Part shown: one piece after another, positions 1 through 60,520 of the stretch | Position numbering within the stretch: position 1 is the first letter of the stretch | How the letters are laid out: each line of letters starts with the position of its first letter | Virus record (IMG/VR): IMGVR_UViG_3300042507_002862 | Location: 1-60,520 of that record | DNA: 60,520 bases | Source of the DNA: a virus | Reading direction: 5' to 3' (one strand) | Notes under the pieces: model-generated | What the model saw: the letters and a program-made list of their open reading frames with translations, nothing else | Databases searched by the model: none | Told to the model about the DNA's origin: nothing | Made by a program: the position numbers and the translations under genes

Positions 1-186
1 GGGCGGCGCGCCCGCAAGAAATTTGTGACGCGAGTGGACGTTCAGGGATCCCTGACCCTCCCGTATGTGTTTAAGGCGACGGTGAACGATGACTGCACTA
101 TCAAACTCTGGGAGCAGGATTTGACGCTGTCTGTTGATCTGGCCACCGACGCTCCGACCGACGCCATCGACTACTTGGCCCCATGA
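1..186 (+). CDS. C-terminal end of virion protein (partial copy)
   Basis: An open frame from base 1 to the TGA at 184-186. It encodes the last 61 residues of the protein that is complete at 59450-60217, and the encoded residues are identical, both base differences being silent. It is the wrapped-around 3' end of that gene and not a separate gene. Its stop overlaps the next start as ATGA at 183. Confidence 0.9.
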   Translation, partial: GRRARKKFVTRVDVQGSLTLPYVFKATVNDDCTIKLWEQDLTLSVDLATDAPTDAIDYLAP

Positions 187-489
187 CGTGTACTAATCCC
201 GGCCGGTGCTGCAACCGCGCGGACTGCACAACCGGAGTGGCCCGGTGCAACTGCAAGGCATGCAGCGGCCTGTCTTGGTCATCAGACAATGATTGCAGGG
301 ACGGTGCCTGTTGGCTGAACGCGGACGGCGTTTACTCCTGCATCCAAACCAACCCATGCGACTGCGTGTACCGGGGCGGTGAATTTGCAGGAGCCGCCAC
401 CACTTGCCCAGGAGATGGCTCTGGCCCACCACCACCACCCCCTCCCCCTCCGCCGCCGGAAGACCCGGGGCCTATTCAGTCTTACTGCT
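1..489. repeat. Terminal duplication, left copy
   Basis: The first 489 bases match 60032-60520 except for eight substitutions at 127, 135, 199, 250, 275, 322, 332 and 362, with no indels. The copy holds the 3' end of a virion gene and the 5' end of the Cys-rich gene. A read-through circular assembly of a mixed population explains this best. True packaged terminal repeats should be identical. Confidence 0.97.
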
Positions 490-956
490 GCGATAGTCAG
501 AGCGGCATGTGCTACCAAGAGAATGCCGGGTTCTGCTCAGACGGGCGGCGGCGGTTCACGTCGATGGCAGCGTGCGTCAGCAGCTGCAGGGCGAACACCG
601 ACCCAGACCCTCCGCCTGACCCGGATCCGACGCCCTGCGACCCACCGTGCGGCGCATGCCAAGATTGCGTCAGTGGCGTATGCGTCAATCGATGCAGCGC
701 CAGCCAGTGCTGCAATGGCGTTTGCTGCGCAGCCAATGAGACGTGCGTCAATGGCGTGTGTACTCCCGCTTCAAATTGCACTGGCTCTTGCCGGTGGCGA
801 CTTGATCGATTGGCTGAAGATGGCACGCCGCTGTGGTGGACCCTGCTTTCCGCCTGCACTAGCTCCGGCTGCGATTGCAATGGGCCGACCACCAACCCAG
901 GCGTAGGCGGCATCGCCGTGACGCCCTGCTACAGAGTCGGTAACTCTTTCCCATGA
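183..956 (+). CDS. Cys-rich protein with polyproline linker
   Basis: 257 residues. The N-terminal third is dense in Cys and is followed by a run of 11 prolines (about 79-89). A middle Cys module contains a YCC start and a GMCY motif. A Pro/Asp spacer precedes a C-terminal block of CxxC and CC pairs (about 150-195). There is no signal peptide or membrane segment. The start is ATG in an ATGA overlap with the upstream virion gene, and the next gene again starts by ATGA, so it belongs to the virion operon. Disulfide-knotted modules on a stiff proline linker would fit an exposed decoration or host-contact protein, which is inference. I recognise no family. Confidence 0.8.
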   Translation: MTCTNPGRCCNRADCTTGVARCNCKACSGLSWSSDNDCRDGACWLNADGVYSCIQTNPCDCVYRGGEFAGAATTCPGDGSGPPPPPPPPPPPEDPGPIQSYCCDSQSGMCYQENAGFCSDGRRRFTSMAACVSSCRANTDPDPPPDPDPTPCDPPCGACQDCVSGVCVNRCSASQCCNGVCCAANETCVNGVCTPASNCTGSCRWRLDRLAEDGTPLWWTLLSACTSSGCDCNGPTTNPGVGGIAVTPCYRVGNSFP

Positions 957-1378
957 TCGAAGGACCGCGACACCACTTTGAAGCCCGCTGCCGCGAACGC
1001 GGCTACGACCTCGCCACCGCCATGAAGTCGGTAGTGGAAGTGCGTGGCGACATCTACGTAGTGGACGAAACGCACCCCAACTACCCCCGCGCCAAGGAGC
1101 CTGCTGGCCCAGGCACGGAACTCAAAGCCCTGCTGAAGTACATCGGAATTGTCGCCACCCCCAATTGTTCTTGTAACGCCCGTGCCGCAGAGATGGATCG
1201 CCGGGAAGCGGAAACCCCCGGATGGTGTGCGGAAAACATCGAAACCATCTTGGATTGGCTGAAGGAACAGGCCGATGCCAGGGGGCTTCCCTTCGTCCGA
1301 ATGGGCGCAAAAGTGCTTGTTCGACGGGCAATTTCCAATGCGCGAAAGAAAGCTGCCCAGAAGGACAATAACAAGTAG
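953..1378 (+). CDS. Conserved-looking virion-operon protein, unknown function
   Basis: 141 residues, starting in an ATGA overlap with the Cys-rich gene. The middle carries a GTELKALL segment, then a CSC pair (about 73-75), a Trp-Cys pair near 91 and an amphipathic helix (ETILDWLKEQ), and the tail is basic. The Cys/Trp pattern looks like a small metal-binding or disulfide fold. I recall similar sequences in phage operons but cannot name the family. Its place between tail and internal virion genes suggests a minor virion or assembly role. Confidence 0.75.
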   Translation: MIEGPRHHFEARCRERGYDLATAMKSVVEVRGDIYVVDETHPNYPRAKEPAGPGTELKALLKYIGIVATPNCSCNARAAEMDRREAETPGWCAENIETILDWLKEQADARGLPFVRMGAKVLVRRAISNARKKAAQKDNNK

Positions 1379-1387
1379 GAGAACACC

Positions 1388-2728
1388 ATGGCTACTTTTG
1401 GAAACTTTGATAAGACCTGGGGGTCGGTTAATGCCGGCGTGGGGGCGGCGGCGCTCCCAGAGGTCTACAAGACACAGCAGGTTCTGGCAGCACAGCCCGC
1501 AGCCTTTGCCGATCAGCGGCAGAAGAACTACGGCAATTTCGTCCAGGGACAGAACGGCTACATGCAGGCCCTGGCTGGCCTTGGCAACTCCTATGCCAGC
1601 AACTATGGGGCCTATGCCGCCGGGCTTGGTAATGTCGCCCAGGCGCAGGCTAACGCGCTGAATAACCAGAACGCCCAGAACGGCTACAACTCCATGGCAG
1701 CTGCTGCTCAGCAGGGCGCCATCGGCAACATCGGCTCCGCGGCTCTTGGCGCGGCCGGTTCCGCCACTAGTTCCGCCATGCAGGCGTGGGCGCAGAACCA
1801 AGCCGCTTACAACAAGGCGATGTCGGATCTGGGTGCGGCCAATCAGACCGGCCTGAGTCAGCTGGGCCAGAGCAGAAACAACGCCATCGGATCTTTGGGG
1901 AACTCCTACGCCAAGGCTGGCCTTGGGTTCGGCATCGCCAGTTCGCTCCCCGGCCTGTTCGGTGGTGGTGGCGGCGGCAGCGGCGGTGGATTCCAGGCCA
2001 CTGGGCCGGAAGGCTCCTTGGCCTCTGGCACGTATGGGTCTGACGCTCCCGCGGCGCCCCAGACGAATGGTGCTTTGAGTGGCATGCTGGATCGCACCAT
2101 GGCCGGGCTGGATTCCGTGCGAGGCGACCTGAACTCCACGGACATTGCCGACCGACTGGATCGCAACTATGCCGGCGGCGTCAACACGCTTACCGGCCAG
2201 CACATGTCCTCGCGCGGCATGCCGTCGCAGATGATGGGCCAAGCGTTGAGCGGGCTCTATGGCATGAATGCACTGAACCTGGATGCTTCAGAGCGGGGCA
2301 TGCAGGACTACTACGCCAACCAGACCCGCCCGCGCGACCCGCAGAACATCAACGTCACGGACGTTTTGTCTGGCCTGACCTATGGCTACGGCGACTCCGC
2401 GAACCGGCTTGGTGGCGTGCAGGGCCAGATGGGCTCCGGGTGGAACGACGCTAAGTCTGCCTATGGCGACTCCAACAGGTTTATCGACAACACCTACAAG
2501 ACCACCATCGGCAATCTGCCGCAGTGGAAGACGCCGACGCAGAACATGCTTGAGGCTCGCAAGTCCCAGCTGACCTCTGGCCTCATGGACTCCATGATGG
2601 AGGACCGCATGCCCAACGCGCTGAGTGACTTTCACAAGTCTTATTATGGTTTTGACACGCGCGCGCAGCAGGTTGCCAAGATGCGTGATGCGCTTGCGTT
2701 CGCCAACGGTCAGCTGGGGGCTGCATGA
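1388..2728 (+). CDS. Ala/Gly/Gln/Asn-rich virion protein
   Basis: 446 residues with a TAGGAG ribosome binding site 8 bases before the ATG. The first half is Ala/Gln/Asn/Tyr-rich and helical (about 20-180). A polyglycine hinge (about 194-202) follows, then a second helical half with many Asn, Met and Tyr. The composition resembles internal or ejection proteins of short-tailed phages, for example the T7 internal core, but no family signature is visible. It is followed by two smaller proteins of similar composition, so the three probably form a module with the giant protein at 6528. Confidence 0.8.
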   Translation: MATFGNFDKTWGSVNAGVGAAALPEVYKTQQVLAAQPAAFADQRQKNYGNFVQGQNGYMQALAGLGNSYASNYGAYAAGLGNVAQAQANALNNQNAQNGYNSMAAAAQQGAIGNIGSAALGAAGSATSSAMQAWAQNQAAYNKAMSDLGAANQTGLSQLGQSRNNAIGSLGNSYAKAGLGFGIASSLPGLFGGGGGGSGGGFQATGPEGSLASGTYGSDAPAAPQTNGALSGMLDRTMAGLDSVRGDLNSTDIADRLDRNYAGGVNTLTGQHMSSRGMPSQMMGQALSGLYGMNALNLDASERGMQDYYANQTRPRDPQNINVTDVLSGLTYGYGDSANRLGGVQGQMGSGWNDAKSAYGDSNRFIDNTYKTTIGNLPQWKTPTQNMLEARKSQLTSGLMDSMMEDRMPNALSDFHKSYYGFDTRAQQVAKMRDALAFANGQLGAA

Positions 2729-3069
2729 TTACATACAACAGCGGCCTGCAGAATGCGCCGCCGATCACCGAGGCGCTCCTGTCTTCAGCGAAGACCGACA
2801 TGCTTCGGAAGTCGCCCTACGCTTACCCCGGTTCGCACCAAGACATTCTTAGTGCGCGCGGCCAGGAGAACATGGCGCAGCTGCGGCACTCTGCAGAGAA
2901 GGCCAATACCGACTACGGCCTTCAGCAGCAGCGGGCGCAGAACGACCTGTCTCTTGCTGGCCTGCAGCAGATGGCATCTGCCCAACAGCAGCAGAGACAA
3001 CTGGAAACCTCGCGCGCCGGGGCGGCTATGAATGCCTATAGCGGCTTGCTCTCAGGGCTCTTTGGATGA
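2725..3069 (+). CDS. Gln-rich small virion protein
   Basis: 114 residues starting in an ATGA overlap with the 446-residue gene. The C-terminal two thirds form a Gln-rich helix (about 50-98) that ends in a hydrophobic Leu/Gly tail (YSGLLSGLFG). The next gene ends in the similar FVNSLLGGLLN, so the two look like diverged paralogues or partners. A coiled-coil rod with a short membrane-seeking tail is plausible for an ejected protein, which is inference. Confidence 0.75.
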   Translation: MITYNSGLQNAPPITEALLSSAKTDMLRKSPYAYPGSHQDILSARGQENMAQLRHSAEKANTDYGLQQQRAQNDLSLAGLQQMASAQQQQRQLETSRAGAAMNAYSGLLSGLFG

Positions 3070-3485
3070 ACCAGAACAGCGTCACCGTCAACCAGCCGCG
3101 CCCTGCCGGATTCACGCCGCAGACCACGCAGTCGGTATTTAACAACAACTACGCCAATGCGATGGCAGCGGGCGACCCTCGCTTCAACGTGAAGCAGTAT
3201 GACCGCGGCGGGATGTCGCGCGGTGGTGGGCAGTGGGGCCAAGCGGGCATTGATGCCTCGCAGAAACTGGCGTCTGGGATTGCCGAGGCGTACAGCCAAA
3301 AGGCCGGCGATGCCACAGCCAACGCAAACACGCAACTGCAGGGTCAGCAGCAACAGCAGCAGTACGCCCAGCAACTCGGCGCGCTTCAGCAACAACAAAA
3401 CAACGACAACGCCATGATGGCACTGCAACGACAGCAGCAGCAGATGAGCTTCGTCAATTCGCTTCTTGGAGGCTTGCTTAACTAA
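3066..3485 (+). CDS. Gln-rich small virion protein with hydrophobic tail
   Basis: 139 residues starting in an ATGA overlap. The N-terminus resembles a structural anchor (FTPQTTQSVFNNNYANAMAAG). Residues from about 90 to 128 are dominated by Gln (stretches of 5 to 6), followed by a Leu/Gly tail. Composition and tail resemble the upstream 114-residue protein. Function unknown; a short virion or ejection component is likely from position. Confidence 0.75.
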   Translation: MNQNSVTVNQPRPAGFTPQTTQSVFNNNYANAMAAGDPRFNVKQYDRGGMSRGGGQWGQAGIDASQKLASGIAEAYSQKAGDATANANTQLQGQQQQQQYAQQLGALQQQQNNDNAMMALQRQQQQMSFVNSLLGGLLN

Positions 3486-3778
3486 TGGCCCGCATCGACT
3501 TTGACCTGGATGACCTGACGCAGGCTGGCCTGAAGAGGCTGGTGAAGCAGCTGCTCGCCGCCAGCGACGAAGAGGAAAAGAAGATCGTCGCCAAGCTGGG
3601 CAAGCACAACGACTCTGAAGAGAAGTCAGAGGGCAAGCCACACAAGCAGAAGAACGATCTAGCCGATCTCCATGACGAGATGCACGGCAAGCCCAACACC
3701 CCGATGGTCGAAGACGATGACGGCCCGCTGGACGGCGAAGAGATGCCCGAGATTCCGAAGAAGAAGGGGAAGAAGTAA
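3485..3778 (+). CDS. Small highly charged protein
   Basis: 97 residues, starting as TAATG on the stop of the previous gene. Acidic and lysine-rich segments alternate and the tail is lysine-rich (KKKGKK). No hydrophobic core is obvious, so much of it is probably disordered. It might act as an assembly chaperone or DNA-contacting internal protein, but nothing in the sequence decides this. Confidence 0.7.
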   Translation: MARIDFDLDDLTQAGLKRLVKQLLAASDEEEKKIVAKLGKHNDSEEKSEGKPHKQKNDLADLHDEMHGKPNTPMVEDDDGPLDGEEMPEIPKKKGKK

Positions 3779-4869
3779 TGCCCAACCCTGCGCGTTACGC
3801 GGATGACGCTGTCGATGCTATTCGCCGCATGCTCACGTCAGGTGGCGTTGTGCTTCCACCCCCGGGCGCTGCGCGAGCCGCCGCCGAAGTGGTTATCGAC
3901 CCGGCCATTGCCGCCCGCGCCGCAAGGCAGGCTGAGCTTCCTCTGGGTGACATTCCAGCGCCGTCCGCCCCCACGCACCCAGGCGCCTATCTAGACCGCA
4001 TGAGGACCGCGCACTGGGTTGACGCCACAGAGGGCTCTAGAGGCCCGCATAACATTTTCCCCGACGTTGCGCCGCTGGACCCGCAGTCGGCCCCAGACCT
4101 TCAACTTGGCTCGCCGCTCTGGAATCAGATGGATCAGCGGGCCACCGCATACGACAACCTCCTGAAGGGGCGCACTGCAAACCTTCGCAACCAGCCGTTC
4201 GCCAAGCCCGCCCAGGCTGCAATCCAAGAGGCCAATGCCAACTCCTCCAAGATGCGTGCTGCCATGGAGGCGTCCGCCCAGCGCGGCGAACTCATGCAGG
4301 ATGTTGCCCTTATTGGGGCCGGCGTAGCTGGTGCTGGCGCGCTAGGAGCAGGTGCGCTTGCTCTGTCTGGTGCTGGCGGTACGCCGGAAGCCGCAGCCAC
4401 TCCCCCCAAGGCTGCGCCTCCCGCCGCGGCGCCGAAGCCTACTGCCGCGCCCCCCAAGCCCGCCGGCGACGAGCCGCTGACCTCCACGGAAGGAACGGCA
4501 GACCTTGCTAGCGAGGCTCGCCCGGCACCTGCAGTGCAGTCTTCCACCGACCCGCGCGAGCAGGCCCAAGAACTGATCGCTCAGCTGAACCAGATGCGGC
4601 GGCAGGCTGGCGGCGAGGTGCCAGAAGCCAAGCAGATGACGGCGGAGATCAACCGGCTGTTGGCTCTCAGCAATCAGAAGCGCAACGCCACGCCTCCGCA
4701 GCAGGGGGCCAGCGATCCGCACAGCCAAGCCCAGGCTCTCATCGCTCAGTTGAACGAGATGCGCCGCAAGGCGGGCGGTGAAGTTCCGCAGGCCCAGCAG
4801 ATCATGGCTGAAGTGCGAAGGCTTCAGGCCATGGGCGACCAGCAACGCAACGTAGCACAGACCCGATAG
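3778..4869 (+). CDS. Virion protein with membrane-like segment and internal duplication
   Basis: 363 residues, TAATG overlap with the previous gene. A helical N-terminal half leads to an Ala/Gly hydrophobic segment (about 178-200) that could cross or insert into a membrane. A Pro/Ala linker (about 205-235) follows. The C-terminus carries two tandem copies of a roughly 58-residue helical repeat, each with AQxLIAQLNxMRRxAGGEVP (about 263-282 and 321-340). A membrane-active segment in an internal virion protein would fit genome ejection, which is inference. Confidence 0.78.
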   Translation: MPNPARYADDAVDAIRRMLTSGGVVLPPPGAARAAAEVVIDPAIAARAARQAELPLGDIPAPSAPTHPGAYLDRMRTAHWVDATEGSRGPHNIFPDVAPLDPQSAPDLQLGSPLWNQMDQRATAYDNLLKGRTANLRNQPFAKPAQAAIQEANANSSKMRAAMEASAQRGELMQDVALIGAGVAGAGALGAGALALSGAGGTPEAAATPPKAAPPAAAPKPTAAPPKPAGDEPLTSTEGTADLASEARPAPAVQSSTDPREQAQELIAQLNQMRRQAGGEVPEAKQMTAEINRLLALSNQKRNATPPQQGASDPHSQAQALIAQLNEMRRKAGGEVPQAQQIMAEVRRLQAMGDQQRNVAQTR

Positions 4870-4877
4870 GAGATACG

Positions 4878-6521
4878 ATGTCCATTGATCTCAGGCCCAG
4901 CACCGTTGATCCGCTTGACGCTTCTGCCACGCCGATCACGCCCGATCCGGTTGTGAGAACCAGCACCGCCCCGGGGCGTGGCTGGACTGTGCGTGGGAAT
5001 GTGACTCGCGACGAGATGGTGCGACGGTATGTGGCTGCGGGGCTTTCTCAGGAAGACGCCGAGCGGTTGGCGGACGAGGAGTTGGCCCGCAGTGGTGACC
5101 GTCCGCGTGGCCTGTACGACCAGGACAACACGCCCGAAGGCAACGCCGCATTGGCGCAGCGCGTGCAAGGCGACAAGCGTGCGAAGGACCGGCAGGCGCG
5201 GTTTGAGTCCGACTACAACGAGGCTACTGGCGCGCCGGTGGGGCCCGACATCGCGCCGCCGGCATTGGCGCCCGACGATATCCCGCTGACGCCAGAGCAG
5301 TTGCGCGCCAAGGGCTACAACCCCATGCGAGAGCCGGGAGTCCGCATGCCTGACGGTTCTCGCGTTGCACCTCCGCAGCCGTTGTACACCGAGCGCGAAG
5401 CCCGCGATTACAACATTCGTACGCCCGTTGGTGACGGCATGTACACGCCGTCTGGACGAGACAGGGACATGGAGGCCCGAGGCTATCGTCCGGTTACCAA
5501 TCCCGATGGGACGGTCGCGTATCGGCTTTCGCCCACTGGTGGGGTTGACGGTCTTCCTGGCACGCCCGGCCGGGCCGGTCAGCGGCATGACATGGAAGCC
5601 CCAATGCTGGATGAAACAGGCAATCGCATCATCGGCCCCGACGGCCAGCCGGTCGCTAAGTTCAATACAGACGTGCTGCCCGGCCCGATCTCGCAGAACA
5701 ATGTGGTCTATAAGCAGACCGACTTGGCGAGGCGGCGGCAGGCTGCATACAACTCCGAGCGTCAGCTGTACCGCATGGCCGCTGCGGCCAATATGACGCC
5801 CGCCGAGTTCAGGGCGAAGCACCCGGAATTGTTCACCGACCTAGAGGTGCCCGTTGGTCCCGGCGCCTCTCAGCCCAACGGCCAAGGGCAGTTCATCGCC
5901 CAGCAGGGTGCCCCTGCTGCGCAGGGCGCCGCCAAGCCGCAACTAGTGCGCTCTGGCGTGGGCGCACGGATGGAAGTGCAAGCTGCCCGACAAGCTGATG
6001 CCGAAAAGCGCGAGTCGGCATGGCGTTCGCAGATGATGCTGGCCGGACGCAACCCCGCCAAGAATGCCGTCAATGCCTTCAACGCTCTGGGCGATCCAGC
6101 GATGAATGACTGGCAGCGTGCCGTCATGGCCAATGCTTTGCGCCCTGACATGGACAACACCACCCCGCTGACCGTCGATGCGATGGGTGCGCAGAACGCC
6201 ATGCGGCTGTTGAACGGAATTAACCTTGGTGCTGCGGGTGGACTTGGTGGCCCTGCCGCCGGCATCGCGGCGGATGCGGCCAAGCAGCAACGGCGCGACC
6301 GCGCCAAGACAGAGTTTGATACTTGGCATCAGTCTAACGTGGGCACGCGGGCGTACTCGCAGGGCGACCATGACCGAATGGTTAATTACATGATGAACCA
6401 ATACGGTCTTAGCAGGCCAGAGGCTGAAGCAATAGCGCAGTCGCACGGCCGTCCGGTCGCCACTACGCCCGCCAAGCCGCCGGATGCCGTAGACGCACTG
6501 GAGCCGTCGTACTCCTACTAA
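4878..6521 (+). CDS. Large virion structural protein, unknown function
   Basis: 547 residues with an AGGAG site 5 bases before the ATG. The start is Pro/Asp-rich, with a helical motif near residue 50 (EEDAERLADEELARSGD-like). A long proline- and arginine-rich middle follows, then a helical domain (about 355-500) containing a short Ala/Gly hydrophobic patch. No enzymatic motif is visible. It lies directly before the giant 1240-residue protein, an arrangement resembling the internal core gene pairs of short-tailed phages. Confidence 0.78.
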   Translation: MSIDLRPSTVDPLDASATPITPDPVVRTSTAPGRGWTVRGNVTRDEMVRRYVAAGLSQEDAERLADEELARSGDRPRGLYDQDNTPEGNAALAQRVQGDKRAKDRQARFESDYNEATGAPVGPDIAPPALAPDDIPLTPEQLRAKGYNPMREPGVRMPDGSRVAPPQPLYTEREARDYNIRTPVGDGMYTPSGRDRDMEARGYRPVTNPDGTVAYRLSPTGGVDGLPGTPGRAGQRHDMEAPMLDETGNRIIGPDGQPVAKFNTDVLPGPISQNNVVYKQTDLARRRQAAYNSERQLYRMAAAANMTPAEFRAKHPELFTDLEVPVGPGASQPNGQGQFIAQQGAPAAQGAAKPQLVRSGVGARMEVQAARQADAEKRESAWRSQMMLAGRNPAKNAVNAFNALGDPAMNDWQRAVMANALRPDMDNTTPLTVDAMGAQNAMRLLNGINLGAAGGLGGPAAGIAADAAKQQRRDRAKTEFDTWHQSNVGTRAYSQGDHDRMVNYMMNQYGLSRPEAEAIAQSHGRPVATTPAKPPDAVDALEPSYSY

Positions 6522-6527
6522 CGGCCC

Positions 6528-9500
6528 ATGCCACGCTCCCCACTCTTTGACATCTATGATCCCGATGGACTCCTGCAACAGCAGGCCCAGCTGGGGTTGC
6601 TGCCTCGCAATGACGAAGAGCTTGACCCTCTAGGCATCGCCCCTCTCGGAAAACGCAAGGCCCAGCTGTCTGACCTCATGCCCGAGGAGGAGAAGCGTGG
6701 CATGCTTCAGACGCTGGCTTCCGCCGGATCGTCTGGCCTTGCGGGTCTGGGTTGGTTGCTTGATACGCCCGGCGCCATAGTTCGCGGCGGCTTGTCTGGC
6801 GGTCCCGGCAAAGCCCTGTCCGCTCTGTGGGATACAACCGATGAGCGCGTGGACGGCCGCGAACTCCTGCGCCAGTACGGCATGGTTGGCGACCAGGATA
6901 ATTGGGGCAACTTCGGCGGCGGGCTGGCGGCTGAGTTGCTTCTGGATCCGCTCACGTACGCTTCGCTTGGGCTCAATCAGATTGTGGGCAAGGGTGCCAA
7001 GACCGCCGCCGGGAACATTGTGCAGACGGCTGGACTTCTGGATGATTTTGGCGTGCATGCTCGCAACGTGCTTGGCAAGGGCGAGCGCGAAGCGTTGCGC
7101 GAGGCTACGGCCCGGTCTGTGCTTGGGGCAGTCCCAGAAGGAGCGGCCAGGGACGCGGCCATGCGCGACTTCTTGGGCGCCGGTGGCACTGAGGCCATGA
7201 TGGATCAGCCTCTTGCCAGAATGAATCGCATCAGCCTTCCTGGCTTCTCGTCCGACGCCACGGACCTGTACGGCAAGGCTATCGGTGACTGGGCGGCGAA
7301 GACTGGCGATGCTCTTGGCGAAAGCATGATGACCAACCCATACACGGGCCGCATCGCCCGTGGGTTGCAAAGTGCTTTCGATCCAAGCGTCATGGGATTC
7401 GTTGACCGCGACAAGCAGCTGGATGCGCAGACGATCATGGCGGCGCGCAAGCAGCGCGAGCGAGCGGATCGCTTGGCTCTGTCGGGCTTGCAGTACGACG
7501 CCAACCAAGCACTCCGTGAAGCAGGGTCTTCGCTCAGCGACACCGACCTGTCTGATGCGCTGCGTGTTGTTGCCGAGGGTGGCGATGCGCCCAGCAGTCT
7601 CTCGCAGTATTTAGACTTGCCTGCCGTTGAGACGCTGATGAACTACGTTAGCGGCTATCGCGACGAGGCTGTTGAGCAGGCAAAAAGACTTGGCCTGCCG
7701 CTGGAGGAGTTCCGTTCTCGCACGGGCGGCGACTGGTTTCCGCGTCAGCAGCTTGCGTTCGACAGGCCGCAAGTGCCCCAATGGCCAGAGGGGACCGTCC
7801 CGCCAGAGCGCCTCAAGAGGCAGCAGACGCGCGGCTCTAAGCCAGTTGCCTTTGACGATAACCTCTCGCGCGGGCGTGACGAGGCGTACGACGTTATGGG
7901 TCAGAGCGACACGCTCAACCGCATGTCCTTGGACGCGGATCTACAGCAGGCTCTGCGAGGTGCCAAGAACGAGGACGTGCGTGGGATCCTAGAGCGGTGG
8001 TTTGCTGATCCCCAGAACAACGTCCCGCCCAAGATGCGAGATGCCTCTCTGGATGACTTCATTCAACGAGAGGACGGGAGCGTCGATTGGTCCCAAGCGT
8101 CCGGCCCCAGCAACGATCTGTACGGCTGGATGGATTCCATGGACGATGAGGGCAACTACCTATATAAGGCCCCTGCGCTCCCCGCCAACCACCCCTTGAA
8201 CCTGCAGGCTCAGTCGTTGCGCGACCAACTGCAAGCTGTCCCGCACGGAAGTAACGACCCAAATCTTTTGTCATCCTTGCGTGCGCAGCTGAGCGCCGTG
8301 TCTGAGCAGATACCGATGGCGGAGCGCGAGGTGTGGCGCGACAAGTTGCACACTAGGCTGGCCGATTTTGTGCGCGGCATGGATCCGCAACACGCGGCCA
8401 CCGGCCTGCCTGTCTTTGGGCAGAACTCTTTCAACGAGCTTTCTCGCTACGTGCTTGGGCGTGGCAGGACAGAGGTCAACGCCCAAGAGATGCTGAAGAT
8501 CCTGAAGCGGCAGGCCGAGAACACGGCAGCTGATGCGGTGACCGGCGGCGTCAACTACACCGCAGCCGATGCCTTGAAGGCACTCGGCATGACCGGAGAA
8601 ACGGCTCCCGACGTTCTTCGCGAGACGCTTGGAGTCAACAGCCTAGATGACATCAGCTTCAACAAGAAGTACATCGATGACTGGTCGAAGACACTAGAGC
8701 GTGGCAAGACGCCGCCGGAACTGTCGCCGCTGCTGGAGTCGTACGACAACTACACCAAGCGGTTTAAGGCGCTGGCACTTCTCTGGCCCTCGCGGTACTC
8801 GCGAGACGCTTATTCTGGCGCGTTCTCTGCCGCCACCAAAAAGGCGTTCAGCCCATCCGACTGGCTGACTGGCACCCAGATCAACAACGGCGACTACGCG
8901 GGCCTGCTTCGCAAGATCAAAGACCTTCCCCGCTACCGCGATCTGCCGACCGACGATGCCAAGCTGCGGCAGTATCTGATCGAACAGGGCGCAGAAGGGC
9001 TTGGCACCTCCACGGCGAACGACGAACTTCTGTCCGGTGCGGGCAACGCCGGGCTGCGAGGCATGTACCCTGGCGCTGTCGCCCCAGAAACCGAATCGCT
9101 ACTGGACCGCGCCAAGCGTGCGACTTGGAGGGACTGGCTGAATCCGTTCTCCATCTCCACGGCCAGCGGCAACACCAATCCCATCCTTGAGGCTGGCGAC
9201 CGAGCGGCTCAGTTCACTGACGCTGGCAATCGGCACGGTTCATACCTGACGCTCATCCGCAAAGGCTACGCACCAAACGAAGCTGCACGCATCGCCAACC
9301 TGACCCAAGTGGACTACCGCCCCGAGGCTTTTACGAACTTTGAGCGCGACGTGCTGAAACGCGCGTTTCCGTTTTATTCATACACCAAGGGCATCACGCC
9401 GCTCATTGCAGACCAGCTTGCCACCAATCCAGCCGGGATGATGGGGCAGTCAATTCGGGCGCTGAACCGCGGAGGGCAGGCGACCGAGCAGAACTTTACG

Positions 9501-10250
9501 CCGGAACACATGCGGAAGAAGGCGAGCATCCCGCTGCCACCAGACCTTCCTTTCTTTGGGCTGCCAGCAGACTCGCCGCTACGACGTTACCTGTCCAACA
9601 TCGATTTGTTTTACGCCGGACCCGTCAATCTAGTTTCTTCTGGCACTGGCAACAGCTTGCTGGACAAGGCAGGTAGCGGTATTAAGAACACGTTGCTCAA
9701 TGTGCTGGGCCAGAGCAACCCGCTCATCAAAGGCCCGCTGGAAGTCCTGACCAACAGACAGTTCTATTCCGGCCGAGAGATGTCCGACTTGTACTCCATG
9801 CTGGAACAACCCCTGGCGCCAGCGGGATTGGGCCAAGTTGGCCGATTGGCGGAGCAGGCTATCTCCAACGCTCCCGGCGGCTCGCGCCTGCTGGGTGTCG
9901 CGCGGCAGCTGCTGGATGACCGGATCCCCAATTTTGTAGACCGCCTGCCCAAGGTGTTCTTCAACGCTGGAACCGGCCTGACCTTTGAGGACATCGACCA
10001 AGAGAGAACCAAGCAGCAGGCGGCGCGCCAGATGCTCAACAAGATGCTTGAGTCCACCCCCGGTGTCCGCACGTACGAAAACGTCACCGTCCCCGACGAA
10101 GTCCTGCGCTCCATGCCCAAGCAGCAGAGGGACATGTACCTGCTCTATAAGATCGTCCAGTCCGAAGCCGCCAAGCGGGCACGGGACAAGAAGAAGGCAG
10201 AGTTGGCACTAGATCCCCTCCAGGTTCTAGGGGTGACGCAGCAGTTCTAG
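6528..10250 (+). CDS. Giant internal virion / ejection protein
   Basis: 1240 residues, the largest gene of the window. An N-terminal region with hydrophobic helices (about 60-105) contains a GGGLAAELLLDPLTY segment (about 129-145), a pattern I recall from large internal virion proteins of podoviruses. The rest is mostly helical and basic, with no protease, nuclease or muralytic motif that I can identify. It is the last gene of the virion operon and its stop shares two bases with the stop of the convergent integrase. The probable role is an inner-core protein ejected with the genome. Confidence 0.8.
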   Translation: MPRSPLFDIYDPDGLLQQQAQLGLLPRNDEELDPLGIAPLGKRKAQLSDLMPEEEKRGMLQTLASAGSSGLAGLGWLLDTPGAIVRGGLSGGPGKALSALWDTTDERVDGRELLRQYGMVGDQDNWGNFGGGLAAELLLDPLTYASLGLNQIVGKGAKTAAGNIVQTAGLLDDFGVHARNVLGKGEREALREATARSVLGAVPEGAARDAAMRDFLGAGGTEAMMDQPLARMNRISLPGFSSDATDLYGKAIGDWAAKTGDALGESMMTNPYTGRIARGLQSAFDPSVMGFVDRDKQLDAQTIMAARKQRERADRLALSGLQYDANQALREAGSSLSDTDLSDALRVVAEGGDAPSSLSQYLDLPAVETLMNYVSGYRDEAVEQAKRLGLPLEEFRSRTGGDWFPRQQLAFDRPQVPQWPEGTVPPERLKRQQTRGSKPVAFDDNLSRGRDEAYDVMGQSDTLNRMSLDADLQQALRGAKNEDVRGILERWFADPQNNVPPKMRDASLDDFIQREDGSVDWSQASGPSNDLYGWMDSMDDEGNYLYKAPALPANHPLNLQAQSLRDQLQAVPHGSNDPNLLSSLRAQLSAVSEQIPMAEREVWRDKLHTRLADFVRGMDPQHAATGLPVFGQNSFNELSRYVLGRGRTEVNAQEMLKILKRQAENTAADAVTGGVNYTAADALKALGMTGETAPDVLRETLGVNSLDDISFNKKYIDDWSKTLERGKTPPELSPLLESYDNYTKRFKALALLWPSRYSRDAYSGAFSAATKKAFSPSDWLTGTQINNGDYAGLLRKIKDLPRYRDLPTDDAKLRQYLIEQGAEGLGTSTANDELLSGAGNAGLRGMYPGAVAPETESLLDRAKRATWRDWLNPFSISTASGNTNPILEAGDRAAQFTDAGNRHGSYLTLIRKGYAPNEAARIANLTQVDYRPEAFTNFERDVLKRAFPFYSYTKGITPLIADQLATNPAGMMGQSIRALNRGGQATEQNFTPEHMRKKASIPLPPDLPFFGLPADSPLRRYLSNIDLFYAGPVNLVSSGTGNSLLDKAGSGIKNTLLNVLGQSNPLIKGPLEVLTNRQFYSGREMSDLYSMLEQPLAPAGLGQVGRLAEQAISNAPGGSRLLGVARQLLDDRIPNFVDRLPKVFFNAGTGLTFEDIDQERTKQQAARQMLNKMLESTPGVRTYENVTVPDEVLRSMPKQQRDMYLLYKIVQSEAAKRARDKKKAELALDPLQVLGVTQQF

Positions 10251-11161
10251 CGCATCCCGGCCATATCTAGGCTAGGCACAGCCCGCTTCAGATCCGACAG
10301 AATCACGGGGTCTAGGTAGTGCCGCTTCATGCCGGGGGTCAGATGACCTAAGTGTCCACTGGCGTCGATGCCAGCCAATTGGGCGTAAGTCGCGCTACTT
10401 CTCCGCAGGTATTTGCCTGACCCTGTCAGACCCGCACGCTTGACCAGTGCGCGCATGGCCACTATCATCCGGCTCCTTCCGACGAGGTTTCCGAAAATCT
10501 TCGGGCCGCGCCGGGGAAGCGAACGGATCGCTTCCAGAGCATTGGCGTCAAGGACGATGACATGCTGCTGCCTTGTTTTCTGCAGAACCGTAGCCAGACG
10601 ATCCCCTCGCAGGGAATCGTAGGTAATGGCCAGCAGATCCCCCAGCCGCAGGCCGCTGCTGTAGCCGACCAGAATCCACGCGGGAAGCAGGATTCGGTGC
10701 GGGCAATGGAGCGTACCCCCCGGCATCTCCGCGGCTACCGCAAGCAGGTGGCGCATCTCGTCATGGGTCCAAGCGCGGACCATCGGCAAGGTGTGCTTGA
10801 CACGGCGGATCGGCCGTGTACAATCGTTCACCACAAGGCCGTCTCGGAGGGCGGCTCGTCGCAGGGTGCTAAGCATCCGGCGATGGTTGTTCACCGTGGA
10901 GGCGGCGAGATGACCAAGGGCATGCGTGAGGTACGCATCAATGTTGCTGACGGTCAAGTCGGCCACCCCCCAAGGGAGCCGCTTGGTCAGCACAACGAGT
11001 TGCTCGCGGTAACCGGGGGAAGCCCCCGATTGGAGGGCGTAAGCCTCCGCGAACTCTCTGAGAGTCATGTTGTTTTCGGCAAGTTTGTGGATCTGGTTGA
11101 GGGGGGTGAGACTACCCCCACTTTTGGATCCAGCAAGTCCCCTGCTATACTCGGCTCGCAT
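10247..11161 (-). CDS. int: Tyrosine recombinase (integrase)
   Basis: 304 residues from the first ATG; a second possible start at 11068 gives 273. The catalytic set is Arg172 (GYSSGLRLGD), Lys195 in the beta-hairpin, KxxR at 250-253 in place of HxxR, His273 (GHLTPGM) and the nucleophile Tyr282 (RHYLDP). An N-terminal SAM-like core-binding domain covers about 32-125. It would join phage and host attachment sites. It lies alone on the - strand, convergent with the virion operon, next to a tRNA-like element that could be part of attP. A + strand promoter inside its first codons favours the shorter start. Confidence 0.93.
   Translation of the reverse strand: MRAEYSRGLAGSKSGGSLTPLNQIHKLAENNMTLREFAEAYALQSGASPGYREQLVVLTKRLPWGVADLTVSNIDAYLTHALGHLAASTVNNHRRMLSTLRRAALRDGLVVNDCTRPIRRVKHTLPMVRAWTHDEMRHLLAVAAEMPGGTLHCPHRILLPAWILVGYSSGLRLGDLLAITYDSLRGDRLATVLQKTRQQHVIVLDANALEAIRSLPRRGPKIFGNLVGRSRMIVAMRALVKRAGLTGSGKYLRRSSATYAQLAGIDASGHLGHLTPGMKRHYLDPVILSDLKRAVPSLDMAGMR
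11102..11119. promoter_or_regulatory. Small perfect hairpin at integrase 5' end
   Basis: GGGGGT pairs with ACCCCC around a six-base loop. If the integrase starts at 11068 this lies in its mRNA leader; on the other strand it sits just upstream of the early promoter. It could be a regulatory hairpin. No T-run follows, so it is probably not a terminator. Confidence 0.35.
11124..11151 (+). promoter_or_regulatory. Putative sigma70-type early promoter
   Basis: TTGGAT (11124-11129), a 16-base spacer and TATACT (11146-11151) with an upstream TG (TGCTATACT, extended -10). It reads away from the integrase into the early operon that begins at 11407. The predicted transcript starts near 11158 and has a structured leader of about 250 bases. 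Confidence 0.55.
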
Positions 11162-11164
11162 ATG

Positions 11165-11242
11165 GCACCCCTAGCTCAATTGGATAGAGTCGGTCGAAGC
11201 GGCCCCCCAAGTGGGTGGCTCTCCCGAATTCTAAGGGGGGCG
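11165..11242 (+). other. tRNA-like element (possible tRNA remnant or attP)
   Basis: A seven-base acceptor-like arm GCACCCC (11165-11171), then TA and a textbook D-arm (GCTC, AATTGGATA, GAGT; 11174-11190). GGGGGGC at 11235-11241 can pair with the 5' arm with one A-G mismatch, giving a tRNA-sized unit. No proper anticodon stem or T-arm can be folded and there is no CCA. Its position beside the integrase suggests a captured or decayed tRNA or an attachment site. It is not called as a functional tRNA. Confidence 0.3.
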
Positions 11243-11245
11243 GTC

Positions 11246-11346
11246 CTAGCTTTGCTAGTGGTCGTCATTTTTCTTCACGGCGTGGGCACTCTGCTCACGT
11301 TCCTCGCACTCGGACAGTTGGGCCGAGCGGCGGTTTTGTTCCGCCG
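11246..11346 (+). promoter_or_regulatory. Structured leader of early operon
   Basis: Two hairpins precede the first early gene: CTAGC-TTT-GCTAG at 11246-11258 and CGGCGG-TTTTGTT-CCGCCG at 11328-11346. The first is followed at a distance by a short T-run (11268-11272). They lie in the predicted leader between the promoter at 11124 and the gene at 11407. No gene is seen in 11162-11406. Confidence 0.4.
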
Positions 11347-11369
11347 TTCCTATCGGAGGGATTCTGTTC

Positions 11370-11392
11370 GCCGCACGGAGGCGGCTTCTTTT
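11370..11392 (+). terminator. Terminator-like hairpin before nuclease gene
   Basis: GCCGC (11370-11374), a six-base loop and GCGGC (11381-11385), followed directly by TTCTTTT. The strong TAAGGAGGT ribosome binding site of the next gene begins right after it, so it may act as an attenuator of the early transcript and not a complete stop. Confidence 0.45.
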
Positions 11393-11406
11393 AAGGAGGT
11401 GTACAG

Positions 11407-12261
11407 ATGAGCAGTTTGCCACGGAAGGTTGTGGGCATGAGCAATGCCGACTACCACTCTCAGAACGATTTTCTTGGCCGGTCCTACCTGCACTCTGTCG
11501 CCAAGTACGGCGGCGAGGCGCAGCGGTGGATGGATCAAGGCTACTCCCTCTTTGGGGGGAACGCCGGAACCCGCACGGGCAGCAAGTTTGACACCATCGT
11601 CACGGCTGTCTGTGAGGGAAAGAAGTTGAGTGACGTTCTCGCCATCCCTCCCGCCGAGGTGCTGGCCAGCAACGGCCACCGCCGGGGGAAAGCCTACGAC
11701 GAGTGGAAGTCGCAGGCCGAGGCCAAGGGGTTGATCGACTGCAACGCGGAAGAGGGATGGCAGCTGGAGGTGATGCTGACGCATCTCCTTGAGAACCCTG
11801 CCGCCAAGGCTCTGGTGGAGCAGACCACTGAGACTCAGGTGTCGGTGTTCTTTGAACTGAACGGCCACCGCTGCAAGGTGCGACCGGACGGCTGCACCCC
11901 GACGTTGTGGTGGGATCTGAAGACCACCTCGTCCACCTGGGACAAGGTCTACCGCAGTGCGATGGACTTCGGGTACGCGGAGCAGGAATGGCTTTACTGC
12001 CAAGGTGCCAAGGCTGTGGGCCTGCCGCACTTCCGCATGCCGTTCGTCTTCGTCCAGACGATGGCTCCGTACGGTGTCCACGTTTTCTATCTGCCGACAG
12101 AGATCGTTGAGGAGGCGGGCCTGCGTATGACCCGCGTGATGGAGGAGGTTCGTCTGAGGCGGGAGACGGGGATCTATGAGTCCGCAGATGCGGGCGAGAT
12201 CACGGAGCTTCAGTTCCCGAATTGGGCGAACAAGAAGGAGGAGGAGGTGGTGACTGTATGA
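11407..12261 (+). CDS. RecE-like PD-(D/E)XK exonuclease
   Basis: 284 residues with a full TAAGGAGGT site. Family features are an N-terminal DYHSQNDFLGRSYL segment, a GSKFD helix (about 58-62), the metal centre Asp161 (KVRPDG) with Asp170-x-Lys172 (WWDLKTT), and a FGYAEQEWLY helix (about 188-197) matching the YxxQxxxY motif of RecE/lambda-exonuclease-type nucleases. It should resect double-stranded DNA ends to give single strands for the annealing protein encoded next, whose ATG overlaps its stop as ATGA. First gene of the early operon. Confidence 0.85.
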   Translation: MSSLPRKVVGMSNADYHSQNDFLGRSYLHSVAKYGGEAQRWMDQGYSLFGGNAGTRTGSKFDTIVTAVCEGKKLSDVLAIPPAEVLASNGHRRGKAYDEWKSQAEAKGLIDCNAEEGWQLEVMLTHLLENPAAKALVEQTTETQVSVFFELNGHRCKVRPDGCTPTLWWDLKTTSSTWDKVYRSAMDFGYAEQEWLYCQGAKAVGLPHFRMPFVFVQTMAPYGVHVFYLPTEIVEEAGLRMTRVMEEVRLRRETGIYESADAGEITELQFPNWANKKEEEVVTV

Positions 12262-12905
12262 CTGACAACAACAACATCCTGGGGCCGTCCTGTTCGCCGG
12301 ACACCAGCGAGCTAACCAAGGCTCTGGCCAAGGCACAGGCGGAGTACAAGCACGTTGAGTTGGACGCCGCGAACCCGCACTTCAAAAGCAGGTTCTCGTC
12401 CTACGCGACCTGCTGTGATTCGTTGCGTGGCCCGCTAACCAAGCACGGCCTTGCCTTGCCGGACTTCCGGCCAGGGTTGGTCGGCAGTCAGTGGGTGCTG
12501 GTCGGCACGTTGCGTCACTCCAGTGGTCAGTACATCACGGGCATTGCCCCGCTGGTGAACGGCAAGGGTGACATGCAGGGGTTCGGATCGGCGGTGACTT
12601 ACGCCAAGCGAACTCTGCTGATGAGCCTGACTGGCGGGTTCAGTGGGGAACCCGATGACGATGGCGAGGACAACCGCGTGCAGGCCACCAGTCGGCCGGC
12701 ACCGGCGAACTCCGCTGCAGGGCTGCAGCGAGAGCAGGGATGGAAGACCAAGATCGCTGAAGCGGCCGACGAGGCTGCGGCGAGGAAGGTGATGTCTGAG
12801 GTTGAGTTGCGTCTTCGCGAGAAGGCCATCGACCGCAGCGTGTTCGATAGGTGCAAGGCGGAATTCGTCCGCCACTGGCAGAAGGAGGCCGTTGCTCATG
12901 GCTAG
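12258..12905 (+). CDS. erf: ERF-family single-strand annealing protein
   Basis: 215 residues from the ATG at 12258, chosen because an AGGAGGAGG run lies upstream and the start overlaps the previous stop. The N-terminal helix (LTKALAKAQAEY), an HSSGQ segment and the GFGSAVTYAKRTLLMSLTG motif (about 105-123) are characteristic of the ERF superfamily. The C-terminus is an acidic, helical tail (about 130-215). It would anneal complementary single strands made by the adjacent nuclease, for recombination-dependent replication or genome circularisation. Confidence 0.88.
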   Translation: MTDNNNILGPSCSPDTSELTKALAKAQAEYKHVELDAANPHFKSRFSSYATCCDSLRGPLTKHGLALPDFRPGLVGSQWVLVGTLRHSSGQYITGIAPLVNGKGDMQGFGSAVTYAKRTLLMSLTGGFSGEPDDDGEDNRVQATSRPAPANSAAGLQREQGWKTKIAEAADEAAARKVMSEVELRLREKAIDRSVFDRCKAEFVRHWQKEAVAHG

Positions 12906-13257
12906 TTCGTTTAACAAGTTCATCGGTGTTGGCAACCTCACCCGAGACGCTGAGTCTCGCATGGTTGGCGAGTCGGAAGTTGCCCGGTATGCGGTCGCCA
13001 TCAACGGCCGCAAACGCAAGGACGGCAGTCAGGATGTGATGTTCCTGGACTGCGACCACTGGCGTGTCGGCAATGTGCTGAGCTACCTCACCCGCGGCAC
13101 CACGGTGCTGGTGGAAGGTGAGCTTGAGCAGCAGCACTGGGAGAAAGACGGCCAGAAGCGGTCGAAGGTTGTCCTTCAGGTTCAGCGTGTCCAGCTGCTT
13201 GGCGGCAAGCGGCAGGAGGCGCAGGCGGAGGAAGAAGAGTTCGCTGAGTTCCGTTGA
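12898..13257 (+). CDS. ssb: Single-stranded DNA-binding protein
   Basis: 119 residues from the ATG at 12898, which overlaps the end of the ERF gene by eight bases. The N-terminus FNKFIGVGNLTRDAE is the classic SSB opening. A single OB fold (about 4-103) includes DCDHWRVGNVLSYLTRGT and VLVEGELE. It ends in a short acidic tail (EEEEFAEFR) that resembles, but does not match, the usual acidic tip used to recruit partners. It protects single strands made by the nuclease and works with the annealing protein. Confidence 0.93.
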   Translation: MASSFNKFIGVGNLTRDAESRMVGESEVARYAVAINGRKRKDGSQDVMFLDCDHWRVGNVLSYLTRGTTVLVEGELEQQHWEKDGQKRSKVVLQVQRVQLLGGKRQEAQAEEEEFAEFR

Positions 13258-13262
13258 TTGCT

Positions 13263-13330
13263 GGCGCGGTTACACGCGCCGCCCGGGGTTGAGGGCCGGA
13301 CCCTCCGACCGGCCCTCCCCCGGGCTTCTT
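13263..13330 (+). terminator. Double hairpin terminator between ssb and helicase
   Basis: The first hairpin is GGCGCG, six-base loop, CGCGCC (13263-13280). The second is large: an 8-bp outer stem (13281-13288 with 13318-13325), a two-base bulge and a 9-bp inner stem (13291-13299 with 13309-13317), then CTTCTTTC. This should stop or attenuate transcription after the recombination genes. Confidence 0.65.
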
Positions 13331-13349
13331 TCAAAACAAGGATGTTTTC

Positions 13350-13940
13350 ATGCTCAGACTGCGCGACTACCAAACGGAAGTGATCGAATCGCTGCTGGAC
13401 GCAATGCGCCGCGGTGTGAAGTCCACGCTCGTTGGGCTTTTCACCGGCGCCGGCAAAACCGTGATCTTCACTGCACTCGCGGATCGCATCGAAGGACGCA
13501 CGCTGATCATCGCCCCGATGCGTGAGCTTGTCTGGCAGGCAGCTGACAAGGTTCGTCAGGTCACAGACTCTGACCCCGACATAGAGATGGCCGATTACGT
13601 TGCCGAGCGCGACTACTGGCCGGCAAAGGTGGTGGTCGCATCGAAGCAGACGCTGCTGTCCAGCCGCCAAGGCGAGAAGCGATACCGCAGATTCAATGGG
13701 TTCTCTCTCGTCATTGTGGACGAGGCGCACATGCAGTGCAGCGAGCCTGTCATTGAGATGTTGAAGTTCTTCCAAGACCAAGGAGCAATGGTCGCGGGTT
13801 TCACGGCAACGCCGTTTCGGATGGACGGCAAGCCCATGCTAAGGAGTGACGCATGCAGTTCTATCAAGAGTCAGTCTGTAACTACGACCTCCAGTGGGCC
13901 ATCGCCAACGGCTGGGCAGTGCCGCCTGTTTGCAAGCTGA
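13350..13940 (+). CDS. SF2 helicase, N-terminal ATPase half (frame-split)
   Basis: 196 residues, start ATG after an AAGG site. It carries the RecA-like domain 1 of a DEAD/DEAH-type superfamily-2 helicase: Gln8 of the Q motif, Walker A TGAGKT (32-37), APMREL (55-60), the DEAH box (124-127) and the TAT motif III (152-154). After about residue 164 the helicase-like sequence ends, and the last 32 residues are out of phase with the rest of the fold, which resumes in the next ORF one frame back. The two ORFs overlap by 88 bases. Without domain 2 this half alone should not unwind DNA. Confidence 0.85.
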   Translation: MLRLRDYQTEVIESLLDAMRRGVKSTLVGLFTGAGKTVIFTALADRIEGRTLIIAPMRELVWQAADKVRQVTDSDPDIEMADYVAERDYWPAKVVVASKQTLLSSRQGEKRYRRFNGFSLVIVDEAHMQCSEPVIEMLKFFQDQGAMVAGFTATPFRMDGKPMLRSDACSSIKSQSVTTTSSGPSPTAGQCRLFAS

Positions 13941-14914
13941 GCCGGGTGGAGTCGCTGGATCTAAGCAAGGTCAACATTGTCGGCGGCGACTTCAACCAGA
14001 CGAAGCTCGCCGCGGAACTGAACAAGGAAAGCAACTTGCACCGCGCCTGCATGATCACCGCTGAAGAGATGGAGGGGCAGACCGTCCTCTTCACCGGCAG
14101 CGTGTTCGCAGCCAAGGGTGCGACTGAGTACCTGACCCGCAACTACGGAATCCCAGCCGTCTGTGTCTGGGGCACCATGCCTGACGAGGAGAGAGCCGAT
14201 GCACTTGCAGCCTTTAAATCCCGACAGGCCAGGGTCATTGTCAACTGTGCCCTTGTTGCCGTTGGCTTCGACTTCCCACCGACCGCAACCCTCATCCTTG
14301 CCAGACCAACCCGCTCCCGATCCTTCTGGTTGCAGTGCGTTGGCCGAGCCACTCGTCCTCTCCCCGGAGTTGTTGACGGGGACGGCCTTCATACCGCTGC
14401 CGACAGAATTGCTGCAATCGCTCGCTCCGATAAGCCTCATTTCAAAATTGTTGACTGCACAGCAGGAACTCTGGATCACACAGTCATCACAAGTGTGGAC
14501 ATGTTCTGCACCTCGCCCGACGAGGAAGTCAAAGAAGCGGTGCGTAAAGCAGCGGCGCAGTCTCCACTCTCGCAGGAAGAGATAGACGCCTTGGCTGCGG
14601 CCGAGGCGCAGAAGAAGGCGGAGAAGATCGCCAGCGCCAAGCTCATCGAAGAGATGCGCCGCAACACGCAGGGGCGGGGCGAGGGCCGCATCCACGGCAA
14701 GGATGTGGACATCACCTGGAAGGGCGTCCGCTCAGTGGGCACATACAACAACCCGCTCAAGGGAAAGTACGCCGGCTACAAGCTGTCGGAGTTGCCCGAT
14801 CACTACGTTCAATGGGCGGCTGGTAACGACAAGCTGAATGGCTGGATCAAGTCAATGTTCAGGAAGGAACTGGGGAGGAGACATGGCAGAGAAGAACGAT
14901 TTGTTAGTCGATGA
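13853..14914 (+). CDS. SF2 helicase, C-terminal half (frame-split)
   Basis: 353 residues. The sequence continues the helicase exactly where the first ORF leaves it: CNYDLQWAIANGWAVPP, then motif IV (TVLFTGSVFAA), motif V (ALVAVGFDFP) and motif VI (QCVGRATRP), followed by a helical C-terminal extension of about 150 residues. It has its own AAGGAG site six bases before the ATG and an in-frame TGA two codons upstream, so it can be translated separately. The options are a real two-subunit helicase or a single-base loss in a once single gene. Confidence 0.85.
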   Translation: MQFYQESVCNYDLQWAIANGWAVPPVCKLSRVESLDLSKVNIVGGDFNQTKLAAELNKESNLHRACMITAEEMEGQTVLFTGSVFAAKGATEYLTRNYGIPAVCVWGTMPDEERADALAAFKSRQARVIVNCALVAVGFDFPPTATLILARPTRSRSFWLQCVGRATRPLPGVVDGDGLHTAADRIAAIARSDKPHFKIVDCTAGTLDHTVITSVDMFCTSPDEEVKEAVRKAAAQSPLSQEEIDALAAAEAQKKAEKIASAKLIEEMRRNTQGRGEGRIHGKDVDITWKGVRSVGTYNNPLKGKYAGYKLSELPDHYVQWAAGNDKLNGWIKSMFRKELGRRHGREERFVSR

Positions 14915-15134
14915 GACGGTGTCGGAGATTCTTTGGAGGTTCGATGTCACGCATGCGTTCCCACCGGAGCATGCTTTTCAACAAGGAGGTTCGGATGTTG
15001 TTCGCAAAGTTGGTTTCTGGAGGCGAGTGTGGGCTTTCCTCAACGCACCCATTAGCTTTCGCCGGTCAGCTGTGGCACCGGGTAATCGTCAACCAGGAGC
15101 AGGTGGCCCGGGTGGCCAAGCAACTGGGGCTTGA
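14883..15134 (+). CDS. Small hypothetical protein
   Basis: 83 residues with a GGGGAGGAG site four bases before the ATG, overlapping the helicase C-terminal half by 32 bases. The first 40 residues look protein-like (DETVSEILWRFDVTHAF). The second half overlaps the start of the next gene in another frame and becomes Gly/Pro-rich, which looks like frame over-run. No family recognised. It could be a real small protein or a fragment. Confidence 0.45.
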   Translation: MAEKNDLLVDETVSEILWRFDVTHAFPPEHAFQQGGSDVVRKVGFWRRVWAFLNAPISFRRSAVAPGNRQPGAGGPGGQATGA

Positions 15135-15513
15135 GCCCGAGGTCTGCCGTGGCGTGGTGCGGATCCTGAAGTCTGTCGGAGGGGTGCCAAGCCAAGAGAG
15201 ACTGGCCGTCATCTGCCAGCTGGACCCGGGCTACAACGACAAGGATGTCGGTGAGGTGTTTGGCCGGACGGCGGAATGGTCAGCAAGCGTGCGGCGTGAC
15301 GCCTCGCTGATCCGGCAGGCCGAGCCCATCCTTCCACAGCTGGAGTGGTACGACGAGGGGCTCAAGCCGTTTGACCCCACGCCGTCTGAGATCCTGCAGC
15401 GTGCCTTGGAGGTTCGCAGCTACCGGGGGATGGACCGTCAGCCATCGCCAGGGATTCGCGCTTACACATGGAGGGGCCGTGTTTCATCGTTCTTTTCAAT
15501 CAGCGTTGAATAG
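14995..15513 (+). CDS. Possible helix-turn-helix protein, unknown function
   Basis: 172 residues from the ATG at 14995, chosen because of an AAGGAGG site five bases upstream. Two segments look like helix-turn-helix units: about 38-60 (ARVAKQLGLEPEVCRGVVRIL) and about 85-110 (KDVGEVFGRTAEWSASVRRD). A DNA-binding or replication-accessory role next to the helicase is plausible but unproven. I do not recognise the family. Confidence 0.65.
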   Translation: MLFAKLVSGGECGLSSTHPLAFAGQLWHRVIVNQEQVARVAKQLGLEPEVCRGVVRILKSVGGVPSQERLAVICQLDPGYNDKDVGEVFGRTAEWSASVRRDASLIRQAEPILPQLEWYDEGLKPFDPTPSEILQRALEVRSYRGMDRQPSPGIRAYTWRGRVSSFFSISVE

Positions 15514-16090
15514 TGGGCACCGGGCCGAGCGGGCGTGGGTCGATGACCTGCGCTCCGCCGGCCGGTCGGCGGCACATGGCCGGAAGCTGGTGATAAAGGG
15601 GCACAACAAAAACAAGGATCACTGCGAGACTCCCGACGCAGTTGTCCTGTTGAGCCTGGAGATCAAGGAGCGATCCATCTCGTTCACTTGCCCGGAAGAC
15701 TATCCCTATGAGACGGTCTTCGTAGATGACATGCACGGCCTGGCAAAGGAAACGCTGAAACATTTCGCCTACATCTACAAGAGTAAGCCCACCGGCAAGT
15801 GGGTCTGGATCACACCTTTGGATCGCGACGATCAGTGGACAGAGCAGGTGGTGTTTGACCGTGGTCGAAAGCATGACGTTCCCATGTTAGTAGCGCCAAA
15901 AAGTTGCTTGCGTTCGGCGGACGAATTGACCAAACTTCTTTACCCACATCAGCTGCTGGAGTTTGTAGACGGTGACACAGGAATCTTTATCTCAGGAGGA
16001 GGCGAAAGTGAAGCAGTTAATAAAACGGATCCAGCTGCTAGAGGCCGAGGTCGCAAGGCTCCAGGCAAAGTTGATCGGAATGTGGGGTGA
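15479..16090 (+). CDS. Putative PD-(D/E)XK nuclease
   Basis: 203 residues from a GTG start with a GGAGGGG site; other starts further upstream would overlap the previous gene. The core has HCETPDAVVLLSLEIKER (about 49-66), which reads as the PD...ExK metal centre of restriction-like nucleases. Mixed alpha/beta sequence follows, with Trp-rich strands (GKWVWITPL). The C-terminal 30 residues are Gly/Arg-rich and overlap a micro-ORF in another frame. Likely substrate is a DNA end, nick or junction; a Holliday-junction or repair role is inference. Confidence 0.6.
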   Translation: MFHRSFQSALNSGHRAERAWVDDLRSAGRSAAHGRKLVIKGHNKNKDHCETPDAVVLLSLEIKERSISFTCPEDYPYETVFVDDMHGLAKETLKHFAYIYKSKPTGKWVWITPLDRDDQWTEQVVFDRGRKHDVPMLVAPKSCLRSADELTKLLYPHQLLEFVDGDTGIFISGGGESEAVNKTDPAARGRGRKAPGKVDRNVG

Positions 16091-16097
16091 AGCATGA
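16008..16097 (+). CDS. Micro-protein with leucine-zipper pattern
   Basis: 29 codons from a GTG start preceded by an AGGAGG site (spacing about 6). The peptide is almost entirely an amphipathic heptad helix: KQLIKRIQLLEAEVARLQAK. Its TGA overlaps the next ATG as ATGA, the coupling used throughout this genome. It sits inside the 3' end of the nuclease gene in a different frame. It could be a dimeriser or a translational coupler for the next gene. Confidence 0.5.
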   Translation: MKQLIKRIQLLEAEVARLQAKLIGMWGEA

Positions 16098-16387
16098 GCT
16101 TTCTCCTGTTCTCCAGACCCCAGCGGCTGTACGAAAACATCCTTACGTTCCGCACGCTCAGCACCAACATTCGCACATGGGTGGAGCGAGACAAGCGTGG
16201 CCCAAATGACCAAGAGGACTTTGTTACTATCAACGCCTATGTGCAGGCTAACCGGCAGGTGATTGATAGCCAAGCGATGATTGACACAGCTGAGATGCTG
16301 ACCAAGGATTTCCCCCGCATCGTCGCGGTGGAAGTCCAGAACGGCAGTCGTACTAACGGTGTTATTATTTACCCGAGGTGGACATGA
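16094..16387 (+). CDS. Small hypothetical protein, paralogue of 18989 gene
   Basis: 97 residues starting in an ATGA overlap. The second half reads AEMLTKDFPRIVAVEVQNGS followed by a TNGVIIYP strand. This resembles the gene at 18989-19252 (AIKLLAEQFPSLTLVEARHS, NGLLARY) in helix-strand order and key hydrophobics, so the two are probably diverged paralogues. An alpha/beta adaptor-like fold is likely; function unknown. Confidence 0.7.
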   Translation: MSFLLFSRPQRLYENILTFRTLSTNIRTWVERDKRGPNDQEDFVTINAYVQANRQVIDSQAMIDTAEMLTKDFPRIVAVEVQNGSRTNGVIIYPRWT

Positions 16388-16611
16388 TTATTTCTATCGA
16401 ACTTAGCGACGAAGACTGGTCGTTTATCAGCGAAGCTCTTGGCATGCTTGCCGTGGACTCAGACGGCAGCGCAGAGGAGTGCCTTAACGACGAGTCTGCC
16501 TATGACTTTCATATCGAAAACTCCTGCACTGCGGCCCGCTTGGACGGCTACATAAGCACCGCCGTCAGCAACGCCATGAACAGGATGCGCCCCAAGTTCA
16601 GCGAGAACTGA
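16384..16611 (+). CDS. Small acidic protein
   Basis: 75 residues from the ATG at 16384 (CGAGG site, ATGA overlap with the previous stop); an in-frame GTG at 16378 is less likely. Acidic throughout, opening with IISIELSDEDWSFISEALGML. Acidic small phage proteins often mimic DNA or bind host enzymes, but nothing here proves that. No family recognised. Confidence 0.65.
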   Translation: MIISIELSDEDWSFISEALGMLAVDSDGSAEECLNDESAYDFHIENSCTAARLDGYISTAVSNAMNRMRPKFSEN

Positions 16612-16612
16612 C

Positions 16613-16840
16613 ATGACCCTTCCATGCGAGCGTACCCGCAGCGTCCTTTCCGCCCAGCAGTTTCTACTGCGGCTTGCCACCCCATACGGTGGCGGGCTGA
16701 AGCGGATCCCATCAGAGGCGAGAGACGAGGCGAGGCGGTTGCTTCGGCATTACCCAAGCTGGCTGGACTTCACACTCCCCGGGCACTTCGACGCCGATGC
16801 TGCCCGGGACTTTGCTGAGCGGGAGAATGCTCCCGAATAG
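16613..16840 (+). CDS. BPSL0761-like small protein
   Basis: 75 residues. The opening TLPCERTRSVLSAQQFLLRL and the later EARRLLRHYPSW match my memory of the short BPSL0761 family found in bacteria and phages (ERTRxxxxxxxFL...LLRHYP). The function of that family is unknown to me. It starts one base after the preceding TGA, so it is in the same operon. Confidence 0.6.
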   Translation: MTLPCERTRSVLSAQQFLLRLATPYGGGLKRIPSEARDEARRLLRHYPSWLDFTLPGHFDADAARDFAERENAPE

Positions 16841-16843
16841 TGC

Positions 16844-16862
16844 GACCAACGTGGTGTTGGTC
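16844..16862 (+). promoter_or_regulatory. Perfect 7-bp inverted repeat
   Basis: GACCAAC, GTGGT loop, GTTGGTC, in the 52-base gap before the secreted protein gene. Without a T-run it is more likely an operator or leader hairpin than a terminator. Confidence 0.4.
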
Positions 16863-16892
16863 TGATGGATGGTTCGTAACGAAAGGATTCGT

Positions 16893-17189
16893 ATGCGTTA
16901 CTTTGTGTTGCTCGCCCTGTTCCTGACTGCCGCCACCGCCAATGCTGACGGCAGCTACCGCACGCGGACGGTCACCGTCTACCGTTCCGCACAGGCCGAT
17001 GCGGATGAGATGGCCCGCACCGGCATCCTCCGACACCGGGGTGGCCAGGGATACGAAGGGATCGGCTTCTCCACCGTCAGTAGTGACGCCGCCTGCCGTG
17101 CCTCATGCTACTGGGGCCAGCGGAAGGTGAAGGAAGTTGCCGTGTCCCGCGGCTCGCGCGGCTGGTTCGCTTGCGTCCGCTACTGGTGA
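16893..17189 (+). CDS. Small secreted Cys-containing protein
   Basis: 98 residues from the ATG at 16893 (GAAAGGA site). A clear signal peptide (MRYFVLLALFLTAATANA) with cleavage expected after ANA. The mature part has three Cys and an aromatic C-terminal block (SCYWGQRKVKEVAVSRGSRG then WFACVRYW). I recall similar tails in planctomycete secreted proteins, a weak hint to the host. An exported early-phase protein could act at the envelope, for example in superinfection exclusion, which is inference. Confidence 0.75.
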   Translation: MRYFVLLALFLTAATANADGSYRTRTVTVYRSAQADADEMARTGILRHRGGQGYEGIGFSTVSSDAACRASCYWGQRKVKEVAVSRGSRGWFACVRYW

Positions 17190-17194
17190 TACCT

Positions 17195-17255
17195 AGCCAC
17201 CCGGCAGGACGGCAGCGGACTGATAAACCGTGTCGCCCACACCTGCCGGGTGGCT
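17195..17255 (+). terminator. Large 14-bp perfect inverted repeat
   Basis: AGCCACCCGGCAGG (17195-17208) pairs perfectly with CCTGCCGGGTGGCT (17242-17255) around a 33-base loop, followed by TTTCC. It lies between the secreted protein gene and the DUF551-like gene. It may be a terminator or a folded RNA. A related-looking repeat sits at 33078-33141. Confidence 0.55.
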
Positions 17256-17278
17256 TTCCACTTCCTGGAATCTGGAAC

Positions 17279-17809
17279 ATGACCAAGCGAGACAGGCAAA
17301 TGAGGGAGTACGCAGCAGAGGGCGACATCGTCGCCCGGCTGCGGGAAGCCTCGCACTTCGCACTGATGGACGCCGCCCGGGAGTGGGTGCGTGAAGCCGC
17401 CGACGAGATCGAACGTCTGCGAGAGGGGCGGGTACTGGACGGCGAATCCATTGGCATATTGATTGGCGAGTGCCAAGACCTGCATGACCGCTGCATCAAC
17501 GGCGAGCCGACCGAAGAGTGGATCCCGGTGACAGAGCAGCTGCCGCCAGAGCCCGGGCGCTACGTGGCACGGCCGGACGGTGGCATGTGGTACTACTGCG
17601 ACTTCGACGGGGAATTCCTGGTTGAGAAGGGCGCGGCCCCCATCACCCACTGGATGCCCGACACCCCGCTCAGCCTAGACATGCGGCTGCAGGCACTGCC
17701 AGACCGGCTGGCTCAGGAGGTGAGAAAAGAATTGGCCTCAACTCGGTGGCGAGCCAAGGTTCAAACGAATATCATCGCCCGACTGAAGGCTGCATTGGAG
17801 AGGCGATGA
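17279..17809 (+). CDS. DUF551-domain protein
   Basis: 176 residues from the ATG at 17279. An N-terminal helical part (about 1-70) precedes a DUF551-like core: EEWIPVTEQLPPEPGRYVA (about 79-97), an aromatic strand and ITHWMPDTP (about 122-130), the W-P...LP...THWMP pattern of that family. A basic helical tail follows. DUF551 proteins are common in phages and their role is unknown. The next gene starts on its stop as ATGA. Confidence 0.72.
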   Translation: MTKRDRQMREYAAEGDIVARLREASHFALMDAAREWVREAADEIERLREGRVLDGESIGILIGECQDLHDRCINGEPTEEWIPVTEQLPPEPGRYVARPDGGMWYYCDFDGEFLVEKGAAPITHWMPDTPLSLDMRLQALPDRLAQEVRKELASTRWRAKVQTNIIARLKAALERR

Positions 17810-17952
17810 GCGGGACACTGATCATAATGACAGGGGTGATTTACTTGTATGTGTCCGTTGAGCAAGGGCTTCACGGAAACGTAGGCATGTCAATCACTTA
17901 CGCCGCATACGCCGCTGCCAATGTTGGACTCTGGATGATGGCCAGTAAATAA
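17806..17952 (+). CDS. Two-helix small membrane protein
   Basis: 48 residues, ATGA overlap with the DUF551 gene. Two hydrophobic segments (about 3-16 and 28-46) separated by a short polar turn (VEQGLHGNVG) give a hairpin membrane topology. The size could suit a small holin or a membrane regulator, but it lies far from the protease cassette. Function not assigned. Confidence 0.6.
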   Translation: MSGTLIIMTGVIYLYVSVEQGLHGNVGMSITYAAYAAANVGLWMMASK

Positions 17953-17988
17953 CTCTCGCAACACATAGCCCCCGGATGGGCACACGGT

Positions 17989-18192
17989 ATGAAGATCGGC
18001 CCCCCGCCGAAGGTTAGCTGTGCAAGGCTGACCGCTGCCATGGAATGGCGAAGAGGGGGCAACCCCGCTGAGACGCGCCGACAGGCAATCCAGCGGTTCG
18101 ATGTGTTTCTCTGCGGTAAAGGTGCGATGTCTTCCGACTCCGCGTCCACCGAGGCACAAGCCAATCGCAGCGCAGTGGCAGGGTTGAACTAA
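17989..18192 (+). CDS. Doubtful small ORF in a gene-poor stretch
   Basis: 67 residues, ATG start without a convincing ribosome binding site. Basic, with three Cys/Met-containing patches and no recognised motif. The stretch 17953-18340 otherwise holds only a hairpin at 18261-18304. Either this ORF is real or the stretch is mainly regulatory RNA; the evidence for coding is weak. Confidence 0.25.
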   Translation: MKIGPPPKVSCARLTAAMEWRRGGNPAETRRQAIQRFDVFLCGKGAMSSDSASTEAQANRSAVAGLN

Positions 18193-18260
18193 GGGAACTG
18201 CGTTATCAAAGGTCACACTTAGGGTAGAGGTCTGTGGCTCCAACCGTAAACAGGCTTTTG

Positions 18261-18304
18261 CTGACTCCTTGGAATTTTCCTTTTAGGATTTTCCAGGGAG
18301 TCGG
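18261..18304 (+). promoter_or_regulatory. Long leader hairpin upstream of 18341 gene
   Basis: CTGACTCCTTGGAA (18261-18274) pairs with TTCCAGGGAGTCGG (18291-18304) with two G-T wobbles around a 16-base T-rich loop. It ends 36 bases before the next ATG, so it may be a leader control element or protein-binding hairpin. Confidence 0.45.
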
Positions 18305-18340
18305 TCCAGTTCACCGCACCGAAACAGACATGGGGGTTTT

Positions 18341-18619
18341 ATGGATAAGCGTAGTCTGCCGAATCATAAGGGCTTCTTGGTCCGGTGTAACAGTCTTGGA
18401 GCCGTGAATGGCAAGTCCCATCTGTGGACCGGAGAGGATACGGTGTGCCGCATGTGGGCTACTAGCCTTGTGCAAAGCCAGAAGACCTACAAGGTCACAG
18501 CTGAACCGATGACTCAGCTTTGTGCCCTTTGTCACCCAGAGCGATACGACATGGAATTGTGGATCCGAGAGTCGGTTGCGCTGGCAGATGCACAGCCGTA
18601 TACTCTGCGGAATGAATAA
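18341..18619 (+). CDS. Small protein with CxxC motif, unknown function
   Basis: 92 residues with a GGGGG-type site six bases upstream. A Cys at about 16, another at 36 and a C-terminal LCALCHPE motif (about 61-68) suggest a zinc-binding knuckle. It overlaps the HNH gene start by eight bases, so the two are co-translated. No family recognised. Confidence 0.65.
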   Translation: MDKRSLPNHKGFLVRCNSLGAVNGKSHLWTGEDTVCRMWATSLVQSQKTYKVTAEPMTQLCALCHPERYDMELWIRESVALADAQPYTLRNE

Positions 18620-19010
18620 GGCTGAGCAAAAGGAATTGCTGGCGTGGGTTGAGTTGCACCGCAGCTGTGCTGTGTGCTGGTGGCCTGAGTCTGATGGTCG
18701 GCGCGACCTGGAGGTGCATCACATCATCGGTGGTGCCGGTCGCAAGCATGATGTCAGGAATTACCTGCGCCTCTGCTCCCGATGTCACGGGGTGTATCAC
18801 AGCGGAAAGATTTTCAGTGGACAGGCCGACCTGAACAAAGCTACACTTCTAGGCGTTAAGCAAGAGTGCGACCCGGATAACTATGACCCGGTGTTTCTTG
18901 CATCGCTCAAGCACAAGAAACATTTGGGCTACGACCCGGAACCGCTGCCGGATTACTACCTCCAAGAACGCCAGCGAAACCTCACCTCATGGACGGCGCG
19001 ATCACCATGA
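18612..19010 (+). CDS. HNH endonuclease
   Basis: 132 residues from the ATG at 18612, chosen because everything upstream in this frame overlaps the preceding gene. Zinc-ribbon HNH: CAVCW (about 19-23), LEVHHIIGG (about 34-42, first catalytic His), N and CSRCHGVYHSG (about 60-70). The C-terminal part is basic and unknown. A free-standing HNH nuclease may act in packaging, nicking or mobile-intron-style homing. A second HNH protein is encoded near the head genes at 35571. Confidence 0.82.
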   Translation: MNKAEQKELLAWVELHRSCAVCWWPESDGRRDLEVHHIIGGAGRKHDVRNYLRLCSRCHGVYHSGKIFSGQADLNKATLLGVKQECDPDNYDPVFLASLKHKKHLGYDPEPLPDYYLQERQRNLTSWTARSP

Positions 19011-19252
19011 TCACAGGCACCATGCTCCGCACGGCGAGCTACACGTTCCTGCTGTATTGGGAACCGATGGGCGCGAACACCGACCTCAACATGGGCGGGC
19101 GTGTCGGTCGCTGGCTCAGCCAGAACGAGAAGGCCATCGACAAACTGAAGTGCGGGATGGATGCCATAAAGCTACTGGCAGAACAGTTCCCCAGCCTCAC
19201 GCTAGTGGAGGCCCGCCATTCCAACGGCCTGCTCGCGAGGTATCAGAAATGA
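18989..19252 (+). CDS. Small hypothetical protein, paralogue of 16094 gene
   Basis: 87 residues, ATG at 18989, with an alternative ATG at 19007. Helical middle (QNEKAIDKLKCGMDAIKLLA), then FPSLTLVEARHSNGLLARY, which follows the helix-strand pattern of the gene at 16094-16387. Overlaps both neighbours. Function unknown. Confidence 0.6.
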   Translation: MDGAITMITGTMLRTASYTFLLYWEPMGANTDLNMGGRVGRWLSQNEKAIDKLKCGMDAIKLLAEQFPSLTLVEARHSNGLLARYQK

Positions 19253-19740
19253 ACTCACGTTCCAAAGGTTGCCGCGGGGAACTGGAAGCCTCCAAAGTTT
19301 GGGCGCATGTCATGGGCGGGAAGGCGCGCCGGGGCCAGCAATTTGCCGGGGGAAACGACTCGCCGGACGTGGTCAGCGACTACCCGGGCATTCACCTAGA
19401 GGTGAAGCGATGCGAGCGCGGTAACCCGTATGACTGGGTGTACCAAGCGACCCGAGACGCCAAGGGTAAATGCCCTGTTGTCTTGCACCGCCGAAACAAC
19501 CAGCCTTGGCTACTGATCCTGGAGTTGACCGATGCCCCGAGATTCCTGCTGGAGGCGCAAGCTGGCCCGCAAGCTGAAGGTGTGGGCGGAGGAGCGGTTC
19601 CCCTGCACGTTCCCGGTGAGGGTGTGCGTCCGGCCGGCGGCGGGAATGCCGGAACACCTGGGGTATTTCGCACTGAACGACGATGCCGACCGCGGGGTGA
19701 TCGCCCTGCGCGACAGCCTAGATCGGGACGCACTGGTTGA
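19249..19740 (+). CDS. PD-(D/E)XK endonuclease, Holliday-junction-resolvase-like
   Basis: 163 residues, ATGA overlap. The first 100 residues match a common phage nuclease pattern: SRSKGCRGELEASK, ARRGQQFAGGNDSPDVV (about 27-43), HLEVKRCER (about 49-57) and CPVVLHRRNNQPWLL. Asp and ExK form the metal site. From about residue 105 the sequence turns Gly/Pro/Arg-rich, and a second gene overlaps it by 208 bases in another frame, so the natural end was probably near residue 105. Likely role is junction or branched-DNA cleavage before packaging. Confidence 0.78.
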   Translation: MNSRSKGCRGELEASKVWAHVMGGKARRGQQFAGGNDSPDVVSDYPGIHLEVKRCERGNPYDWVYQATRDAKGKCPVVLHRRNNQPWLLILELTDAPRFLLEAQAGPQAEGVGGGAVPLHVPGEGVRPAGGGNAGTPGVFRTERRCRPRGDRPARQPRSGRTG

Positions 19741-19885
19741 GACTTTCGCGGAGGAGTGGGCGCACGCCCGCACTGCATTTCTGTGTGACGAGGAGGAGCT
19801 AGACAACGATGACCCCTACCACCATCCAAGTTTCTGGGCCGAGTTCGGCCGAATCGTTAAGGCTTGCCGAGAGCGCACTTGGTGA
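19532..19885 (+). CDS. Metallopeptidase-like protein with altered HExxH
   Basis: 117 residues with a GGAG site. The layout matches small zinc-peptidase-like phage proteins, whose usual form is HEWAHA followed by a His-containing HxxxW/F box. Here the helix reads FAEEWAHAR (about 77-85), so the first metal-binding His is Glu. The later HHPSFWAEFGRI box (about 97-108) is kept. It may be inactive or use another ligand. Overlaps the nuclease upstream and the next gene downstream by 77 bases. Confidence 0.6.
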   Translation: MPRDSCWRRKLARKLKVWAEERFPCTFPVRVCVRPAAGMPEHLGYFALNDDADRGVIALRDSLDRDALVETFAEEWAHARTAFLCDEEELDNDDPYHHPSFWAEFGRIVKACRERTW

Positions 19886-20210
19886 GGCCCTGGCCCTCTC
19901 CCCCGACGATCCCTACCTACCCATCTGCGTTGAGCTATGGCGCCTCCTGAGCAGGAAGCGGGGGTACTACGGGTGTGCGGAGGAAAGCCCCCTAGAGAAC
20001 GCGCTAGGCGTTGCAGAGGACGGCATCGAACCGTGGGTTTACCAGCTTGCCAGGATCGGGGAGAAGTGCCGCCGCCTCCGGGGGATGATCGGGTCTGACA
20101 GGACACTAGCTATTAGAGAAACGCTGGCCGACATCGCCGGCCACGCCATTGTGGCCATCGCAATCAATGACAACGTGGGAGAGGATCATGCTCAACGTGA
20201 AGGTAATTAA
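19809..20210 (+). CDS. MazG/DUF1599-like helical protein
   Basis: 133 residues. The pattern RKRGYYGCAEESPLENA, then PWVYQLARIGEKCRRL and a final ETLADIAGHAIVAIAI helix, resembles the helical phage proteins of the DUF1599/MazG-like type that I recall (Y...DPLAN...P...R...K..R...DT..D.A.Y...A). Related all-helical proteins hydrolyse nucleotides, but metal ligands cannot be assigned with confidence here. Part of the early/middle operon. Confidence 0.55.
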   Translation: MTPTTIQVSGPSSAESLRLAESALGEALALSPDDPYLPICVELWRLLSRKRGYYGCAEESPLENALGVAEDGIEPWVYQLARIGEKCRRLRGMIGSDRTLAIRETLADIAGHAIVAIAINDNVGEDHAQREGN

Positions 20211-20544
20211 GTTCCTGCTGGCCAACCAGGCTGCGCTCCTGCAGGTGGTTGCCATTGCCAAGTCTTGGCGCAAAGACCTGCCCTACGTGGAGCAATGGGC
20301 GCTGGTCGATTCGATTGCCCGCGTGCTGATCCCGATCCTGGAAGCGCAGGCCGTGTCGGTTAAGGCGCTAACGAAGCACCGCTTCCATGATGAGGACTTT
20401 GAAGAGACTGACTACGAAGCCCTGGCCTTCAGCACTGGCGTGGAGTTTGCCGCTCTCGGCATCGACTGGAAGTTGCTGATCGATGTGATCATCCCCATTA
20501 TTATTTCGATCCTCAAGGCACTTGCCGCTGGCAAAGAAGAGTGA
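20188..20544 (+). CDS. Protein with C-terminal hydrophobic segment
   Basis: 118 residues from the ATG at 20188 (GAGAGG site). Amphipathic helices at the start (KVIKFLLANQAALLQVVAI), an acidic middle (DEDFEETDYEA) and a C-terminal hydrophobic helix (LLIDVIIPIIISILKALAAG). Its stop overlaps the GTG of the subtilisin-like protease, so it opens the peptidase cassette. It could be a membrane anchor, holin-like factor or protease partner, which is inference from position. Confidence 0.65.
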   Translation: MLNVKVIKFLLANQAALLQVVAIAKSWRKDLPYVEQWALVDSIARVLIPILEAQAVSVKALTKHRFHDEDFEETDYEALAFSTGVEFAALGIDWKLLIDVIIPIIISILKALAAGKEE

Positions 20545-21482
20545 GCGGGTTCGTCCATCTCCCACCCTACCGGGTCAACCTAGACGCCCCTCGCGCTCTC
20601 CAGCATGGTGTTGACTGGGGTGTCTGTTCCTACGGGATCCCCTCTCTGTGGCAGAAGTCACAGGGCGAAGGCGTGACGGTGGCGGTGATCGACAGTGGCG
20701 TGGCCAAGCACCCTGCCCTGGACGATGCGGTGGTTGACTACCGCAACTTCACCAGCGACTCCGATGCCCATGACACGCTCGGTCATGGCACGCATGTGAG
20801 TGGGATCATCGCCGCCCGCAGCGGGCTGGCCAAAGGGATTGCCCCCGCCTCCAAGATCCTGTCGCTGAAGGTCTTGGGGCACAGCGGCATGGGAAGCAAC
20901 GAGTGGGTGGCGCAGGCCGTGCGTCATGCCGTCGAAGCCAAGGCGCAGATCATCTCCATGTCCTTGGGGTCTAGCCGCACGGACGATGGGGTGCATACCG
21001 CCCTGCGAGAAGCGTACGCCGCCGGCATTGTGGTGGTCTGTGCTGCAGGAAACGACGGTGGCTCGGTCAACTACCCTGCTGCCTACCAAGAAACGGTGGC
21101 CGTTGGTGCGGTCGATAGCCACGGCAATGCCTGTGAGTTCTCCAGCCGCGGGAAGGAGATCGCGGTCGCAGCACCAGGGCAGGACATCACCAGCACATGG
21201 CTGGCCAATGGCTATGCCACCGTGAGCGGTACAAGCATGGCCGCGCCGTTCGTCTCCGGTGTGCTGGCCTTGTACATCAGCGCACAGCACAAGCTGGATC
21301 GCACCGTCAACCATGCCGATGTGATGAAGGCACTGTCCACCACCTGCAAGGACGTTGGCGAGCAAGGCCATGACCACGTCTACGGCTGGGGCTTGGTCGA
21401 TCCGCACAAGCTGCTGAACTTCACCATGCAGGCGAACATCGGCGGCGTCACCATCTTCATCCCCGGAGCCAAGATCCTATGA
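20541..21482 (+). CDS. Subtilisin-like serine protease (S8)
   Basis: 313 residues from a GTG that overlaps the previous stop. The full catalytic set is present: Asp51 (VAVIDSGV), His82 (GHGTHVSG), oxyanion Asn171 (AAGND) and Ser232 (SGTSMAAP). It begins almost directly with the mature-enzyme start (YGIPSLWQ), without a signal peptide and without the usual 60-100 residue inhibitory propeptide. It therefore looks made as an active cytoplasmic or virion-released enzyme. It is followed by membrane-protein genes and the papain-like protease, suggesting a role in host protein processing or lysis. Confidence 0.93.
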   Translation: MSGFVHLPPYRVNLDAPRALQHGVDWGVCSYGIPSLWQKSQGEGVTVAVIDSGVAKHPALDDAVVDYRNFTSDSDAHDTLGHGTHVSGIIAARSGLAKGIAPASKILSLKVLGHSGMGSNEWVAQAVRHAVEAKAQIISMSLGSSRTDDGVHTALREAYAAGIVVVCAAGNDGGSVNYPAAYQETVAVGAVDSHGNACEFSSRGKEIAVAAPGQDITSTWLANGYATVSGTSMAAPFVSGVLALYISAQHKLDRTVNHADVMKALSTTCKDVGEQGHDHVYGWGLVDPHKLLNFTMQANIGGVTIFIPGAKIL

Positions 21483-21691
21483 CCACAGTTCAGATCCTCG
21501 CCCTCGTCGCCGTGCTGGTTGCCGTAGTCCTGACCTACCTGCCCCTCCACACCCTGAAGCTGCCGGCCGGCAAGCCGTCTGTGCTGAAGCAGATCGAAGC
21601 GGTTGTCGCCATCCGCGACTCGCGCACCGACGAGCCAGTGGTTACTGCATGCAACACCCTCCTCGCTGCCCTGCTCCAGGTGAAGCCATGA
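21479..21691 (+). CDS. Small single-span membrane protein
   Basis: 70 residues, ATGA overlap with the protease gene. An N-terminal hydrophobic segment (about 5-22) is followed by a polar, helical cytoplasmic or periplasmic part. Similar in size to small holin or spanin-type proteins, but no family mark. Lies between two protease genes, so a role in their delivery across the membrane is plausible. Confidence 0.65.
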   Translation: MTTVQILALVAVLVAVVLTYLPLHTLKLPAGKPSVLKQIEAVVAIRDSRTDEPVVTACNTLLAALLQVKP

Positions 21692-22077
21692 AGCATCTGC
21701 CCGTGATCATAGCGGTGGTGGTAGCGGCGCTGGCCTTTGTGCCCGCCGCCAAGAAAGCGGACGGCCCGGTCGCAGCTGCGATGGCAAGTGCCAGCCGATC
21801 TGACCGCGCCCACCTGAAGGGAATCTACCTGTCGCTGGCCGATGTCACTGAGAAGGACAACGGCAAACTCATCAGCACCGTAGGCATGTGGCGACAGCTG
21901 CATATCAACACGCTGAAGCTGGCCGCTGCAGACATGCGTGGCAAGTACGCTGGGCTGGACGTTGCCGTTGAGAAGGTGATGGCCGAGAAGTTCCCGATGG
22001 ATGATGTACCACTTAGCACCTCGCTAGTGAACCAGATCGCAGCTGCATGCCGGGAGGTCGCGAAGCAGAGTGAGTGA
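21688..22077 (+). CDS. Exported or membrane-anchored helical protein
   Basis: 129 residues from the ATG at 21688 (ATGA overlap). The N-terminus KHLPVIIAVVVAALAFVPAA is a signal peptide or anchor. The remainder is helical, with basic and acidic residues and one Cys near the end (AAACREVAKQ). Function unknown; placed directly before the intein-containing protease and overlapping its GTG start by eight bases. Confidence 0.68.
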   Translation: MKHLPVIIAVVVAALAFVPAAKKADGPVAAAMASASRSDRAHLKGIYLSLADVTEKDNGKLISTVGMWRQLHINTLKLAAADMRGKYAGLDVAVEKVMAEKFPMDDVPLSTSLVNQIAAACREVAKQSE

Positions 22078-24205
22078 CTTCGTACCGCTCAAAGCCTACG
22101 ACGATGGCATGCAGGGCTGGATCAACAGCGCCCGCGAGCGCGTCTTATGGCAGGAGTCCCAGCCCCGGCCGATCTACTCTGAGCCGAATAGCATGGGGTC
22201 CGGCGACGGCAAGCGTGCCCTGCTCTGGCAGTACGTTCGCAAGCTAGACCCACTGTCGTTCACGGAAGTTCAGACGGTAGGAGATTGCTTCGTTGCGGGC
22301 ACCTTGGTTCGCATGGGCGACGGGACCGAAAAGCCCATCGAAGCTATCTCAACAGGCGATGAGGTGGCGTCCCCATTTGGTGGCATTCGCAGGGTACTGT
22401 CTGTCTTTAGCAAGCCGTACCAAGGCACCGTATGCAGCCTTACCGCGGAAGGCTGTATGGATTCCGTGACGGCAACCGAAGACCACCGCTTTGTGTCGTT
22501 TGTTAACAAACAAGAGTTCATCTGGGAGTCTGCTGGTGGCCTGTCTGTTAGTGACCGCATGTTCGTACCGCGCACAGAAATTACCAGAGAAGCGCCGCAT
22601 GTGTTTGACCTATCTGGCGAGCATGGCTGCGCCTCCGATCCGAACGAATTACCCGACGCGCCTACACACAACAGCCGCAGGCTGAAAGCTGATGACGGCA
22701 TGGTGCGCGTCACAAATGGAAAGTATCAGTGCCGCCGACACGTTGAGCTAGACGCAGAAGTGGCATGGCTTATTGGTCTATGGCTGGCGGAAGGGTCTAC
22801 CGACAAAAACAAGAACGGCGAACCAATATCGTTGACGCTCAACTTGGCAAGCGACGAAATGCTGATAGCCAGCAAGGCCAAGAGCATTGTTCAGTCTCGT
22901 TTCGGAACGCCTGCCAAGATCGTAACCATTCCATCAAAGCCGTCTTGCCTGTTTGTTAACATCGCAAGCACGCCGCTGGCTCGCTTAGTGTACCGCATCT
23001 GCGGAAACGGGAACGTGTACAACAAGCGAGTGCCAAAAGAGATACTGACTTCCTGCCGGTCGGTGCGCATGGCATGTCTGCGGGGATGGATGGAAGGCGA
23101 CGGTTGCGTGATGAACAAGCCACGCTCTGGTCGGCCTCAGTACAAAATGTGCAAGGCAAGCGGCGTCTCTGTATGCCGCCCGCTTGTGCGAGACATGAAA
23201 TACCTGGCGGTTTCCTGCGGCGTGCGATGCACGGACACGGCACGCAAGGCGCGCGGGCGTTCACGCGCGGCATCAGAGCTTCACTTCTACGGAGAAGGCG
23301 CGGTGGCTGTTATGCCGTCGCGCTTAAAGACACCAGCGGCAACACGCGGTTCGACTGTGTGGCGAGTGGCTGGTGGGTTTGCTCCGCGAGTCAAATCCAA
23401 TGTCCGCTCGCAGTTTGCAGGCACCGTGTACTGCATAGAAGTTGAAGAGGATCACGCCTTCGTTGCTAACGGATACGCCGTTCACAACTGTGTCAGCCAC
23501 TCCAGTCGGAACGCCCGGGATTGCACGCGCGCGGTGCAGGTATTGCTAGAGAACAGGCCAGAGTCTTTCGTTAAGCGCGGCGCAACGGAGCCCACCTACG
23601 GGGCGCGTGGCCACAGCGGCGAGGGCATGGTCCCCGCCAGGGCGGCGACGTTTGAAAGGGATGTGGGTTTCTGCATCCGGCAGAAGTACGAACCAGTTGA
23701 TCTCTCCAAGTACAACGGCAACATCGGCACCAACTGGGGATCGTCCGGCGTGCCCAACGCAGTTGCAGACATCTGCCGCCAGCACAAGGTGGGGATCATT
23801 CGACAGATCACCACCGTGCGCGATGCGATGGACGCACTGGCCAGTGGGTACGGCCTTCACTCAGGTCAGTACGCCAAGTGGGCTGGCTCACCCAACTCAC
23901 AGAACATCCATCCGCGACAGGCGGGCGGCTGGTCGCACGCAATGGCCACAGTCGGAATGGACGACACCAAAGAGTTCTGGCCGTTCACTGTATTTTTTAT
24001 CGCCAATTCTTGGGGCGGTTGGAACCAGCCAGTGAAAGACTGGCCGTCCTCCTACCCAGAACAAGTACCAGGGATGATCGTCACCAAGGCAGATGACTGG
24101 GCCGTGTGCGTCACCGATGGTGACTGCTGGGCCTACGGAAACGTCGATGGATTCCCCCCTCAGAAGCTGCCCGACTACGGCGCTATCGGACTACTGCAGA
24201 CATGA
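22070..24205 (+). CDS. Papain-like cysteine protease interrupted by an intein
   Basis: 711 residues from a GTG start. Residues 73-473 form an intein and the flanks join to a 310-residue protease. The spliced product contains QTVGDCVSHS with the catalytic Cys474, His623 (GGWSHAMATVGMD) and Asn646 (IANSWGGW), the Cys-His-Asn order of C1 (papain-family) peptidases. A Gln sits five residues before the Cys, close to the oxyanion Gln of papain. No signal peptide or clear propeptide is visible. Because the intein ends directly before the nucleophile, the unspliced precursor cannot be active. It overlaps the previous gene and the next (ATGA), within the peptidase/membrane cassette. Confidence 0.92.
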   Translation: MSDFVPLKAYDDGMQGWINSARERVLWQESQPRPIYSEPNSMGSGDGKRALLWQYVRKLDPLSFTEVQTVGDCFVAGTLVRMGDGTEKPIEAISTGDEVASPFGGIRRVLSVFSKPYQGTVCSLTAEGCMDSVTATEDHRFVSFVNKQEFIWESAGGLSVSDRMFVPRTEITREAPHVFDLSGEHGCASDPNELPDAPTHNSRRLKADDGMVRVTNGKYQCRRHVELDAEVAWLIGLWLAEGSTDKNKNGEPISLTLNLASDEMLIASKAKSIVQSRFGTPAKIVTIPSKPSCLFVNIASTPLARLVYRICGNGNVYNKRVPKEILTSCRSVRMACLRGWMEGDGCVMNKPRSGRPQYKMCKASGVSVCRPLVRDMKYLAVSCGVRCTDTARKARGRSRAASELHFYGEGAVAVMPSRLKTPAATRGSTVWRVAGGFAPRVKSNVRSQFAGTVYCIEVEEDHAFVANGYAVHNCVSHSSRNARDCTRAVQVLLENRPESFVKRGATEPTYGARGHSGEGMVPARAATFERDVGFCIRQKYEPVDLSKYNGNIGTNWGSSGVPNAVADICRQHKVGIIRQITTVRDAMDALASGYGLHSGQYAKWAGSPNSQNIHPRQAGGWSHAMATVGMDDTKEFWPFTVFFIANSWGGWNQPVKDWPSSYPEQVPGMIVTKADDWAVCVTDGDCWAYGNVDGFPPQKLPDYGAIGLLQT
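22286..23488 (+). mobile_element. Intein with LAGLIDADG homing endonuclease
   Basis: 401 residues within the protease. It starts with Cys (CFVAGTLVRMGDGTEKPIE, block A), has the TxxH of block B (TEDH, host residues 136-139), two LAGLIDADG helices (LIGLWLAEG near 234 and LRGWMEGDG near 337), block F (IEVEEDHAFVANG) and the splice end AVHN followed by Cys474. All splicing residues are present (Cys1, His-Asn end, +1 Cys), so it should splice. Endonuclease activity is likely but unproven. Confidence 0.93.
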
Positions 24206-24453
24206 TCAGCATCATCTTCTCCCTCCTGTTTCCGGTGCCCTCGTTCCCCGAAAGGGTCGCAGTTGAGGCAGCGTACGTGATCACCACCTACACGGCACCC
24301 AAGGCCAAGTGCTGTGGCGCATGCAAGAACGGGAAGATCACGCACGGGGATGGGCATGTGACCGACTGCCCCTGCCCTGCCGACTGCAAGTGCCGCACCA
24401 AGTCTGTGCTTATCCCACTCAAGGACTGCAAGACATGCTTGCCACTGAAATAG
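24202..24453 (+). CDS. Small Cys-rich exported protein
   Basis: 83 residues, ATGA overlap with the protease. A hydrophobic N-terminus (MISIIFSLLFPVP) is followed by ten Cys, including CCGACKNG, DCPCPADCKC and DCKTC. The Cys pairs could bind metal or form disulfides after export. I recall related CKNGxITHGDGH-type sequences in phages and planctomycetes, uncertainly. Possibly a substrate, partner or inhibitor of the neighbouring proteases. Confidence 0.68.
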   Translation: MISIIFSLLFPVPSFPERVAVEAAYVITTYTAPKAKCCGACKNGKITHGDGHVTDCPCPADCKCRTKSVLIPLKDCKTCLPLK

Positions 24454-24740
24454 CGAACCGCTGCGCCCAAGAGACGGGCGCCGGCCGCATGTCCAGGCAC
24501 AGCGAAGAGGTTGCGCTGATCGCAATCGCCACGGCCAACCCCGACCGGCGCGCTTGGAAGCAGCAGATCCGCAGTGAGTTCCGTGCCCGCCACCCTGAGT
24601 GCGGGTCGGTCCTTCTGATGATCCTTCTGCCCGTCATCATCAACCTCATCAGTGCATGGCTAGCCAAATGGATTTTCAGCGAACACCCCGCAAGCCTGGA
24701 TCATCTGAAGATGGAAGCGAATACCGCTTTGAAGTCATAG
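24435..24740 (+). CDS. Helical protein with C-terminal transmembrane segment
   Basis: 101 residues from the ATG at 24435 (AAGGA site), overlapping the Cys-rich gene by 19 bases. A polar helical part (EEVALIAIATANPDRRAWKQ) precedes a 20-residue membrane helix (about 63-82, VLLMILLPVIINLISAWLAK). Holin-like topology is possible. Function not established. Confidence 0.6.
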   Translation: MLATEIANRCAQETGAGRMSRHSEEVALIAIATANPDRRAWKQQIRSEFRARHPECGSVLLMILLPVIINLISAWLAKWIFSEHPASLDHLKMEANTALKS

Positions 24741-24895
24741 CCCGGTACGACGGGCACACGCACATGTATACGTACCCCGAAAGCGAAACCTCCAAGGCCA
24801 CACGCATGATCAAACTGCATGTGGAAGAGGGGCAGCTGCATCCCTATGCGGGACTCATGTTGATCTCAATGGTGCGAGGGGTAGATGTCTCCTGA
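24656..24895 (+). CDS. Small hypothetical protein
   Basis: 79 residues from the ATG at 24656; it overlaps the previous gene by 85 bases. After a polar start it has an alternating strand pattern (YRFEVIARYDGHTHMYTYP) and a helix, compatible with a small alpha/beta fold. No family recognised. The next ATG lies inside its last codons. Confidence 0.55.
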   Translation: MASQMDFQRTPRKPGSSEDGSEYRFEVIARYDGHTHMYTYPESETSKATRMIKLHVEEGQLHPYAGLMLISMVRGVDVS

Positions 24896-25112
24896 AACTG
24901 AACTGTGGATGCTCGGCATATCGGTTGCCGCAGCCGTCATCCCGTGGGCTTTCAGCCTGCATGCCAAGGTCGCGGTCATCGCCAATAGCGTGGAGAGTTT
25001 GCCCCGCATGCTGGACGAACTGCGACAGACGATAGAGGAACATGAGGTTCGTCTCAATCAGCATGACAAAAAGATTGAAGCTCTCGGCCAAGCGTCAACG
25101 ACTGGTCGTTGA
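24885..25112 (+). CDS. Membrane-anchored coiled-coil protein
   Basis: 75 residues. One N-terminal membrane segment (about 7-24) is followed by a coiled coil with HEVRLNQHDKKIEAL (about 53-67), reminiscent of small phage proteins that work with holins (haemolysin XhlA-like), though here the membrane segment comes first. Its 3' part overlaps the start of the sigma factor gene by 71 bases. Confidence 0.6.
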   Translation: MSPETELWMLGISVAAAVIPWAFSLHAKVAVIANSVESLPRMLDELRQTIEEHEVRLNQHDKKIEALGQASTTGR

Positions 25113-25629
25113 GTACATGCCGCTAGCAGAAATGCTGGCCAAGTATTTCCTGCAGAACCGCCCGCACTGGCAGCGAGGCGTGCTAGTAGCAGACCTGCAG
25201 AGCGAAGGCTACCTCGCCATCTGCAAAGCGGCTCGCACCTATGATCCCAAGCGACTGCCCTACCCAAAGGCGTACTTCGCACGGGCCTGCCTCAATGCGA
25301 TGTACAAGCAGATCAAGAAGTTGAGCCGTCAGCCTGGCGACATACGCATCACGCTGGAAGAAGCGGCCGACCTGCTGCCAGAGTTCGACCATTTGGATCA
25401 CATCAGACTGGCGATAGCTGATCTCCCAGAGTGGGAGCAAGAGCTAGCTACCGACAGGTTCATCCACGGCAAGACACTCAGAGCGCTGGCTGAGTCGCAT
25501 GAAATTTCGCTTCGCGCTGCTGCTCGGCGGTCCACTGCTCTGGCGAAAGTCTTGGCGGGATCCTTGGGTATCCAGCTACCGCAGCCCGGTGCAGATTCCT
25601 TGTGTCAGTCAGGCCATAGTAGCCCCTGA
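25042..25629 (+). CDS. Sigma-70-family RNA polymerase sigma factor
   Basis: 195 residues; start ATG at 25042 with a close GAGG, alternative ATG at 25063. Region 2 (about 50-92) reads DLQSEGYLAICKAARTYDP then a YFARACLNAMYKQ helix, the -10 recognition and core-binding pattern. Region 4 (about 124-176) reads AIADLPEWEQELATDRFIHG followed by a helix-turn-helix. It should bind host core polymerase and direct it to phage promoters, probably the virion operon (inference). Last gene of the early/middle operon, with its 3' end overlapping the convergent serine recombinase by 152 bases. Confidence 0.85.
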   Translation: MRFVSISMTKRLKLSAKRQRLVVEYMPLAEMLAKYFLQNRPHWQRGVLVADLQSEGYLAICKAARTYDPKRLPYPKAYFARACLNAMYKQIKKLSRQPGDIRITLEEAADLLPEFDHLDHIRLAIADLPEWEQELATDRFIHGKTLRALAESHEISLRAAARRSTALAKVLAGSLGIQLPQPGADSLCQSGHSSP

Positions 25630-26251
25630 CACCCTTGTGATTGGGCGGCTTGCGAAGTTCCTTCTTGCATAGGTGCAGGCAGATGGCGGAGAAGGACTTC
25701 CCCTCCTCGCGCATGACCACAACCAGACTGCCGATGTCACGCTCCGGTTGGTAGGGAACGAACGCCTTGTTCTTCACCACCCAACCAAGCGGTCGCAACT
25801 TACCGCGTGGTCGGAAGTGGGCGTTGAGATAGGAATGGATCTCACGCTGTCGCTGCCCGGAAATCTGACTGCTGTACTGGGCGAACGCGGACATGGTGTT
25901 GTAGCTCAACTCGCCTTGGATCGTCATCACATCCAGGCTGTTGTCCAAGAACTTCAGCTGAACGCCAAGCTCTTTGCACTGAGCCAAGGTCTGCGCCGCA
26001 TCCAGCACCGACCTGAACACACGGTCGAAGGTGCAGAACACCACCACATCGCCGGCCTTCAGCTTGTCCCATAGCACCCTGCCCTGCCGGCGCTTGTGCA
26101 AGGGGATCTTGTACGCCGACTGATCCTCGTCAACGAACACCTCCCCAAACTCCAAGCCCGACTGCTCAGCGTACGCACGCAGCCGGATAGCCTGGGCATC
26201 AGCTGAGTTCTCTTGCTTGTCCGTAGACACACGGGCATATCCGTACAGCAT
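25478..26251 (-). CDS. Serine recombinase (resolvase/invertase family)
   Basis: 257 residues. The N-terminal catalytic domain has YARVSTDKQ with nucleophile Ser9, VVFCTFDRVFRS (about 70-81) and the long helix around QYSSQISGQRQREI (about 125-138). The C-terminal 110 residues are basic, with a possible DNA-binding helix pair (IGSLVVVMREEGKSFSAICL) and are longer than in classical resolvases, shorter than in large serine integrases. It could resolve multimers, invert DNA or integrate. Last gene of the - strand block, with its end overlapping the sigma gene antisense. Confidence 0.9.
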   Translation of the reverse strand: MLYGYARVSTDKQENSADAQAIRLRAYAEQSGLEFGEVFVDEDQSAYKIPLHKRRQGRVLWDKLKAGDVVVFCTFDRVFRSVLDAAQTLAQCKELGVQLKFLDNSLDVMTIQGELSYNTMSAFAQYSSQISGQRQREIHSYLNAHFRPRGKLRPLGWVVKNKAFVPYQPERDIGSLVVVMREEGKSFSAICLHLCKKELRKPPNHKGVRGYYGLTDTRNLHRAAVAGYPRIPPRLSPEQWTAEQQREAKFHATQPAL

Positions 26252-26253
26252 GG

Positions 26254-26340
26254 TCAGCTACTCCCTGAAGTCCACCACAACAGCAGCAGAACGCCCGTGC
26301 CACCGATCAGAAAGTCCATCGTCTCGCTCATTGCAAACAT
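26254..26340 (-). CDS. 28-residue membrane micro-protein
   Basis: Reads leftwards from the ATG at 26340, which overlaps the stop of the preceding gene (TGATG), with a GGAGGTG site upstream. The peptide has a polar start (MFAMSETMD) and one hydrophobic segment (FLIGGTGVLLLLWW). Its stop lies two bases before the serine recombinase ATG. Small toxic or membrane-modulating peptides have this shape, but there is no homology evidence. Confidence 0.5.
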   Translation of the reverse strand: MFAMSETMDFLIGGTGVLLLLWWTSGSS

Positions 26341-26600
26341 CACTTCACCTCCACGGGTTTGTTGTCCTCATATCCACCAAGCTCTTCCGGCACCGGCTGA
26401 CCATCAATGAACCGCTTAGCCAAGTCCTTCGCCTCATCCAGCGTAAAGGGGCGGGTCGAAGTTCCCAAGCCGCCGCACCAGTGCGTGCCGTCACGGTCCC
26501 AGAAAGAAGTAATTCCGTAGCCGCTCCCCTCCTTGCTGATCACCGCCTTGCGGTCGTTTCCCTCGTACCAAATCATCCCGTCCTCTTGCGAAACCTTCAT
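26340..26600 (-). CDS. Small hypothetical protein
   Basis: 86 residues from the ATG at 26600 (GGAGGG site, 8 bases), coupled as TAATG to the gene before. It contains strand-rich sequence around MIWYEGNDRKAVISKEG and WDRDGTHWCGGLG, then a helix (FTLDEAKDLAKRFIDG). A small alpha/beta accessory protein of unknown function. Confidence 0.65.
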   Translation of the reverse strand: MKVSQEDGMIWYEGNDRKAVISKEGSGYGITSFWDRDGTHWCGGLGTSTRPFTLDEAKDLAKRFIDGQPVPEELGGYEDNKPVEVK

Positions 26601-26809
26601 TACCAAAACCCTCCTTCAATGACTTCGTCCACTGCACGCCTGGCTTCGACCAGCGTGCGGTACTTGCCCGGAACGTAAACAGCGCGCTTGGCAAATCCTG
26701 CGGCGCGGATGATGTATCCGGTGCGAGTCTTCCTCATCCGGCCTGGGTCAGCCCAAGATTCAAAGTCCTCTTCGATGACTCGGCCACGGTACTCCCATGT
26801 CTTAGCCAT
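26600..26809 (-). CDS. Small basic hypothetical protein
   Basis: 69 residues; the ATG at 26809 overlaps the previous stop (TGATG). Basic strand pattern GYIIRAAGFAKRAVYVPGKY and a closing helix (LVEARRAVDEVIEGG). A compact beta-beta-alpha fold similar in style to its downstream neighbour. Function unknown. Confidence 0.65.
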   Translation of the reverse strand: MAKTWEYRGRVIEEDFESWADPGRMRKTRTGYIIRAAGFAKRAVYVPGKYRTLVEARRAVDEVIEGGFW

Positions 26810-26916
26810 CACTCACCTCCCAGTATCTTCACACACATCTCCTTCAACTGGCCCGCCAACAACATGAGTATAGCGGTAGCCAGCACATGTAAGACCTGAA
26901 GTACATCCTTGTACAT
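26809..26916 (-). CDS. 35-residue membrane micro-protein
   Basis: ATG at 26916 preceded by CAGGAGGCAACC, a perfect ribosome binding site, and stop coupled to the next gene as TGATG. One hydrophobic helix (VLQVLHVLATAILMLLAGQL) with a short charged tail. It is below usual annotation length but the context is strong. Confidence 0.55.
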   Translation of the reverse strand: MYKDVLQVLHVLATAILMLLAGQLKEMCVKILGGE

Positions 26917-26928
26917 GGTTGCCTCCTG

Positions 26929-27342
26929 TTAAGCAGTCACTCCGAAATCAATCACAGCAGCGCCACCTGCGTCCTTGTTGACACGGCAAAACACTGTGCG
27001 CTGGCCGTTAGACCAGAGCGGGATCGCACCAGCCGGGTACTCGGCTGTGTGCAGGGCAATGCCTGCAGGGCACGGACACCAGCGCGACCACCAATCATCC
27101 AGGCCGGTTGACGCATGGACAGAATCCAGGTTGACGAACTGGGCGAACAACTCAGATCCGATTCCGCGATGCGCACGCCTGACGCATGCCAGTACATGAG
27201 CAGGATCGGAGTCTGGCTTGGGGCCATAGTCTTGCAGTCCGTGGACGCCGGCCAAGAACTCTTCGACGTTAACGATACTGTTCAACTTGCCGGCCACAAT
27301 AATGGAGTCAAAGAACTCTTGCAGAATCTGCGTATCACTCAT
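26929..27342 (-). CDS. Hypothetical protein
   Basis: 137 residues from the ATG at 27342, TGATG coupling. Helical start (SDTQILQEFFDSIIVAGKL), then a Trp/Cys-rich middle (DDWWSRWCPCPAG) and a strand-rich end. The CPC pair and several His may bind metal. No family recognised. Confidence 0.65.
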   Translation of the reverse strand: MSDTQILQEFFDSIIVAGKLNSIVNVEEFLAGVHGLQDYGPKPDSDPAHVLACVRRAHRGIGSELFAQFVNLDSVHASTGLDDWWSRWCPCPAGIALHTAEYPAGAIPLWSNGQRTVFCRVNKDAGGAAVIDFGVTA

Positions 27343-27608
27343 CACTTGCCTCCCTTGGTTACCACATCGTACACCTCGTCCGCCACTTGCTTCTCATCTA
27401 CCCAGTGCCAGTCCGGCATCGCATGCACCAAGCAGAGGCGTCCCGTCTCCTGCTGGATAGGGTCGTAGGCCAGCACCACCTGCTCGGTAGTCCAGCCCTC
27501 ATCGAACAGCCGCTTCACCACCAGGACTAGCACCCAGTTGTTCTTACGCATCAGAGCGTTGCGCCCCTTGCGTTCCTCCTTGGAAATCTTACGCCTCGGC
27601 GCTGCCAT
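27342..27608 (-). CDS. Small basic protein, unknown function
   Basis: 88 residues, AAAGGAG site. Basic N-terminus (RRKISKEERKGRNALMRKNN) and a helical hydrophobic segment WVLVLVVKRLFDEGWTTEQV. The GWTTEQV motif recurs as EWTTKQV in the next gene downstream, suggesting a shared small helix motif. Function unknown. Confidence 0.65.
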   Translation of the reverse strand: MAAPRRKISKEERKGRNALMRKNNWVLVLVVKRLFDEGWTTEQVVLAYDPIQQETGRLCLVHAMPDWHWVDEKQVADEVYDVVTKGGK

Positions 27609-27922
27609 CAGCGTTCTCCTTTCCAGACAATCTCAAAAGCCCCAACGAATCGCTTGTCCATGCGATCCTTGTGGAACACGGGACGCTCCTTCGCATCCCA
27701 GTCAGGGGCGATACCCTCAATCGCTTCCTTCACCTGCTTGGTCGTCCATTCGTCAGGGTAGAAGTCCCAGCCGCACCGCATCCAGCAGTTGTAGATAGTC
27801 AGCAACTGTGGCACCGTCTTGTCATCCATAAAGGATTCGTTGCAGCGGTCAAACGACCCACCCATATGACGTAGCATCTCAATCGGCGTGTCGTACACCA
27901 TCTTCTCAGACAGCGTGTTCAT
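27608..27922 (-). CDS. Small hypothetical protein
   Basis: 104 residues from the ATG at 27922, which overlaps the previous stop and has an AGGAGGAG site. Contains two Cys near the middle, a DEWTTKQVKEAIEGI helix also hinted at in its neighbour, and a basic end. Not recognised. Confidence 0.65.
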   Translation of the reverse strand: MNTLSEKMVYDTPIEMLRHMGGSFDRCNESFMDDKTVPQLLTIYNCWMRCGWDFYPDEWTTKQVKEAIEGIAPDWDAKERPVFHKDRMDKRFVGAFEIVWKGER

Positions 27923-28077
27923 CAGCACTCCTCCTTTAAGAACCTATGGATCTGCTCGTACACCCTACCCCAGTCACCCTCTTGGTCACGGAACGGCTCC
28001 AACAACTGCTCGGCGTTGACCAACAGGCGAATGGCCGTCTCAATCGTCTCGTCTTTCCAGACATCCAGCATAGACAT
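27922..28077 (-). CDS. Small helical protein
   Basis: 51 residues from the ATG at 28077, chosen for the AAGGAGG site six bases upstream. A single helical domain (ETIETAIRLLVNAEQLLEPF). Function unknown; coupled to the next gene as TGATG. Confidence 0.6.
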   Translation of the reverse strand: MSMLDVWKDETIETAIRLLVNAEQLLEPFRDQEGDWGRVYEQIHRFLKEEC

Positions 28078-28091
28078 CCTTGTCCTCCTTG

Positions 28092-28316
28092 TTAAGGAAC
28101 CTGCTCCCAGTCCGTGATCGGGCAAGCCTTGTCTCCGGCGTACAGGTTGTCGCCCGCGTCATCTAGCACGGCTATCACCATCAGAGTCTCACGCTCGGTG
28201 TCGCACATCGCATCCCGAAGGCCGTCGATAGCCGCGTCAACATCGTCTCCATCCGCATCGCCGTCGTAGACTTGGTCGTTGTCCCGGTAGTATCCAAGCA
28301 CCCTGTAGATAGGCAT
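28092..28316 (-). CDS. Small acidic protein
   Basis: 74 residues, ATG at 28316, TGATG coupling to the gene before. Strongly acidic middle (DNDQVYDGDADGDDVDAAID) followed by strand LMVIAVLDDAGDN. Such acidity could mimic DNA or bind calcium; neither is shown. Unknown family. Confidence 0.65.
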   Translation of the reverse strand: MPIYRVLGYYRDNDQVYDGDADGDDVDAAIDGLRDAMCDTERETLMVIAVLDDAGDNLYAGDKACPITDWEQVP

Positions 28317-28651
28317 CACTCACCCCTCCCTTCTGCCCTGTTTATTACCCTGAGTGCATCACCAAGGGCATTGTGACACGCGCCGCCTTCATCAAACTCA
28401 GGAGACTCTTCAGGAATCTCGTTTGAGTTATGGTACAGATTGAGCATTGCTTCCCGGCATAGCTTCAGCGCAGCCAGCAACTCAGGTGCTGCTGCCATCA
28501 ATCGCAGGTCATCCAAGTTGTAGCGGGGCGTGCCGGATGGGAACTCCGGGTCAGTCACATCGCTCACTTGGTAGACCGTCGATCCGTTCAGCCGGATGCG
28601 TTCGACATCGCCGTGAAACACAATGCCCCACGGTCCTGGTGTATGTGCCAT
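28316..28651 (-). CDS. HTPGPW-type conserved phage protein
   Basis: 111 residues from the ATG at 28651. Begins AHTPGPWGI and later has a DLRLMAAAPELLAALKLC helix, a pair of motifs seen together in very many phage and prophage proteins of unknown function. The rest is a small strand-rich region. Its frequency in phages supports a generic accessory role. Confidence 0.72.
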   Translation of the reverse strand: MAHTPGPWGIVFHGDVERIRLNGSTVYQVSDVTDPEFPSGTPRYNLDDLRLMAAAPELLAALKLCREAMLNLYHNSNEIPEESPEFDEGGACHNALGDALRVINRAEGRGE

Positions 28652-28860
28652 CAGTCCTCCCTCGGCAGTAAGTCTTTGATTGCTTCCCATCCCTCTTCAA
28701 TCATCCGGCACTGAATCTCGTCCTCGTTATCCATGAGGAACGCATTGCACTTCTTGGCAGACCAGTCCGGTCGCAACTCTTGGATGTCCTCGGCGTTCCA
28801 AGACACCTCGGCATGCTGCGAACGTGACAACTGCCCCATCTTGCTACTCGTCTTAGGCAT
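28651..28860 (-). CDS. Small hypothetical protein
   Basis: 69 residues from the ATG at 28860 (GAGGGTG site, TGATG coupling). The sequence WNAEDIQELRPDWSAKKC followed by MIEEGWEAIKDLL is a two-helix pattern I have seen in small phage proteins. Function unknown. Confidence 0.65.
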   Translation of the reverse strand: MPKTSSKMGQLSRSQHAEVSWNAEDIQELRPDWSAKKCNAFLMDNEDEIQCRMIEEGWEAIKDLLPRED

Positions 28861-29171
28861 CAGTCGCACCCTCCTCTCGCAGTAGGAACGTCCATGTCCA
28901 CCACATGGCAGGACAGGCCGGGAACAATCGACCTGTTGAACCGCTGCCACACCTCGCCCTCTGCCTCCTCCCGAATCCACTTGTGTGCCGCGTCCTCGTT
29001 GAGGAACGGGCCATACACATCGGTGCCATGGTGCATGGACTGAACCAGCACCACGCAATGCCTGGCCGGTTGGTATTCCGCATAGTGCGTGGCCGCTTCC
29101 GGCTGGAACCCGACACCATCGAACAACTTCCACCGCTTCGTCTTCTTCTTAACCGTCTTAGCCTTGCTCAT
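28860..29171 (-). CDS. Small basic-start protein
   Basis: 103 residues with a GGAGGTG site. A lysine-rich N-terminus (KAKTVKKKTKRWK), then strands and a Trp-containing helix (HKWIREEAEGEVWQRF). It overlaps the methyltransferase-like gene by 14 bases. Unknown function. Confidence 0.65.
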   Translation of the reverse strand: MSKAKTVKKKTKRWKLFDGVGFQPEAATHYAEYQPARHCVVLVQSMHHGTDVYGPFLNEDAAHKWIREEAEGEVWQRFNRSIVPGLSCHVVDMDVPTARGGCD

Positions 29172-29748
29172 CGCTCACCTCCACGCCCCACTGGGTAGCC
29201 ATCGCATGTGCAATACCGGGGTAGGTCTTGCTCCGAATCTTCCACCGATCCGGTGATGGCCCTAACTTGTTCTGTCCACTGGGAGTCTGGTTCTCCCATC
29301 GTCCACGCATCTGCATCACAGCCGTTGGTTGCAGGGGGTTCAGTCCCTTCAACCAGAGGCATGTCTTCTTGGATTCCGGATGGCCGAACTGGTAGGGCTG
29401 GATGATCTGATCCGGCCTGCGAATCCGACTGCTGATCACAGACACTGGGTTCTCCAGTGCTATGCGTGGGATGGGCGCATCCATCAGCGTCTGCACAAAC
29501 TCCAACGCTTCAGCCTGTTCGACCTGCTTGCGGTGGAAGTGACGGGCACCACTGACCGCAAGGTGGGTGCATGGCGGGTGAGCGATCATCAGATCCCAGT
29601 CGCTAGTCAGAACTTGGCGAACATCACCCTGTATGTGCGGCCCACCATCTTCTGCGGGCAGGAGGTCACAGCTCCACGCTTGGTGCCCCAACTCACGGAA
29701 CGCACGGCGAACCGTGCCACTGAACTCACACGCTACCAGTACTCGCAT
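29158..29748 (-). CDS. DNA cytosine-methyltransferase-like protein
   Basis: 196 residues from the ATG at 29748 (AAGGAG site). It opens MRVLVACEFSGTVRRAFREL (SAM-binding-like start), then CDLLPAEDGGPHIQGDV, an AHPPCTHLAVSGA box (about 72-84) carrying the Pro-Cys of C5 methyltransferases, and an ENPVS motif (about 115-119). This short form is common in phages and usually labelled cytosine-methyltransferase-like. A classical target-recognition domain is lacking. It may protect phage DNA from restriction, or be a nucleotide-modifying relative. Confidence 0.7.
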   Translation of the reverse strand: MRVLVACEFSGTVRRAFRELGHQAWSCDLLPAEDGGPHIQGDVRQVLTSDWDLMIAHPPCTHLAVSGARHFHRKQVEQAEALEFVQTLMDAPIPRIALENPVSVISSRIRRPDQIIQPYQFGHPESKKTCLWLKGLNPLQPTAVMQMRGRWENQTPSGQNKLGPSPDRWKIRSKTYPGIAHAMATQWGVEVSDEQG

Positions 29749-29974
29749 CCTTGCTTCTCCTTCCCGCAGGGCGGTGATCGTTCCAATAAAAGCCGCAGTC
29801 CTCGCCGGGAACACCAAGCTCCACGGACTCACATCGCAGGCCAAACGCCGGGCCATGGGCATGCAACGCATACTCAATGGCTAGGTGCCACTCATCGGCC
29901 GTGACCACATAAGTGTACGGCTCCTCGCCATCCTCCCGCTCCTCACCGGAGATGGTCACGGTGTAGTCATCCAT
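29726..29974 (-). CDS. Small hypothetical protein
   Basis: 82 residues with a GGAGGTG site; its end overlaps the methyltransferase-like start by 23 bases. Strand-rich acidic start (DDYTVTISGEEREDGEEP) and a helix around ADEWHLAIEYALHAHG. No family recognised. Confidence 0.62.
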   Translation of the reverse strand: MDDYTVTISGEEREDGEEPYTYVVTADEWHLAIEYALHAHGPAFGLRCESVELGVPGEDCGFYWNDHRPAGRRSKDASTGSV

Positions 29975-30149
29975 CGCTCACCTCCAGGTCTATGGGTTCG
30001 TCGACCACTGTGTAGGAAGCCTCGCCTTCGCAGGTTTCGCAAAACGTGTTGTCGTATGGCCCGCCACACACATCGCCATTGAGGTCAACCCACGCATCGA
30101 ACACAACCTCGCCGCCACACTCGCAGCACTTGGCCCATCGGTAGGTCAT
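29967..30149 (-). CDS. Zinc-ribbon protein
   Basis: 60 residues. Two Cys knuckles, CCECGG (about 8-13) and FCETCEG (about 36-42), make a four-Cys zinc ribbon. Small ribbons of this kind bind nucleic acids or act as adaptors for host proteins. It overlaps both neighbours by 4 to 8 bases. Confidence 0.72.
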   Translation of the reverse strand: MTYRWAKCCECGGEVVFDAWVDLNGDVCGGPYDNTFCETCEGEASYTVVDEPIDLEVSDG

Positions 30150-30595
30150 ACCGCCACCTCTTTCTGTGCTGGGGACAGGATGAACTGCTCGCCGGTACGC
30201 ATCCGACCGAACAGGGCACCAGGCCCGTTACCTTCGTAGTCCTGAGACGCAAAGATCATGGAGCCATCGGACAGGGTGAGTGCAACCGCAGCGTCATAAG
30301 CACCCATCGCCTCGCCCCACCCCTCAGTGATGCACTCCGGGCGTGTCATATACCGCACCCCGGTGATCTTCAGCCCATTGGGATAGGGCTGTGCTTGCGG
30401 GGCGACGAACTCACACGCTGTCAGCATGGAGTAGGGCACGTTCCAGATGGTGCCAGCCGGATTGCTGTTGCGTTGCTCCAGCGTTTCCACCTTGGCCTTC
30501 TTGTCGTTGACCTTCAGCACCCTGCCCTTGGTATGGGCACCACGCCCACGCCCGAACGACACCGTCATACCGACCTTGCAATCGTCACGGTTCAT
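30146..30595 (-). CDS. Protein with KOW/SH3-like start
   Basis: 149 residues, AAGGAG site. The N-terminus VGMTVSFGRGRGAHTKGRVL followed by KVNDKKAKVETLEQ resembles a small SH3/KOW-type barrel that can touch RNA, DNA or the transcription machinery. The second half is a separate strand-rich domain. Role unknown. Confidence 0.6.
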   Translation of the reverse strand: MNRDDCKVGMTVSFGRGRGAHTKGRVLKVNDKKAKVETLEQRNSNPAGTIWNVPYSMLTACEFVAPQAQPYPNGLKITGVRYMTRPECITEGWGEAMGAYDAAVALTLSDGSMIFASQDYEGNGPGALFGRMRTGEQFILSPAQKEVAV

Positions 30596-30605
30596 AGCTG
30601 TCTCC

Positions 30606-30854
30606 TTAAAAGGGTAGATCCAAACTCACTGCCAGCAGGTGGTCGGTGGGCAACGGCACACCGTACTTGGCAACTGCTTCCAGCAATTCACCGGCAGTCC
30701 CGTAGCCACCGCCGGTCATACTGCCCACCAAATCCTCAACGTCTGGGTAGTCACCCTCCCCCGGCGTGTGCTTCTGCAGGAAGTATTCCTGCAACGGACG
30801 GTCAAAGCCGTACGCAAACGTCGCATCACCCACCTTCACATGGTATCTGCTCAT
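30606..30854 (-). CDS. Small hypothetical protein
   Basis: 82 residues from the ATG at 30854 (AGGAGG site; TGATG coupling). Begins RYHVKVGDATFAYGFDRPLQ and ends with a helix GTAGELLEAVAKYGVPLP. Looks like a compact alpha/beta protein. Unknown. Confidence 0.62.
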   Translation of the reverse strand: MSRYHVKVGDATFAYGFDRPLQEYFLQKHTPGEGDYPDVEDLVGSMTGGGYGTAGELLEAVAKYGVPLPTDHLLAVSLDLPF

Positions 30855-31105
30855 CACTCGTCCTCCTCTGGGTAGATGATCAAAGCCCAGCAAGCCGGGG
30901 CATCGACCTCCCCGTTGTCGATGTCGAACCACTCCACGCTCTCCACATCGCCATCCAAGGCACAGATCTGCACGCAGTAGACAACCTTGGCGTTGACGCA
31001 TGGGTGATCGGGGTAGAAACCAAGCACAAAGTCTGTGCCATCGGGATCCTCCATCTCTGTCTCATGCCACGGGCCGATCCGTGGAGGCATCTTCACCTCG
31101 CTCAT
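30854..31105 (-). CDS. Small acidic protein
   Basis: 83 residues from the ATG at 31105. Acidic with strands (FVLGFYPDHPCVNAKVVYCV, ESVEWFDIDNGEVDAP) and two to three Cys. Possibly DNA-mimic-like by charge, but no direct evidence. Coupled to both neighbours. Confidence 0.62.
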   Translation of the reverse strand: MSEVKMPPRIGPWHETEMEDPDGTDFVLGFYPDHPCVNAKVVYCVQICALDGDVESVEWFDIDNGEVDAPACWALIIYPEEDE

Positions 31106-31377
31106 CACGCCCTCACTTTCCAGTTGTAGTATTCCATCACAGCAATCGCTTCCTGTTCGTACTGCTTGGCCATGGCTTCGACCAGACCGACCCGTCTCAG
31201 GAACTCAACCCTATCCGCCTGGTAGTCGCCACCAATCTGGTAGTCCCTGCCATGCGGTTGCCACCTAGCCATAAGGGTGACCGCTGCCTCCAAGGCATGG
31301 CACACCTCCATCATCTGCTCGGCCAGCGCATCGGCTGGTGAGCCATTGTGATTGGGTACTGGTGCTATCTGGTGCAT
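31105..31377 (-). CDS. Small helical protein
   Basis: 90 residues from the ATG at 31377 (AGAGGAGG site). Mostly helical: ALAEQMMEVCHALEAAVTLM and a C-terminal helix LVEAMAKQYEQEAIAVMEYY. Unknown family; probably oligomeric. Confidence 0.62.
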   Translation of the reverse strand: MHQIAPVPNHNGSPADALAEQMMEVCHALEAAVTLMARWQPHGRDYQIGGDYQADRVEFLRRVGLVEAMAKQYEQEAIAVMEYYNWKVRA

Positions 31378-31401
31378 CACTTCGCCTCCTCTAAGAAGTA
31401 G

Positions 31402-32073
31402 TCAAACCCAACACTCCAACTCAACTTTGTCGGACTCGCTAATCGGAACCGGCTGGCCGCTCTCGTCAGTCAACTGGTGGCGGTAGCACGAACTGCTGAC
31501 TTGGACGGCTGTGCCATCTGGGCGCGTGACCGTCCCCCACACATCGTCCGTGAGCAAATCGGCCGGATCGCAGGTGAACAGGCGAGCGTCCGTGTAGCCG
31601 CCGCGCATGTCACACCCACCATGCACTTGCAGCAGCACGTACTCGGTGTCTGCCAATTGCAGGAAGGTGCCTTGGATATCCTGCGATAACTTGGAAGACC
31701 AGTTGTAGGAGTTGAACGCCTGCTTCCACTCTGGATGCTCGGTGAATCCGCGCTTCTCCAGCCACTCGCCAGCTGCCCGCGACACCCCGTAGTAGTCGCC
31801 GTCCCAGTCCTTGGCGGGAACGAATCGCCTGTTGTAGGAGTCGCACACCTCATCTAGGAACAGGCGATTGATTAGGTAGTGGAATATGTCCACCGTCCAG
31901 TCCTCGCCATCCCAGGTCACTTGCGGGCGTTTCTGGAAGGCAGCGACAGTCGTTCCTTGGTTGCGCTGCCATGCCCGACCATACGCATCGCCCGAATCGC
32001 ATAGCGCACGCCCAGTGTTTTCTATCAGCATGGCATGCACGCGGTTGGCGATGGCCCGATTTCTATTCCCCAT
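31402..32073 (-). CDS. Hypothetical protein
   Basis: 223 residues from the ATG at 32073 (AGAGGAGGTG site). One of the larger proteins of the block. Contains WDGEDWTVDIFHYLINRLFL and a strand-rich second half with VLLQVHGGCDMRGGYTDARL. Reads as an alpha/beta protein without a recognisable active site. Could be an anti-defence or host-takeover factor by context only. Confidence 0.65.
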   Translation of the reverse strand: MGNRNRAIANRVHAMLIENTGRALCDSGDAYGRAWQRNQGTTVAAFQKRPQVTWDGEDWTVDIFHYLINRLFLDEVCDSYNRRFVPAKDWDGDYYGVSRAAGEWLEKRGFTEHPEWKQAFNSYNWSSKLSQDIQGTFLQLADTEYVLLQVHGGCDMRGGYTDARLFTCDPADLLTDDVWGTVTRPDGTAVQVSSSCYRHQLTDESGQPVPISESDKVELECWV

Positions 32074-32194
32074 CACTCACCTCCTCTAGTGGACAAGAGT
32101 ATACCCAGCCACACGCACGGCAGCAGGCATGGAACAGGTCACCTAAGACACCGCTCCACGCCTGCTCGCCGCACCCACACTGATCACATTCCAT
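32063..32194 (-). CDS. 43-residue zinc-ribbon protein
   Basis: ATG at 32194 with an AAAGGTG site; it overlaps the next gene by 11 bases. Cys pattern CDQCGC (about 3-8), then CCRACG (about 24-29) and a final Cys, a complete small zinc ribbon. Below usual annotation length, but Cys spacing and context support it. Confidence 0.55.
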   Translation of the reverse strand: MECDQCGCGEQAWSGVLGDLFHACCRACGWVYSCPLEEVSDGE

Positions 32195-32203
32195 GTCACA
32201 CCT

Positions 32204-33031
32204 TTACGCTTGGAGAATGGGCAGGTTGGCGACAGCGGTCATAATCGCATTGCCACCATGCCCGGGGATGTACACATCACGCATAGCCAAGCCGATCTTG
32301 CGGACACCGGCACCGTCGCACAGCCTGCAAGTCAGGCAGCTAAGACGATGGCCAGCCTCCAAAGATGCTGGGCACAAGACTTCATCCGTAGAAGGCTCAC
32401 CTCCACGCATGGTGCGGAAGGTGCGCCATCCGAGAGACTTGGCATGTTCACGGGACCACGGCCCCGTCAGACCATGCACACTGGCCATGAAGAACTGCTT
32501 GTATGGAGCGTAGGTCAGGTTGCTCCACGCATGGGTGTAGCCCGTCCAGCCGTCTGAAAGACCGGCCAGATGCTGCACCAGGGCAAGCGGTATCAGCACC
32601 GGCTCACCGTATGTACCGAACCGGATCTTGCGATCACGGATGTACTGGTCATGCATGATCGGATCGTATTCAACGTACCGACCACGCATGAAGGCACCGT
32701 AGACCATTGCTGGCCCCTGCCCGACGTTGACATAACACGCACGCCAACGCTTTGGATTACGCTTTGCGTTGGCCGGGGTCCGCTTAGGAAAGCCGACCAG
32801 ACCACGCATGGGGCAGTTGAAACAGATGGCCCCATCTTGTTCTTCGCGTACCGCCACCACTGGGTGCATATCAGCCCTAAGAATATAGGTCTGAAGCATT
32901 GAGCCGGTCTTCTTATTCTTGGAATTCCGCAGTGGCATGATCACCACATACGGCGAACCGTCATAAGGAGACACGCCCCGGTGCAGAATGACACCCAGAG
33001 GCTTGGCGGTACGTATACGGCGAATTGCCAT
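32204..33031 (-). CDS. Conserved phage protein of unknown function
   Basis: 275 residues from the ATG at 33031, chosen because GGAGG lies five bases upstream. Motifs YILRADMHPVVAV, ICFNCPMRG (CxxC, about 70-78), RACYVNVGQGPAMVYGAF (about 97-114) and a C-terminal CLTCRLCDG occur together in a large group of phage proteins whose function I do not know. The Cys pairs suggest a metal centre, possibly iron-sulphur or zinc. The basal position in the operon implies early, strong expression. Confidence 0.75.
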   Translation of the reverse strand: MAIRRIRTAKPLGVILHRGVSPYDGSPYVVIMPLRNSKNKKTGSMLQTYILRADMHPVVAVREEQDGAICFNCPMRGLVGFPKRTPANAKRNPKRWRACYVNVGQGPAMVYGAFMRGRYVEYDPIMHDQYIRDRKIRFGTYGEPVLIPLALVQHLAGLSDGWTGYTHAWSNLTYAPYKQFFMASVHGLTGPWSREHAKSLGWRTFRTMRGGEPSTDEVLCPASLEAGHRLSCLTCRLCDGAGVRKIGLAMRDVYIPGHGGNAIMTAVANLPILQA

Positions 33032-33077
33032 ACGTACCTCCATGGAAAGAAACCGATTACCAGAAACGGCAACCGAA

Positions 33078-33141
33078 CCCGGGCAGGCAGCATTCGGACT
33101 TACTTGGGCGAGCGCCCGTTAGCCGCAACCACCTGCCCGGG
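33078..33141 (-). promoter_or_regulatory. Structured intergenic inverted repeat
   Basis: CCCGGGCAGG (33078-33087) pairs with CCTGCCCGGG (33132-33141). An inner hairpin GGGCG-AG-CGCCC (33106-33117) sits in the loop. It fills the 121-base gap between the first two genes of the - strand operon, so it could attenuate transcription. The outer arms resemble those at 17195-17255. Confidence 0.5.
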
Positions 33142-33152
33142 ATCGGATGTCG

Positions 33153-33362
33153 TCACTTCACCTTCACTGGCCGACCATCTTTCATGGTCACTTGTGCATA
33201 CCAGCGGTGAGGCTGGGGATAGTGCGGACCCTCAACGGTGAACGTCCCGTTGCGGTAATCGCCACCCCCGAACGGCCCAGCCTGGTACAGCCCGAATGCC
33301 ATACCTTGGGCAACAGCCTCTTTCAGCTGTTTCTTAGACTGAAAGTTATGCTCACAGTACAT
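33153..33362 (-). CDS. Conserved phage protein (EGPHYPxPH type)
   Basis: 69 residues from the ATG at 33362 (AAAGGGGG site), preferred over the ATG at 33425 because the conserved part starts here (MYCEHNFQSKKQLKEAV). The middle FQAGPFGG-like and EGPHYPQPHRWYAQV segments are found in many phage proteins of unknown function, here in slightly changed form. First gene of the - strand operon. Confidence 0.7.
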   Translation of the reverse strand: MYCEHNFQSKKQLKEAVAQGMAFGLYQAGPFGGGDYRNGTFTVEGPHYPQPHRWYAQVTMKDGRPVKVK

Positions 33363-33419
33363 TGCGCCCCCTTTGCTGCCCGCATGCGCAGTAGTTAATC
33401 GTTCCCCCTTCTGACATTG

Positions 33420-33450
33420 ATACATGCGATTGCGGTCGTACAGAAAATTC
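33420..33450 (+). repeat. Direct repeat copy 1
   Basis: ATACATGCGATTGCGGTCGT followed by ACAGAAAATTC. It matches copy 2 at 33591-33621 with four mismatches, 171 bases apart. Probable protein-binding or promoter element. Confidence 0.75.
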
Positions 33451-33590
33451 TAAGATTTTCCGCAGCCGCTGATCGCATATGCAATGGTCAGCATGAGACG
33501 TTAACCCCGACGCTGGTCGGTTGAGTAACTTACAATCGGCGATCGTTATAGGCTCCCGATTGTCTCTCCGAGTGTTTCGGAGACTCGCCA

Positions 33591-33621
33591 ATACATGCGG
33601 TTGCGGTTGTACATAAAATTT
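33591..33621 (+). repeat. Direct repeat copy 2
   Basis: ATACATGCGGTTGCGGTTGT followed by ACATAAAATTT. Second copy of the element at 33420-33450. It ends 22 bases before a -35-like TTGACT. Confidence 0.75.
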
Positions 33622-33642
33622 TCAGAGCATCGGATTTTTCTA

Positions 33643-33671
33643 TTGACTATGAAACAGACAGCCGATAGAAA
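33643..33671 (+). promoter_or_regulatory. Putative promoter of 33718 gene
   Basis: TTGACT (33643-33648), 17-base spacer, TAGAAA (33666-33671). The upstream part, TTGACTA followed by four bases and ACAGA, recurs at 34590, in front of the virion operon. Confidence 0.4.
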
Positions 33672-33717
33672 TAGATGTACCGGGCAGACCCCGGCAGTAA
33701 CAAACGGAGAGACTACG

Positions 33718-34404
33718 ATGCACATTAACTACGCGGGCAAGGAAGTATGGCTTTCGGAAGACATGGCCCGACAGGTGGGGGAAGCCATTGACCGCTATAT
33801 AGGCCGACATGGCGACTTGCAGAATCCGGCCATGCTTCCCCGTCATGACCGGGAAGACATGCGGCAAACGATCATGACCGATTGGATGGGTGCCGATTGG
33901 CTAGACCTGTGTTTTCGGCATCTCACCAACACGGGACGCCATATCTTCCCCGCCGATGGTAACCCTATGGATTACCACCTACGGGGGGCCCTGTTTATGG
34001 CCGGCAGGGCAAGGGTACGACGTTGGCACGGGGAGGAAGACAGCACTACCATCCCAAGCCTACGGGCCCGTGGCATGACCGACTTCAGCGGGGCAGGCAT
34101 GGGTAGCCGAACCGCTTCCCCCGATAGGATTCTGGAAGCCATTGAAACGGCAAGTACCATCGGCATCCGGCCAGTATCAGACAGGGCACTACGGGCCCGC
34201 CGCAGGCAAGTCAGAACCCGCCGTAGCTTCCAGTACATTGTCAACGTAGTGGCCCGCTACGATGACAGGACGGCCATCCAGATAGAGAAGGTAGCACAGT
34301 ACAACTACAGGCAGGCGGGGAGCGTACCCAACCGACAGACCCCCAAGGGGAAGCCCTGCAAGGCCAGCCCATCGGACAGCCTGCGAGAAGCCATCCAAGG
34401 CTAG
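33718..34404 (+). CDS. Isolated basic protein, possible regulator
   Basis: 228 residues from the ATG at 33718 (GGAGAG site). N-terminal helical region (about 10-50) with RHDREDMRQTIMTDW, then FMAGRARVRRWHGEE and a strongly basic segment RARRRQVRTRRSFQYI (about 159-174). It has its own promoter-like and terminator signals. Basic helices and monocistronic position suggest a DNA-binding regulator, but no known fold can be named. Confidence 0.7.
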   Translation: MHINYAGKEVWLSEDMARQVGEAIDRYIGRHGDLQNPAMLPRHDREDMRQTIMTDWMGADWLDLCFRHLTNTGRHIFPADGNPMDYHLRGALFMAGRARVRRWHGEEDSTTIPSLRARGMTDFSGAGMGSRTASPDRILEAIETASTIGIRPVSDRALRARRRQVRTRRSFQYIVNVVARYDDRTAIQIEKVAQYNYRQAGSVPNRQTPKGKPCKASPSDSLREAIQG

Positions 34405-34414
34405 GCCAGCCGGT

Positions 34415-34455
34415 AAAACCCCCTCCCCCGCAAGCCGTGGGGAGGGGGTTTTTTT
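34415..34455 (+). terminator. Strong rho-independent terminator
   Basis: AAAACCCCCTCCCC (34415-34428) pairs with GGGGAGGGGGTTTT (34439-34452), 14 bp, followed by TTT to give seven T. The A-run on the other side makes it work in both directions. It insulates the 33718 gene from the virion operon. Confidence 0.9.
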
Positions 34456-34886
34456 ATGCCAGCCAGGCGGACTATACGGGTGTACACCCTCGGCGGACTA
34501 GGTGTCCGATGGGGAGGGGGGGGCGATGCATGCCAGCCAATCCCCGGGGAAAATCAATGTTCACCAAATCGGTAATGTATCCCATGGTTTTGACTAGCTT
34601 ACAGAGAGAACGCCATAAGTGTAGGCGGGCCATAGACTTAGGGAACGGGGGGGAGGGCAGGAGACACGCACTAGACCCCCCTCCCGCCCCCAACGCGGAA
34701 GCGGATTATTGTCATATCCACCCCTGGATTTTTTCCACCCTCTAGCCCCCACATGTCGCTTTTTCCCCTCTTCCACGCCACATCGCCGCAATCTGTCGCT
34801 GCGTGACTCCAATGGCTTAGCCCTATTTTCCAGCCTTCTGCGTGTCCGCTGTCGCCGCGGGGCACTTGCCTAGTAGGAGGGCATCG
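34456..34886 (+). promoter_or_regulatory. Virion-operon leader and promoter region
   Basis: 431 bases without a convincing gene. Holds a promoter-like TTGACT (34590-34595) with CATAAG at 34614-34619, G-rich and C-rich tracts (34642-34652 and 34676-34689) able to form a G-C hairpin, and a TAGGAGGG site for the first virion gene. Likely start of the late transcript. Confidence 0.45.
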
Positions 34887-35540
34887 ATGGCTGACTTACC
34901 GGGGTGGTTCGGAGAACAACAGCGGCTGTTTCGCTCCTCCGCACCAGGAGCATTTGGCAAAGGGCGTACGGCCAGCGATGGTGTCTCAGCAGATGCTAGT
35001 TGGTGGGGCGAAGAAGCTGAGTTTGATGCTGACATCAAAGAGCGTCTGAAAAGCTCAGACCCAGCAGTGCGCGCCGAGGCTCAAAGACTCCTCATCGCTC
35101 GCAACGCCCGCAAGAGCCAAGGGCGCAATCCCTTCCAGTCTCAAGCTGCCCCGCAACCCGCCGCGCAGCCAGATGCTCAGGAAGGCCCCCAGCGCGCGAT
35201 TAGACGGCCGTTCGGTATGCAGGCGTACTCAGGAGCCAATCCGGTGCAACAGGGCTTTATAAACGAATTTGGACCCGCTGCGCAGGGGCAGCACCTTGCC
35301 GGCATGATCGCGCAGACTCAGGGCGCCATCCAAGACGAGAACGATTCCCGCGTGGCTCAGTCGCGCGAGCAGGGCCGGATGGCCCATGAGCGTGAGATGG
35401 AGGCTATGCGCCAAGAGGCTTTGTTACAGCGCTTGGCCATGGAACAACGGGAGCGGGAGAAGGATCGCATTCTCCAGAAGCAATTAACGTCCGGTGTAAC
35501 AACCCGTAAGCTCGTTAACGGACGGTGGGTGGATGTTTGA
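34887..35540 (+). CDS. Virion-operon first gene, coiled-coil protein
   Basis: 217 residues from the ATG at 34887 (TAGGAGGG site). A start rich in Phe/Trp/Ser (DLPGWFGEQQRLFRSS) is followed by a Gln/Ala/Pro-rich linker and a C-terminal coiled coil of about 60 residues (REMEAMRQEALLQRLAMEQR). Possibly a minor head or assembly protein. Not recognised. Confidence 0.7.
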   Translation: MADLPGWFGEQQRLFRSSAPGAFGKGRTASDGVSADASWWGEEAEFDADIKERLKSSDPAVRAEAQRLLIARNARKSQGRNPFQSQAAPQPAAQPDAQEGPQRAIRRPFGMQAYSGANPVQQGFINEFGPAAQGQHLAGMIAQTQGAIQDENDSRVAQSREQGRMAHEREMEAMRQEALLQRLAMEQREREKDRILQKQLTSGVTTRKLVNGRWVDV

Positions 35541-35570
35541 CTATCTCTTTGAAGACGATTGGTGTGAATA

Positions 35571-35873
35571 GTGTTCCGTTGGCTGTCCTATGCCATCCTG
35601 CGCGCTGGGGCGTGGCCGCGGGTTCGACGGGAACACCTTCTCAAAGAACCTGAGTGCATAGCGTGCGGCCGGTCCAAGGAACTGGAGGTACATCACGTAT
35701 TACCTCTCAGCATGGGCGGTGCAGAATTGGACCCCGCTAATCTGGTCACGCTGTGTGCGGATCCTTGTCACCTTGTCCACGGACACTTAATGGCATGGAC
35801 CCGTGCGAACCCGGAAGTACGGGAAGACTGCACCCGCTATCGGGCAAAACTGGAGAAGGCTAAGAATGGCTGA
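35571..35873 (+). CDS. HNH endonuclease near head genes
   Basis: 100 residues from a GTG that overlaps the TAG of a 12-codon mini-ORF (35533-35571), which itself overlaps the previous stop, forming a coupling chain. Zinc HNH motif: CIACG (about 29-33), LEVHHVLPLSMGG (about 38-50), NLVTLC and CHLVHGH (about 66-72). Small HNH proteins near terminases take part in DNA packaging in several phages, so this may assist cos or headful cutting. Confidence 0.82.
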   Translation: MFRWLSYAILRAGAWPRVRREHLLKEPECIACGRSKELEVHHVLPLSMGGAELDPANLVTLCADPCHLVHGHLMAWTRANPEVREDCTRYRAKLEKAKNG

Positions 35874-36522
35874 CACATGGGCGAGGTACTTCGGTGGCGT
35901 GCAGCTGACTCCCGGGCAGATCCGCGACGAGCAGGAACGCCGGGCGATGATCGACAGCGAAATGCAGGATGTGAACGCCCCACCCGACAGGAAGATGGCG
36001 TACCTCCAGTCGCAGGGCATGCTGGCTCCCATCCCCACACACCGGCCGGGAGAAGTGTGGGGCGACATGGGCAAGGCTGCATACAACACAGCCGATGTTG
36101 CACTGAAAGCCTTGGATAGCCTGGGGAGAGGAAGGGACGCGGCGTTTCGCGCAGTCCAAGAGGTGAGCGGCCCGCTGGTCAACATTGTCGAAGGCCAGAA
36201 CGGTTTGGTTCCGCGAGAAGGCAACTGGAACCCCTCTGCAGCCCTGGGCCATCTCGCCAGTATCCCAAGCAACATGGTCGCTCCTCTCACTGGAGCAAGA
36301 GTCGTTGGTGGATACGGAGAGTCCGATGACTGGCGGCAATACGCCACTCCCGGCAATGCCATGATGATCGACATCGCCACCGATCTTGGCAACTGGCTTC
36401 CGCTTCCCACTATCGGCGCAGCCAAGAACGCACTCAAAGCCTCTGGAAACGCTCTCCGATACGGCGGTGCAGTGGACAGCCAGGGCCCAGTCATCCGCCA
36501 GCTTATGAGTCCAGCGAGGTAG
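35866..36522 (+). CDS. Virion-associated hypothetical protein
   Basis: 218 residues from the ATG at 35866 (GGAGAAGG site), eight-base overlap with the HNH gene. A helical N-terminal half, then an NPSAALGHLASIPSNMVAPL segment and MMIDIATDLGNWLPLPTIGA, whose tone resembles the hydrophobic start of the giant ejection protein at 6528. Possibly a membrane-touching minor virion protein. Confidence 0.65.
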   Translation: MADTWARYFGGVQLTPGQIRDEQERRAMIDSEMQDVNAPPDRKMAYLQSQGMLAPIPTHRPGEVWGDMGKAAYNTADVALKALDSLGRGRDAAFRAVQEVSGPLVNIVEGQNGLVPREGNWNPSAALGHLASIPSNMVAPLTGARVVGGYGESDDWRQYATPGNAMMIDIATDLGNWLPLPTIGAAKNALKASGNALRYGGAVDSQGPVIRQLMSPAR

Positions 36523-36524
36523 CA

Positions 36525-36770
36525 ATGGCCGACATCGAAGATCAGATCCGCAAGCTCATCGAAGCCGGCGACATCGGCGTGAACTGGGACGGCCCGCGCG
36601 AGATGTGGCACCAGAACGGTCGCCTGCCTGCGAAATACGACAAGAGCGCCATTCAATTCCCAACCTCAGACCCAACACGCACCACCATCCGCAAGCAGAC
36701 GATGCGCCGTTACCCGGCCGTGCGCACTGATCCTCGCTATGCCGACCAGTACAAAGACCAAGACACTTAG
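36525..36770 (+). CDS. Small basic hypothetical protein
   Basis: 81 residues starting two bases after the previous stop. Short helix (DIEDQIRKLIEAG), then a basic, Tyr-rich extended part. Function unknown; a minor head component by position. Confidence 0.6.
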   Translation: MADIEDQIRKLIEAGDIGVNWDGPREMWHQNGRLPAKYDKSAIQFPTSDPTRTTIRKQTMRRYPAVRTDPRYADQYKDQDT

Positions 36771-36839
36771 ACCTACCCCGTAACAAAATAGGAGAAACAG
36801 GACACTGACTATGTAGACCCTTCCCCCGAAAGGATTTAC

Positions 36840-37871
36840 ATGTCAGACGAAACACCAGACATCCAGACGCAGGACGCTCCCGTCGCAGAGCAGACGGCGA
36901 GCTACGACTCTCCAGTTGAGAGTTCGGCCGGTACGGAGACTTCTACTCCCGGCTTTGATACCCCCTACTCCGCGTTTCGCCATCTGCCGGACTTCCAGGG
37001 TCAGGACGATCTCACCATCGCCCAGAACCTGTACCGGGCCTACAACGGCTACGGGGAAACCCAGCGGCAGCTGCAGCAGTTCCAGAGCTTGATCCCCGAT
37101 ACCACTGAGTACATCCGCAACAAGGCGGAATACGCCAAGTGGCAGGCGGCGCAGCGCGAAGCGGCTAAGCCCAAGGAGCCGGAAGCGCCCAAGTGGTGGA
37201 ACCCTCCCCAGGTCAAAGATACCTGGAGGAGCTACATCGTCCGCGACCCGCAGACGGGCAAGGAAGTCATCTCCCCCGATGCTCCGTATGAGGCCCAGCA
37301 GTCTCTGCGCGAGTACCAGGCGTACACGGCCGACTTCGCCCGCAAGCTGGTGACCGATCCCGAAAACACGCTCAAGCCCTTCGTTGAGCAGGTTGCGATC
37401 CAGAAGGCGCAGGAGATGGTGCAGAACCATCTCAACCAGTACCAGACCCAGAACTTTGTTCAGGATCTGGAGCGGCAGAACGCCGACTGGCTGTACGACC
37501 AGCAGGGCAATCCCACCCGTGAAGGTCAGGCCATCTCGCAGTACATCGGCCAGGCCGCGCAGCTGGGCATCCAGTCGGCCAATGACCGCTGGAAGTACGC
37601 GACCGGCATGCTGCAGCGCGACCTCCTGAACATGCGCTACCAGCAGATGCAGGCACAACCGGCGCAGGGTTTCGCAGGGGTGCCAGCGCCAGCACCGGCC
37701 CCAGCGGCACCTGCGGACCCAGTGGCACAACAGAACATGCAGTTCCTTCGGGAGCGTGCAACGCGCACCCCGAATCGAAGTGCTGGAACTACGGAACCGC
37801 GCGCACCGCGCTCGCGGATGAGTTTTGAGGACCGGCTGAAAAGCCAACTCGCTAACGATGGAGTTATCTGA
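36840..37871 (+). CDS. Capsid scaffolding protein
   Basis: 343 residues with an AAAGGA site. Acidic, Ser/Thr/Gln-rich start (about 1-45), long helical, Gln-rich middle with coiled-coil character, an Ala/Pro stretch (about 279-292) and a basic C-terminal tail (RAPRSRMSFEDRLKSQLAND), which in other phages contacts the coat protein. It sits directly before the major capsid gene and shares TGATG with it. This is the usual scaffold layout. Its expected role is to shape the procapsid and then leave. Confidence 0.85.
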   Translation: MSDETPDIQTQDAPVAEQTASYDSPVESSAGTETSTPGFDTPYSAFRHLPDFQGQDDLTIAQNLYRAYNGYGETQRQLQQFQSLIPDTTEYIRNKAEYAKWQAAQREAAKPKEPEAPKWWNPPQVKDTWRSYIVRDPQTGKEVISPDAPYEAQQSLREYQAYTADFARKLVTDPENTLKPFVEQVAIQKAQEMVQNHLNQYQTQNFVQDLERQNADWLYDQQGNPTREGQAISQYIGQAAQLGIQSANDRWKYATGMLQRDLLNMRYQQMQAQPAQGFAGVPAPAPAPAAPADPVAQQNMQFLRERATRTPNRSAGTTEPRAPRSRMSFEDRLKSQLANDGVI

Positions 37872-38980
37872 TGGCTAGTTCGACTGACTGGGCAAGGTCT
37901 ATTGCTACGACGATTGTAAACCATCTTCGCGAAGAAGAGGTTGCATCGCTTCGTAAGTACAAGTTGTTCGCCGCGCTTGAGGGTTCGGGCCAGATCCGAA
38001 CCAACATGTCGGGCAGAGGTTTCGACTGGGAACTCCAGTACCGTAATCACACGCCTTCGGGCAACAATGGTGAGACGCCGCGAACCTTCGCGCGCCAGAA
38101 CCTCTGGAAGCGTGCGGAGCTTGAATTCCGGGGCGCGCAAGCCTCTGACGCGATTTACAAGAAAGAGATGCTTGAGAACCGTTCGGCTCAGGCTCTTGTA
38201 AACGTCGCTGGTAAGATGGCCAGCCGTCTGCTGACGAGCATGGAACAGTACCTTGCCAAGGAGTGGATTGTTGACGGCTATGCTGCTGGCAACGAGCTTC
38301 GCTTCCACGGCATCGAAAGTTTCATGGGCAACAACGGTACTGTCAATGTTACCACTGGCGCCCAGCGTGCGGCCAATGCGGCTGACCCGTTCTGCTACCC
38401 GACCGACACCTACGCTGGTCTTTCGACCGTGCTGGGTGCCTACGGCGGCTCGCAGACAACCGGCGTCTGGCCCAACGGCTACGCCGATCCTGAGTTTGAT
38501 TTCTTCTCGCCGGTGCAGGTCAACTTCACTTCGTCCTACTTCGGTGGAGCGACGTGGAAGGACAACTGCGTGAAGGCTGTGCGTGAGGCGATTCATCAGA
38601 CCCGCCGGAACGACAGCAAGGAAGATCAAGTGGACATGGTGTTGCTTGATCGCCGCCTGTTCATCGACTTCCTCAACACGCTGGACTCCAAGGAGCGCGT
38701 GATCGTCAGCCGCACCAACGGCCTGCGGTCCTATGGCTTCACCGATGTGTTTGAGTTGGACGGCGTGGAAATCAGTAGTGAAAATTCTGTTCCCGCCAAC
38801 ACCGGATATGGCCTGTCTGTGGGCAATATCGAACTGCTCTGCATGGAAGGTCAGCTGCTCAATAGCGAGGGACCGTTCTATGACGAAATCACGCAGCAGT
38901 ACCGCTACGTTGTTTCGACGCTCGGCAACCTGAAGTTCAAGTCGCCGCGTAACTTCTTCAAGCTCACCACTCTCGCCTGA
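37871..38980 (+). CDS. Major capsid protein
   Basis: 369 residues. The order of elements fits a HK97-fold coat protein: N-terminal helices (LREEEVASLRKYKLF), an E-loop-like glycine-rich part (GRGFDWELQYRNHTPSGNNG), long spine helix region around MASRLLTSMEQYLAKEWIVD, and a strand-rich A domain (VDMVLLDRRLFIDFLNTL). Located between scaffold and decoration-like genes, followed by a terminator, as expected of the most abundant virion protein. Confidence 0.88.
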   Translation: MASSTDWARSIATTIVNHLREEEVASLRKYKLFAALEGSGQIRTNMSGRGFDWELQYRNHTPSGNNGETPRTFARQNLWKRAELEFRGAQASDAIYKKEMLENRSAQALVNVAGKMASRLLTSMEQYLAKEWIVDGYAAGNELRFHGIESFMGNNGTVNVTTGAQRAANAADPFCYPTDTYAGLSTVLGAYGGSQTTGVWPNGYADPEFDFFSPVQVNFTSSYFGGATWKDNCVKAVREAIHQTRRNDSKEDQVDMVLLDRRLFIDFLNTLDSKERVIVSRTNGLRSYGFTDVFELDGVEISSENSVPANTGYGLSVGNIELLCMEGQLLNSEGPFYDEITQQYRYVVSTLGNLKFKSPRNFFKLTTLA

Positions 38981-38998
38981 GAAAGGACTCTAGTCACA

Positions 38999-39613
38999 AT
39001 GGGAATGCAAGTTGATCCTCCGTTCGGTCTTGGTCAGACGCTTGGCATCATCGGTGCCAACGACAGTCTGGTCGGTATTTCTGGTTCGTATGGCGACAAC
39101 TGGGTCGGGGCTGTGAAGGAGTTCACCGACGTGAACCCCACCACGGGTCAGGTCCGCAGCAATCGTCGCAAGGTGTGCATCGCTGTTCGGAACACATCCG
39201 GTGTGGCTCTGCTGCCCAAGCGAGTTGTTCGGCTGTCCGGCACGGGCACTGGCCTGTTCGGTTCGGCTGACGGCTATGCGTCTGTTGCCAACGAGGCGCT
39301 CTGCGGCGTGGTGGACGAGTTCCTCCCTGCCGGCGGTGTGGCTGCGAACGACGTGTTCTGGGTGACGGTTGACGGCCCGACCGAAGTGTCGGTTGCCCTC
39401 TCCGGTTCGGACGTTGCCGTTCGCGACCGGCTGTCGGTGATCACCTCTGCTGCCAGCACCTCCACTACGGCTGGCCGCGTGACGGTGTCTCCGCTGTCTT
39501 CCAGCACCGCTGGTGCCAACGACAACGGCATCGGTGTCATCGGGTTTGCGGCGAGTGCCGGTGCGACAACCGGATCGGCTGTTCTCGCCCTGGTTAAGAC
39601 TCGGGCTTCGTAA
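38999..39613 (+). CDS. Capsid decoration-like protein (DUF2190-like)
   Basis: 204 residues with a GAAAGGA site. Ser/Gly/Thr/Val-rich beta protein with paired repeats (VALLPKRVVRLSGTG, GVVDEFLPAGGVAANDVFWV, GVIGFAASAGATTGSAV). Resembles DUF2190-type head proteins found right after the capsid gene. Likely sits on the outside of the shell and stabilises it. Transcript ends just after it. Confidence 0.72.
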   Translation: MGMQVDPPFGLGQTLGIIGANDSLVGISGSYGDNWVGAVKEFTDVNPTTGQVRSNRRKVCIAVRNTSGVALLPKRVVRLSGTGTGLFGSADGYASVANEALCGVVDEFLPAGGVAANDVFWVTVDGPTEVSVALSGSDVAVRDRLSVITSAASTSTTAGRVTVSPLSSSTAGANDNGIGVIGFAASAGATTGSAVLALVKTRAS

Positions 39614-39638
39614 TTTGCCCTTCACGGGCTTTCGGGGG

Positions 39639-39672
39639 CGGGGCCAGGGTGGAAACATCCTGGCCCCGTTTT
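39639..39672 (+). terminator. Rho-independent terminator with GAAA tetraloop
   Basis: CGGGGCCAGGGTG (39639-39651), loop GAAA, CATCCTGGCCCCG (39656-39668), 13 bp with one G-T pair, followed by TTTTC. It closes the capsid transcript. Confidence 0.88.
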
Positions 39673-39676
39673 CTGT

Positions 39677-39832
39677 ATGGACAACCCACCAGCAATCCAG
39701 AACTTAGATTTCCTGCGCCAGCTGATCGCTGAGATACGCGATCTTCCGCAGGACGATGCCGACCGACTCAGAATGCTTTACGGCACTGGCCTTGGCACTG
39801 ACGGCCTGACCACCCAGCAAGGAGATCGCTGA
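39677..39832 (+). CDS. 51-residue acidic helical protein
   Basis: Starts right after the terminator; stop coupled to the next gene as TGATG. Sequence is a helix (NLDFLRQLIAEIRDLPQDDA) followed by a short acidic tail. Coupled layout argues for a real gene. Function unknown. Confidence 0.6.
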   Translation: MDNPPAIQNLDFLRQLIAEIRDLPQDDADRLRMLYGTGLGTDGLTTQQGDR

Positions 39833-40464
39833 TGGCTACTGTGTGGGCTGGTGGCACTCCCAACTTCGATGAGAAGACCGGGCAGTACAAGCAGGCTTAC
39901 CAAGCCGCCCAGAAGCCATTCGACCCTTCGGCCATCCTGAAGCAACACGGGTTTGGTGACTACAAGCCCGGGTCTTTCACGCAAGTCGCCGCCTCTTCCG
40001 CACCCACCCCAAGCAACCAGATTTGGGCGCAGGCGTGGAACCAGGCTAGGCCGCAGTCGCAAAAGGCAACCCCGCAGGCCAACACCTACACAGCGCCGGG
40101 CGAACACTACCGCCAACAGCTGCGCTTTGACGGCAAGCCCCAGGCCGCTCCCGCGCGGATGGGCAGCAGTGACTTTGGTAATTACGCCTACGCGCAGGAC
40201 GGCTACCGGCCGGCGGCATTCACTCAGAAGGCGACCGACTTCACGGGCGCCGCAAGCGAATCGCCAGACTTCGCGCGGCGAGATGCGTTCATCGACCAGT
40301 TAAACGCGCGCCTGGGCAGTTACCAGAGCGGCGTGTACTCCACGCCCCAGCCACGCAATGCCCCAAGCTATGACGTGCAGGCCCTGTGGGAGAACGCTGG
40401 GAAGATGGTTCGCAACGGCTGGCGCAACCCGTTCTCACGTCAATCTCCGCTTGCAAACGCCTAG
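39832..40464 (+). CDS. Virion-associated hypothetical protein
   Basis: 210 residues, AAGGAG site, TGATG coupling. Rich in Gln, Ala, Pro, Tyr, largely without clear secondary structure, with repeated aromatic patches (YAQDGYRPAAF). Could be a flexible minor head protein. No family recognised. Confidence 0.65.
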   Translation: MATVWAGGTPNFDEKTGQYKQAYQAAQKPFDPSAILKQHGFGDYKPGSFTQVAASSAPTPSNQIWAQAWNQARPQSQKATPQANTYTAPGEHYRQQLRFDGKPQAAPARMGSSDFGNYAYAQDGYRPAAFTQKATDFTGAASESPDFARRDAFIDQLNARLGSYQSGVYSTPQPRNAPSYDVQALWENAGKMVRNGWRNPFSRQSPLANA

Positions 40465-40478
40465 CTAGCCTATACAAT
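40451..40478 (+). promoter_or_regulatory. Putative promoter before glycosyltransferase
   Basis: TTGCAA (40451-40456), 16-base spacer, TACAAT (40473-40478) within TATACAAT. Lies in the 38-base gap upstream of the ATG at 40503 and downstream of the capsid terminator, so it could restart transcription for the packaging genes. Confidence 0.5.
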
Positions 40479-40502
40479 AGTTCACCAACCCCCGAGGTGA
40501 TC

Positions 40503-41390
40503 ATGTTGCACAAGTTTACGGTCGGCATCTGCACGTTCAGCTACGGCGGCAATGGCGGCATTAGCTCCGAGGTTCCCGACATTCGGGAGTGGATGGTGCC
40601 GATGGTGTCGGAGGCGAGCAAAGATCCTCGCATCCAAGACATCCGCATCTGGAACCTGGCCGACACTCCGATCACCATGACCCGCAACCGCGCCGTCCTC
40701 ATGGCACGCGACTACGGGTGTGATGTTCTGCTCATGGTCGATTCGGACATGAAGCCGGACATGCTGGTGACTGCGGAGGGCGCCAAGCCGTTCTTCCAGT
40801 CATCGTTCGACTTCCTAGTGGATCACTACGCCAAGGGTCCGGTGGTCATCGGCGCCCCGTACTGCGGCCCGCCGCCCGCGGAGTGCGTCTATGTGTTCCG
40901 GTGGCAGAACCAGCAGAACGAGAACGCCAACCCGGACTTCCAGCTGGAGATGTACGACCGGCACACGGCGATCAAGATGGCTGGCATCCAAGAGTGCGCC
41001 GCCCTTCCGACCGGCCTGATCATGTACGACATGCGAGCGTTTGAGCTTACGGAGCCCAAGTCCGAAGATGACAAGCCGTGGTTCTACTATGAGTGGTCCG
41101 ACAAGTACGCCGCAAACAAGGCGTCCACGGAAGACGTGACGATGACTCGCGACCTGTCCTTGGTCGGCACGCAGCGCCTTGGCTATTCCCCGGTGTTCTG
41201 CAACTGGGATGCGTGGGCCGGTCACTGGAAACCCAAGTGCGTTGGCAAGCCCGTGGCCATCGATGCCAGGGGTGTCAGCGACAAACTGCGCAGCTGCTGG
41301 GAAGCCAAGTGCGACAGCAACGTAAAGCTCGTTGACCTGCGCCCTAAGTGGAACTATCGGCCGACCAAGCCGTCGATAACGAATGGCTGA
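40503..41390 (+). CDS. GT-A-type glycosyltransferase-like protein
   Basis: 295 residues from the ATG at 40503 (GAGG site). A Rossmann-like start (HKFTVGICTFSYGGNGGI), TMTRNRAVLMARDYGCD and a metal-binding DSD motif (LLMVDSDMKPD, about 79-89) are typical of GT-A sugar transferases. A later STEDVTMTRDL segment may supply the acceptor-side acid. It could add sugars to phage virion proteins or host surface. Presence between head and terminase genes favours virion modification, which is inference. Confidence 0.72.
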   Translation: MLHKFTVGICTFSYGGNGGISSEVPDIREWMVPMVSEASKDPRIQDIRIWNLADTPITMTRNRAVLMARDYGCDVLLMVDSDMKPDMLVTAEGAKPFFQSSFDFLVDHYAKGPVVIGAPYCGPPPAECVYVFRWQNQQNENANPDFQLEMYDRHTAIKMAGIQECAALPTGLIMYDMRAFELTEPKSEDDKPWFYYEWSDKYAANKASTEDVTMTRDLSLVGTQRLGYSPVFCNWDAWAGHWKPKCVGKPVAIDARGVSDKLRSCWEAKCDSNVKLVDLRPKWNYRPTKPSITNG

Positions 41391-41988
41391 ATACAAGGCG
41401 TGCATCCAGTGCGGTCACTCCTATGAGTTGACTCCGACCCACTGGCACAAATCCAAGGACGGGTTTCACGCACGCTGCCGCAAGTGCCGCAACGCCCATG
41501 AGAAGAAGTCACGCAAGAAGAAGACCAACAAGAAGCTGGCGGAGATTGAGAAGGGCGCAGTCGATCTCTTTGTAGCCTCTGCCAGGATCGGCGGAGCGAA
41601 CATCCCCCACTCATCGGAACTCTTGGAGGTTCTGATGGAATACTTCGGTGGGGTGCGAGGATTTGCAAACTGCTACATGAAGCAGCTTTTCGACTCACCG
41701 TCCGGCGGCGCGTTCCGCACCAAGATGCTGGACACCGTCGTTCGGCTTGTCTCCGCGAACACGGCGATGGGCGGGGCGAAGAAACCCCTCACCGCTTGGA
41801 CTGAAGAGGAACTGGAAGACGAGCTTCGCCAGCGGATCCTTGAGGCCGCAACAACGATCACAGTACAGGGAATCCCTTTGAAGGAGATGCAGCATGGAGT
41901 GTCAGAAGTGCCGGTGGTGGAAGGCGATGCCGGGGCAGGCAATGTACGGGAAGTGTCGGAGATACCCGCCCCAGGCGGGGCCGGATGA
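41383..41988 (+). CDS. Putative small terminase subunit
   Basis: 201 residues; start overlaps the glycosyltransferase. An N-terminal zinc finger (CIQCGHSYEL then CRKCRNAHEKK, about 7-41) and lysine-rich segment could bind DNA, followed by a helical oligomerisation region (about 55-165). Position immediately before the large terminase supports the call. The last 30 residues overlap a zinc-binding ORF in another frame. Expected role is to recognise phage DNA for packaging. Confidence 0.6.
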   Translation: MAEYKACIQCGHSYELTPTHWHKSKDGFHARCRKCRNAHEKKSRKKKTNKKLAEIEKGAVDLFVASARIGGANIPHSSELLEVLMEYFGGVRGFANCYMKQLFDSPSGGAFRTKMLDTVVRLVSANTAMGGAKKPLTAWTEEELEDELRQRILEAATTITVQGIPLKEMQHGVSEVPVVEGDAGAGNVREVSEIPAPGGAG

Positions 41989-42073
41989 TGACCGTCAGCC
42001 GATCACGCTGAACTACGACTACTGCGGAGAATATGCGCAAGCACCCACAGATCCCCCCACCGCCGCCACCTGA
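41894..42073 (+). CDS. 59-residue four-Cys protein overlapping terminase genes
   Basis: ATG at 41894 with a perfect AAGGAG site seven bases upstream. CQKCRWWKAMPGQAMYGKCR (about 3-22), a YPP motif and YDYCGEY give four Cys in a small zinc-binding pattern (CxxC...C...C) that I have seen in other short phage proteins. It overlaps the small terminase by 95 bases and the large terminase by 41 bases in different frames. Confidence 0.65.
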   Translation: MECQKCRWWKAMPGQAMYGKCRRYPPQAGPDDDRQPITLNYDYCGEYAQAPTDPPTAAT

Positions 42074-43718
42074 CGAGCCGGCGGTCCAAGGCATCACGCA
42101 GCACGCTCTCAACCAGCTGCGCGATGTTCAGATCGAACTGGCTGAGCGCCGGATCGAAGCCCTGCGTCTGTATTCCCCCATGCCCAAGCAGGAGGAGTTC
42201 CACAAGTGCATGGCGAGCGAACGCCTGCTAATCGGAGGCAACAGAAGCGGCAAGAGTGCCGCAAGTTTCGTAGAGGACGCACGCGCGGCTACCGGGCAAG
42301 ACCCGTACGGGAAATATCCGAAGGAGGGCGGGAACCTAGTGATCATCGGAAGGAACTGGCCCCACGTAGGATTAGTAATAGTACCGATGCTGTTCCGTGC
42401 CGGGGCGTTCAAAATGATCAAGGACGAGACAACGAATCAGTGGAGGGCCTTTAAGCCCGGGGTGGACGATCCCTCAAAAGCCAAACCAGCGCCGCCTCTC
42501 ATCCCGCCTCGCATGATCAAAGAGATGAGTTGGGTGCTGAAGAACGCCGGCTACCTCAACAAGGCAGAGCTTACAAACGGCTGGACTATCAACTGCTTCT
42601 CCTCAGAAGGCGAACCACCGCAGGGCTTTCAGGCCGACTTAGTTCACATTGATGAGGATATTAATAATGAACGGTGGGTCGGTGAAATGCAGGCGAGACT
42701 TGCCGACCGTAAAGGCCGGTTTGTCTGGAGTGCGATGCCACATAGTAAGAACGATGCGTTGCTGGGGCTGTGTGAACGTGCGGACAAGGCCGAAGAGGAA
42801 GGGCAAGAGAACCCGATTATCAAGAAGTTCACCCTGCGCTTCTTGGATAACGCCCACATCGACCAAGAGGAAAAGAAGAAAAACATTGAGCGGTGGTCGG
42901 CCTTGGGAATGGACGAGCTTCGCATGCGAGCGGAGGGTGAGTTCACCACGGAAAGCACGCTCATGTACCCGTCGTTCAATCCTGCAGTGCATGTTCTGCG
43001 GCGCGAGGATCTACCCGGTGGTGTGGTGCCCGCTGAATGGACGCGGTATGTGGCGATCGACCCTGGCCATACAGTCCTCGCGTGCGTCTTCGGTGCCGTG
43101 CCGCCGGACGAGAAGTTCCTGCTGATCTACGACGAACTGTACATCCGCCAAGCCAATGCCCTCATCTTTGGTGACCAGTTCGCCCAGAAGGCCGATGGAC
43201 AGAACTACCGGACTTTCATCATCGACATGCACGGCGGCATGCTCAGAGACTTGGGGTCAGGCCGTCTTCCCCATGAACTGTACTCCGAGGAACTCCGCAA
43301 GCGCGGCATCAAGTCGCAGATGAGCGGGTTCGGATTCATTCCAGGCTCCGATGACATCCCGGCCCGCACGGCGCTCGTCCGGCAGATGCTGCACATCCGC
43401 GGCGACGGGTCCACCAAGCTGAAGTTCTTGGAGGGCGCCTGTCCGAATCTCATGCGCGAGATCCGCCGCTACCGCAAGAAGACCACTAGCGTCAACGGTC
43501 AGGTCTATGTGACCGATGAGCCGCAGAGCCGCGGCGAGGTTCATGCCATCCAATCGGTGGAGTACCTCTGCGCGTACGAACCAAAATACCACGCACCCCC
43601 CAAGACCTATGGTCCCGATCCTTGGTGGGTGAAGTACCTCGCGGAGAAACGCCGCAGGCAGCAGGGGTCCGAAGACAACTGCGTGATTCTCGGGCCAATG
43701 GGGAGTAGACGAAGATGA
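42033..43718 (+). CDS. terL: Terminase large subunit
   Basis: 561 residues. Polyproline start, then the ATPase: Walker A GGNRSGKSA (68-76), Walker B LVHIDE (203-208) and coupling region. The nuclease domain begins around 336 with YVAIDPGHT (Asp343) and IIDMHGG (Asp398). It packages DNA into the procapsid through the portal and cuts the concatemer. Length and motif order fit the family. Overlaps the four-Cys gene at the start and the next gene as ATGA. Confidence 0.95.
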   Translation: MRKHPQIPPPPPPDEPAVQGITQHALNQLRDVQIELAERRIEALRLYSPMPKQEEFHKCMASERLLIGGNRSGKSAASFVEDARAATGQDPYGKYPKEGGNLVIIGRNWPHVGLVIVPMLFRAGAFKMIKDETTNQWRAFKPGVDDPSKAKPAPPLIPPRMIKEMSWVLKNAGYLNKAELTNGWTINCFSSEGEPPQGFQADLVHIDEDINNERWVGEMQARLADRKGRFVWSAMPHSKNDALLGLCERADKAEEEGQENPIIKKFTLRFLDNAHIDQEEKKKNIERWSALGMDELRMRAEGEFTTESTLMYPSFNPAVHVLRREDLPGGVVPAEWTRYVAIDPGHTVLACVFGAVPPDEKFLLIYDELYIRQANALIFGDQFAQKADGQNYRTFIIDMHGGMLRDLGSGRLPHELYSEELRKRGIKSQMSGFGFIPGSDDIPARTALVRQMLHIRGDGSTKLKFLEGACPNLMREIRRYRKKTTSVNGQVYVTDEPQSRGEVHAIQSVEYLCAYEPKYHAPPKTYGPDPWWVKYLAEKRRRQQGSEDNCVILGPMGSRRR

Positions 43719-44032
43719 GCGATTATTCAATGCCGACCGCAGAGCTTGGCGACTGGGTGTTCTTCCGTGCCCATGAAGGTGCCGATCCCGTCCCGGCCAT
43801 GGTGACCAGGGCTAGCCAGCGCACCCTGACGCTGTGGGCTCTGGCCCCCGGGTACGGCGGGACTGAGAAGCATTCGGTCCACCATGTCACCGACCCCGGC
43901 GTGAATGAATTCCCGGCCTGGAAGGAATACGGATTCTGGGAACACAAGCCCCAGAAGAACGCCATTCTGTCCGAGAAAGTGGCGCTTCTGGAACGGAAAG
44001 TCGCAGAACTGGAAGCCCGAAAAGGCAAGTAA
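43715..44032 (+). CDS. Small head-module protein
   Basis: 105 residues, ATGA overlap. GDWVFFRAHEGADPVPAMVT start, HSVHHVTDPG middle and a C-terminal coiled coil (LSEKVALLERKVAELEARKG). A similar pattern (GDWVLWY...VRHV.DP) occurs in phage proteins next to terminase and portal genes. Likely an assembly or virion adaptor. Confidence 0.7.
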   Translation: MSDYSMPTAELGDWVFFRAHEGADPVPAMVTRASQRTLTLWALAPGYGGTEKHSVHHVTDPGVNEFPAWKEYGFWEHKPQKNAILSEKVALLERKVAELEARKGK

Positions 44033-44057
44033 GGACACTTGCTAATAGGAGCCTTTC

Positions 44058-46046
44058 ATGGAAAAACCCCTGCGTCCGATAGTCGCCCGCTGGCTTGAGT
44101 GCATTAAGCAAGCGCAGGCCCACAAGCGCCCCTTTTCTGAGGACGCAGATGAGGCGATGAACTTCTTTGCGGGCGACCCGGACTTCATGTGGCGGGACGG
44201 GTACGCCCGCGGGGAGAGGGGTTACAACAAGGGCATGACGCCCCCGGCGTTCAGAATGCAGGTCAACCGCGTGTGGGAGGCCGTCCGCCTCTTTACCGCG
44301 GTGATCCACCATCGGAATCCCAATCGCTCGGTGACTCCCAAAGAGTACCCGATCATCGGGGCAGCACTCCTTGGCATCCAGCCGCAGCCTCCAGTGCCGG
44401 CCATGGGGCCTGACGGCCAGCCCATCATTGGCCCCGATGGTCAGCCGGTGATGATGCCGGACCCCGGGATGATGGCGTACCAGCAGGGCCTGCAAAACCA
44501 GCAGATGATGCTGGAGCGCCGGAAGCTGGTGTCCAGCCTGTTGGAAGACTATCTCAACTATACCCCCAACGAGCTAGACCTAAAGAAGCATTCTCGGAAG
44601 GTGGTTGAGGAAGCGTTCATCAAGGGTGCGGGTGTGTGGTGGCATGAGCTTTATTCTCCGCCTGGCTCGCAGGTGAAGATGGCCGGCAGTTTCTACGACA
44701 CCATCGACAACTTGGTGTGGGATCCCGATGCCGATGAGTTTGAGGACATCCGCTGGGCCGCACGCAAACGGGTCCAGCCGTTGGACGAGGTGGCTGAGAA
44801 GTTCGGCCTGTCCCGCGAGGATCTGAAGGGGCACATCGAAAGCTACTCGTCCCGCGGCGACAACAACGAGCGCGGCTTTGAATACAAGAAGAAGATGGGG
44901 AAGACGAACGACCTCATCGTCTACTGGGAAATCTATTCCAAGACCGGGTTTGGTGATCGGCTGAAGAACTCCGACCAAGACCTCCGCGGCAAGTTCGACG
45001 CCTTCGGACCCAACTGCTACATCGTTGTGGCGGAGGGTGTTGACTTCCCGCTGAACATGCCGGAAGCCATGCTGCAGGAAGAAGTGGACGAGACGGGTGT
45101 CCCCCAGTCGATGTTCATGGCGGCTCAGTGGCCGATCCCGTTCTGGGCAGAACCGGGCGGCTGGCCGTTCACTCCGCTCGTCTGGCACGGCAAGCCCGGC
45201 TACAGCTGGCCGATCTCCATCATTCGTCCCGGCATCGGTGAGCTTCGGTTCATTAACTGGGCGATGAGCTTCCTGGCCACGCGCATCGCCACTAGCGCGC
45301 AGGTACTGATCGGTGTAGCAAAGTCGGCCGACCCCGATCTGAAAGCCAAGATCCTAGAGAAGGACGAGGGCGGCTTTAAGATCGTAGAAATCTCCGAAGC
45401 CATCGGCCGGTCGGTCAACGATGTGATCTCGGTCTTCCAGATGCCGGGTGTCACATCGGACATGTACAACATCATCTCTGAGGTCACGGCGCTGTTCGAC
45501 CGGCGAGTGGGTTTGACAGAACTCATTTATGGCATGACCAGAAATCAGTTCCGGTCAGCTGCAGAAGCGCAGGTGAAGGCAGAGCAAATTTCGGTCAGGC
45601 CAGACGATTACGCAAATATCCTGGAAGACGCTCTGTCGTTGGTGGCTCGCAAGGAAGCTCTCCTTGCCCGCTGGTTGATTGGCCCGCAGGACGTTGCGCC
45701 GCTCTTGGGCCCGATGGCTGCACAGGCGTGGCAGATGCACGTTCAGGGCGAAGACCCGGATTCCGTGGTGCGCGAGTATTCGTACCGCGTTGAAGCTGGG
45801 TCGGTCAAGAAGCCCAACAACGCCACGCGCATTGAGAACATTACCAATGCGATGCAGATCCTGGCTCCGATCAGTCAGGGCCTGCTGCAGGCCGGACGGC
45901 CAGAACTGTTCAACGCCCTGCTGGAGGATTGGGGCAAGGCGATGAACGTGGACGTGTCCCGATACATGGTTCCGCCGCCGCCGCCTCCTGCCCCTCCGCA
46001 GGACGCCCCTCCCCCCGAAGGACAGCCCAATGGAAATCCCAGCTGA
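44058..46046 (+). CDS. Portal protein
   Basis: 662 residues with a TAGGAG site. Follows the large terminase and has the usual portal content: Trp-rich head-facing domain (WWHELYSPPGSQ), YGMTRNQFRSAAEAQVKAEQ (about 494-513) in the clip-to-stem helix region, and a Pro-rich C-terminal tail (PPPPPPAPP). An internal Gly/Pro-rich insert near residue 115-135 repeats GPDGQP. Forms the dodecameric ring for DNA entry. Confidence rests on position, size and helix pattern. Confidence 0.88.
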   Translation: MEKPLRPIVARWLECIKQAQAHKRPFSEDADEAMNFFAGDPDFMWRDGYARGERGYNKGMTPPAFRMQVNRVWEAVRLFTAVIHHRNPNRSVTPKEYPIIGAALLGIQPQPPVPAMGPDGQPIIGPDGQPVMMPDPGMMAYQQGLQNQQMMLERRKLVSSLLEDYLNYTPNELDLKKHSRKVVEEAFIKGAGVWWHELYSPPGSQVKMAGSFYDTIDNLVWDPDADEFEDIRWAARKRVQPLDEVAEKFGLSREDLKGHIESYSSRGDNNERGFEYKKKMGKTNDLIVYWEIYSKTGFGDRLKNSDQDLRGKFDAFGPNCYIVVAEGVDFPLNMPEAMLQEEVDETGVPQSMFMAAQWPIPFWAEPGGWPFTPLVWHGKPGYSWPISIIRPGIGELRFINWAMSFLATRIATSAQVLIGVAKSADPDLKAKILEKDEGGFKIVEISEAIGRSVNDVISVFQMPGVTSDMYNIISEVTALFDRRVGLTELIYGMTRNQFRSAAEAQVKAEQISVRPDDYANILEDALSLVARKEALLARWLIGPQDVAPLLGPMAAQAWQMHVQGEDPDSVVREYSYRVEAGSVKKPNNATRIENITNAMQILAPISQGLLQAGRPELFNALLEDWGKAMNVDVSRYMVPPPPPPAPPQDAPPPEGQPNGNPS

Positions 46047-46563
46047 CGTGAAGCGCGCCGGCGCTGACGCTATTGCCGCCTACAAGCGCGCCCTACCCTA
46101 CGGCGAGAAGTGGGCTGCGATGGTCGCCACGCAAACTCCACCTGGAACGTCTGGCACCGACCGGGCGTTCATGGAGCGCCGCATGAACAACCAGCAGCTG
46201 GATGACATGCCTCCTCGCCAAGCCAAGTACGTGGCGGCTGAAACCAAGAAGGCCGGCATCAACATCTCTGGCAAGCATTACGTTGGCGGGCTGGCAGATA
46301 ACCGCGGCTGGAGAGATCCAGAGGCGTGGGTGTCGAACAACGATGACATCCTGAAGGTCGCCCACAAGCGCCGCCTGTCTGTGACCGGCACGGTGAACTA
46401 TGACCCGGGCCCGGCGGATCCGAAGCGCAAGCTCATCAGTGAAAAGATTGTCCGCGAGGAAGTGGCCAAGGCCAAGCGGCAGAACCCGTCCGCAAAGACG
46501 AGTGACCTGCGCGAGAAGGTGATTGAGAAGCATGCCTACCGTGCCAAGGGGAGGGGCGTGTGA
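46030..46563 (+). CDS. Head-module hypothetical protein
   Basis: 177 residues; overlaps the portal end by 17 bases. Basic, with GTDRAFMERRMNNQQLDDMP and a lysine-rich C-terminus ending in EKVIEKHAYRAKGRGV. Possibly a head-closure or DNA-contact protein. Not recognised. Confidence 0.68.
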   Translation: MEIPADVKRAGADAIAAYKRALPYGEKWAAMVATQTPPGTSGTDRAFMERRMNNQQLDDMPPRQAKYVAAETKKAGINISGKHYVGGLADNRGWRDPEAWVSNNDDILKVAHKRRLSVTGTVNYDPGPADPKRKLISEKIVREEVAKAKRQNPSAKTSDLREKVIEKHAYRAKGRGV

Positions 46564-46916
46564 GCTACAGGCTCGTTCAGTTCCGGCGCGGTACAGCCGC
46601 AGAGTGGGCTGCAACCAACCCGATCCTTGCGGCCGGCGAGATGGGGTATGAGCGGGATGTGCCGCTTAGTGACCCCTCGTCCACGGACACTTTCAGTTAC
46701 ACGGACCCGGCCTTTGGTTCTGGTGCCATCAAAATTGGCGACGGCGTGACGAGGTGGGCCGACTTGCCGTACCTACTCAACGCTCTGAGATTCTCGCTCC
46801 CATCGTCCAGCGACGTGGAAGTAACGGACATCAAGACTGGCGATGTGTTGCGCTGGTCAAACGGCAAGTGGCGCAATTACGCGGAAACGCAACTTTTAGA
46901 CGGGGGTAACTTCTGA
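46560..46916 (+). CDS. Tail-fibre N-terminal-like domain protein
   Basis: 118 residues from a GTG. LVQFRRGTAAEWAATNPIL then AAGEMGYE and IKIGDGVTRWADLPY is the hallmark of the short N-terminal domain of phage fibres and tropism determinants (Mtd_N type). Here it stands nearly alone, with a 40-residue extension. Likely links a fibre to the virion. Confidence 0.8.
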   Translation: MSYRLVQFRRGTAAEWAATNPILAAGEMGYERDVPLSDPSSTDTFSYTDPAFGSGAIKIGDGVTRWADLPYLLNALRFSLPSSSDVEVTDIKTGDVLRWSNGKWRNYAETQLLDGGNF

Positions 46917-47683
46917 TGGCAACAGTACGCATTAAGCGACGGGCAAGTGGCGGTGGCGCTGGGGCTCCCAGTAGCCTGGCCAACGCAGAATTGGCCTACA
47001 ATGAGCAGACGAATATTTTGTATTACGGCACGGGCACGGGCGGCGCCGGCGGAACGGCGACGAGCATCATCGCCGTCGGCGGCAGTGGCGCGTACGCAAC
47101 GACTTCGTACGTTGACTCGGCCGTGTCAAATGTCAACGTCAGTTCGCAGCTGGCAAACTATGCGCTTCTGTCTGGGGCATCGTTCTCTGGCAACGTGGTG
47201 GTAGGCGGCAACCTGACGGTCAACGGTACGACCACCACCATCAACAGCACCACGGTTAGCGTCGATGACATCAACGTCATCCTTGGCGATACCGCATCTC
47301 CTTCGGACGCCACCTCAGACGGCGGCGGCATCACGCTCAAAGGCAACAGCGACAAGACGCTGAGTTGGGTCAGCGCAACCGGAGCTTGGACGAGCAACCA
47401 GGACTTCAACCTCCTGACCGGCAAGGTGTATGAGATCAACGGATCCACTGTTCTCTCTGCAACCACGCTCGGCTCTGGCGTCACCGGCTCCAGCCTGACC
47501 AGCGTTGGCACCATCAGCAGCGGCACATGGCAGGGCACGTCTGTTGCTGTGGGATACGGGGGCACGGGTCTGACTTCTGCCGTGTCAGGGCTCCTGAAGG
47601 GTAATGGCACAGCGTATTCCGCAGCGGTGGCCGGCACGGATTATTTGGCACCTAGCTCCGACATCGACGGCGGAACCTACTGA
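46916..47683 (+). CDS. Tail-fibre-like protein
   Basis: 255 residues, TGATG coupling. Contains the fibre pattern NLTVNGTTTTINSTTVSVDD, LGDTASPSDATSDGGGITLK and W-S-N-Q-D-F, seen in many phage fibres, with Ser/Thr/Gly-rich triple-helix-like sequence. The C-terminal part (VGYGGTGLTSAVSGLLKGNG) is a known repeat in fibre proteins. Probably part of the host-recognition structure. Confidence 0.82.
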   Translation: MATVRIKRRASGGGAGAPSSLANAELAYNEQTNILYYGTGTGGAGGTATSIIAVGGSGAYATTSYVDSAVSNVNVSSQLANYALLSGASFSGNVVVGGNLTVNGTTTTINSTTVSVDDINVILGDTASPSDATSDGGGITLKGNSDKTLSWVSATGAWTSNQDFNLLTGKVYEINGSTVLSATTLGSGVTGSSLTSVGTISSGTWQGTSVAVGYGGTGLTSAVSGLLKGNGTAYSAAVAGTDYLAPSSDIDGGTY

Positions 47684-48021
47684 TGCCTCGCGGCAACAAG
47701 ATCACCATTCGCACTGGCTCGGCCTCCCCGGTGGCGGCGGACTTTGCCACCAGCGAACCGGCGTGGGACTCCGCGGCTGGCAAGCTGTGGATCAAGAACG
47801 CATCGGGCAGCATGGTGGAAGTGGGCGGTTCGTCGCTCTCGGTGCATTCTTCGGTGGCAAACTTCCCGGCGACAGGTTCGGAAACAACGCTGTATCTGGA
47901 CGAATCTAAATCTCGTCTCTTTCAGTGGGAATCGCCCGTCTACGTAGAGGTCGGCGTCTCGGGTGGCGGTGGTGGCGGTTCGTCTGCATCTAGCTACGGC
48001 TCCAACCTTCTTTTTGGGTGA
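47683..48021 (+). CDS. Small fibre-associated protein
   Basis: 112 residues, TGATG coupling. An N-terminal ITIRTGSASPVAADFATSEP and AGKLWIKNASGSMVEVG resemble the start domain of fibre proteins. Ends in a Gly/Ser tail. Likely a fibre or adaptor subunit. Confidence 0.7.
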   Translation: MPRGNKITIRTGSASPVAADFATSEPAWDSAAGKLWIKNASGSMVEVGGSSLSVHSSVANFPATGSETTLYLDESKSRLFQWESPVYVEVGVSGGGGGGSSASSYGSNLLFG

Positions 48022-48024
48022 ACA

Positions 48025-48396
48025 ATGGCAGCGCCAAACCTCAACGCACCAACGACCATAACCGGCAAGGCCACCTACCTAACGCTGGCGAATACGACGG
48101 AGACGGACCTGCTCGTCAACGCTGCTTCCAGCGGGAAGGCTCTCCGGGTGACGATGGTGACGCTCGCCAACATCGACGGCACGAGCAGTGTCGATGCCAC
48201 GGTGAGAATCTACAACGCAGCATCCGGCGGCACAGGGTTCGCGTTGGCATCGACGGTGACGATCCCTGCGGACGCGACTGTCGTGCTGCTTGGGCGTGAC
48301 TCGTCCGTATGGCTGGAGGAGGATCGACGGCTGACGGTGACGGCGAGTGCGGGCGGCGACCTGGCGGTGGTCTGCTCCTACGAGGAGGTCAGCTAG
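48025..48396 (+). CDS. Small beta-rich virion protein
   Basis: 123 residues, ATG three bases after the previous stop. Strand-rich (LTLANTTETDLLVNAASSGK, ALRVTMVTLANIDGTSSVDA) with a jelly-roll feel, common in phage virion accessory proteins. Its TAG shares a base with the GTG of the next gene. Confidence 0.7.
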   Translation: MAAPNLNAPTTITGKATYLTLANTTETDLLVNAASSGKALRVTMVTLANIDGTSSVDATVRIYNAASGGTGFALASTVTIPADATVVLLGRDSSVWLEEDRRLTVTASAGGDLAVVCSYEEVS

Positions 48397-49244
48397 TGGG
48401 GCTTCAGCGCGGCGGCGGATGCATTGGCAGGAGAGTCGTTCCGACTGCGACCAGCGCGAGCGGCGTGTGGAGTATTACGGAACTAGAGTCGGCTGCTCGC
48501 GATGGAATCTGGCCGCTAACAATCGCGTCTCCCTCTGCACTACCAGGCCTACAGCTATGGTTAGACGGATCGGACGCCGGAAGTTTGTACGACGCCACCA
48601 GTGGCGGTTCTCTTGCTGCTGCGGACGGTGCCGTGGCGAGGTGGGAGGACAAGTCTGGCAACGCTAGGCACTTCACGCAGGCGACCAGCGGAATACAGCC
48701 GCTGAGAAAAACGAACGTCAAGAACGGTCTGTCGGCCGTAGAGTTTACTGGCGACTGGATGAGCGGCACCTATACATACACAATCGGCACAATTTTTGTG
48801 GTGTGGAATCAACCGACTACAAGGTCCGATTTCACGTCAGTGGTAAGCGCTCGCACGTCTGGTTCTTCAAAGGTCGCAAACGGCTCGCTCAACTACAACC
48901 TTAACACGCCGTCCGTCGATACCGTGGCAGTGGACTCTAATCCCGGTAGTGTCACGGCTGTGGCGTATAGGCTGAATAGAGTTGCGATTACCAGCGCAAA
49001 CTTTGTCAACTTTGCTACTGGCGTGTCTGCGCGTACTTCGCCAGACAGGTGGCAACACACTAGCGCATCATTTACGGCAGTCACTGGAAGCAAGCCAATA
49101 GTCCTCGGTGCCGACTCGTTTGGCTCTACCGGCCGCACTATGAATAACGGGCACATTGGCGAGGTGATTGCCTACTCGGGCACGCTCACGGCTGGGCAGG
49201 CGATAGCCGTGGAAACGTACCTAGTGAATAAATGGGGGCTGTGA
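48396..49244 (+). CDS. LamG-like fibre/adhesin protein
   Basis: 282 residues from a GTG at 48396 (GAGGAGG site). After a short anchor that contains WSITELESAARDGIWP, a concanavalin/LamG-like domain (about 50-282): LQLWLDGSDAGSLYD, VARWEDKSGNARHF, closing with GHIGEVIAYSGTLTAGQA. Such domains bind carbohydrate. Expected to be a host-surface or fibre adhesin. Confidence 0.78.
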   Translation: MGLQRGGGCIGRRVVPTATSASGVWSITELESAARDGIWPLTIASPSALPGLQLWLDGSDAGSLYDATSGGSLAAADGAVARWEDKSGNARHFTQATSGIQPLRKTNVKNGLSAVEFTGDWMSGTYTYTIGTIFVVWNQPTTRSDFTSVVSARTSGSSKVANGSLNYNLNTPSVDTVAVDSNPGSVTAVAYRLNRVAITSANFVNFATGVSARTSPDRWQHTSASFTAVTGSKPIVLGADSFGSTGRTMNNGHIGEVIAYSGTLTAGQAIAVETYLVNKWGL

Positions 49245-49702
49245 TGATCTACCGCAACCTTTCCACCGGTCGCATTGAGCCATTGCCGTGGCGTGTCCGC
49301 ATGCCAGACGGCAGCACTCGCACCGATCCCGATCAGTGGGCAAGCCACCCCGAAGTTCTCGCTGCGGCGGGCTTTGTTGAGACGGTGCGGACGCCAGAGG
49401 ATGACATCGTGCCACCAGAGCCTACGCCTGCGACAGTGTCAGCACGCCAGATACGCCTCTGGTTAATTCGTCAGGGCGTGCCGATGGCGGCAGTCGATGC
49501 TGCTATCGACGCAATCACCGACGAGCTAAAGCGAGATTCAGTGCGAGTCGAATGGGAGTACGCGCCCTATGTAGAGCGGTCGCACCCGATGCTGATTCCG
49601 TTGGCTGCGGCTCTCGGGCTGACCGAGCAGGAAGTCGATCAGGCGTTTGCCGAGGCTGCGCAGATCGACGAGGCGACGGGAACGTGGGCGGAGGGACAAT
49701 AG
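49244..49702 (+). CDS. Fibre-associated / assembly-like protein
   Basis: 152 residues from the ATG at 49244 (TGATG). The start IYRNLSTGRIEPLPWRVRMP resembles phage tail-assembly proteins. A Pro-rich linker leads to SARQIRLWLIRQGVPMAAVD and a helical end. It may chaperone the adjacent fibres. Low certainty on function. Confidence 0.62.
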   Translation: MIYRNLSTGRIEPLPWRVRMPDGSTRTDPDQWASHPEVLAAAGFVETVRTPEDDIVPPEPTPATVSARQIRLWLIRQGVPMAAVDAAIDAITDELKRDSVRVEWEYAPYVERSHPMLIPLAAALGLTEQEVDQAFAEAAQIDEATGTWAEGQ

Positions 49703-49729
49703 TCTTTAGGCCCATTTCGCAGGACTTTC

Positions 49730-50647
49730 ATGCCGCCCCCCCGACTGAAACGTAGCAATACCGCAAACGCCGTTCCCGCCTCGCTGGAGGACGGGGAGGT
49801 GGCCGTGAACCAGGCGGACGGTCGCCTGTTCTACAGGACAGTTGCCGGGGGCGTTTCCGCGCTTGCGGTGTCCTCTTCCGCTCACTCTCACGGCAACATC
49901 ACCGGCGCGGGGGCGATTGGCACCACGGCCGGACTGCTCGTCATCACTGGGGGCAGCGGTGTTCTGACAACCTCCGCTACGATCTCTGCTTCTCAGGTGA
50001 CCGGGCTGGCCGCGGTATGCAGCACTAACAGCTACACCGACCTCATCGACAAGCCATCGATCCCCGCCGCGTACACGTTGCCCACAGCGTCCGGCTCCGT
50101 GACGGGCGGCGTCCGAATTGGCTCTGGAATCAGCATCGACGCGAATGGCGTCATTTCCGCATCGGTCGGATACACCCTGCCAGCTGCAACCTCCTCAACT
50201 CTTGGCGGTTGTATTGTCGGCACCGGAATCTCCGTATCGTCTGGCACCATCAGTGTGTCATACGGAACAACCGCTGGCACGGCCTGCCAAGGAAATGATT
50301 CGCGTCTGTCTGATGCGCGCACGCCGGCCTCGCACGTTCACGGCAACATCAGCAGTCAGGGCGCGATTGGCATCACCGCCGGGCAGCTTGTGGTCACTGG
50401 TGCGAGCGGCGTGCTGACTACCGCTGCGACGATTGCGGCAAGTGCCGTGGCTGGACTGGCCACTGTCGCCACCAGCGGCAGCTATGCCGATCTGTCGAAT
50501 AGGCCGGCTTCTTCACTCGTTGAAGCGACCACGGCGGCGGGCTTCCCGGCGGCGGGGGCCAGCCAGACGCTGTACATCAGCCGTGACTACAGCCGCGTGT
50601 ACAGATGGGATTCGTCGGGCGCAGTGTACATCGAACTAGGGAACTAA
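49730..50647 (+). CDS. Repeat-containing tail fibre
   Basis: 305 residues. A short N-terminal fibre-start (LEDGEVAVNQADGRLFYR). Then two related copies of a segment HGNIxxxGAIGxTAGxLVxT (about 54-73 and 202-221) followed by SGVLTTxATI, separated by a Ser/Thr/Ala-rich region. Ends in LYISRDYSRVYRWDSSG. A trimeric beta-helical fibre is likely. Confidence 0.8.
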   Translation: MPPPRLKRSNTANAVPASLEDGEVAVNQADGRLFYRTVAGGVSALAVSSSAHSHGNITGAGAIGTTAGLLVITGGSGVLTTSATISASQVTGLAAVCSTNSYTDLIDKPSIPAAYTLPTASGSVTGGVRIGSGISIDANGVISASVGYTLPAATSSTLGGCIVGTGISVSSGTISVSYGTTAGTACQGNDSRLSDARTPASHVHGNISSQGAIGITAGQLVVTGASGVLTTAATIAASAVAGLATVATSGSYADLSNRPASSLVEATTAAGFPAAGASQTLYISRDYSRVYRWDSSGAVYIELGN

Positions 50648-50651
50648 CACC

Positions 50652-51902
50652 ATGCCATTCTCATTTCCATCATCGCCCACCGTGGGCCAGACCTCCACGC
50701 AAAACGGAAGAAGCTACACCTACGCTGGCGGATCGGTGTGGGAACTGACGCCAGCGAGCGGCGGCGGCGGCTCCGATTCTCGCTGGGATTTGTTTTTGCC
50801 GCCTGCGCCGACAAGCGTCACGGCGGGCGGATTCGACGGTCAGGCCGTAGTGCAGTGGACTGCGCCAACGGTTCTTTCGCAGACTCCGATCACAGACTAC
50901 ACGTTGCAGTTCCGTCAGGGCAGCGGCGCTTGGACAACCTTCACACGATCTGCCTCGACCGCGACGAGCGCAACGGTGACGCAGCTTCAAAACGGCGCGG
51001 ACTACACGTTTCGCGTCGCAGCGGTGAACGGCGTGGGCACTGGTGCTTATTCGGCGGCGAGTAGTTCCGTGACGCCCAATTCCGGCGTGGCCGTAACCTA
51101 CTTGCTCGTCGGCGGTGGCGGCGGTGGTGGTGATGGTCGCGGTGGCGGTGGCGGTGCTGGTGGATACTTGTACGGATCAGGGATTGCCGCCCTCGCCAGT
51201 TCGCTGTCGGTTGTTGTCGGCGCTGGTGGCAGCAACAGCACGAACGGCGAAAACTCCACTTTCGCGATTTCGTCGGGGTCGCTGACTGCCCTCGGGGGGG
51301 GCGGCGGCGCGGACGGCCTTAAGGGGCTGTTTACCGGTTCTGGCGAGGCGGGTGGTTCTGGCGGCTCCGGCGGCGGCGGTAGCGGATATCCGCCTGTCGG
51401 CGATGGCGGCAGCGGCAGTCAAGGCTACGCCGGCGGTAGCGGCTATGGCTTAGGGGAGCCATACAACGGCGGCAGCGGCGGTGGCGCAGGCGGCGCTGGC
51501 AGTACCGGCCACACGGCACCGGGCGGTCCCGGCAGGAGTAACGAGTCTGACTTCCTTGCTGCCGCTAACGCCGGCGTAGATGTAAGCGGAACAAGATACA
51601 TCGCTGCTGGCGGCTCTGGTGGCTCTTACGGGCCGACACCGGGCAGCGGTGGCGTCGGTGGCGGCGGCGCAGGTGGCAACTCAGGGGCACAAGGCAGCAG
51701 CGGCGCTGCGTTCACTGGCTCTGGCGGCGGCGGCGGCGGCAACGGAGCAAACGGCGGCTCTGGCGGCTCTGGCGTGGTGATCCTGCGAATCCCAACCACG
51801 CACACCGCGACAACCACAGGATCGCCTGACATTTATGTGACCGGCGGATACCGCTATTACAAGTTCACGCAAAACGGAACCATTCAATTCTCCGTCGCAT
51901 GA
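50652..51902 (+). CDS. Fibronectin-III and glycine-rich adhesin
   Basis: 416 residues. About 52-142 is one fibronectin type III domain (APTSVTAGGFDGQAVVQW, YTFRVAAVNGVGTGAYSAAS). After it lies a glycine-rich part (about 150-375) with many GGGG/GGS runs and loops, reminiscent of polyglycine-II sandwich adhesins that place variable loops at fibre tips. C-terminal strand region YVTGGYRYYKFTQNG. A probable receptor-binding tip. Confidence 0.82.
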   Translation: MPFSFPSSPTVGQTSTQNGRSYTYAGGSVWELTPASGGGGSDSRWDLFLPPAPTSVTAGGFDGQAVVQWTAPTVLSQTPITDYTLQFRQGSGAWTTFTRSASTATSATVTQLQNGADYTFRVAAVNGVGTGAYSAASSSVTPNSGVAVTYLLVGGGGGGGDGRGGGGGAGGYLYGSGIAALASSLSVVVGAGGSNSTNGENSTFAISSGSLTALGGGGGADGLKGLFTGSGEAGGSGGSGGGGSGYPPVGDGGSGSQGYAGGSGYGLGEPYNGGSGGGAGGAGSTGHTAPGGPGRSNESDFLAAANAGVDVSGTRYIAAGGSGGSYGPTPGSGGVGGGGAGGNSGAQGSSGAAFTGSGGGGGGNGANGGSGGSGVVILRIPTTHTATTTGSPDIYVTGGYRYYKFTQNGTIQFSVA

Positions 51903-52027
51903 GAGACTCCATCTACCTCGGCGCTCTCCTAACAGCCGCAGCGTCCGCGCTGCTGCTTTCGGCTCGCGCGGGGCAGGCAGCGATGCGGTGGGCGATTGGC
52001 AAAGTGATCGTAAATACTCTCGGGTAA
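51899..52027 (+). CDS. 42-residue membrane protein
   Basis: ATGA overlap with the adhesin stop and four bases before the next gene. One hydrophobic helix (IYLGALLTAAASALLLSARA) and a basic amphipathic end. Embedded among virion genes, so it could be a holin-like or ejection-related peptide. No homologue recognised. Confidence 0.55.
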   Translation: MRDSIYLGALLTAAASALLLSARAGQAAMRWAIGKVIVNTLG

Positions 52028-52030
52028 AAC

Positions 52031-53167
52031 ATGCTGACCTACTTCGACGCCGTTGAGCATTTGATCACCAGCAGCTTTGGTGGTCCGCAGGACGCAGAGC
52101 AGGCCGACATTCGCACGTCCATCCAGCGAGCGTATAGCGAAATCTCCACGCTCCGTGACTGGAACTACTACCAGACCCACGGGCGCATCAAGTTCTCCAT
52201 CAACTGGAATGGAACCGTCACCTACAGCCAGAACACAAGGTTCTTTGACTTGGCATCTGGTGACGCATTTCCGAATAATTCGGTGTTGTGTCGCATGCGC
52301 CTCAACAACACGGTCGCCAAGATTGCCACCCGCGTAAGCAGCACCCGCCTGCTGTGCGACCCGATCCTCACGCCATCTAGCGATCTGGTAAGCCCGACCG
52401 CGGCAACGCTGTACCAGGACACCTTCCCACTGCCGTCTGATTTCCGGTCCTTGGATTCGCCCATTGACCATGTGGCATGGACGCGATTCATCTACGTGTC
52501 GGCCGACCAAGCGATGAAGCTGGAGAATGCGAACAACCTCGCGGGCCCTCCTCATGCGTGGACGGTGATCAAGGATCCGCAGGGAACGGGGTGGGCGATT
52601 AAGGTCATCGGCTATCCGGTGGCAAACTCTAATCTGGACTTCACCTACCGGCGCCTTCCGCGGCGGTTGAGGATCTCTGGGCATGAGGCTAGTTCGCGGC
52701 AAGGCACTGTCACTGTGTCTGGGGTGGAGGTCACGGGAACTGGCACGGCGTTCTCGGCGGCTATGGTGGGGTCTGTGCTTCGCCTGGGAACGTCCGCGGA
52801 CTTCCCTGGAAGCGACGGCTCCATGGCGCCCTACCAAGGAGAGGCCGTCATTGCGGCTGTGTCTAGCGCCACGTCTTGCACTCTGGCCACGCCCCTCACG
52901 GCCACGGGGGTTAAGTACCTCATTACCGACATAGTGGACATGCCCACCGGAATGCACAACGGGTTCCTGTCCTGCTCAGCGTACTGGCTGGCTCGCACGC
53001 GGAACGCCAAGCCTGACAACGCCTTCGCCATGTACCAGCGCGACCTTCGTCTGGCCATGGAGTCGGACGCGCTGACGCCATTCCAGCAACCGCAGCGAGT
53101 CATCTTTGACGCCATGGCATGGCGGACACCCTTGCAGTCCGACAACTTCGACGGTGGCAACCCGTGA
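52031..53167 (+). CDS. Head-tail connector / neck protein
   Basis: 378 residues. The opening LTYFDAVEHLITSSFGG and DIRTSIQRAYSEISTLRDWN is typical of adaptor proteins that dock under the portal. A beta-rich insert (about 220-300, GTVTVSGVEVTGTGTAFSAA) looks like a domain added in the middle. Located just before the tail proteins. It should join head and tail. Confidence 0.75.
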   Translation: MLTYFDAVEHLITSSFGGPQDAEQADIRTSIQRAYSEISTLRDWNYYQTHGRIKFSINWNGTVTYSQNTRFFDLASGDAFPNNSVLCRMRLNNTVAKIATRVSSTRLLCDPILTPSSDLVSPTAATLYQDTFPLPSDFRSLDSPIDHVAWTRFIYVSADQAMKLENANNLAGPPHAWTVIKDPQGTGWAIKVIGYPVANSNLDFTYRRLPRRLRISGHEASSRQGTVTVSGVEVTGTGTAFSAAMVGSVLRLGTSADFPGSDGSMAPYQGEAVIAAVSSATSCTLATPLTATGVKYLITDIVDMPTGMHNGFLSCSAYWLARTRNAKPDNAFAMYQRDLRLAMESDALTPFQQPQRVIFDAMAWRTPLQSDNFDGGNP

Positions 53168-56100
53168 TCAACATCGAAAAATTCGCTGGGCTGGTAACCA
53201 ATGCGTCTCCGTACTCACTGCCTCCCGGCGCAGCCGTCACGCAAGTCAACGTGCAGTGCCTGTCTCCCGGCCAGCTGAGCGTGCGCCCTGGCATGCAGGC
53301 GTACACGCTGTCTAGCACGGTGTCTGCCACTCGTCCTGTGGTGGCGTCGTTTTCTTTTCAGCATGCGGGCGGCAGCGTGATTGTCTACCAAGACGCTGTA
53401 GGCACTATCTTCTCTGGAAGGTCTACGGCTTCGGACGGCGCACCATCGCTGACCGGCGTCCCCAGCGCGCCGCTCAACGTGACGGCGGTTCCTCAGACCT
53501 CGTCCGTGGCCCTGGACTGGGATCCGCCGGCCGTCACTGGGGGCAGCGACATCACGGGCTACACTGTGCAGGTGTCGCTGGACGGCGGGACCGTGTGGAG
53601 CTACGCGCTCTCCGCCACTGCCAGTGCTGCCACTGCTGCTGGCCTGACGAACGGTCAGGCATATGTGTTCCGCGTGGCGGCGACGAACAACTACGGAATT
53701 GGGCCCTACAGCGCGGCATCTGCGTCAGCCACTCCGGTTGGTGCGCCGGCATCACCGACCAATCTCTTGGCGACCGCTGCCAACTCCGGTGCTTCGCTGA
53801 CATGGTCTGCGCCCACCAACAATGGCGGATCCGTCCTCACCGACTATGCGGTTGAGTACAGCGCCAATGCCGGTCAGGCGTGGACGGTCTTTGCGGACGG
53901 CACCTCCACTAGCACCTCCGCCACCGTTACGGGCTTAACGAACGGTCAGGCATACGTGTTTCGCGTGGCGGCTCGCAACGCAGTTGGGACGAGCGACTAC
54001 GCCACATACATGACCCCTGTGTATCCCATTGGCGTGCCCGACCAAGTGGCCAGCCTGACCGCGACCCACGGCAACGCGCAGGTGACATTGCAGTGGCAGG
54101 CACCCTCTGCCAACAACGTCGGCGGAATCACAGACTATGTCATTCAGCGATCTACGGATTCAGGGGCGACGTGGTCTACGCTGTCGGACGGCACAAACAC
54201 AGACACCTCCTACTTTGTCACGCAGCTGACCAACGGCACGGCCTATCAGTTCCGTGTGTCGGCAGTCAACTCCGTGGGGGCGGGACCATACTCCGCTTCC
54301 ACAGGCAATGTGACCCCAAGAACACTCCCGGGAGCCCCCACCGGCCTGACGGCCACGCCCGGGAATTCTCAGATCGCCCTGTCATGGACCGCCCCAGCCA
54401 GCAGCGGCGGGGCGGCAATCACCGACTATCAGATCCAAGTGTCTGTGGCTGGCGGGGCATATTCTACCGTCACCAAGAGCGCTAGCACTGCAACGTCCTA
54501 CACCGCTACCGGCCTGACCAATGGGACCGCTTACACCTATCGCGTTGCCACCGTCAACTCAGAGGGTGCCAGCGCGAATGTGACTTCGTCCTCAGTGACG
54601 CCGCAGACCGTTCCTTTGGCCCCAACCAATGTCGCCGGCACAGTAGGCAATGGATCTGTGACAGTGCGCTGGTCGGCACCGACCGATGCCGGCGGAAGCG
54701 TCATCACAGACTATCTGATTCAGTATTCCACGGACGGCACGTCTTGGACAACCGTTTCTGATGGCACGTCTACCGTCCTGCAGACAACTGTCGCCGGACT
54801 GACCAATGGAATTTCTTACACGTTCCGGGTCGCGGCGGTGAGTGCGGTAGGAACGGGAAACTACAGCACCCCTAGTGCTGCCTGCGTCCCGATTGGGCCC
54901 CCGGGTGCGCCGACCAACGCTGCGATCAGCGGCGGCAACACTCAGATGTTCGCCAGTTGGACGCAACCCACGTCCACGGGCGGCACGCCGATCACCGGCT
55001 ACGTGCTTCAGTATCGCCGCAGCACAACCACCACATGGACTACCTATGGGACGGTGGATGCGGTGCTGGAGTATACGATCTCGGGCCTCACCAACGGGTT
55101 CACGTACTTCTTCCGCGTGGCCGCTGTCAACGCAGCCGGAACCGGAGCCTACAGCGCGGAGTCCGCAAGCGTAGTGGTTGGCCAGGTTCCCGTGGCGGTG
55201 GCCACGCCAACGATCACCAGCAAATACGCGACCAGCCTTACAGACACCACGCTGACTCTGTCCTGGACCGCCCCCAACGCCTACGGCTCGCGGATCACAG
55301 ACTATCTCGTCCAATACAGCACCAGTTCTTCTGGGCCGTGGACGCTGCATGCTGACGGCGCGGGCACCGCCACTTCGACCACAATCACTGGCTTAAACGC
55401 GACTACGGCATACTATTACCGCGTGGCTGCAGTGTCCACCGTGGGGGCGGGCCCGTACACGTCAACGCCCGTTACAGGCGTTATCGCAACCGCGCCCGGC
55501 ACCCCCACCGTTACCGCAACGGCTGGCGCTGGGTTTGTGACCATCACCTGGACGGCTGTGGACGATGGAGGGGCGGCTATCACTGGCTACAAGCTGTACT
55601 ACCAAGTCGGCACTGGAAGCACGCTCAGCGGCAACACCATAGACCAAGCGATCTACAACGCCAAGATCGACTGGTCCGCTCGCACGGCGATTGTTCCGGC
55701 CTGCGGCGGCCTGCCGCAGTGGAGGGCGCAGCTTGCGTTCACCAACTTTGCGGCCACTGGTTCGTACGGTGCCTCCAACTCCGTGACGCTCATTTCTGGC
55801 ACTACGGCCGATTCGCACTCCATAGATTCTGTGGAGTTTGCCGGTGGCGCGTGCGTGCTGAACGTCACGCTCCCAGCCAAGGGCCCCGCGTGCGGCACCG
55901 AAGACTTGGCGTGCGACTACAGCACGGACGCCGGGGCAACGTGGACGGCAGTGTCTCGCCCCAGCGGCATTCAGGCTTACCCGACATCGCCTGCAGGCAG
56001 GATGTGGCGTGGCTACCGCGGGACAGGCAAGGCGAAATACTGGATTTCCCCGGCTCCCAGCAGTCCGTTCCGAATTCGCTCTCTTGTGTCTAATGGGATA

Positions 56101-56835
56101 ACAAGCGCACTCAGCGGGTCCACGTATGCGACCACAAGCGACCTCACTTCTCCAGACAACTCGGACCCGTACTGGGATGGCGTGCTGTACCTCTGGGACG
56201 CCAATACAGCCAAGACTTTCACTCGCCAATTGAACGGAAGCATTTCGTCCATCAGCGGCAGCACGTCCACCACTTCGGGCTCGGGGCGCTTTGGGTTTTT
56301 GCAAAACAGCGACCAGAATCCGGTGATTAATTTTGGCGGCACGCTCGCCACTGCACCATCGCCTCCATACCCCGTTGATCGAACCGGCCACACCTTGGAG
56401 TGGTGGATGAAGATGCCCGCTTCAGGGCAAACGGCAGAGCCCATCCTGAATATCCCCTTCTACCACGCAAGCATGGCGGCGTATCTGGTTGTGTCGTATT
56501 CCAGCGGCAGCGCAGTAGTGCGACTGTATTACGGCTCATCGATCGGGTCTACGCACTCATACACCAGCCGGACGGTGTCTGGCCTGAACGGTCAGTGGGC
56601 GCATTTTGCCTACGAGGGGTCTAGCGGCAGTGGCTATCTGTATGTGAATGGCGTGCAGTCGTATTACATGAACAGCGCCACCGCCACAAGCGGTTCTGGA
56701 AATCTGAACACTGTCGTTGGGTCTTTGGGCGGAAACAAAATCTCGCCCTCTGCGGTAGAGTCAGTGCGGTACAGCGCATGGACGCGCTATAGCGAAGTCT
56801 TTCAGCCACCCTCCCTGCCCTTCTGGCATCCATAA
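53164..56835 (+). CDS. Giant fibronectin-III / LamG tail protein
   Basis: 1223 residues from a GTG overlapping the neck gene (GTGA). The start INIEKFAGLVTNASPYSLPP and NVQCLSPGQLSVRPGM looks like the docking domain of tail proteins. About residues 100-830 hold eight fibronectin III domains, each opening with a Pro-x-x-Pro/Leu linker and containing YxFRVAAxNxxGxGxYS. Then a Cys-containing beta domain (about 840-960) and a LamG-like domain (about 1010-1223) with HTLEWWMKMPAS and ending TRYSEVFQPPSLPF. A long, possibly extended adhesin on the tail. Confidence 0.85.
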   Translation: MINIEKFAGLVTNASPYSLPPGAAVTQVNVQCLSPGQLSVRPGMQAYTLSSTVSATRPVVASFSFQHAGGSVIVYQDAVGTIFSGRSTASDGAPSLTGVPSAPLNVTAVPQTSSVALDWDPPAVTGGSDITGYTVQVSLDGGTVWSYALSATASAATAAGLTNGQAYVFRVAATNNYGIGPYSAASASATPVGAPASPTNLLATAANSGASLTWSAPTNNGGSVLTDYAVEYSANAGQAWTVFADGTSTSTSATVTGLTNGQAYVFRVAARNAVGTSDYATYMTPVYPIGVPDQVASLTATHGNAQVTLQWQAPSANNVGGITDYVIQRSTDSGATWSTLSDGTNTDTSYFVTQLTNGTAYQFRVSAVNSVGAGPYSASTGNVTPRTLPGAPTGLTATPGNSQIALSWTAPASSGGAAITDYQIQVSVAGGAYSTVTKSASTATSYTATGLTNGTAYTYRVATVNSEGASANVTSSSVTPQTVPLAPTNVAGTVGNGSVTVRWSAPTDAGGSVITDYLIQYSTDGTSWTTVSDGTSTVLQTTVAGLTNGISYTFRVAAVSAVGTGNYSTPSAACVPIGPPGAPTNAAISGGNTQMFASWTQPTSTGGTPITGYVLQYRRSTTTTWTTYGTVDAVLEYTISGLTNGFTYFFRVAAVNAAGTGAYSAESASVVVGQVPVAVATPTITSKYATSLTDTTLTLSWTAPNAYGSRITDYLVQYSTSSSGPWTLHADGAGTATSTTITGLNATTAYYYRVAAVSTVGAGPYTSTPVTGVIATAPGTPTVTATAGAGFVTITWTAVDDGGAAITGYKLYYQVGTGSTLSGNTIDQAIYNAKIDWSARTAIVPACGGLPQWRAQLAFTNFAATGSYGASNSVTLISGTTADSHSIDSVEFAGGACVLNVTLPAKGPACGTEDLACDYSTDAGATWTAVSRPSGIQAYPTSPAGRMWRGYRGTGKAKYWISPAPSSPFRIRSLVSNGITSALSGSTYATTSDLTSPDNSDPYWDGVLYLWDANTAKTFTRQLNGSISSISGSTSTTSGSGRFGFLQNSDQNPVINFGGTLATAPSPPYPVDRTGHTLEWWMKMPASGQTAEPILNIPFYHASMAAYLVVSYSSGSAVVRLYYGSSIGSTHSYTSRTVSGLNGQWAHFAYEGSSGSGYLYVNGVQSYYMNSATATSGSGNLNTVVGSLGGNKISPSAVESVRYSAWTRYSEVFQPPSLPFWHP

Positions 56836-59450
56836 TGTCCATCATCGCGACTCGTCAATCTGGCTCTGTGGTCACCGTGTCTGTGCTGACGGGTGGCTCG
56901 GGCTACGAATCGCCTCCAACGGTAGCGGTGATCGGCGGCGGTGGGACGGGGGCCGCAGCGGTTGCGCACATGGCAGGGACGGCCGTGGAGTCTGTCGTTC
57001 TGACCGCTGGCGGGACTGGCTACACGGGCTCTCCGCAGATCCAGTTTTCCGGCGGCAGCGGCTCGGGGGCTGCAGCCACGGCGTTTGCGTACACCGGCCC
57101 GTTGCGTCCGACATGCTTCTTTAAGGGGCGTGGTAATGACATGTACGGTGTGGACGGCATGGGCCGCGGTCTGCGGTGGACGGGCGACAGCGCCACAGTC
57201 GAAGTCATTGGCATTTCCAAGCCAGCCACCGCGCCTGCCGTAACGGCGAGTTCGTCCGCCGGCAATCGGTATGTCAGCGCCGTCCAGCTAGTGAATGCCG
57301 GGGCGGGCTACAACAACGTGCCGTCCGTGGTGTTCTCTGGCGGCACGCCTAGTCGCGATGCGGTCGCAAAGGCCACGCTGACAAACGGTCGCGTGACGCG
57401 CGTTGATGTCACCGATGGCGGGGCGGGATACCAAGACACCCCTACGGTCACTCTGTCCGGCGGCTTGGCGGGCGGGGCTACGCTGTCTGTTGGCGTCGTT
57501 GGCCAAGTGGATTCGCTTTCCATCGCCTCCCAAGGCACGGGGTACACAGCCGCGCCAGACCTCGTCTTCTCAACGGCGCAGGGCCTGACTCGCGCTGCGG
57601 CGAGCGTGACGGTGGCGGGCGGCAAGGTGACGGCCCTTCGCCTCCTGTCTGCTGGGACCGGCGCAACCACCAGCGGCGTGACGGCCATGCTGGTCGGCGG
57701 GGGCACGGGCGCGCAAGTGTCGGTGGATATGGTGTACCGCGTCAGCGCGCTGACCGTGAGCGCCGGGGGGACTGGCTATCGGTCGGCTCCGGTCATTACG
57801 TTCCGCGCCGCACCGGAAGATCCGGTTGGTGGCGGCGCCGCTGCTACGGCAGTCATTAGCGGCGGAAGCCTCACTGCTGCGACCGTGTATGCCGGTGGTC
57901 AGTATTCAGCCATTCCCTCTGCCTTTGTCATTGACTCCACCGCCAAGGCCACTGCCACACTCACCGCGCCCATGAGCGGCACGTACAAGTGCTGCATTCG
58001 CTATCTAGACTCCACGCCTGAAAGTCGCGGTGGCCCAATACCGTCTTCCATTTCCGATCTGGAGGAAGTGGACATCCCCAATGGCTCTGGATCGTTGACG
58101 TGGGCATTCACCCACAGTGGCCTGGAGGATCGCGTCACCGCCATGGAACTATGGCGCACCACCGCCGATCAGTCCGTGGTGCTATTCCGCGTGGCGACCA
58201 TCCAGCGCTCCTCCCCCAGCTTTTTTGGTTCGTACACAGACACGTTGTCGGACGATGATTTGCGCGACACTGATCGCGAGCAGTACGGGCTCATGCCTGT
58301 CACGCTGCCAAACGGACAGATTAACGCCCGCCGATTCCAGGCGCCTCCCGGGAACTACGGCGTGGCCACCATGTTCCAAGATCGGGCGTGGTATGCCGTG
58401 GACACCTCCGGGGACAGGCCCAACTCGCTCCTGTACAGTGAGGTTGACGAGCCGGAATCCGTGCCGGAAAGCAACGAGCTTGTCCTGCAGGAGAGTGTGG
58501 CGGACCCCGATGCAATCGTAGCCCTAGTCCCACTGGGGTCGCTGCTTGCGGTGTGCCAGTCTCGCCACTTGTATCGCCTGCAGTACGTGGCCCAGCCGGT
58601 GCTTGATGCGTCTATAACGCTGGTGGCCTATCGCGGCATACTCAGTCAGAATTGCTGGGACGTTCTGGGCGGAATCGCATACATCGTAGATAGCTATGGA
58701 CTCTACGCATTCGACGGCCAGCAGGCGGAGCCGGTATCGATCCCGGTGGACAACTACTGGCGAGAGCGCGTCATAAACTTCCAGGCTTCCGCAGCCTTTC
58801 ACGTCCGCGCCGATCATGGCGCCCAGGTGATTCGGTTTTTCTACTGCAGGACCGGCGAGTCCCTTCCCACGCGCGCCCTCTGCTATTGCATAGCTACCAA
58901 GACATGGTGGGAAGAGGTGTTCGCGACGGCCGTCACGGCCTCCACAGAAGGAGTGATCGCTGGTCGGCAGGACACCCTGTGGGGAACTGGCTCTGGGGCA
59001 TTTGCATATAGCGGCGGCTACGCCGACCTCCAAGGCACCCCGATCCCGTATGAGTTCCGCACTGGCAACATGCCTCTGGGCGAATCGCAAACGGACGGCG
59101 GCAGCAGGTCGATTGGCGTCCTGTACAGCCCGACCGTCAATAGCTCGCAGATGCAAGTGCGACTGCACTACAACAACTCCCCTTCCCCGCGCCCAGCAGC
59201 AATCTCCACAGACCGGGGTGGGTTTGCTTCCGCGGCAGGCTCCACGGCCGCAGTGCTGGATCTCCGATCTGCGCGCTCGTCTCTTGGTCCGTCCAACGGG
59301 TTTGCAAAAGCGTACTTCTCAGGCCACAGGGACGAGCGAAGTGTCGGCGGCGACCGGCATGTGGCGGTGGCTGTCGCCGGCACGCAGGCAAGCACGGTGG
59401 CCGGTGACGTTGTTCGGTTGTACGGACTCACCATCGAAGGCGTCAGCTGA
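56835..59450 (+). CDS. Tail nozzle-like protein with beta-repeat N-terminus
   Basis: 871 residues, TAATG coupling. The first 370 residues carry about eight repeats of roughly 36 residues with core VxxVxVxxGGxGYxxxPxV, probably beta-solenoid or beta-sandwich units; residues about 86-127 interrupt the series. The second half (about 380-871) has DRAWYAVDTSG, VPLGSLLAVCQSRHLYRLQY and CWDVLGGIAYIVDSYGLYAF, with a beta-propeller feel similar to the tubular tail protein of podoviruses. Likely the terminal tail tube. Confidence 0.75.
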   Translation: MSIIATRQSGSVVTVSVLTGGSGYESPPTVAVIGGGGTGAAAVAHMAGTAVESVVLTAGGTGYTGSPQIQFSGGSGSGAAATAFAYTGPLRPTCFFKGRGNDMYGVDGMGRGLRWTGDSATVEVIGISKPATAPAVTASSSAGNRYVSAVQLVNAGAGYNNVPSVVFSGGTPSRDAVAKATLTNGRVTRVDVTDGGAGYQDTPTVTLSGGLAGGATLSVGVVGQVDSLSIASQGTGYTAAPDLVFSTAQGLTRAAASVTVAGGKVTALRLLSAGTGATTSGVTAMLVGGGTGAQVSVDMVYRVSALTVSAGGTGYRSAPVITFRAAPEDPVGGGAAATAVISGGSLTAATVYAGGQYSAIPSAFVIDSTAKATATLTAPMSGTYKCCIRYLDSTPESRGGPIPSSISDLEEVDIPNGSGSLTWAFTHSGLEDRVTAMELWRTTADQSVVLFRVATIQRSSPSFFGSYTDTLSDDDLRDTDREQYGLMPVTLPNGQINARRFQAPPGNYGVATMFQDRAWYAVDTSGDRPNSLLYSEVDEPESVPESNELVLQESVADPDAIVALVPLGSLLAVCQSRHLYRLQYVAQPVLDASITLVAYRGILSQNCWDVLGGIAYIVDSYGLYAFDGQQAEPVSIPVDNYWRERVINFQASAAFHVRADHGAQVIRFFYCRTGESLPTRALCYCIATKTWWEEVFATAVTASTEGVIAGRQDTLWGTGSGAFAYSGGYADLQGTPIPYEFRTGNMPLGESQTDGGSRSIGVLYSPTVNSSQMQVRLHYNNSPSPRPAAISTDRGGFASAAGSTAAVLDLRSARSSLGPSNGFAKAYFSGHRDERSVGGDRHVAVAVAGTQASTVAGDVVRLYGLTIEGVS

Positions 59451-60217
59451 TGTACACACAATCCGCTCCATCACTGTTCAACGCTCTCAGCGGAGTCCTG
59501 CCGGCCGTGGCGGTGCAAGCCGTCGTTCAGGCGCTGGGCAATTGCCAGCAACCGCTCACGCACCGCGGGCCGGTCACGCTGTCTGCGCCCCAGCCACCCA
59601 ACAACAACGGGGTGGCTGTCGGAGGAACGTGGAACCCCCAGCAATACCAGTACGTGTTCCCGCAGAACTCGTCTCAGTATTACTACGAAGCCCCAAACAT
59701 CGGCGGCTACACCAACGGCGACTGGTACAGCACCAACTACAACGGCGCGCAGTTCTCATTCCCGACGAGCCAAGAGTTTGCGGCCAACAGCTACTACGGC
59801 GGGCCGACCTTCAACGTGGGCGGGAACAGCTTTTTCGACAACACATCCGCTAACAACGCCACCTACCAGAACCTGACCACCAACAACGTGACGGCGCAGA
59901 ACATCAACGCCACCACAATCAACAACGCCCCCCTGCCCTCGCCGTTCTTCTCTCCGAGCCAAGTTGGCGAATACACGGAAAACTACGAATCCAACTTCTA
60001 CGACATGCGCCTGTCTCAGCAGGGAGCCCAGGGGCGGCGCGCCCGCAAGAAATTTGTGACGCGAGTGGACGTTCAGGGATCCCTGACCCTCCCGTATGTG
60101 TTTAAGGCGACGGTGAACGATGACTGCACTATCAAACTCTGGGAGCAGGATTTGACGTTGTCTGTGGATCTGGCCACCGACGCTCCGACCGACGCCATCG
60201 ACTACTTGGCCCCATGA
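59450..60217 (+). CDS. Asn/Tyr-rich tail or fibre protein
   Basis: 255 residues, complete copy of the gene whose end is repeated at 1-186. Starts as TGATG on the tail protein. After a hydrophobic helix (about 8-30) comes an Asn/Tyr/Gln-rich part with NLTTNNVTAQNINATTINNA (about 142-161), typical of fibre shafts, and a C-terminal strand domain. Leads directly to the Cys-rich gene through ATGA. Confidence 0.8.
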   Translation: MYTQSAPSLFNALSGVLPAVAVQAVVQALGNCQQPLTHRGPVTLSAPQPPNNNGVAVGGTWNPQQYQYVFPQNSSQYYYEAPNIGGYTNGDWYSTNYNGAQFSFPTSQEFAANSYYGGPTFNVGGNSFFDNTSANNATYQNLTTNNVTAQNINATTINNAPLPSPFFSPSQVGEYTENYESNFYDMRLSQQGAQGRRARKKFVTRVDVQGSLTLPYVFKATVNDDCTIKLWEQDLTLSVDLATDAPTDAIDYLAP

Positions 60218-60520
60218 CGTGTACTAATCACGGCCGGTGCTGCAACCGCGCGGACTGCACAACCGGAGTGGCCCGGTGCAGCTGCAAGGCATGCAGCGGC
60301 CTGTCCTGGTCATCAGACAATGATTGCAGGGACGGTGCCTGTTGGCTGAACGAGGACGGCGTCTACTCCTGCATCCAAACCAACCCATGCGATTGCGTGT
60401 ACCGGGGCGGTGAATTTGCAGGAGCCGCCACCACTTGCCCAGGAGATGGCTCTGGCCCACCACCACCACCCCCTCCCCCTCCGCCGCCGGAAGACCCGGG
60501 GCCTATTCAGTCTTACTGCT
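60032..60520. repeat. Terminal duplication, right copy
   Basis: Second copy of bases 1-489, with eight single-base differences. Five are silent and three change residues of the Cys-rich protein (Pro to His, Asn to Ser, Ala to Glu at about residues 6, 23 and 47). The bias towards silent changes shows that both versions are natural alleles under selection and not random errors. Confidence 0.97.
60214..60520 (+). CDS. Cys-rich protein, 5' part (second allele, truncated by window end)
   Basis: 102 codons of the gene complete at 183-956. Three residues differ from the left copy (His, Ser and Glu in place of Pro, Asn and Ala). The frame runs off the window just after the polyproline run. A second allele of the same gene and not a duplicate gene. 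Confidence 0.85.
   Translation, partial: MTCTNHGRCCNRADCTTGVARCSCKACSGLSWSSDNDCRDGACWLNEDGVYSCIQTNPCDCVYRGGEFAGAATTCPGDGSGPPPPPPPPPPPEDPGPIQSYC

Follow-up and report, generated by a model that had tools for sequence, protein, structure and literature searches.

Two long direct repeats in a divergent control region of a phage genome are probably the cognate sites of a hypervariable regulator encoded to their right, with which they form an exchangeable control cassette. The best reading is that this cassette functions in the manner of an immunity or early-control region of a phage. The window, that is, the whole stretch of 60,520 bp analysed here (IMG/VR record IMGVR_UViG_3300042507_002862), had been described in the initial annotation as carrying an operator-like array at this place, and three lines of evidence backed that description: relatives kept the layout, the boxes showed a footprint, and the repeats changed in step with the 33718 family.

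The repeat pair and its surroundings

The two 31-base repeats first noticed in the sequence (33420-33450 and 33591-33621) were real, with 27 of 31 bases identical at a distance of 171 bp. They were located, as had been stated, between opposite units, namely a leftward unit with a small ORF (start at 33362) and a rightward gene (ATG at 33718). The copies could be extended to 36 nt each (33420-33455 and 33591-33626), with 86% identity and a start-to-start distance of 171. The parts of the control region were as follows.

33153-33362, minus strand: 69-aa ORF (MYCEHNF...) that opens the leftward unit
33376-33391, minus strand: 16-bp element CTGCCCGCATGCGCAG, in the gap that separates copy 1 from the leftward gene
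33411-33491, no strand: imperfect long dyad, arms 33411-33430 and 33472-33491, 70%; copy 1 forms the left arm
33420-33455, plus strand: repeat copy 1 (box 1), adjoining the leftward transcription unit
33565-33583, no strand: short hairpin with a 7-bp stem, between the two copies
33591-33626, plus strand: repeat copy 2 (box 2), oriented as copy 1, directly left of the rightward promoter
33643-33671, plus strand: sigma70-type rightward promoter TTGACT-17-TAGAAA, by sequence match
33718-34404, plus strand: regulator gene, 228 aa, of a hypervariable family; N-terminal domain modelled like sigma region 2
34415-34455, plus strand: strong intrinsic terminator closing the regulator unit, by T run and fold energy

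In 200 dinucleotide shuffles, the 450-bp region never scored above 13, compared with a repeat score of 26 for the real sequence. With up to three mismatches allowed, the 22-base repeat core had two matches in the window and none in each of 100 shuffles, and a 30-base pattern matched only the two copies in the contig, where a scan allowing 9 mismatches in 30 found no third copy. 31-mers with at least 27 identities at a spacing of 40-329 occurred at one other place in the whole window, a tail gene at 53.6 kb. A 53-bp direct repeat (53629-53681 and 53920-53972, 85% identical) was located within a tail fibre-like gene. An exact pattern search of IMG/VR returned zero matches. A provisional consensus pattern for the boxes was discarded, its matches being scattered and the reversed control just as good.

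An inverted repeat and a hairpin had also been reported between the units. Copy 1 belonged to the imperfect dyad (70%), and the hairpin barely exceeded shuffled sequence (z -1.5; 20 of 200 shuffles folded equally well). Dyads resembling that of the window were also found at copy 1 in L007 and L022.

Conservation of the layout in relatives

Relatives were collected by a search with the leftward gene at 32204-33031 ("DUF", equal to phrog_2554 and annotated as of unknown function), which gave 34 related loci, and searches with the regulator added more. The control region of the window was tested together with 26 others taken from related contigs, giving 27 distinct ones, with identical control regions (L006, L011, L026, L028, and L043) counted once. 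In the automatic test, a long direct-repeat pair was the best repeat at the same place in 21 of the 27; 20 of these pairs reached the lowest p that 200 shuffles allow (0.005), and L016 reached 0.010, with one shuffle as good. The test chose another repeat or none in six control regions. By eye or homology, a pair was recognised in five more (L004, L009, L012, L023, and L041), and L010 had a single copy. The spacing of the pairs was 122-209 except in L014, whose control region (upstream of 2878) contained three direct box copies, 54 and 91 apart, and one inverted copy, the largest number of boxes seen. A pair with a spacing of 211 was also present in JAGYIQ010000016.1, a phage contig assigned to a Pirellulaceae MAG, and 0 of 200 single-base shuffles were as good.

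Among loci L003-L037, the window's own motif occurred in three: L003, L007 (spacing 171), and L022 (spacing 187), the first two of which share one contig. Many other loci contained a different long direct-repeat pair at the same place. Absence of conservation, which had been named as a reason to give up the operator array, was therefore not what the comparison revealed, since the layout of the repeats was kept. L022 also had a near-identical copy of the 69-aa leftward ORF. Outside this set, two stretches of the window showed no DNA similarity among 50,697 phage records, and tblastn found neither the portal nor the regulator in phage records; relatives of the leftward DUF protein, at less than 60% identity, were present in 147 of the 50,697.

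The repeats track the regulator

Judged from sequence, the repeat follows the right-hand gene (33718-34404 in the window) and neither the leftward DUF gene nor the ECF sigma factor. When the 210 repeat pairs were ranked by similarity, the top 13 all had a regulator score of at least 0.53. The Mantel correlation between repeat and regulator similarity was 0.78, and 0 of 5000 permutations were as high, with a weak rank correlation of 0.22 across all 210 pairs. For the 153 pairs with a DUF, the rank correlation was 0.28 for the regulator versus 0.20 for DUF. This test covered the regions with an automatically returned box pair and omitted L004, L009, L010, L012, L023, and L041. There were counter-cases: the regulators of L015/L016 and L019 scored 0.54-0.55, but their repeats were dissimilar.

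Individual pairs of phages showed the separation directly. L023 and L024 shared 268 of 269 DUF residues and 228 of 232 sigma residues; their regulators agreed at 24 of 80 positions over the aligned part, and their repeats differed. L004 and L006 (with L005 proteins used in place of the L006 DUF and regulator) agreed at 189 of 190 sigma and 272 of 275 DUF positions, with regulators at 32 of 102 and different repeats. The window and L004 had DUF proteins identical at 271 of 275 positions, regulators at 19 of 87, and different repeats. The reverse was seen in L023 and L027, where the sigma factors matched at 103 of 221 positions, the regulators at 128 of 187, and the repeats were the same. Type-specific regulator/site pairs were thus found exchanged among related phages, as far as sequences can tell.

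When the boxes of four phages were searched in 13 near-full records, matches with at most one mismatch were limited to their own control regions. At this threshold, L027 and L045 each had two matches to the L027/L045 box, both in the control region, and the other records had none. The L023 copy of this box had two mismatches, and 13 further matches at 2-3 mismatches, in several records, looked like chance. The L020/L024 pattern hit three sites within the control region of L020 and three within that of L024, and 0 in the other 11 records.

Edges of the differing block and footprint of the boxes

On the right side, identity returned in L023/L024 (a 95.6% stretch) at the stop codon of the regulator gene and in L004/L006 (80.7%) 7 bp beyond this gene. 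On the left side of L004/L006, a 98.8% identical stretch stopped 11 bp past the 16-bp element. In L023/L024, the element was located within a 36-bp island (97%) inside the differing block, and differing DNA extended about 700 bp further to the left. At the rightward promoter, L004 and L006 had a further 86 bp in common (87%). The right edge of the cassette would be the stop codon of the regulator, and its left edge the element at 33376-33391 or a place further left.

The 16-bp element was found in all 28 of 28 modules at up to three mismatches, and shuffles needed at least four; in the window it had one exact site and one 3-mismatch match (2.1 expected by chance). In many relatives, the region corresponding to 33376-33410 contained the element followed by a palindrome of the form GAGTAA-TACG-TTACTC. 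A conserved RNA structure in this leader was considered and found unsupported, because the alignment fold was -0.7 kcal/mol and the leader of the window folded worse than 199 of 200 shuffles. Since an RNA fold was unsupported, the element and the palindrome may act as a DNA site or a crossover site.

The repeats and the regulator are neighbours, and linkage alone would make both travel together. In six diverged pairs (WIN-L022, where WIN is the window, L027-L045, L023-L027, L023-L045, L013-L017, and L013-L051), the hand-picked boxes, those of L023 being chosen by likeness to L027, were 0.73-0.93 identical, compared with 0.53-0.61 for the interval and 0.46-0.51 for shuffled sequence. The DNA of the interval was near saturation while the boxes were kept, which argues against mere linkage. 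Five closer pairs were uninformative for the footprint because their interval was conserved too.

Promoter signals and transcription units

Over 28 modules, the rightward sigma70-type promoter had a mean score of 8.7 versus 7.3 in shuffles (p 9e-6) under a scoring scheme devised for this analysis, although in several single modules the score was not above shuffles. With the same scheme and modules, no sigma70 signal was found on the leftward strand around copy 1 (7.2 versus 7.4 shuffled). Read leftward, the boxes of most modules had by eye a TA-rich, -10-like end, which in copy 1 of the window was ATGTAT. An extra, inverted copy of the box was located between the promoter and the start codon in six modules (L014, L019, L020, L021, L024, and L058), and none was seen in the window. 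The stretch 34405-34460 folded at -31.3 kcal/mol (z -3.9), and with this strong terminator at 34415-34455 the regulator formed a one-gene unit in the window.

The regulator protein

The regulator that had been missing from this genome is most likely the 33718 product. The family comprised 26 aligned sequences with 11-94% identity to the window protein, of which L014 and L018 were placed by position and alignment only. Three groups of regulators were linked via N-terminal profile comparison, with probabilities of 86%, 95%, and 89%. The AlphaFold2 model of the window regulator had a pTM of 0.49, with residues 1-100 confident (nine blocks of 10 residues at 91-97 and a further one at 81). Sigma region 2 occupied 16 of the 17 top rows in VIA-align, representing about seven distinct proteins with Z scores of 4.5-5.8 (below 8). 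The best sigma match in Foldseek had an E of 1.3, which is not significant, and hhalign of the regulator against sigma profiles gave a probability of at most 3.5%, with reversed decoys at about 0.1%. No match to a Pfam sigma family (Sigma-70 region 2 or 4) was found in the window protein or 10 relatives, profile searches against solved structures gave nothing convincing, and a viral structure library held no significant match to the model. An ED..Q......W pattern was seen by eye in the regulator at the place which we take to match ECF sigma region 2. The resemblance of the N-terminal domain to sigma region 2 is suggestive and comes from one structure model; that of the L019 regulator (pLDDT 63) was too poor to use.

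Mode of action and alternative explanations

In the proposed mechanism, the product of 33718-34404 would recognise both repeats sequence-specifically, and the sites and the regulator would be swapped together among related phages as a control cassette. The regulator would be made from the sigma70-type promoter at 33643-33671, and its transcript in the window would stop at the terminator. It would act back on copy 2 beside its own promoter, and also on copy 1, the expected start of leftward transcription. At copy 1 it may switch the leftward unit on as a sigma-like factor or activator; this reading, although tentative, is slightly more likely, because the -10-like end of copy 1 lacks a sigma70 -35 and the N-terminal domain is modelled like sigma region 2. 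A more specific form of it is rather doubtful, namely that a sigma-like factor and its own promoters set the specificity of early control and that the pair has diversified into many orthogonal forms, which are traded as a cassette in place of a repressor and its operators.

The same pair could possibly work in the opposite sense, as an immunity repressor that would shut the leftward unit in the lysogen and limit its own synthesis, its variants being heteroimmune types. The inverted third site between promoter and start codon suits repression over activation, and the confinement of the sites to the control region in the cases searched, the one-gene regulator unit with its terminator in the window, the exchange of modules between near-identical phages, and a serine recombinase (25478-26251 in the window) in 13 of 15 viral records are all in line with it. 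The recombinase also makes lysis-lysogeny or early-late control, as initially proposed for the region, plausible. Against repression, copy 1 showed no leftward promoter signal of the sigma70 type that could be shut off, and the protein model resembles sigma region 2 and not a known repressor fold.

It is improbable that the repeats are iteron-like replication or partition sites with the neighbouring gene encoding an initiator or centromere binder. An initiator with its sites could account for direct repeats in one orientation that change with the adjacent protein, but there were two copies only, far apart and with the signal of a rightward promoter next to them, and the scanned proteins included no recognised initiator or partition family. 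Still less probable is that the repeats are promoters read by the conserved ECF-like sigma factor (25042-25629). A sigma region 2 gene was present in 13 of 20 records and the boxes are promoter-like, but the sigma factors were 98-99% identical in L023/L024 and L004/L006, where the repeats differ, and 47% identical in L023/L027, where they agree; a factor that does not track the repeats is unlikely to read them. A neutral duplication hitchhiking with the neighbouring gene by linkage, which their physical closeness would allow, is the least credible explanation given the six pairs in which the repeats were kept with an interval near saturation, and the dissimilar repeat pairs that occupy the corresponding position in many modules.

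Comparison with known systems

The nearest described parallel found is the cluster A mycobacteriophage system, in which a repressor with helix-turn-helix domains is described as acting at more than 20 13-mer operators/stoperators genome-wide (PMC9283540, PMC6550527). As described there, both systems appear to combine a small phage regulator with asymmetric sites that share one orientation, and to have motifs that change with the repressor to give heteroimmune types among related phages (PMC9283540, PMC6550527). The present arrangement differs in having two or three long sites within the divergent region and a protein that matched no recognised repressor family. The open-licence literature searched contained no description of such a system.

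The arrangement also recalls the lambdoid immunity region in its divergent control, regulator unit, sites near both promoters, and exchange as a block. Lambda operators, however, are short dyads bound by dimers, whereas the sites here are long and asymmetric and the regulator is unrelated. With ECF sigma region 2, the protein would share the predicted N-terminal fold, a suggestive likeness, but it differs in lacking a Pfam match, in its very diverged sequence and, for the window protein, in the absence of a region 4 that could be recognised.

The analysis names a likely regulator in a genome where none had been recognised. The dozen or so regulator/site types in related phages, grouped by eye, form a natural series that makes the diversification of control specificities directly testable. 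If the sigma likeness is true, they would be a new set of orthogonal transcription factors.

MAG contigs and other features of the genome

Profile A5 found two regulator-family contigs in one Pirellulaceae MAG. An earlier genome-contig scan with alignment A4 had found no relative, a negative that is unreliable because A5 recovered two members from the same collection. A 55-kb phage contig of the Pirellulaceae MAG was collinear with the structural genes of the window. L112 (1-5006), a 5-kb Pirellulaceae MAG contig, had a gene of the regulator family at 3756-4355 and a leftward ORF resembling that of the window, with a gene for a 535-aa trypsin-like protease of bacterial type beside the module; this arrangement may be the trace of an integration or a mixed contig.

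The sigma and serine recombinase genes of the window overlap tail to tail (25042-26251). The ends of the contig (1-489 and 60032-60520) repeat 489 bp at 98.4% identity (481 of 489), so that the genome, with a length of about 60.0 kb, is probably complete and either circular or terminally redundant; the mismatches are probably strain variation in the overlap. An intein-like gene with LAGLIDADG and Hint matches was located at 22070-24205, in a frame of 711 aa.
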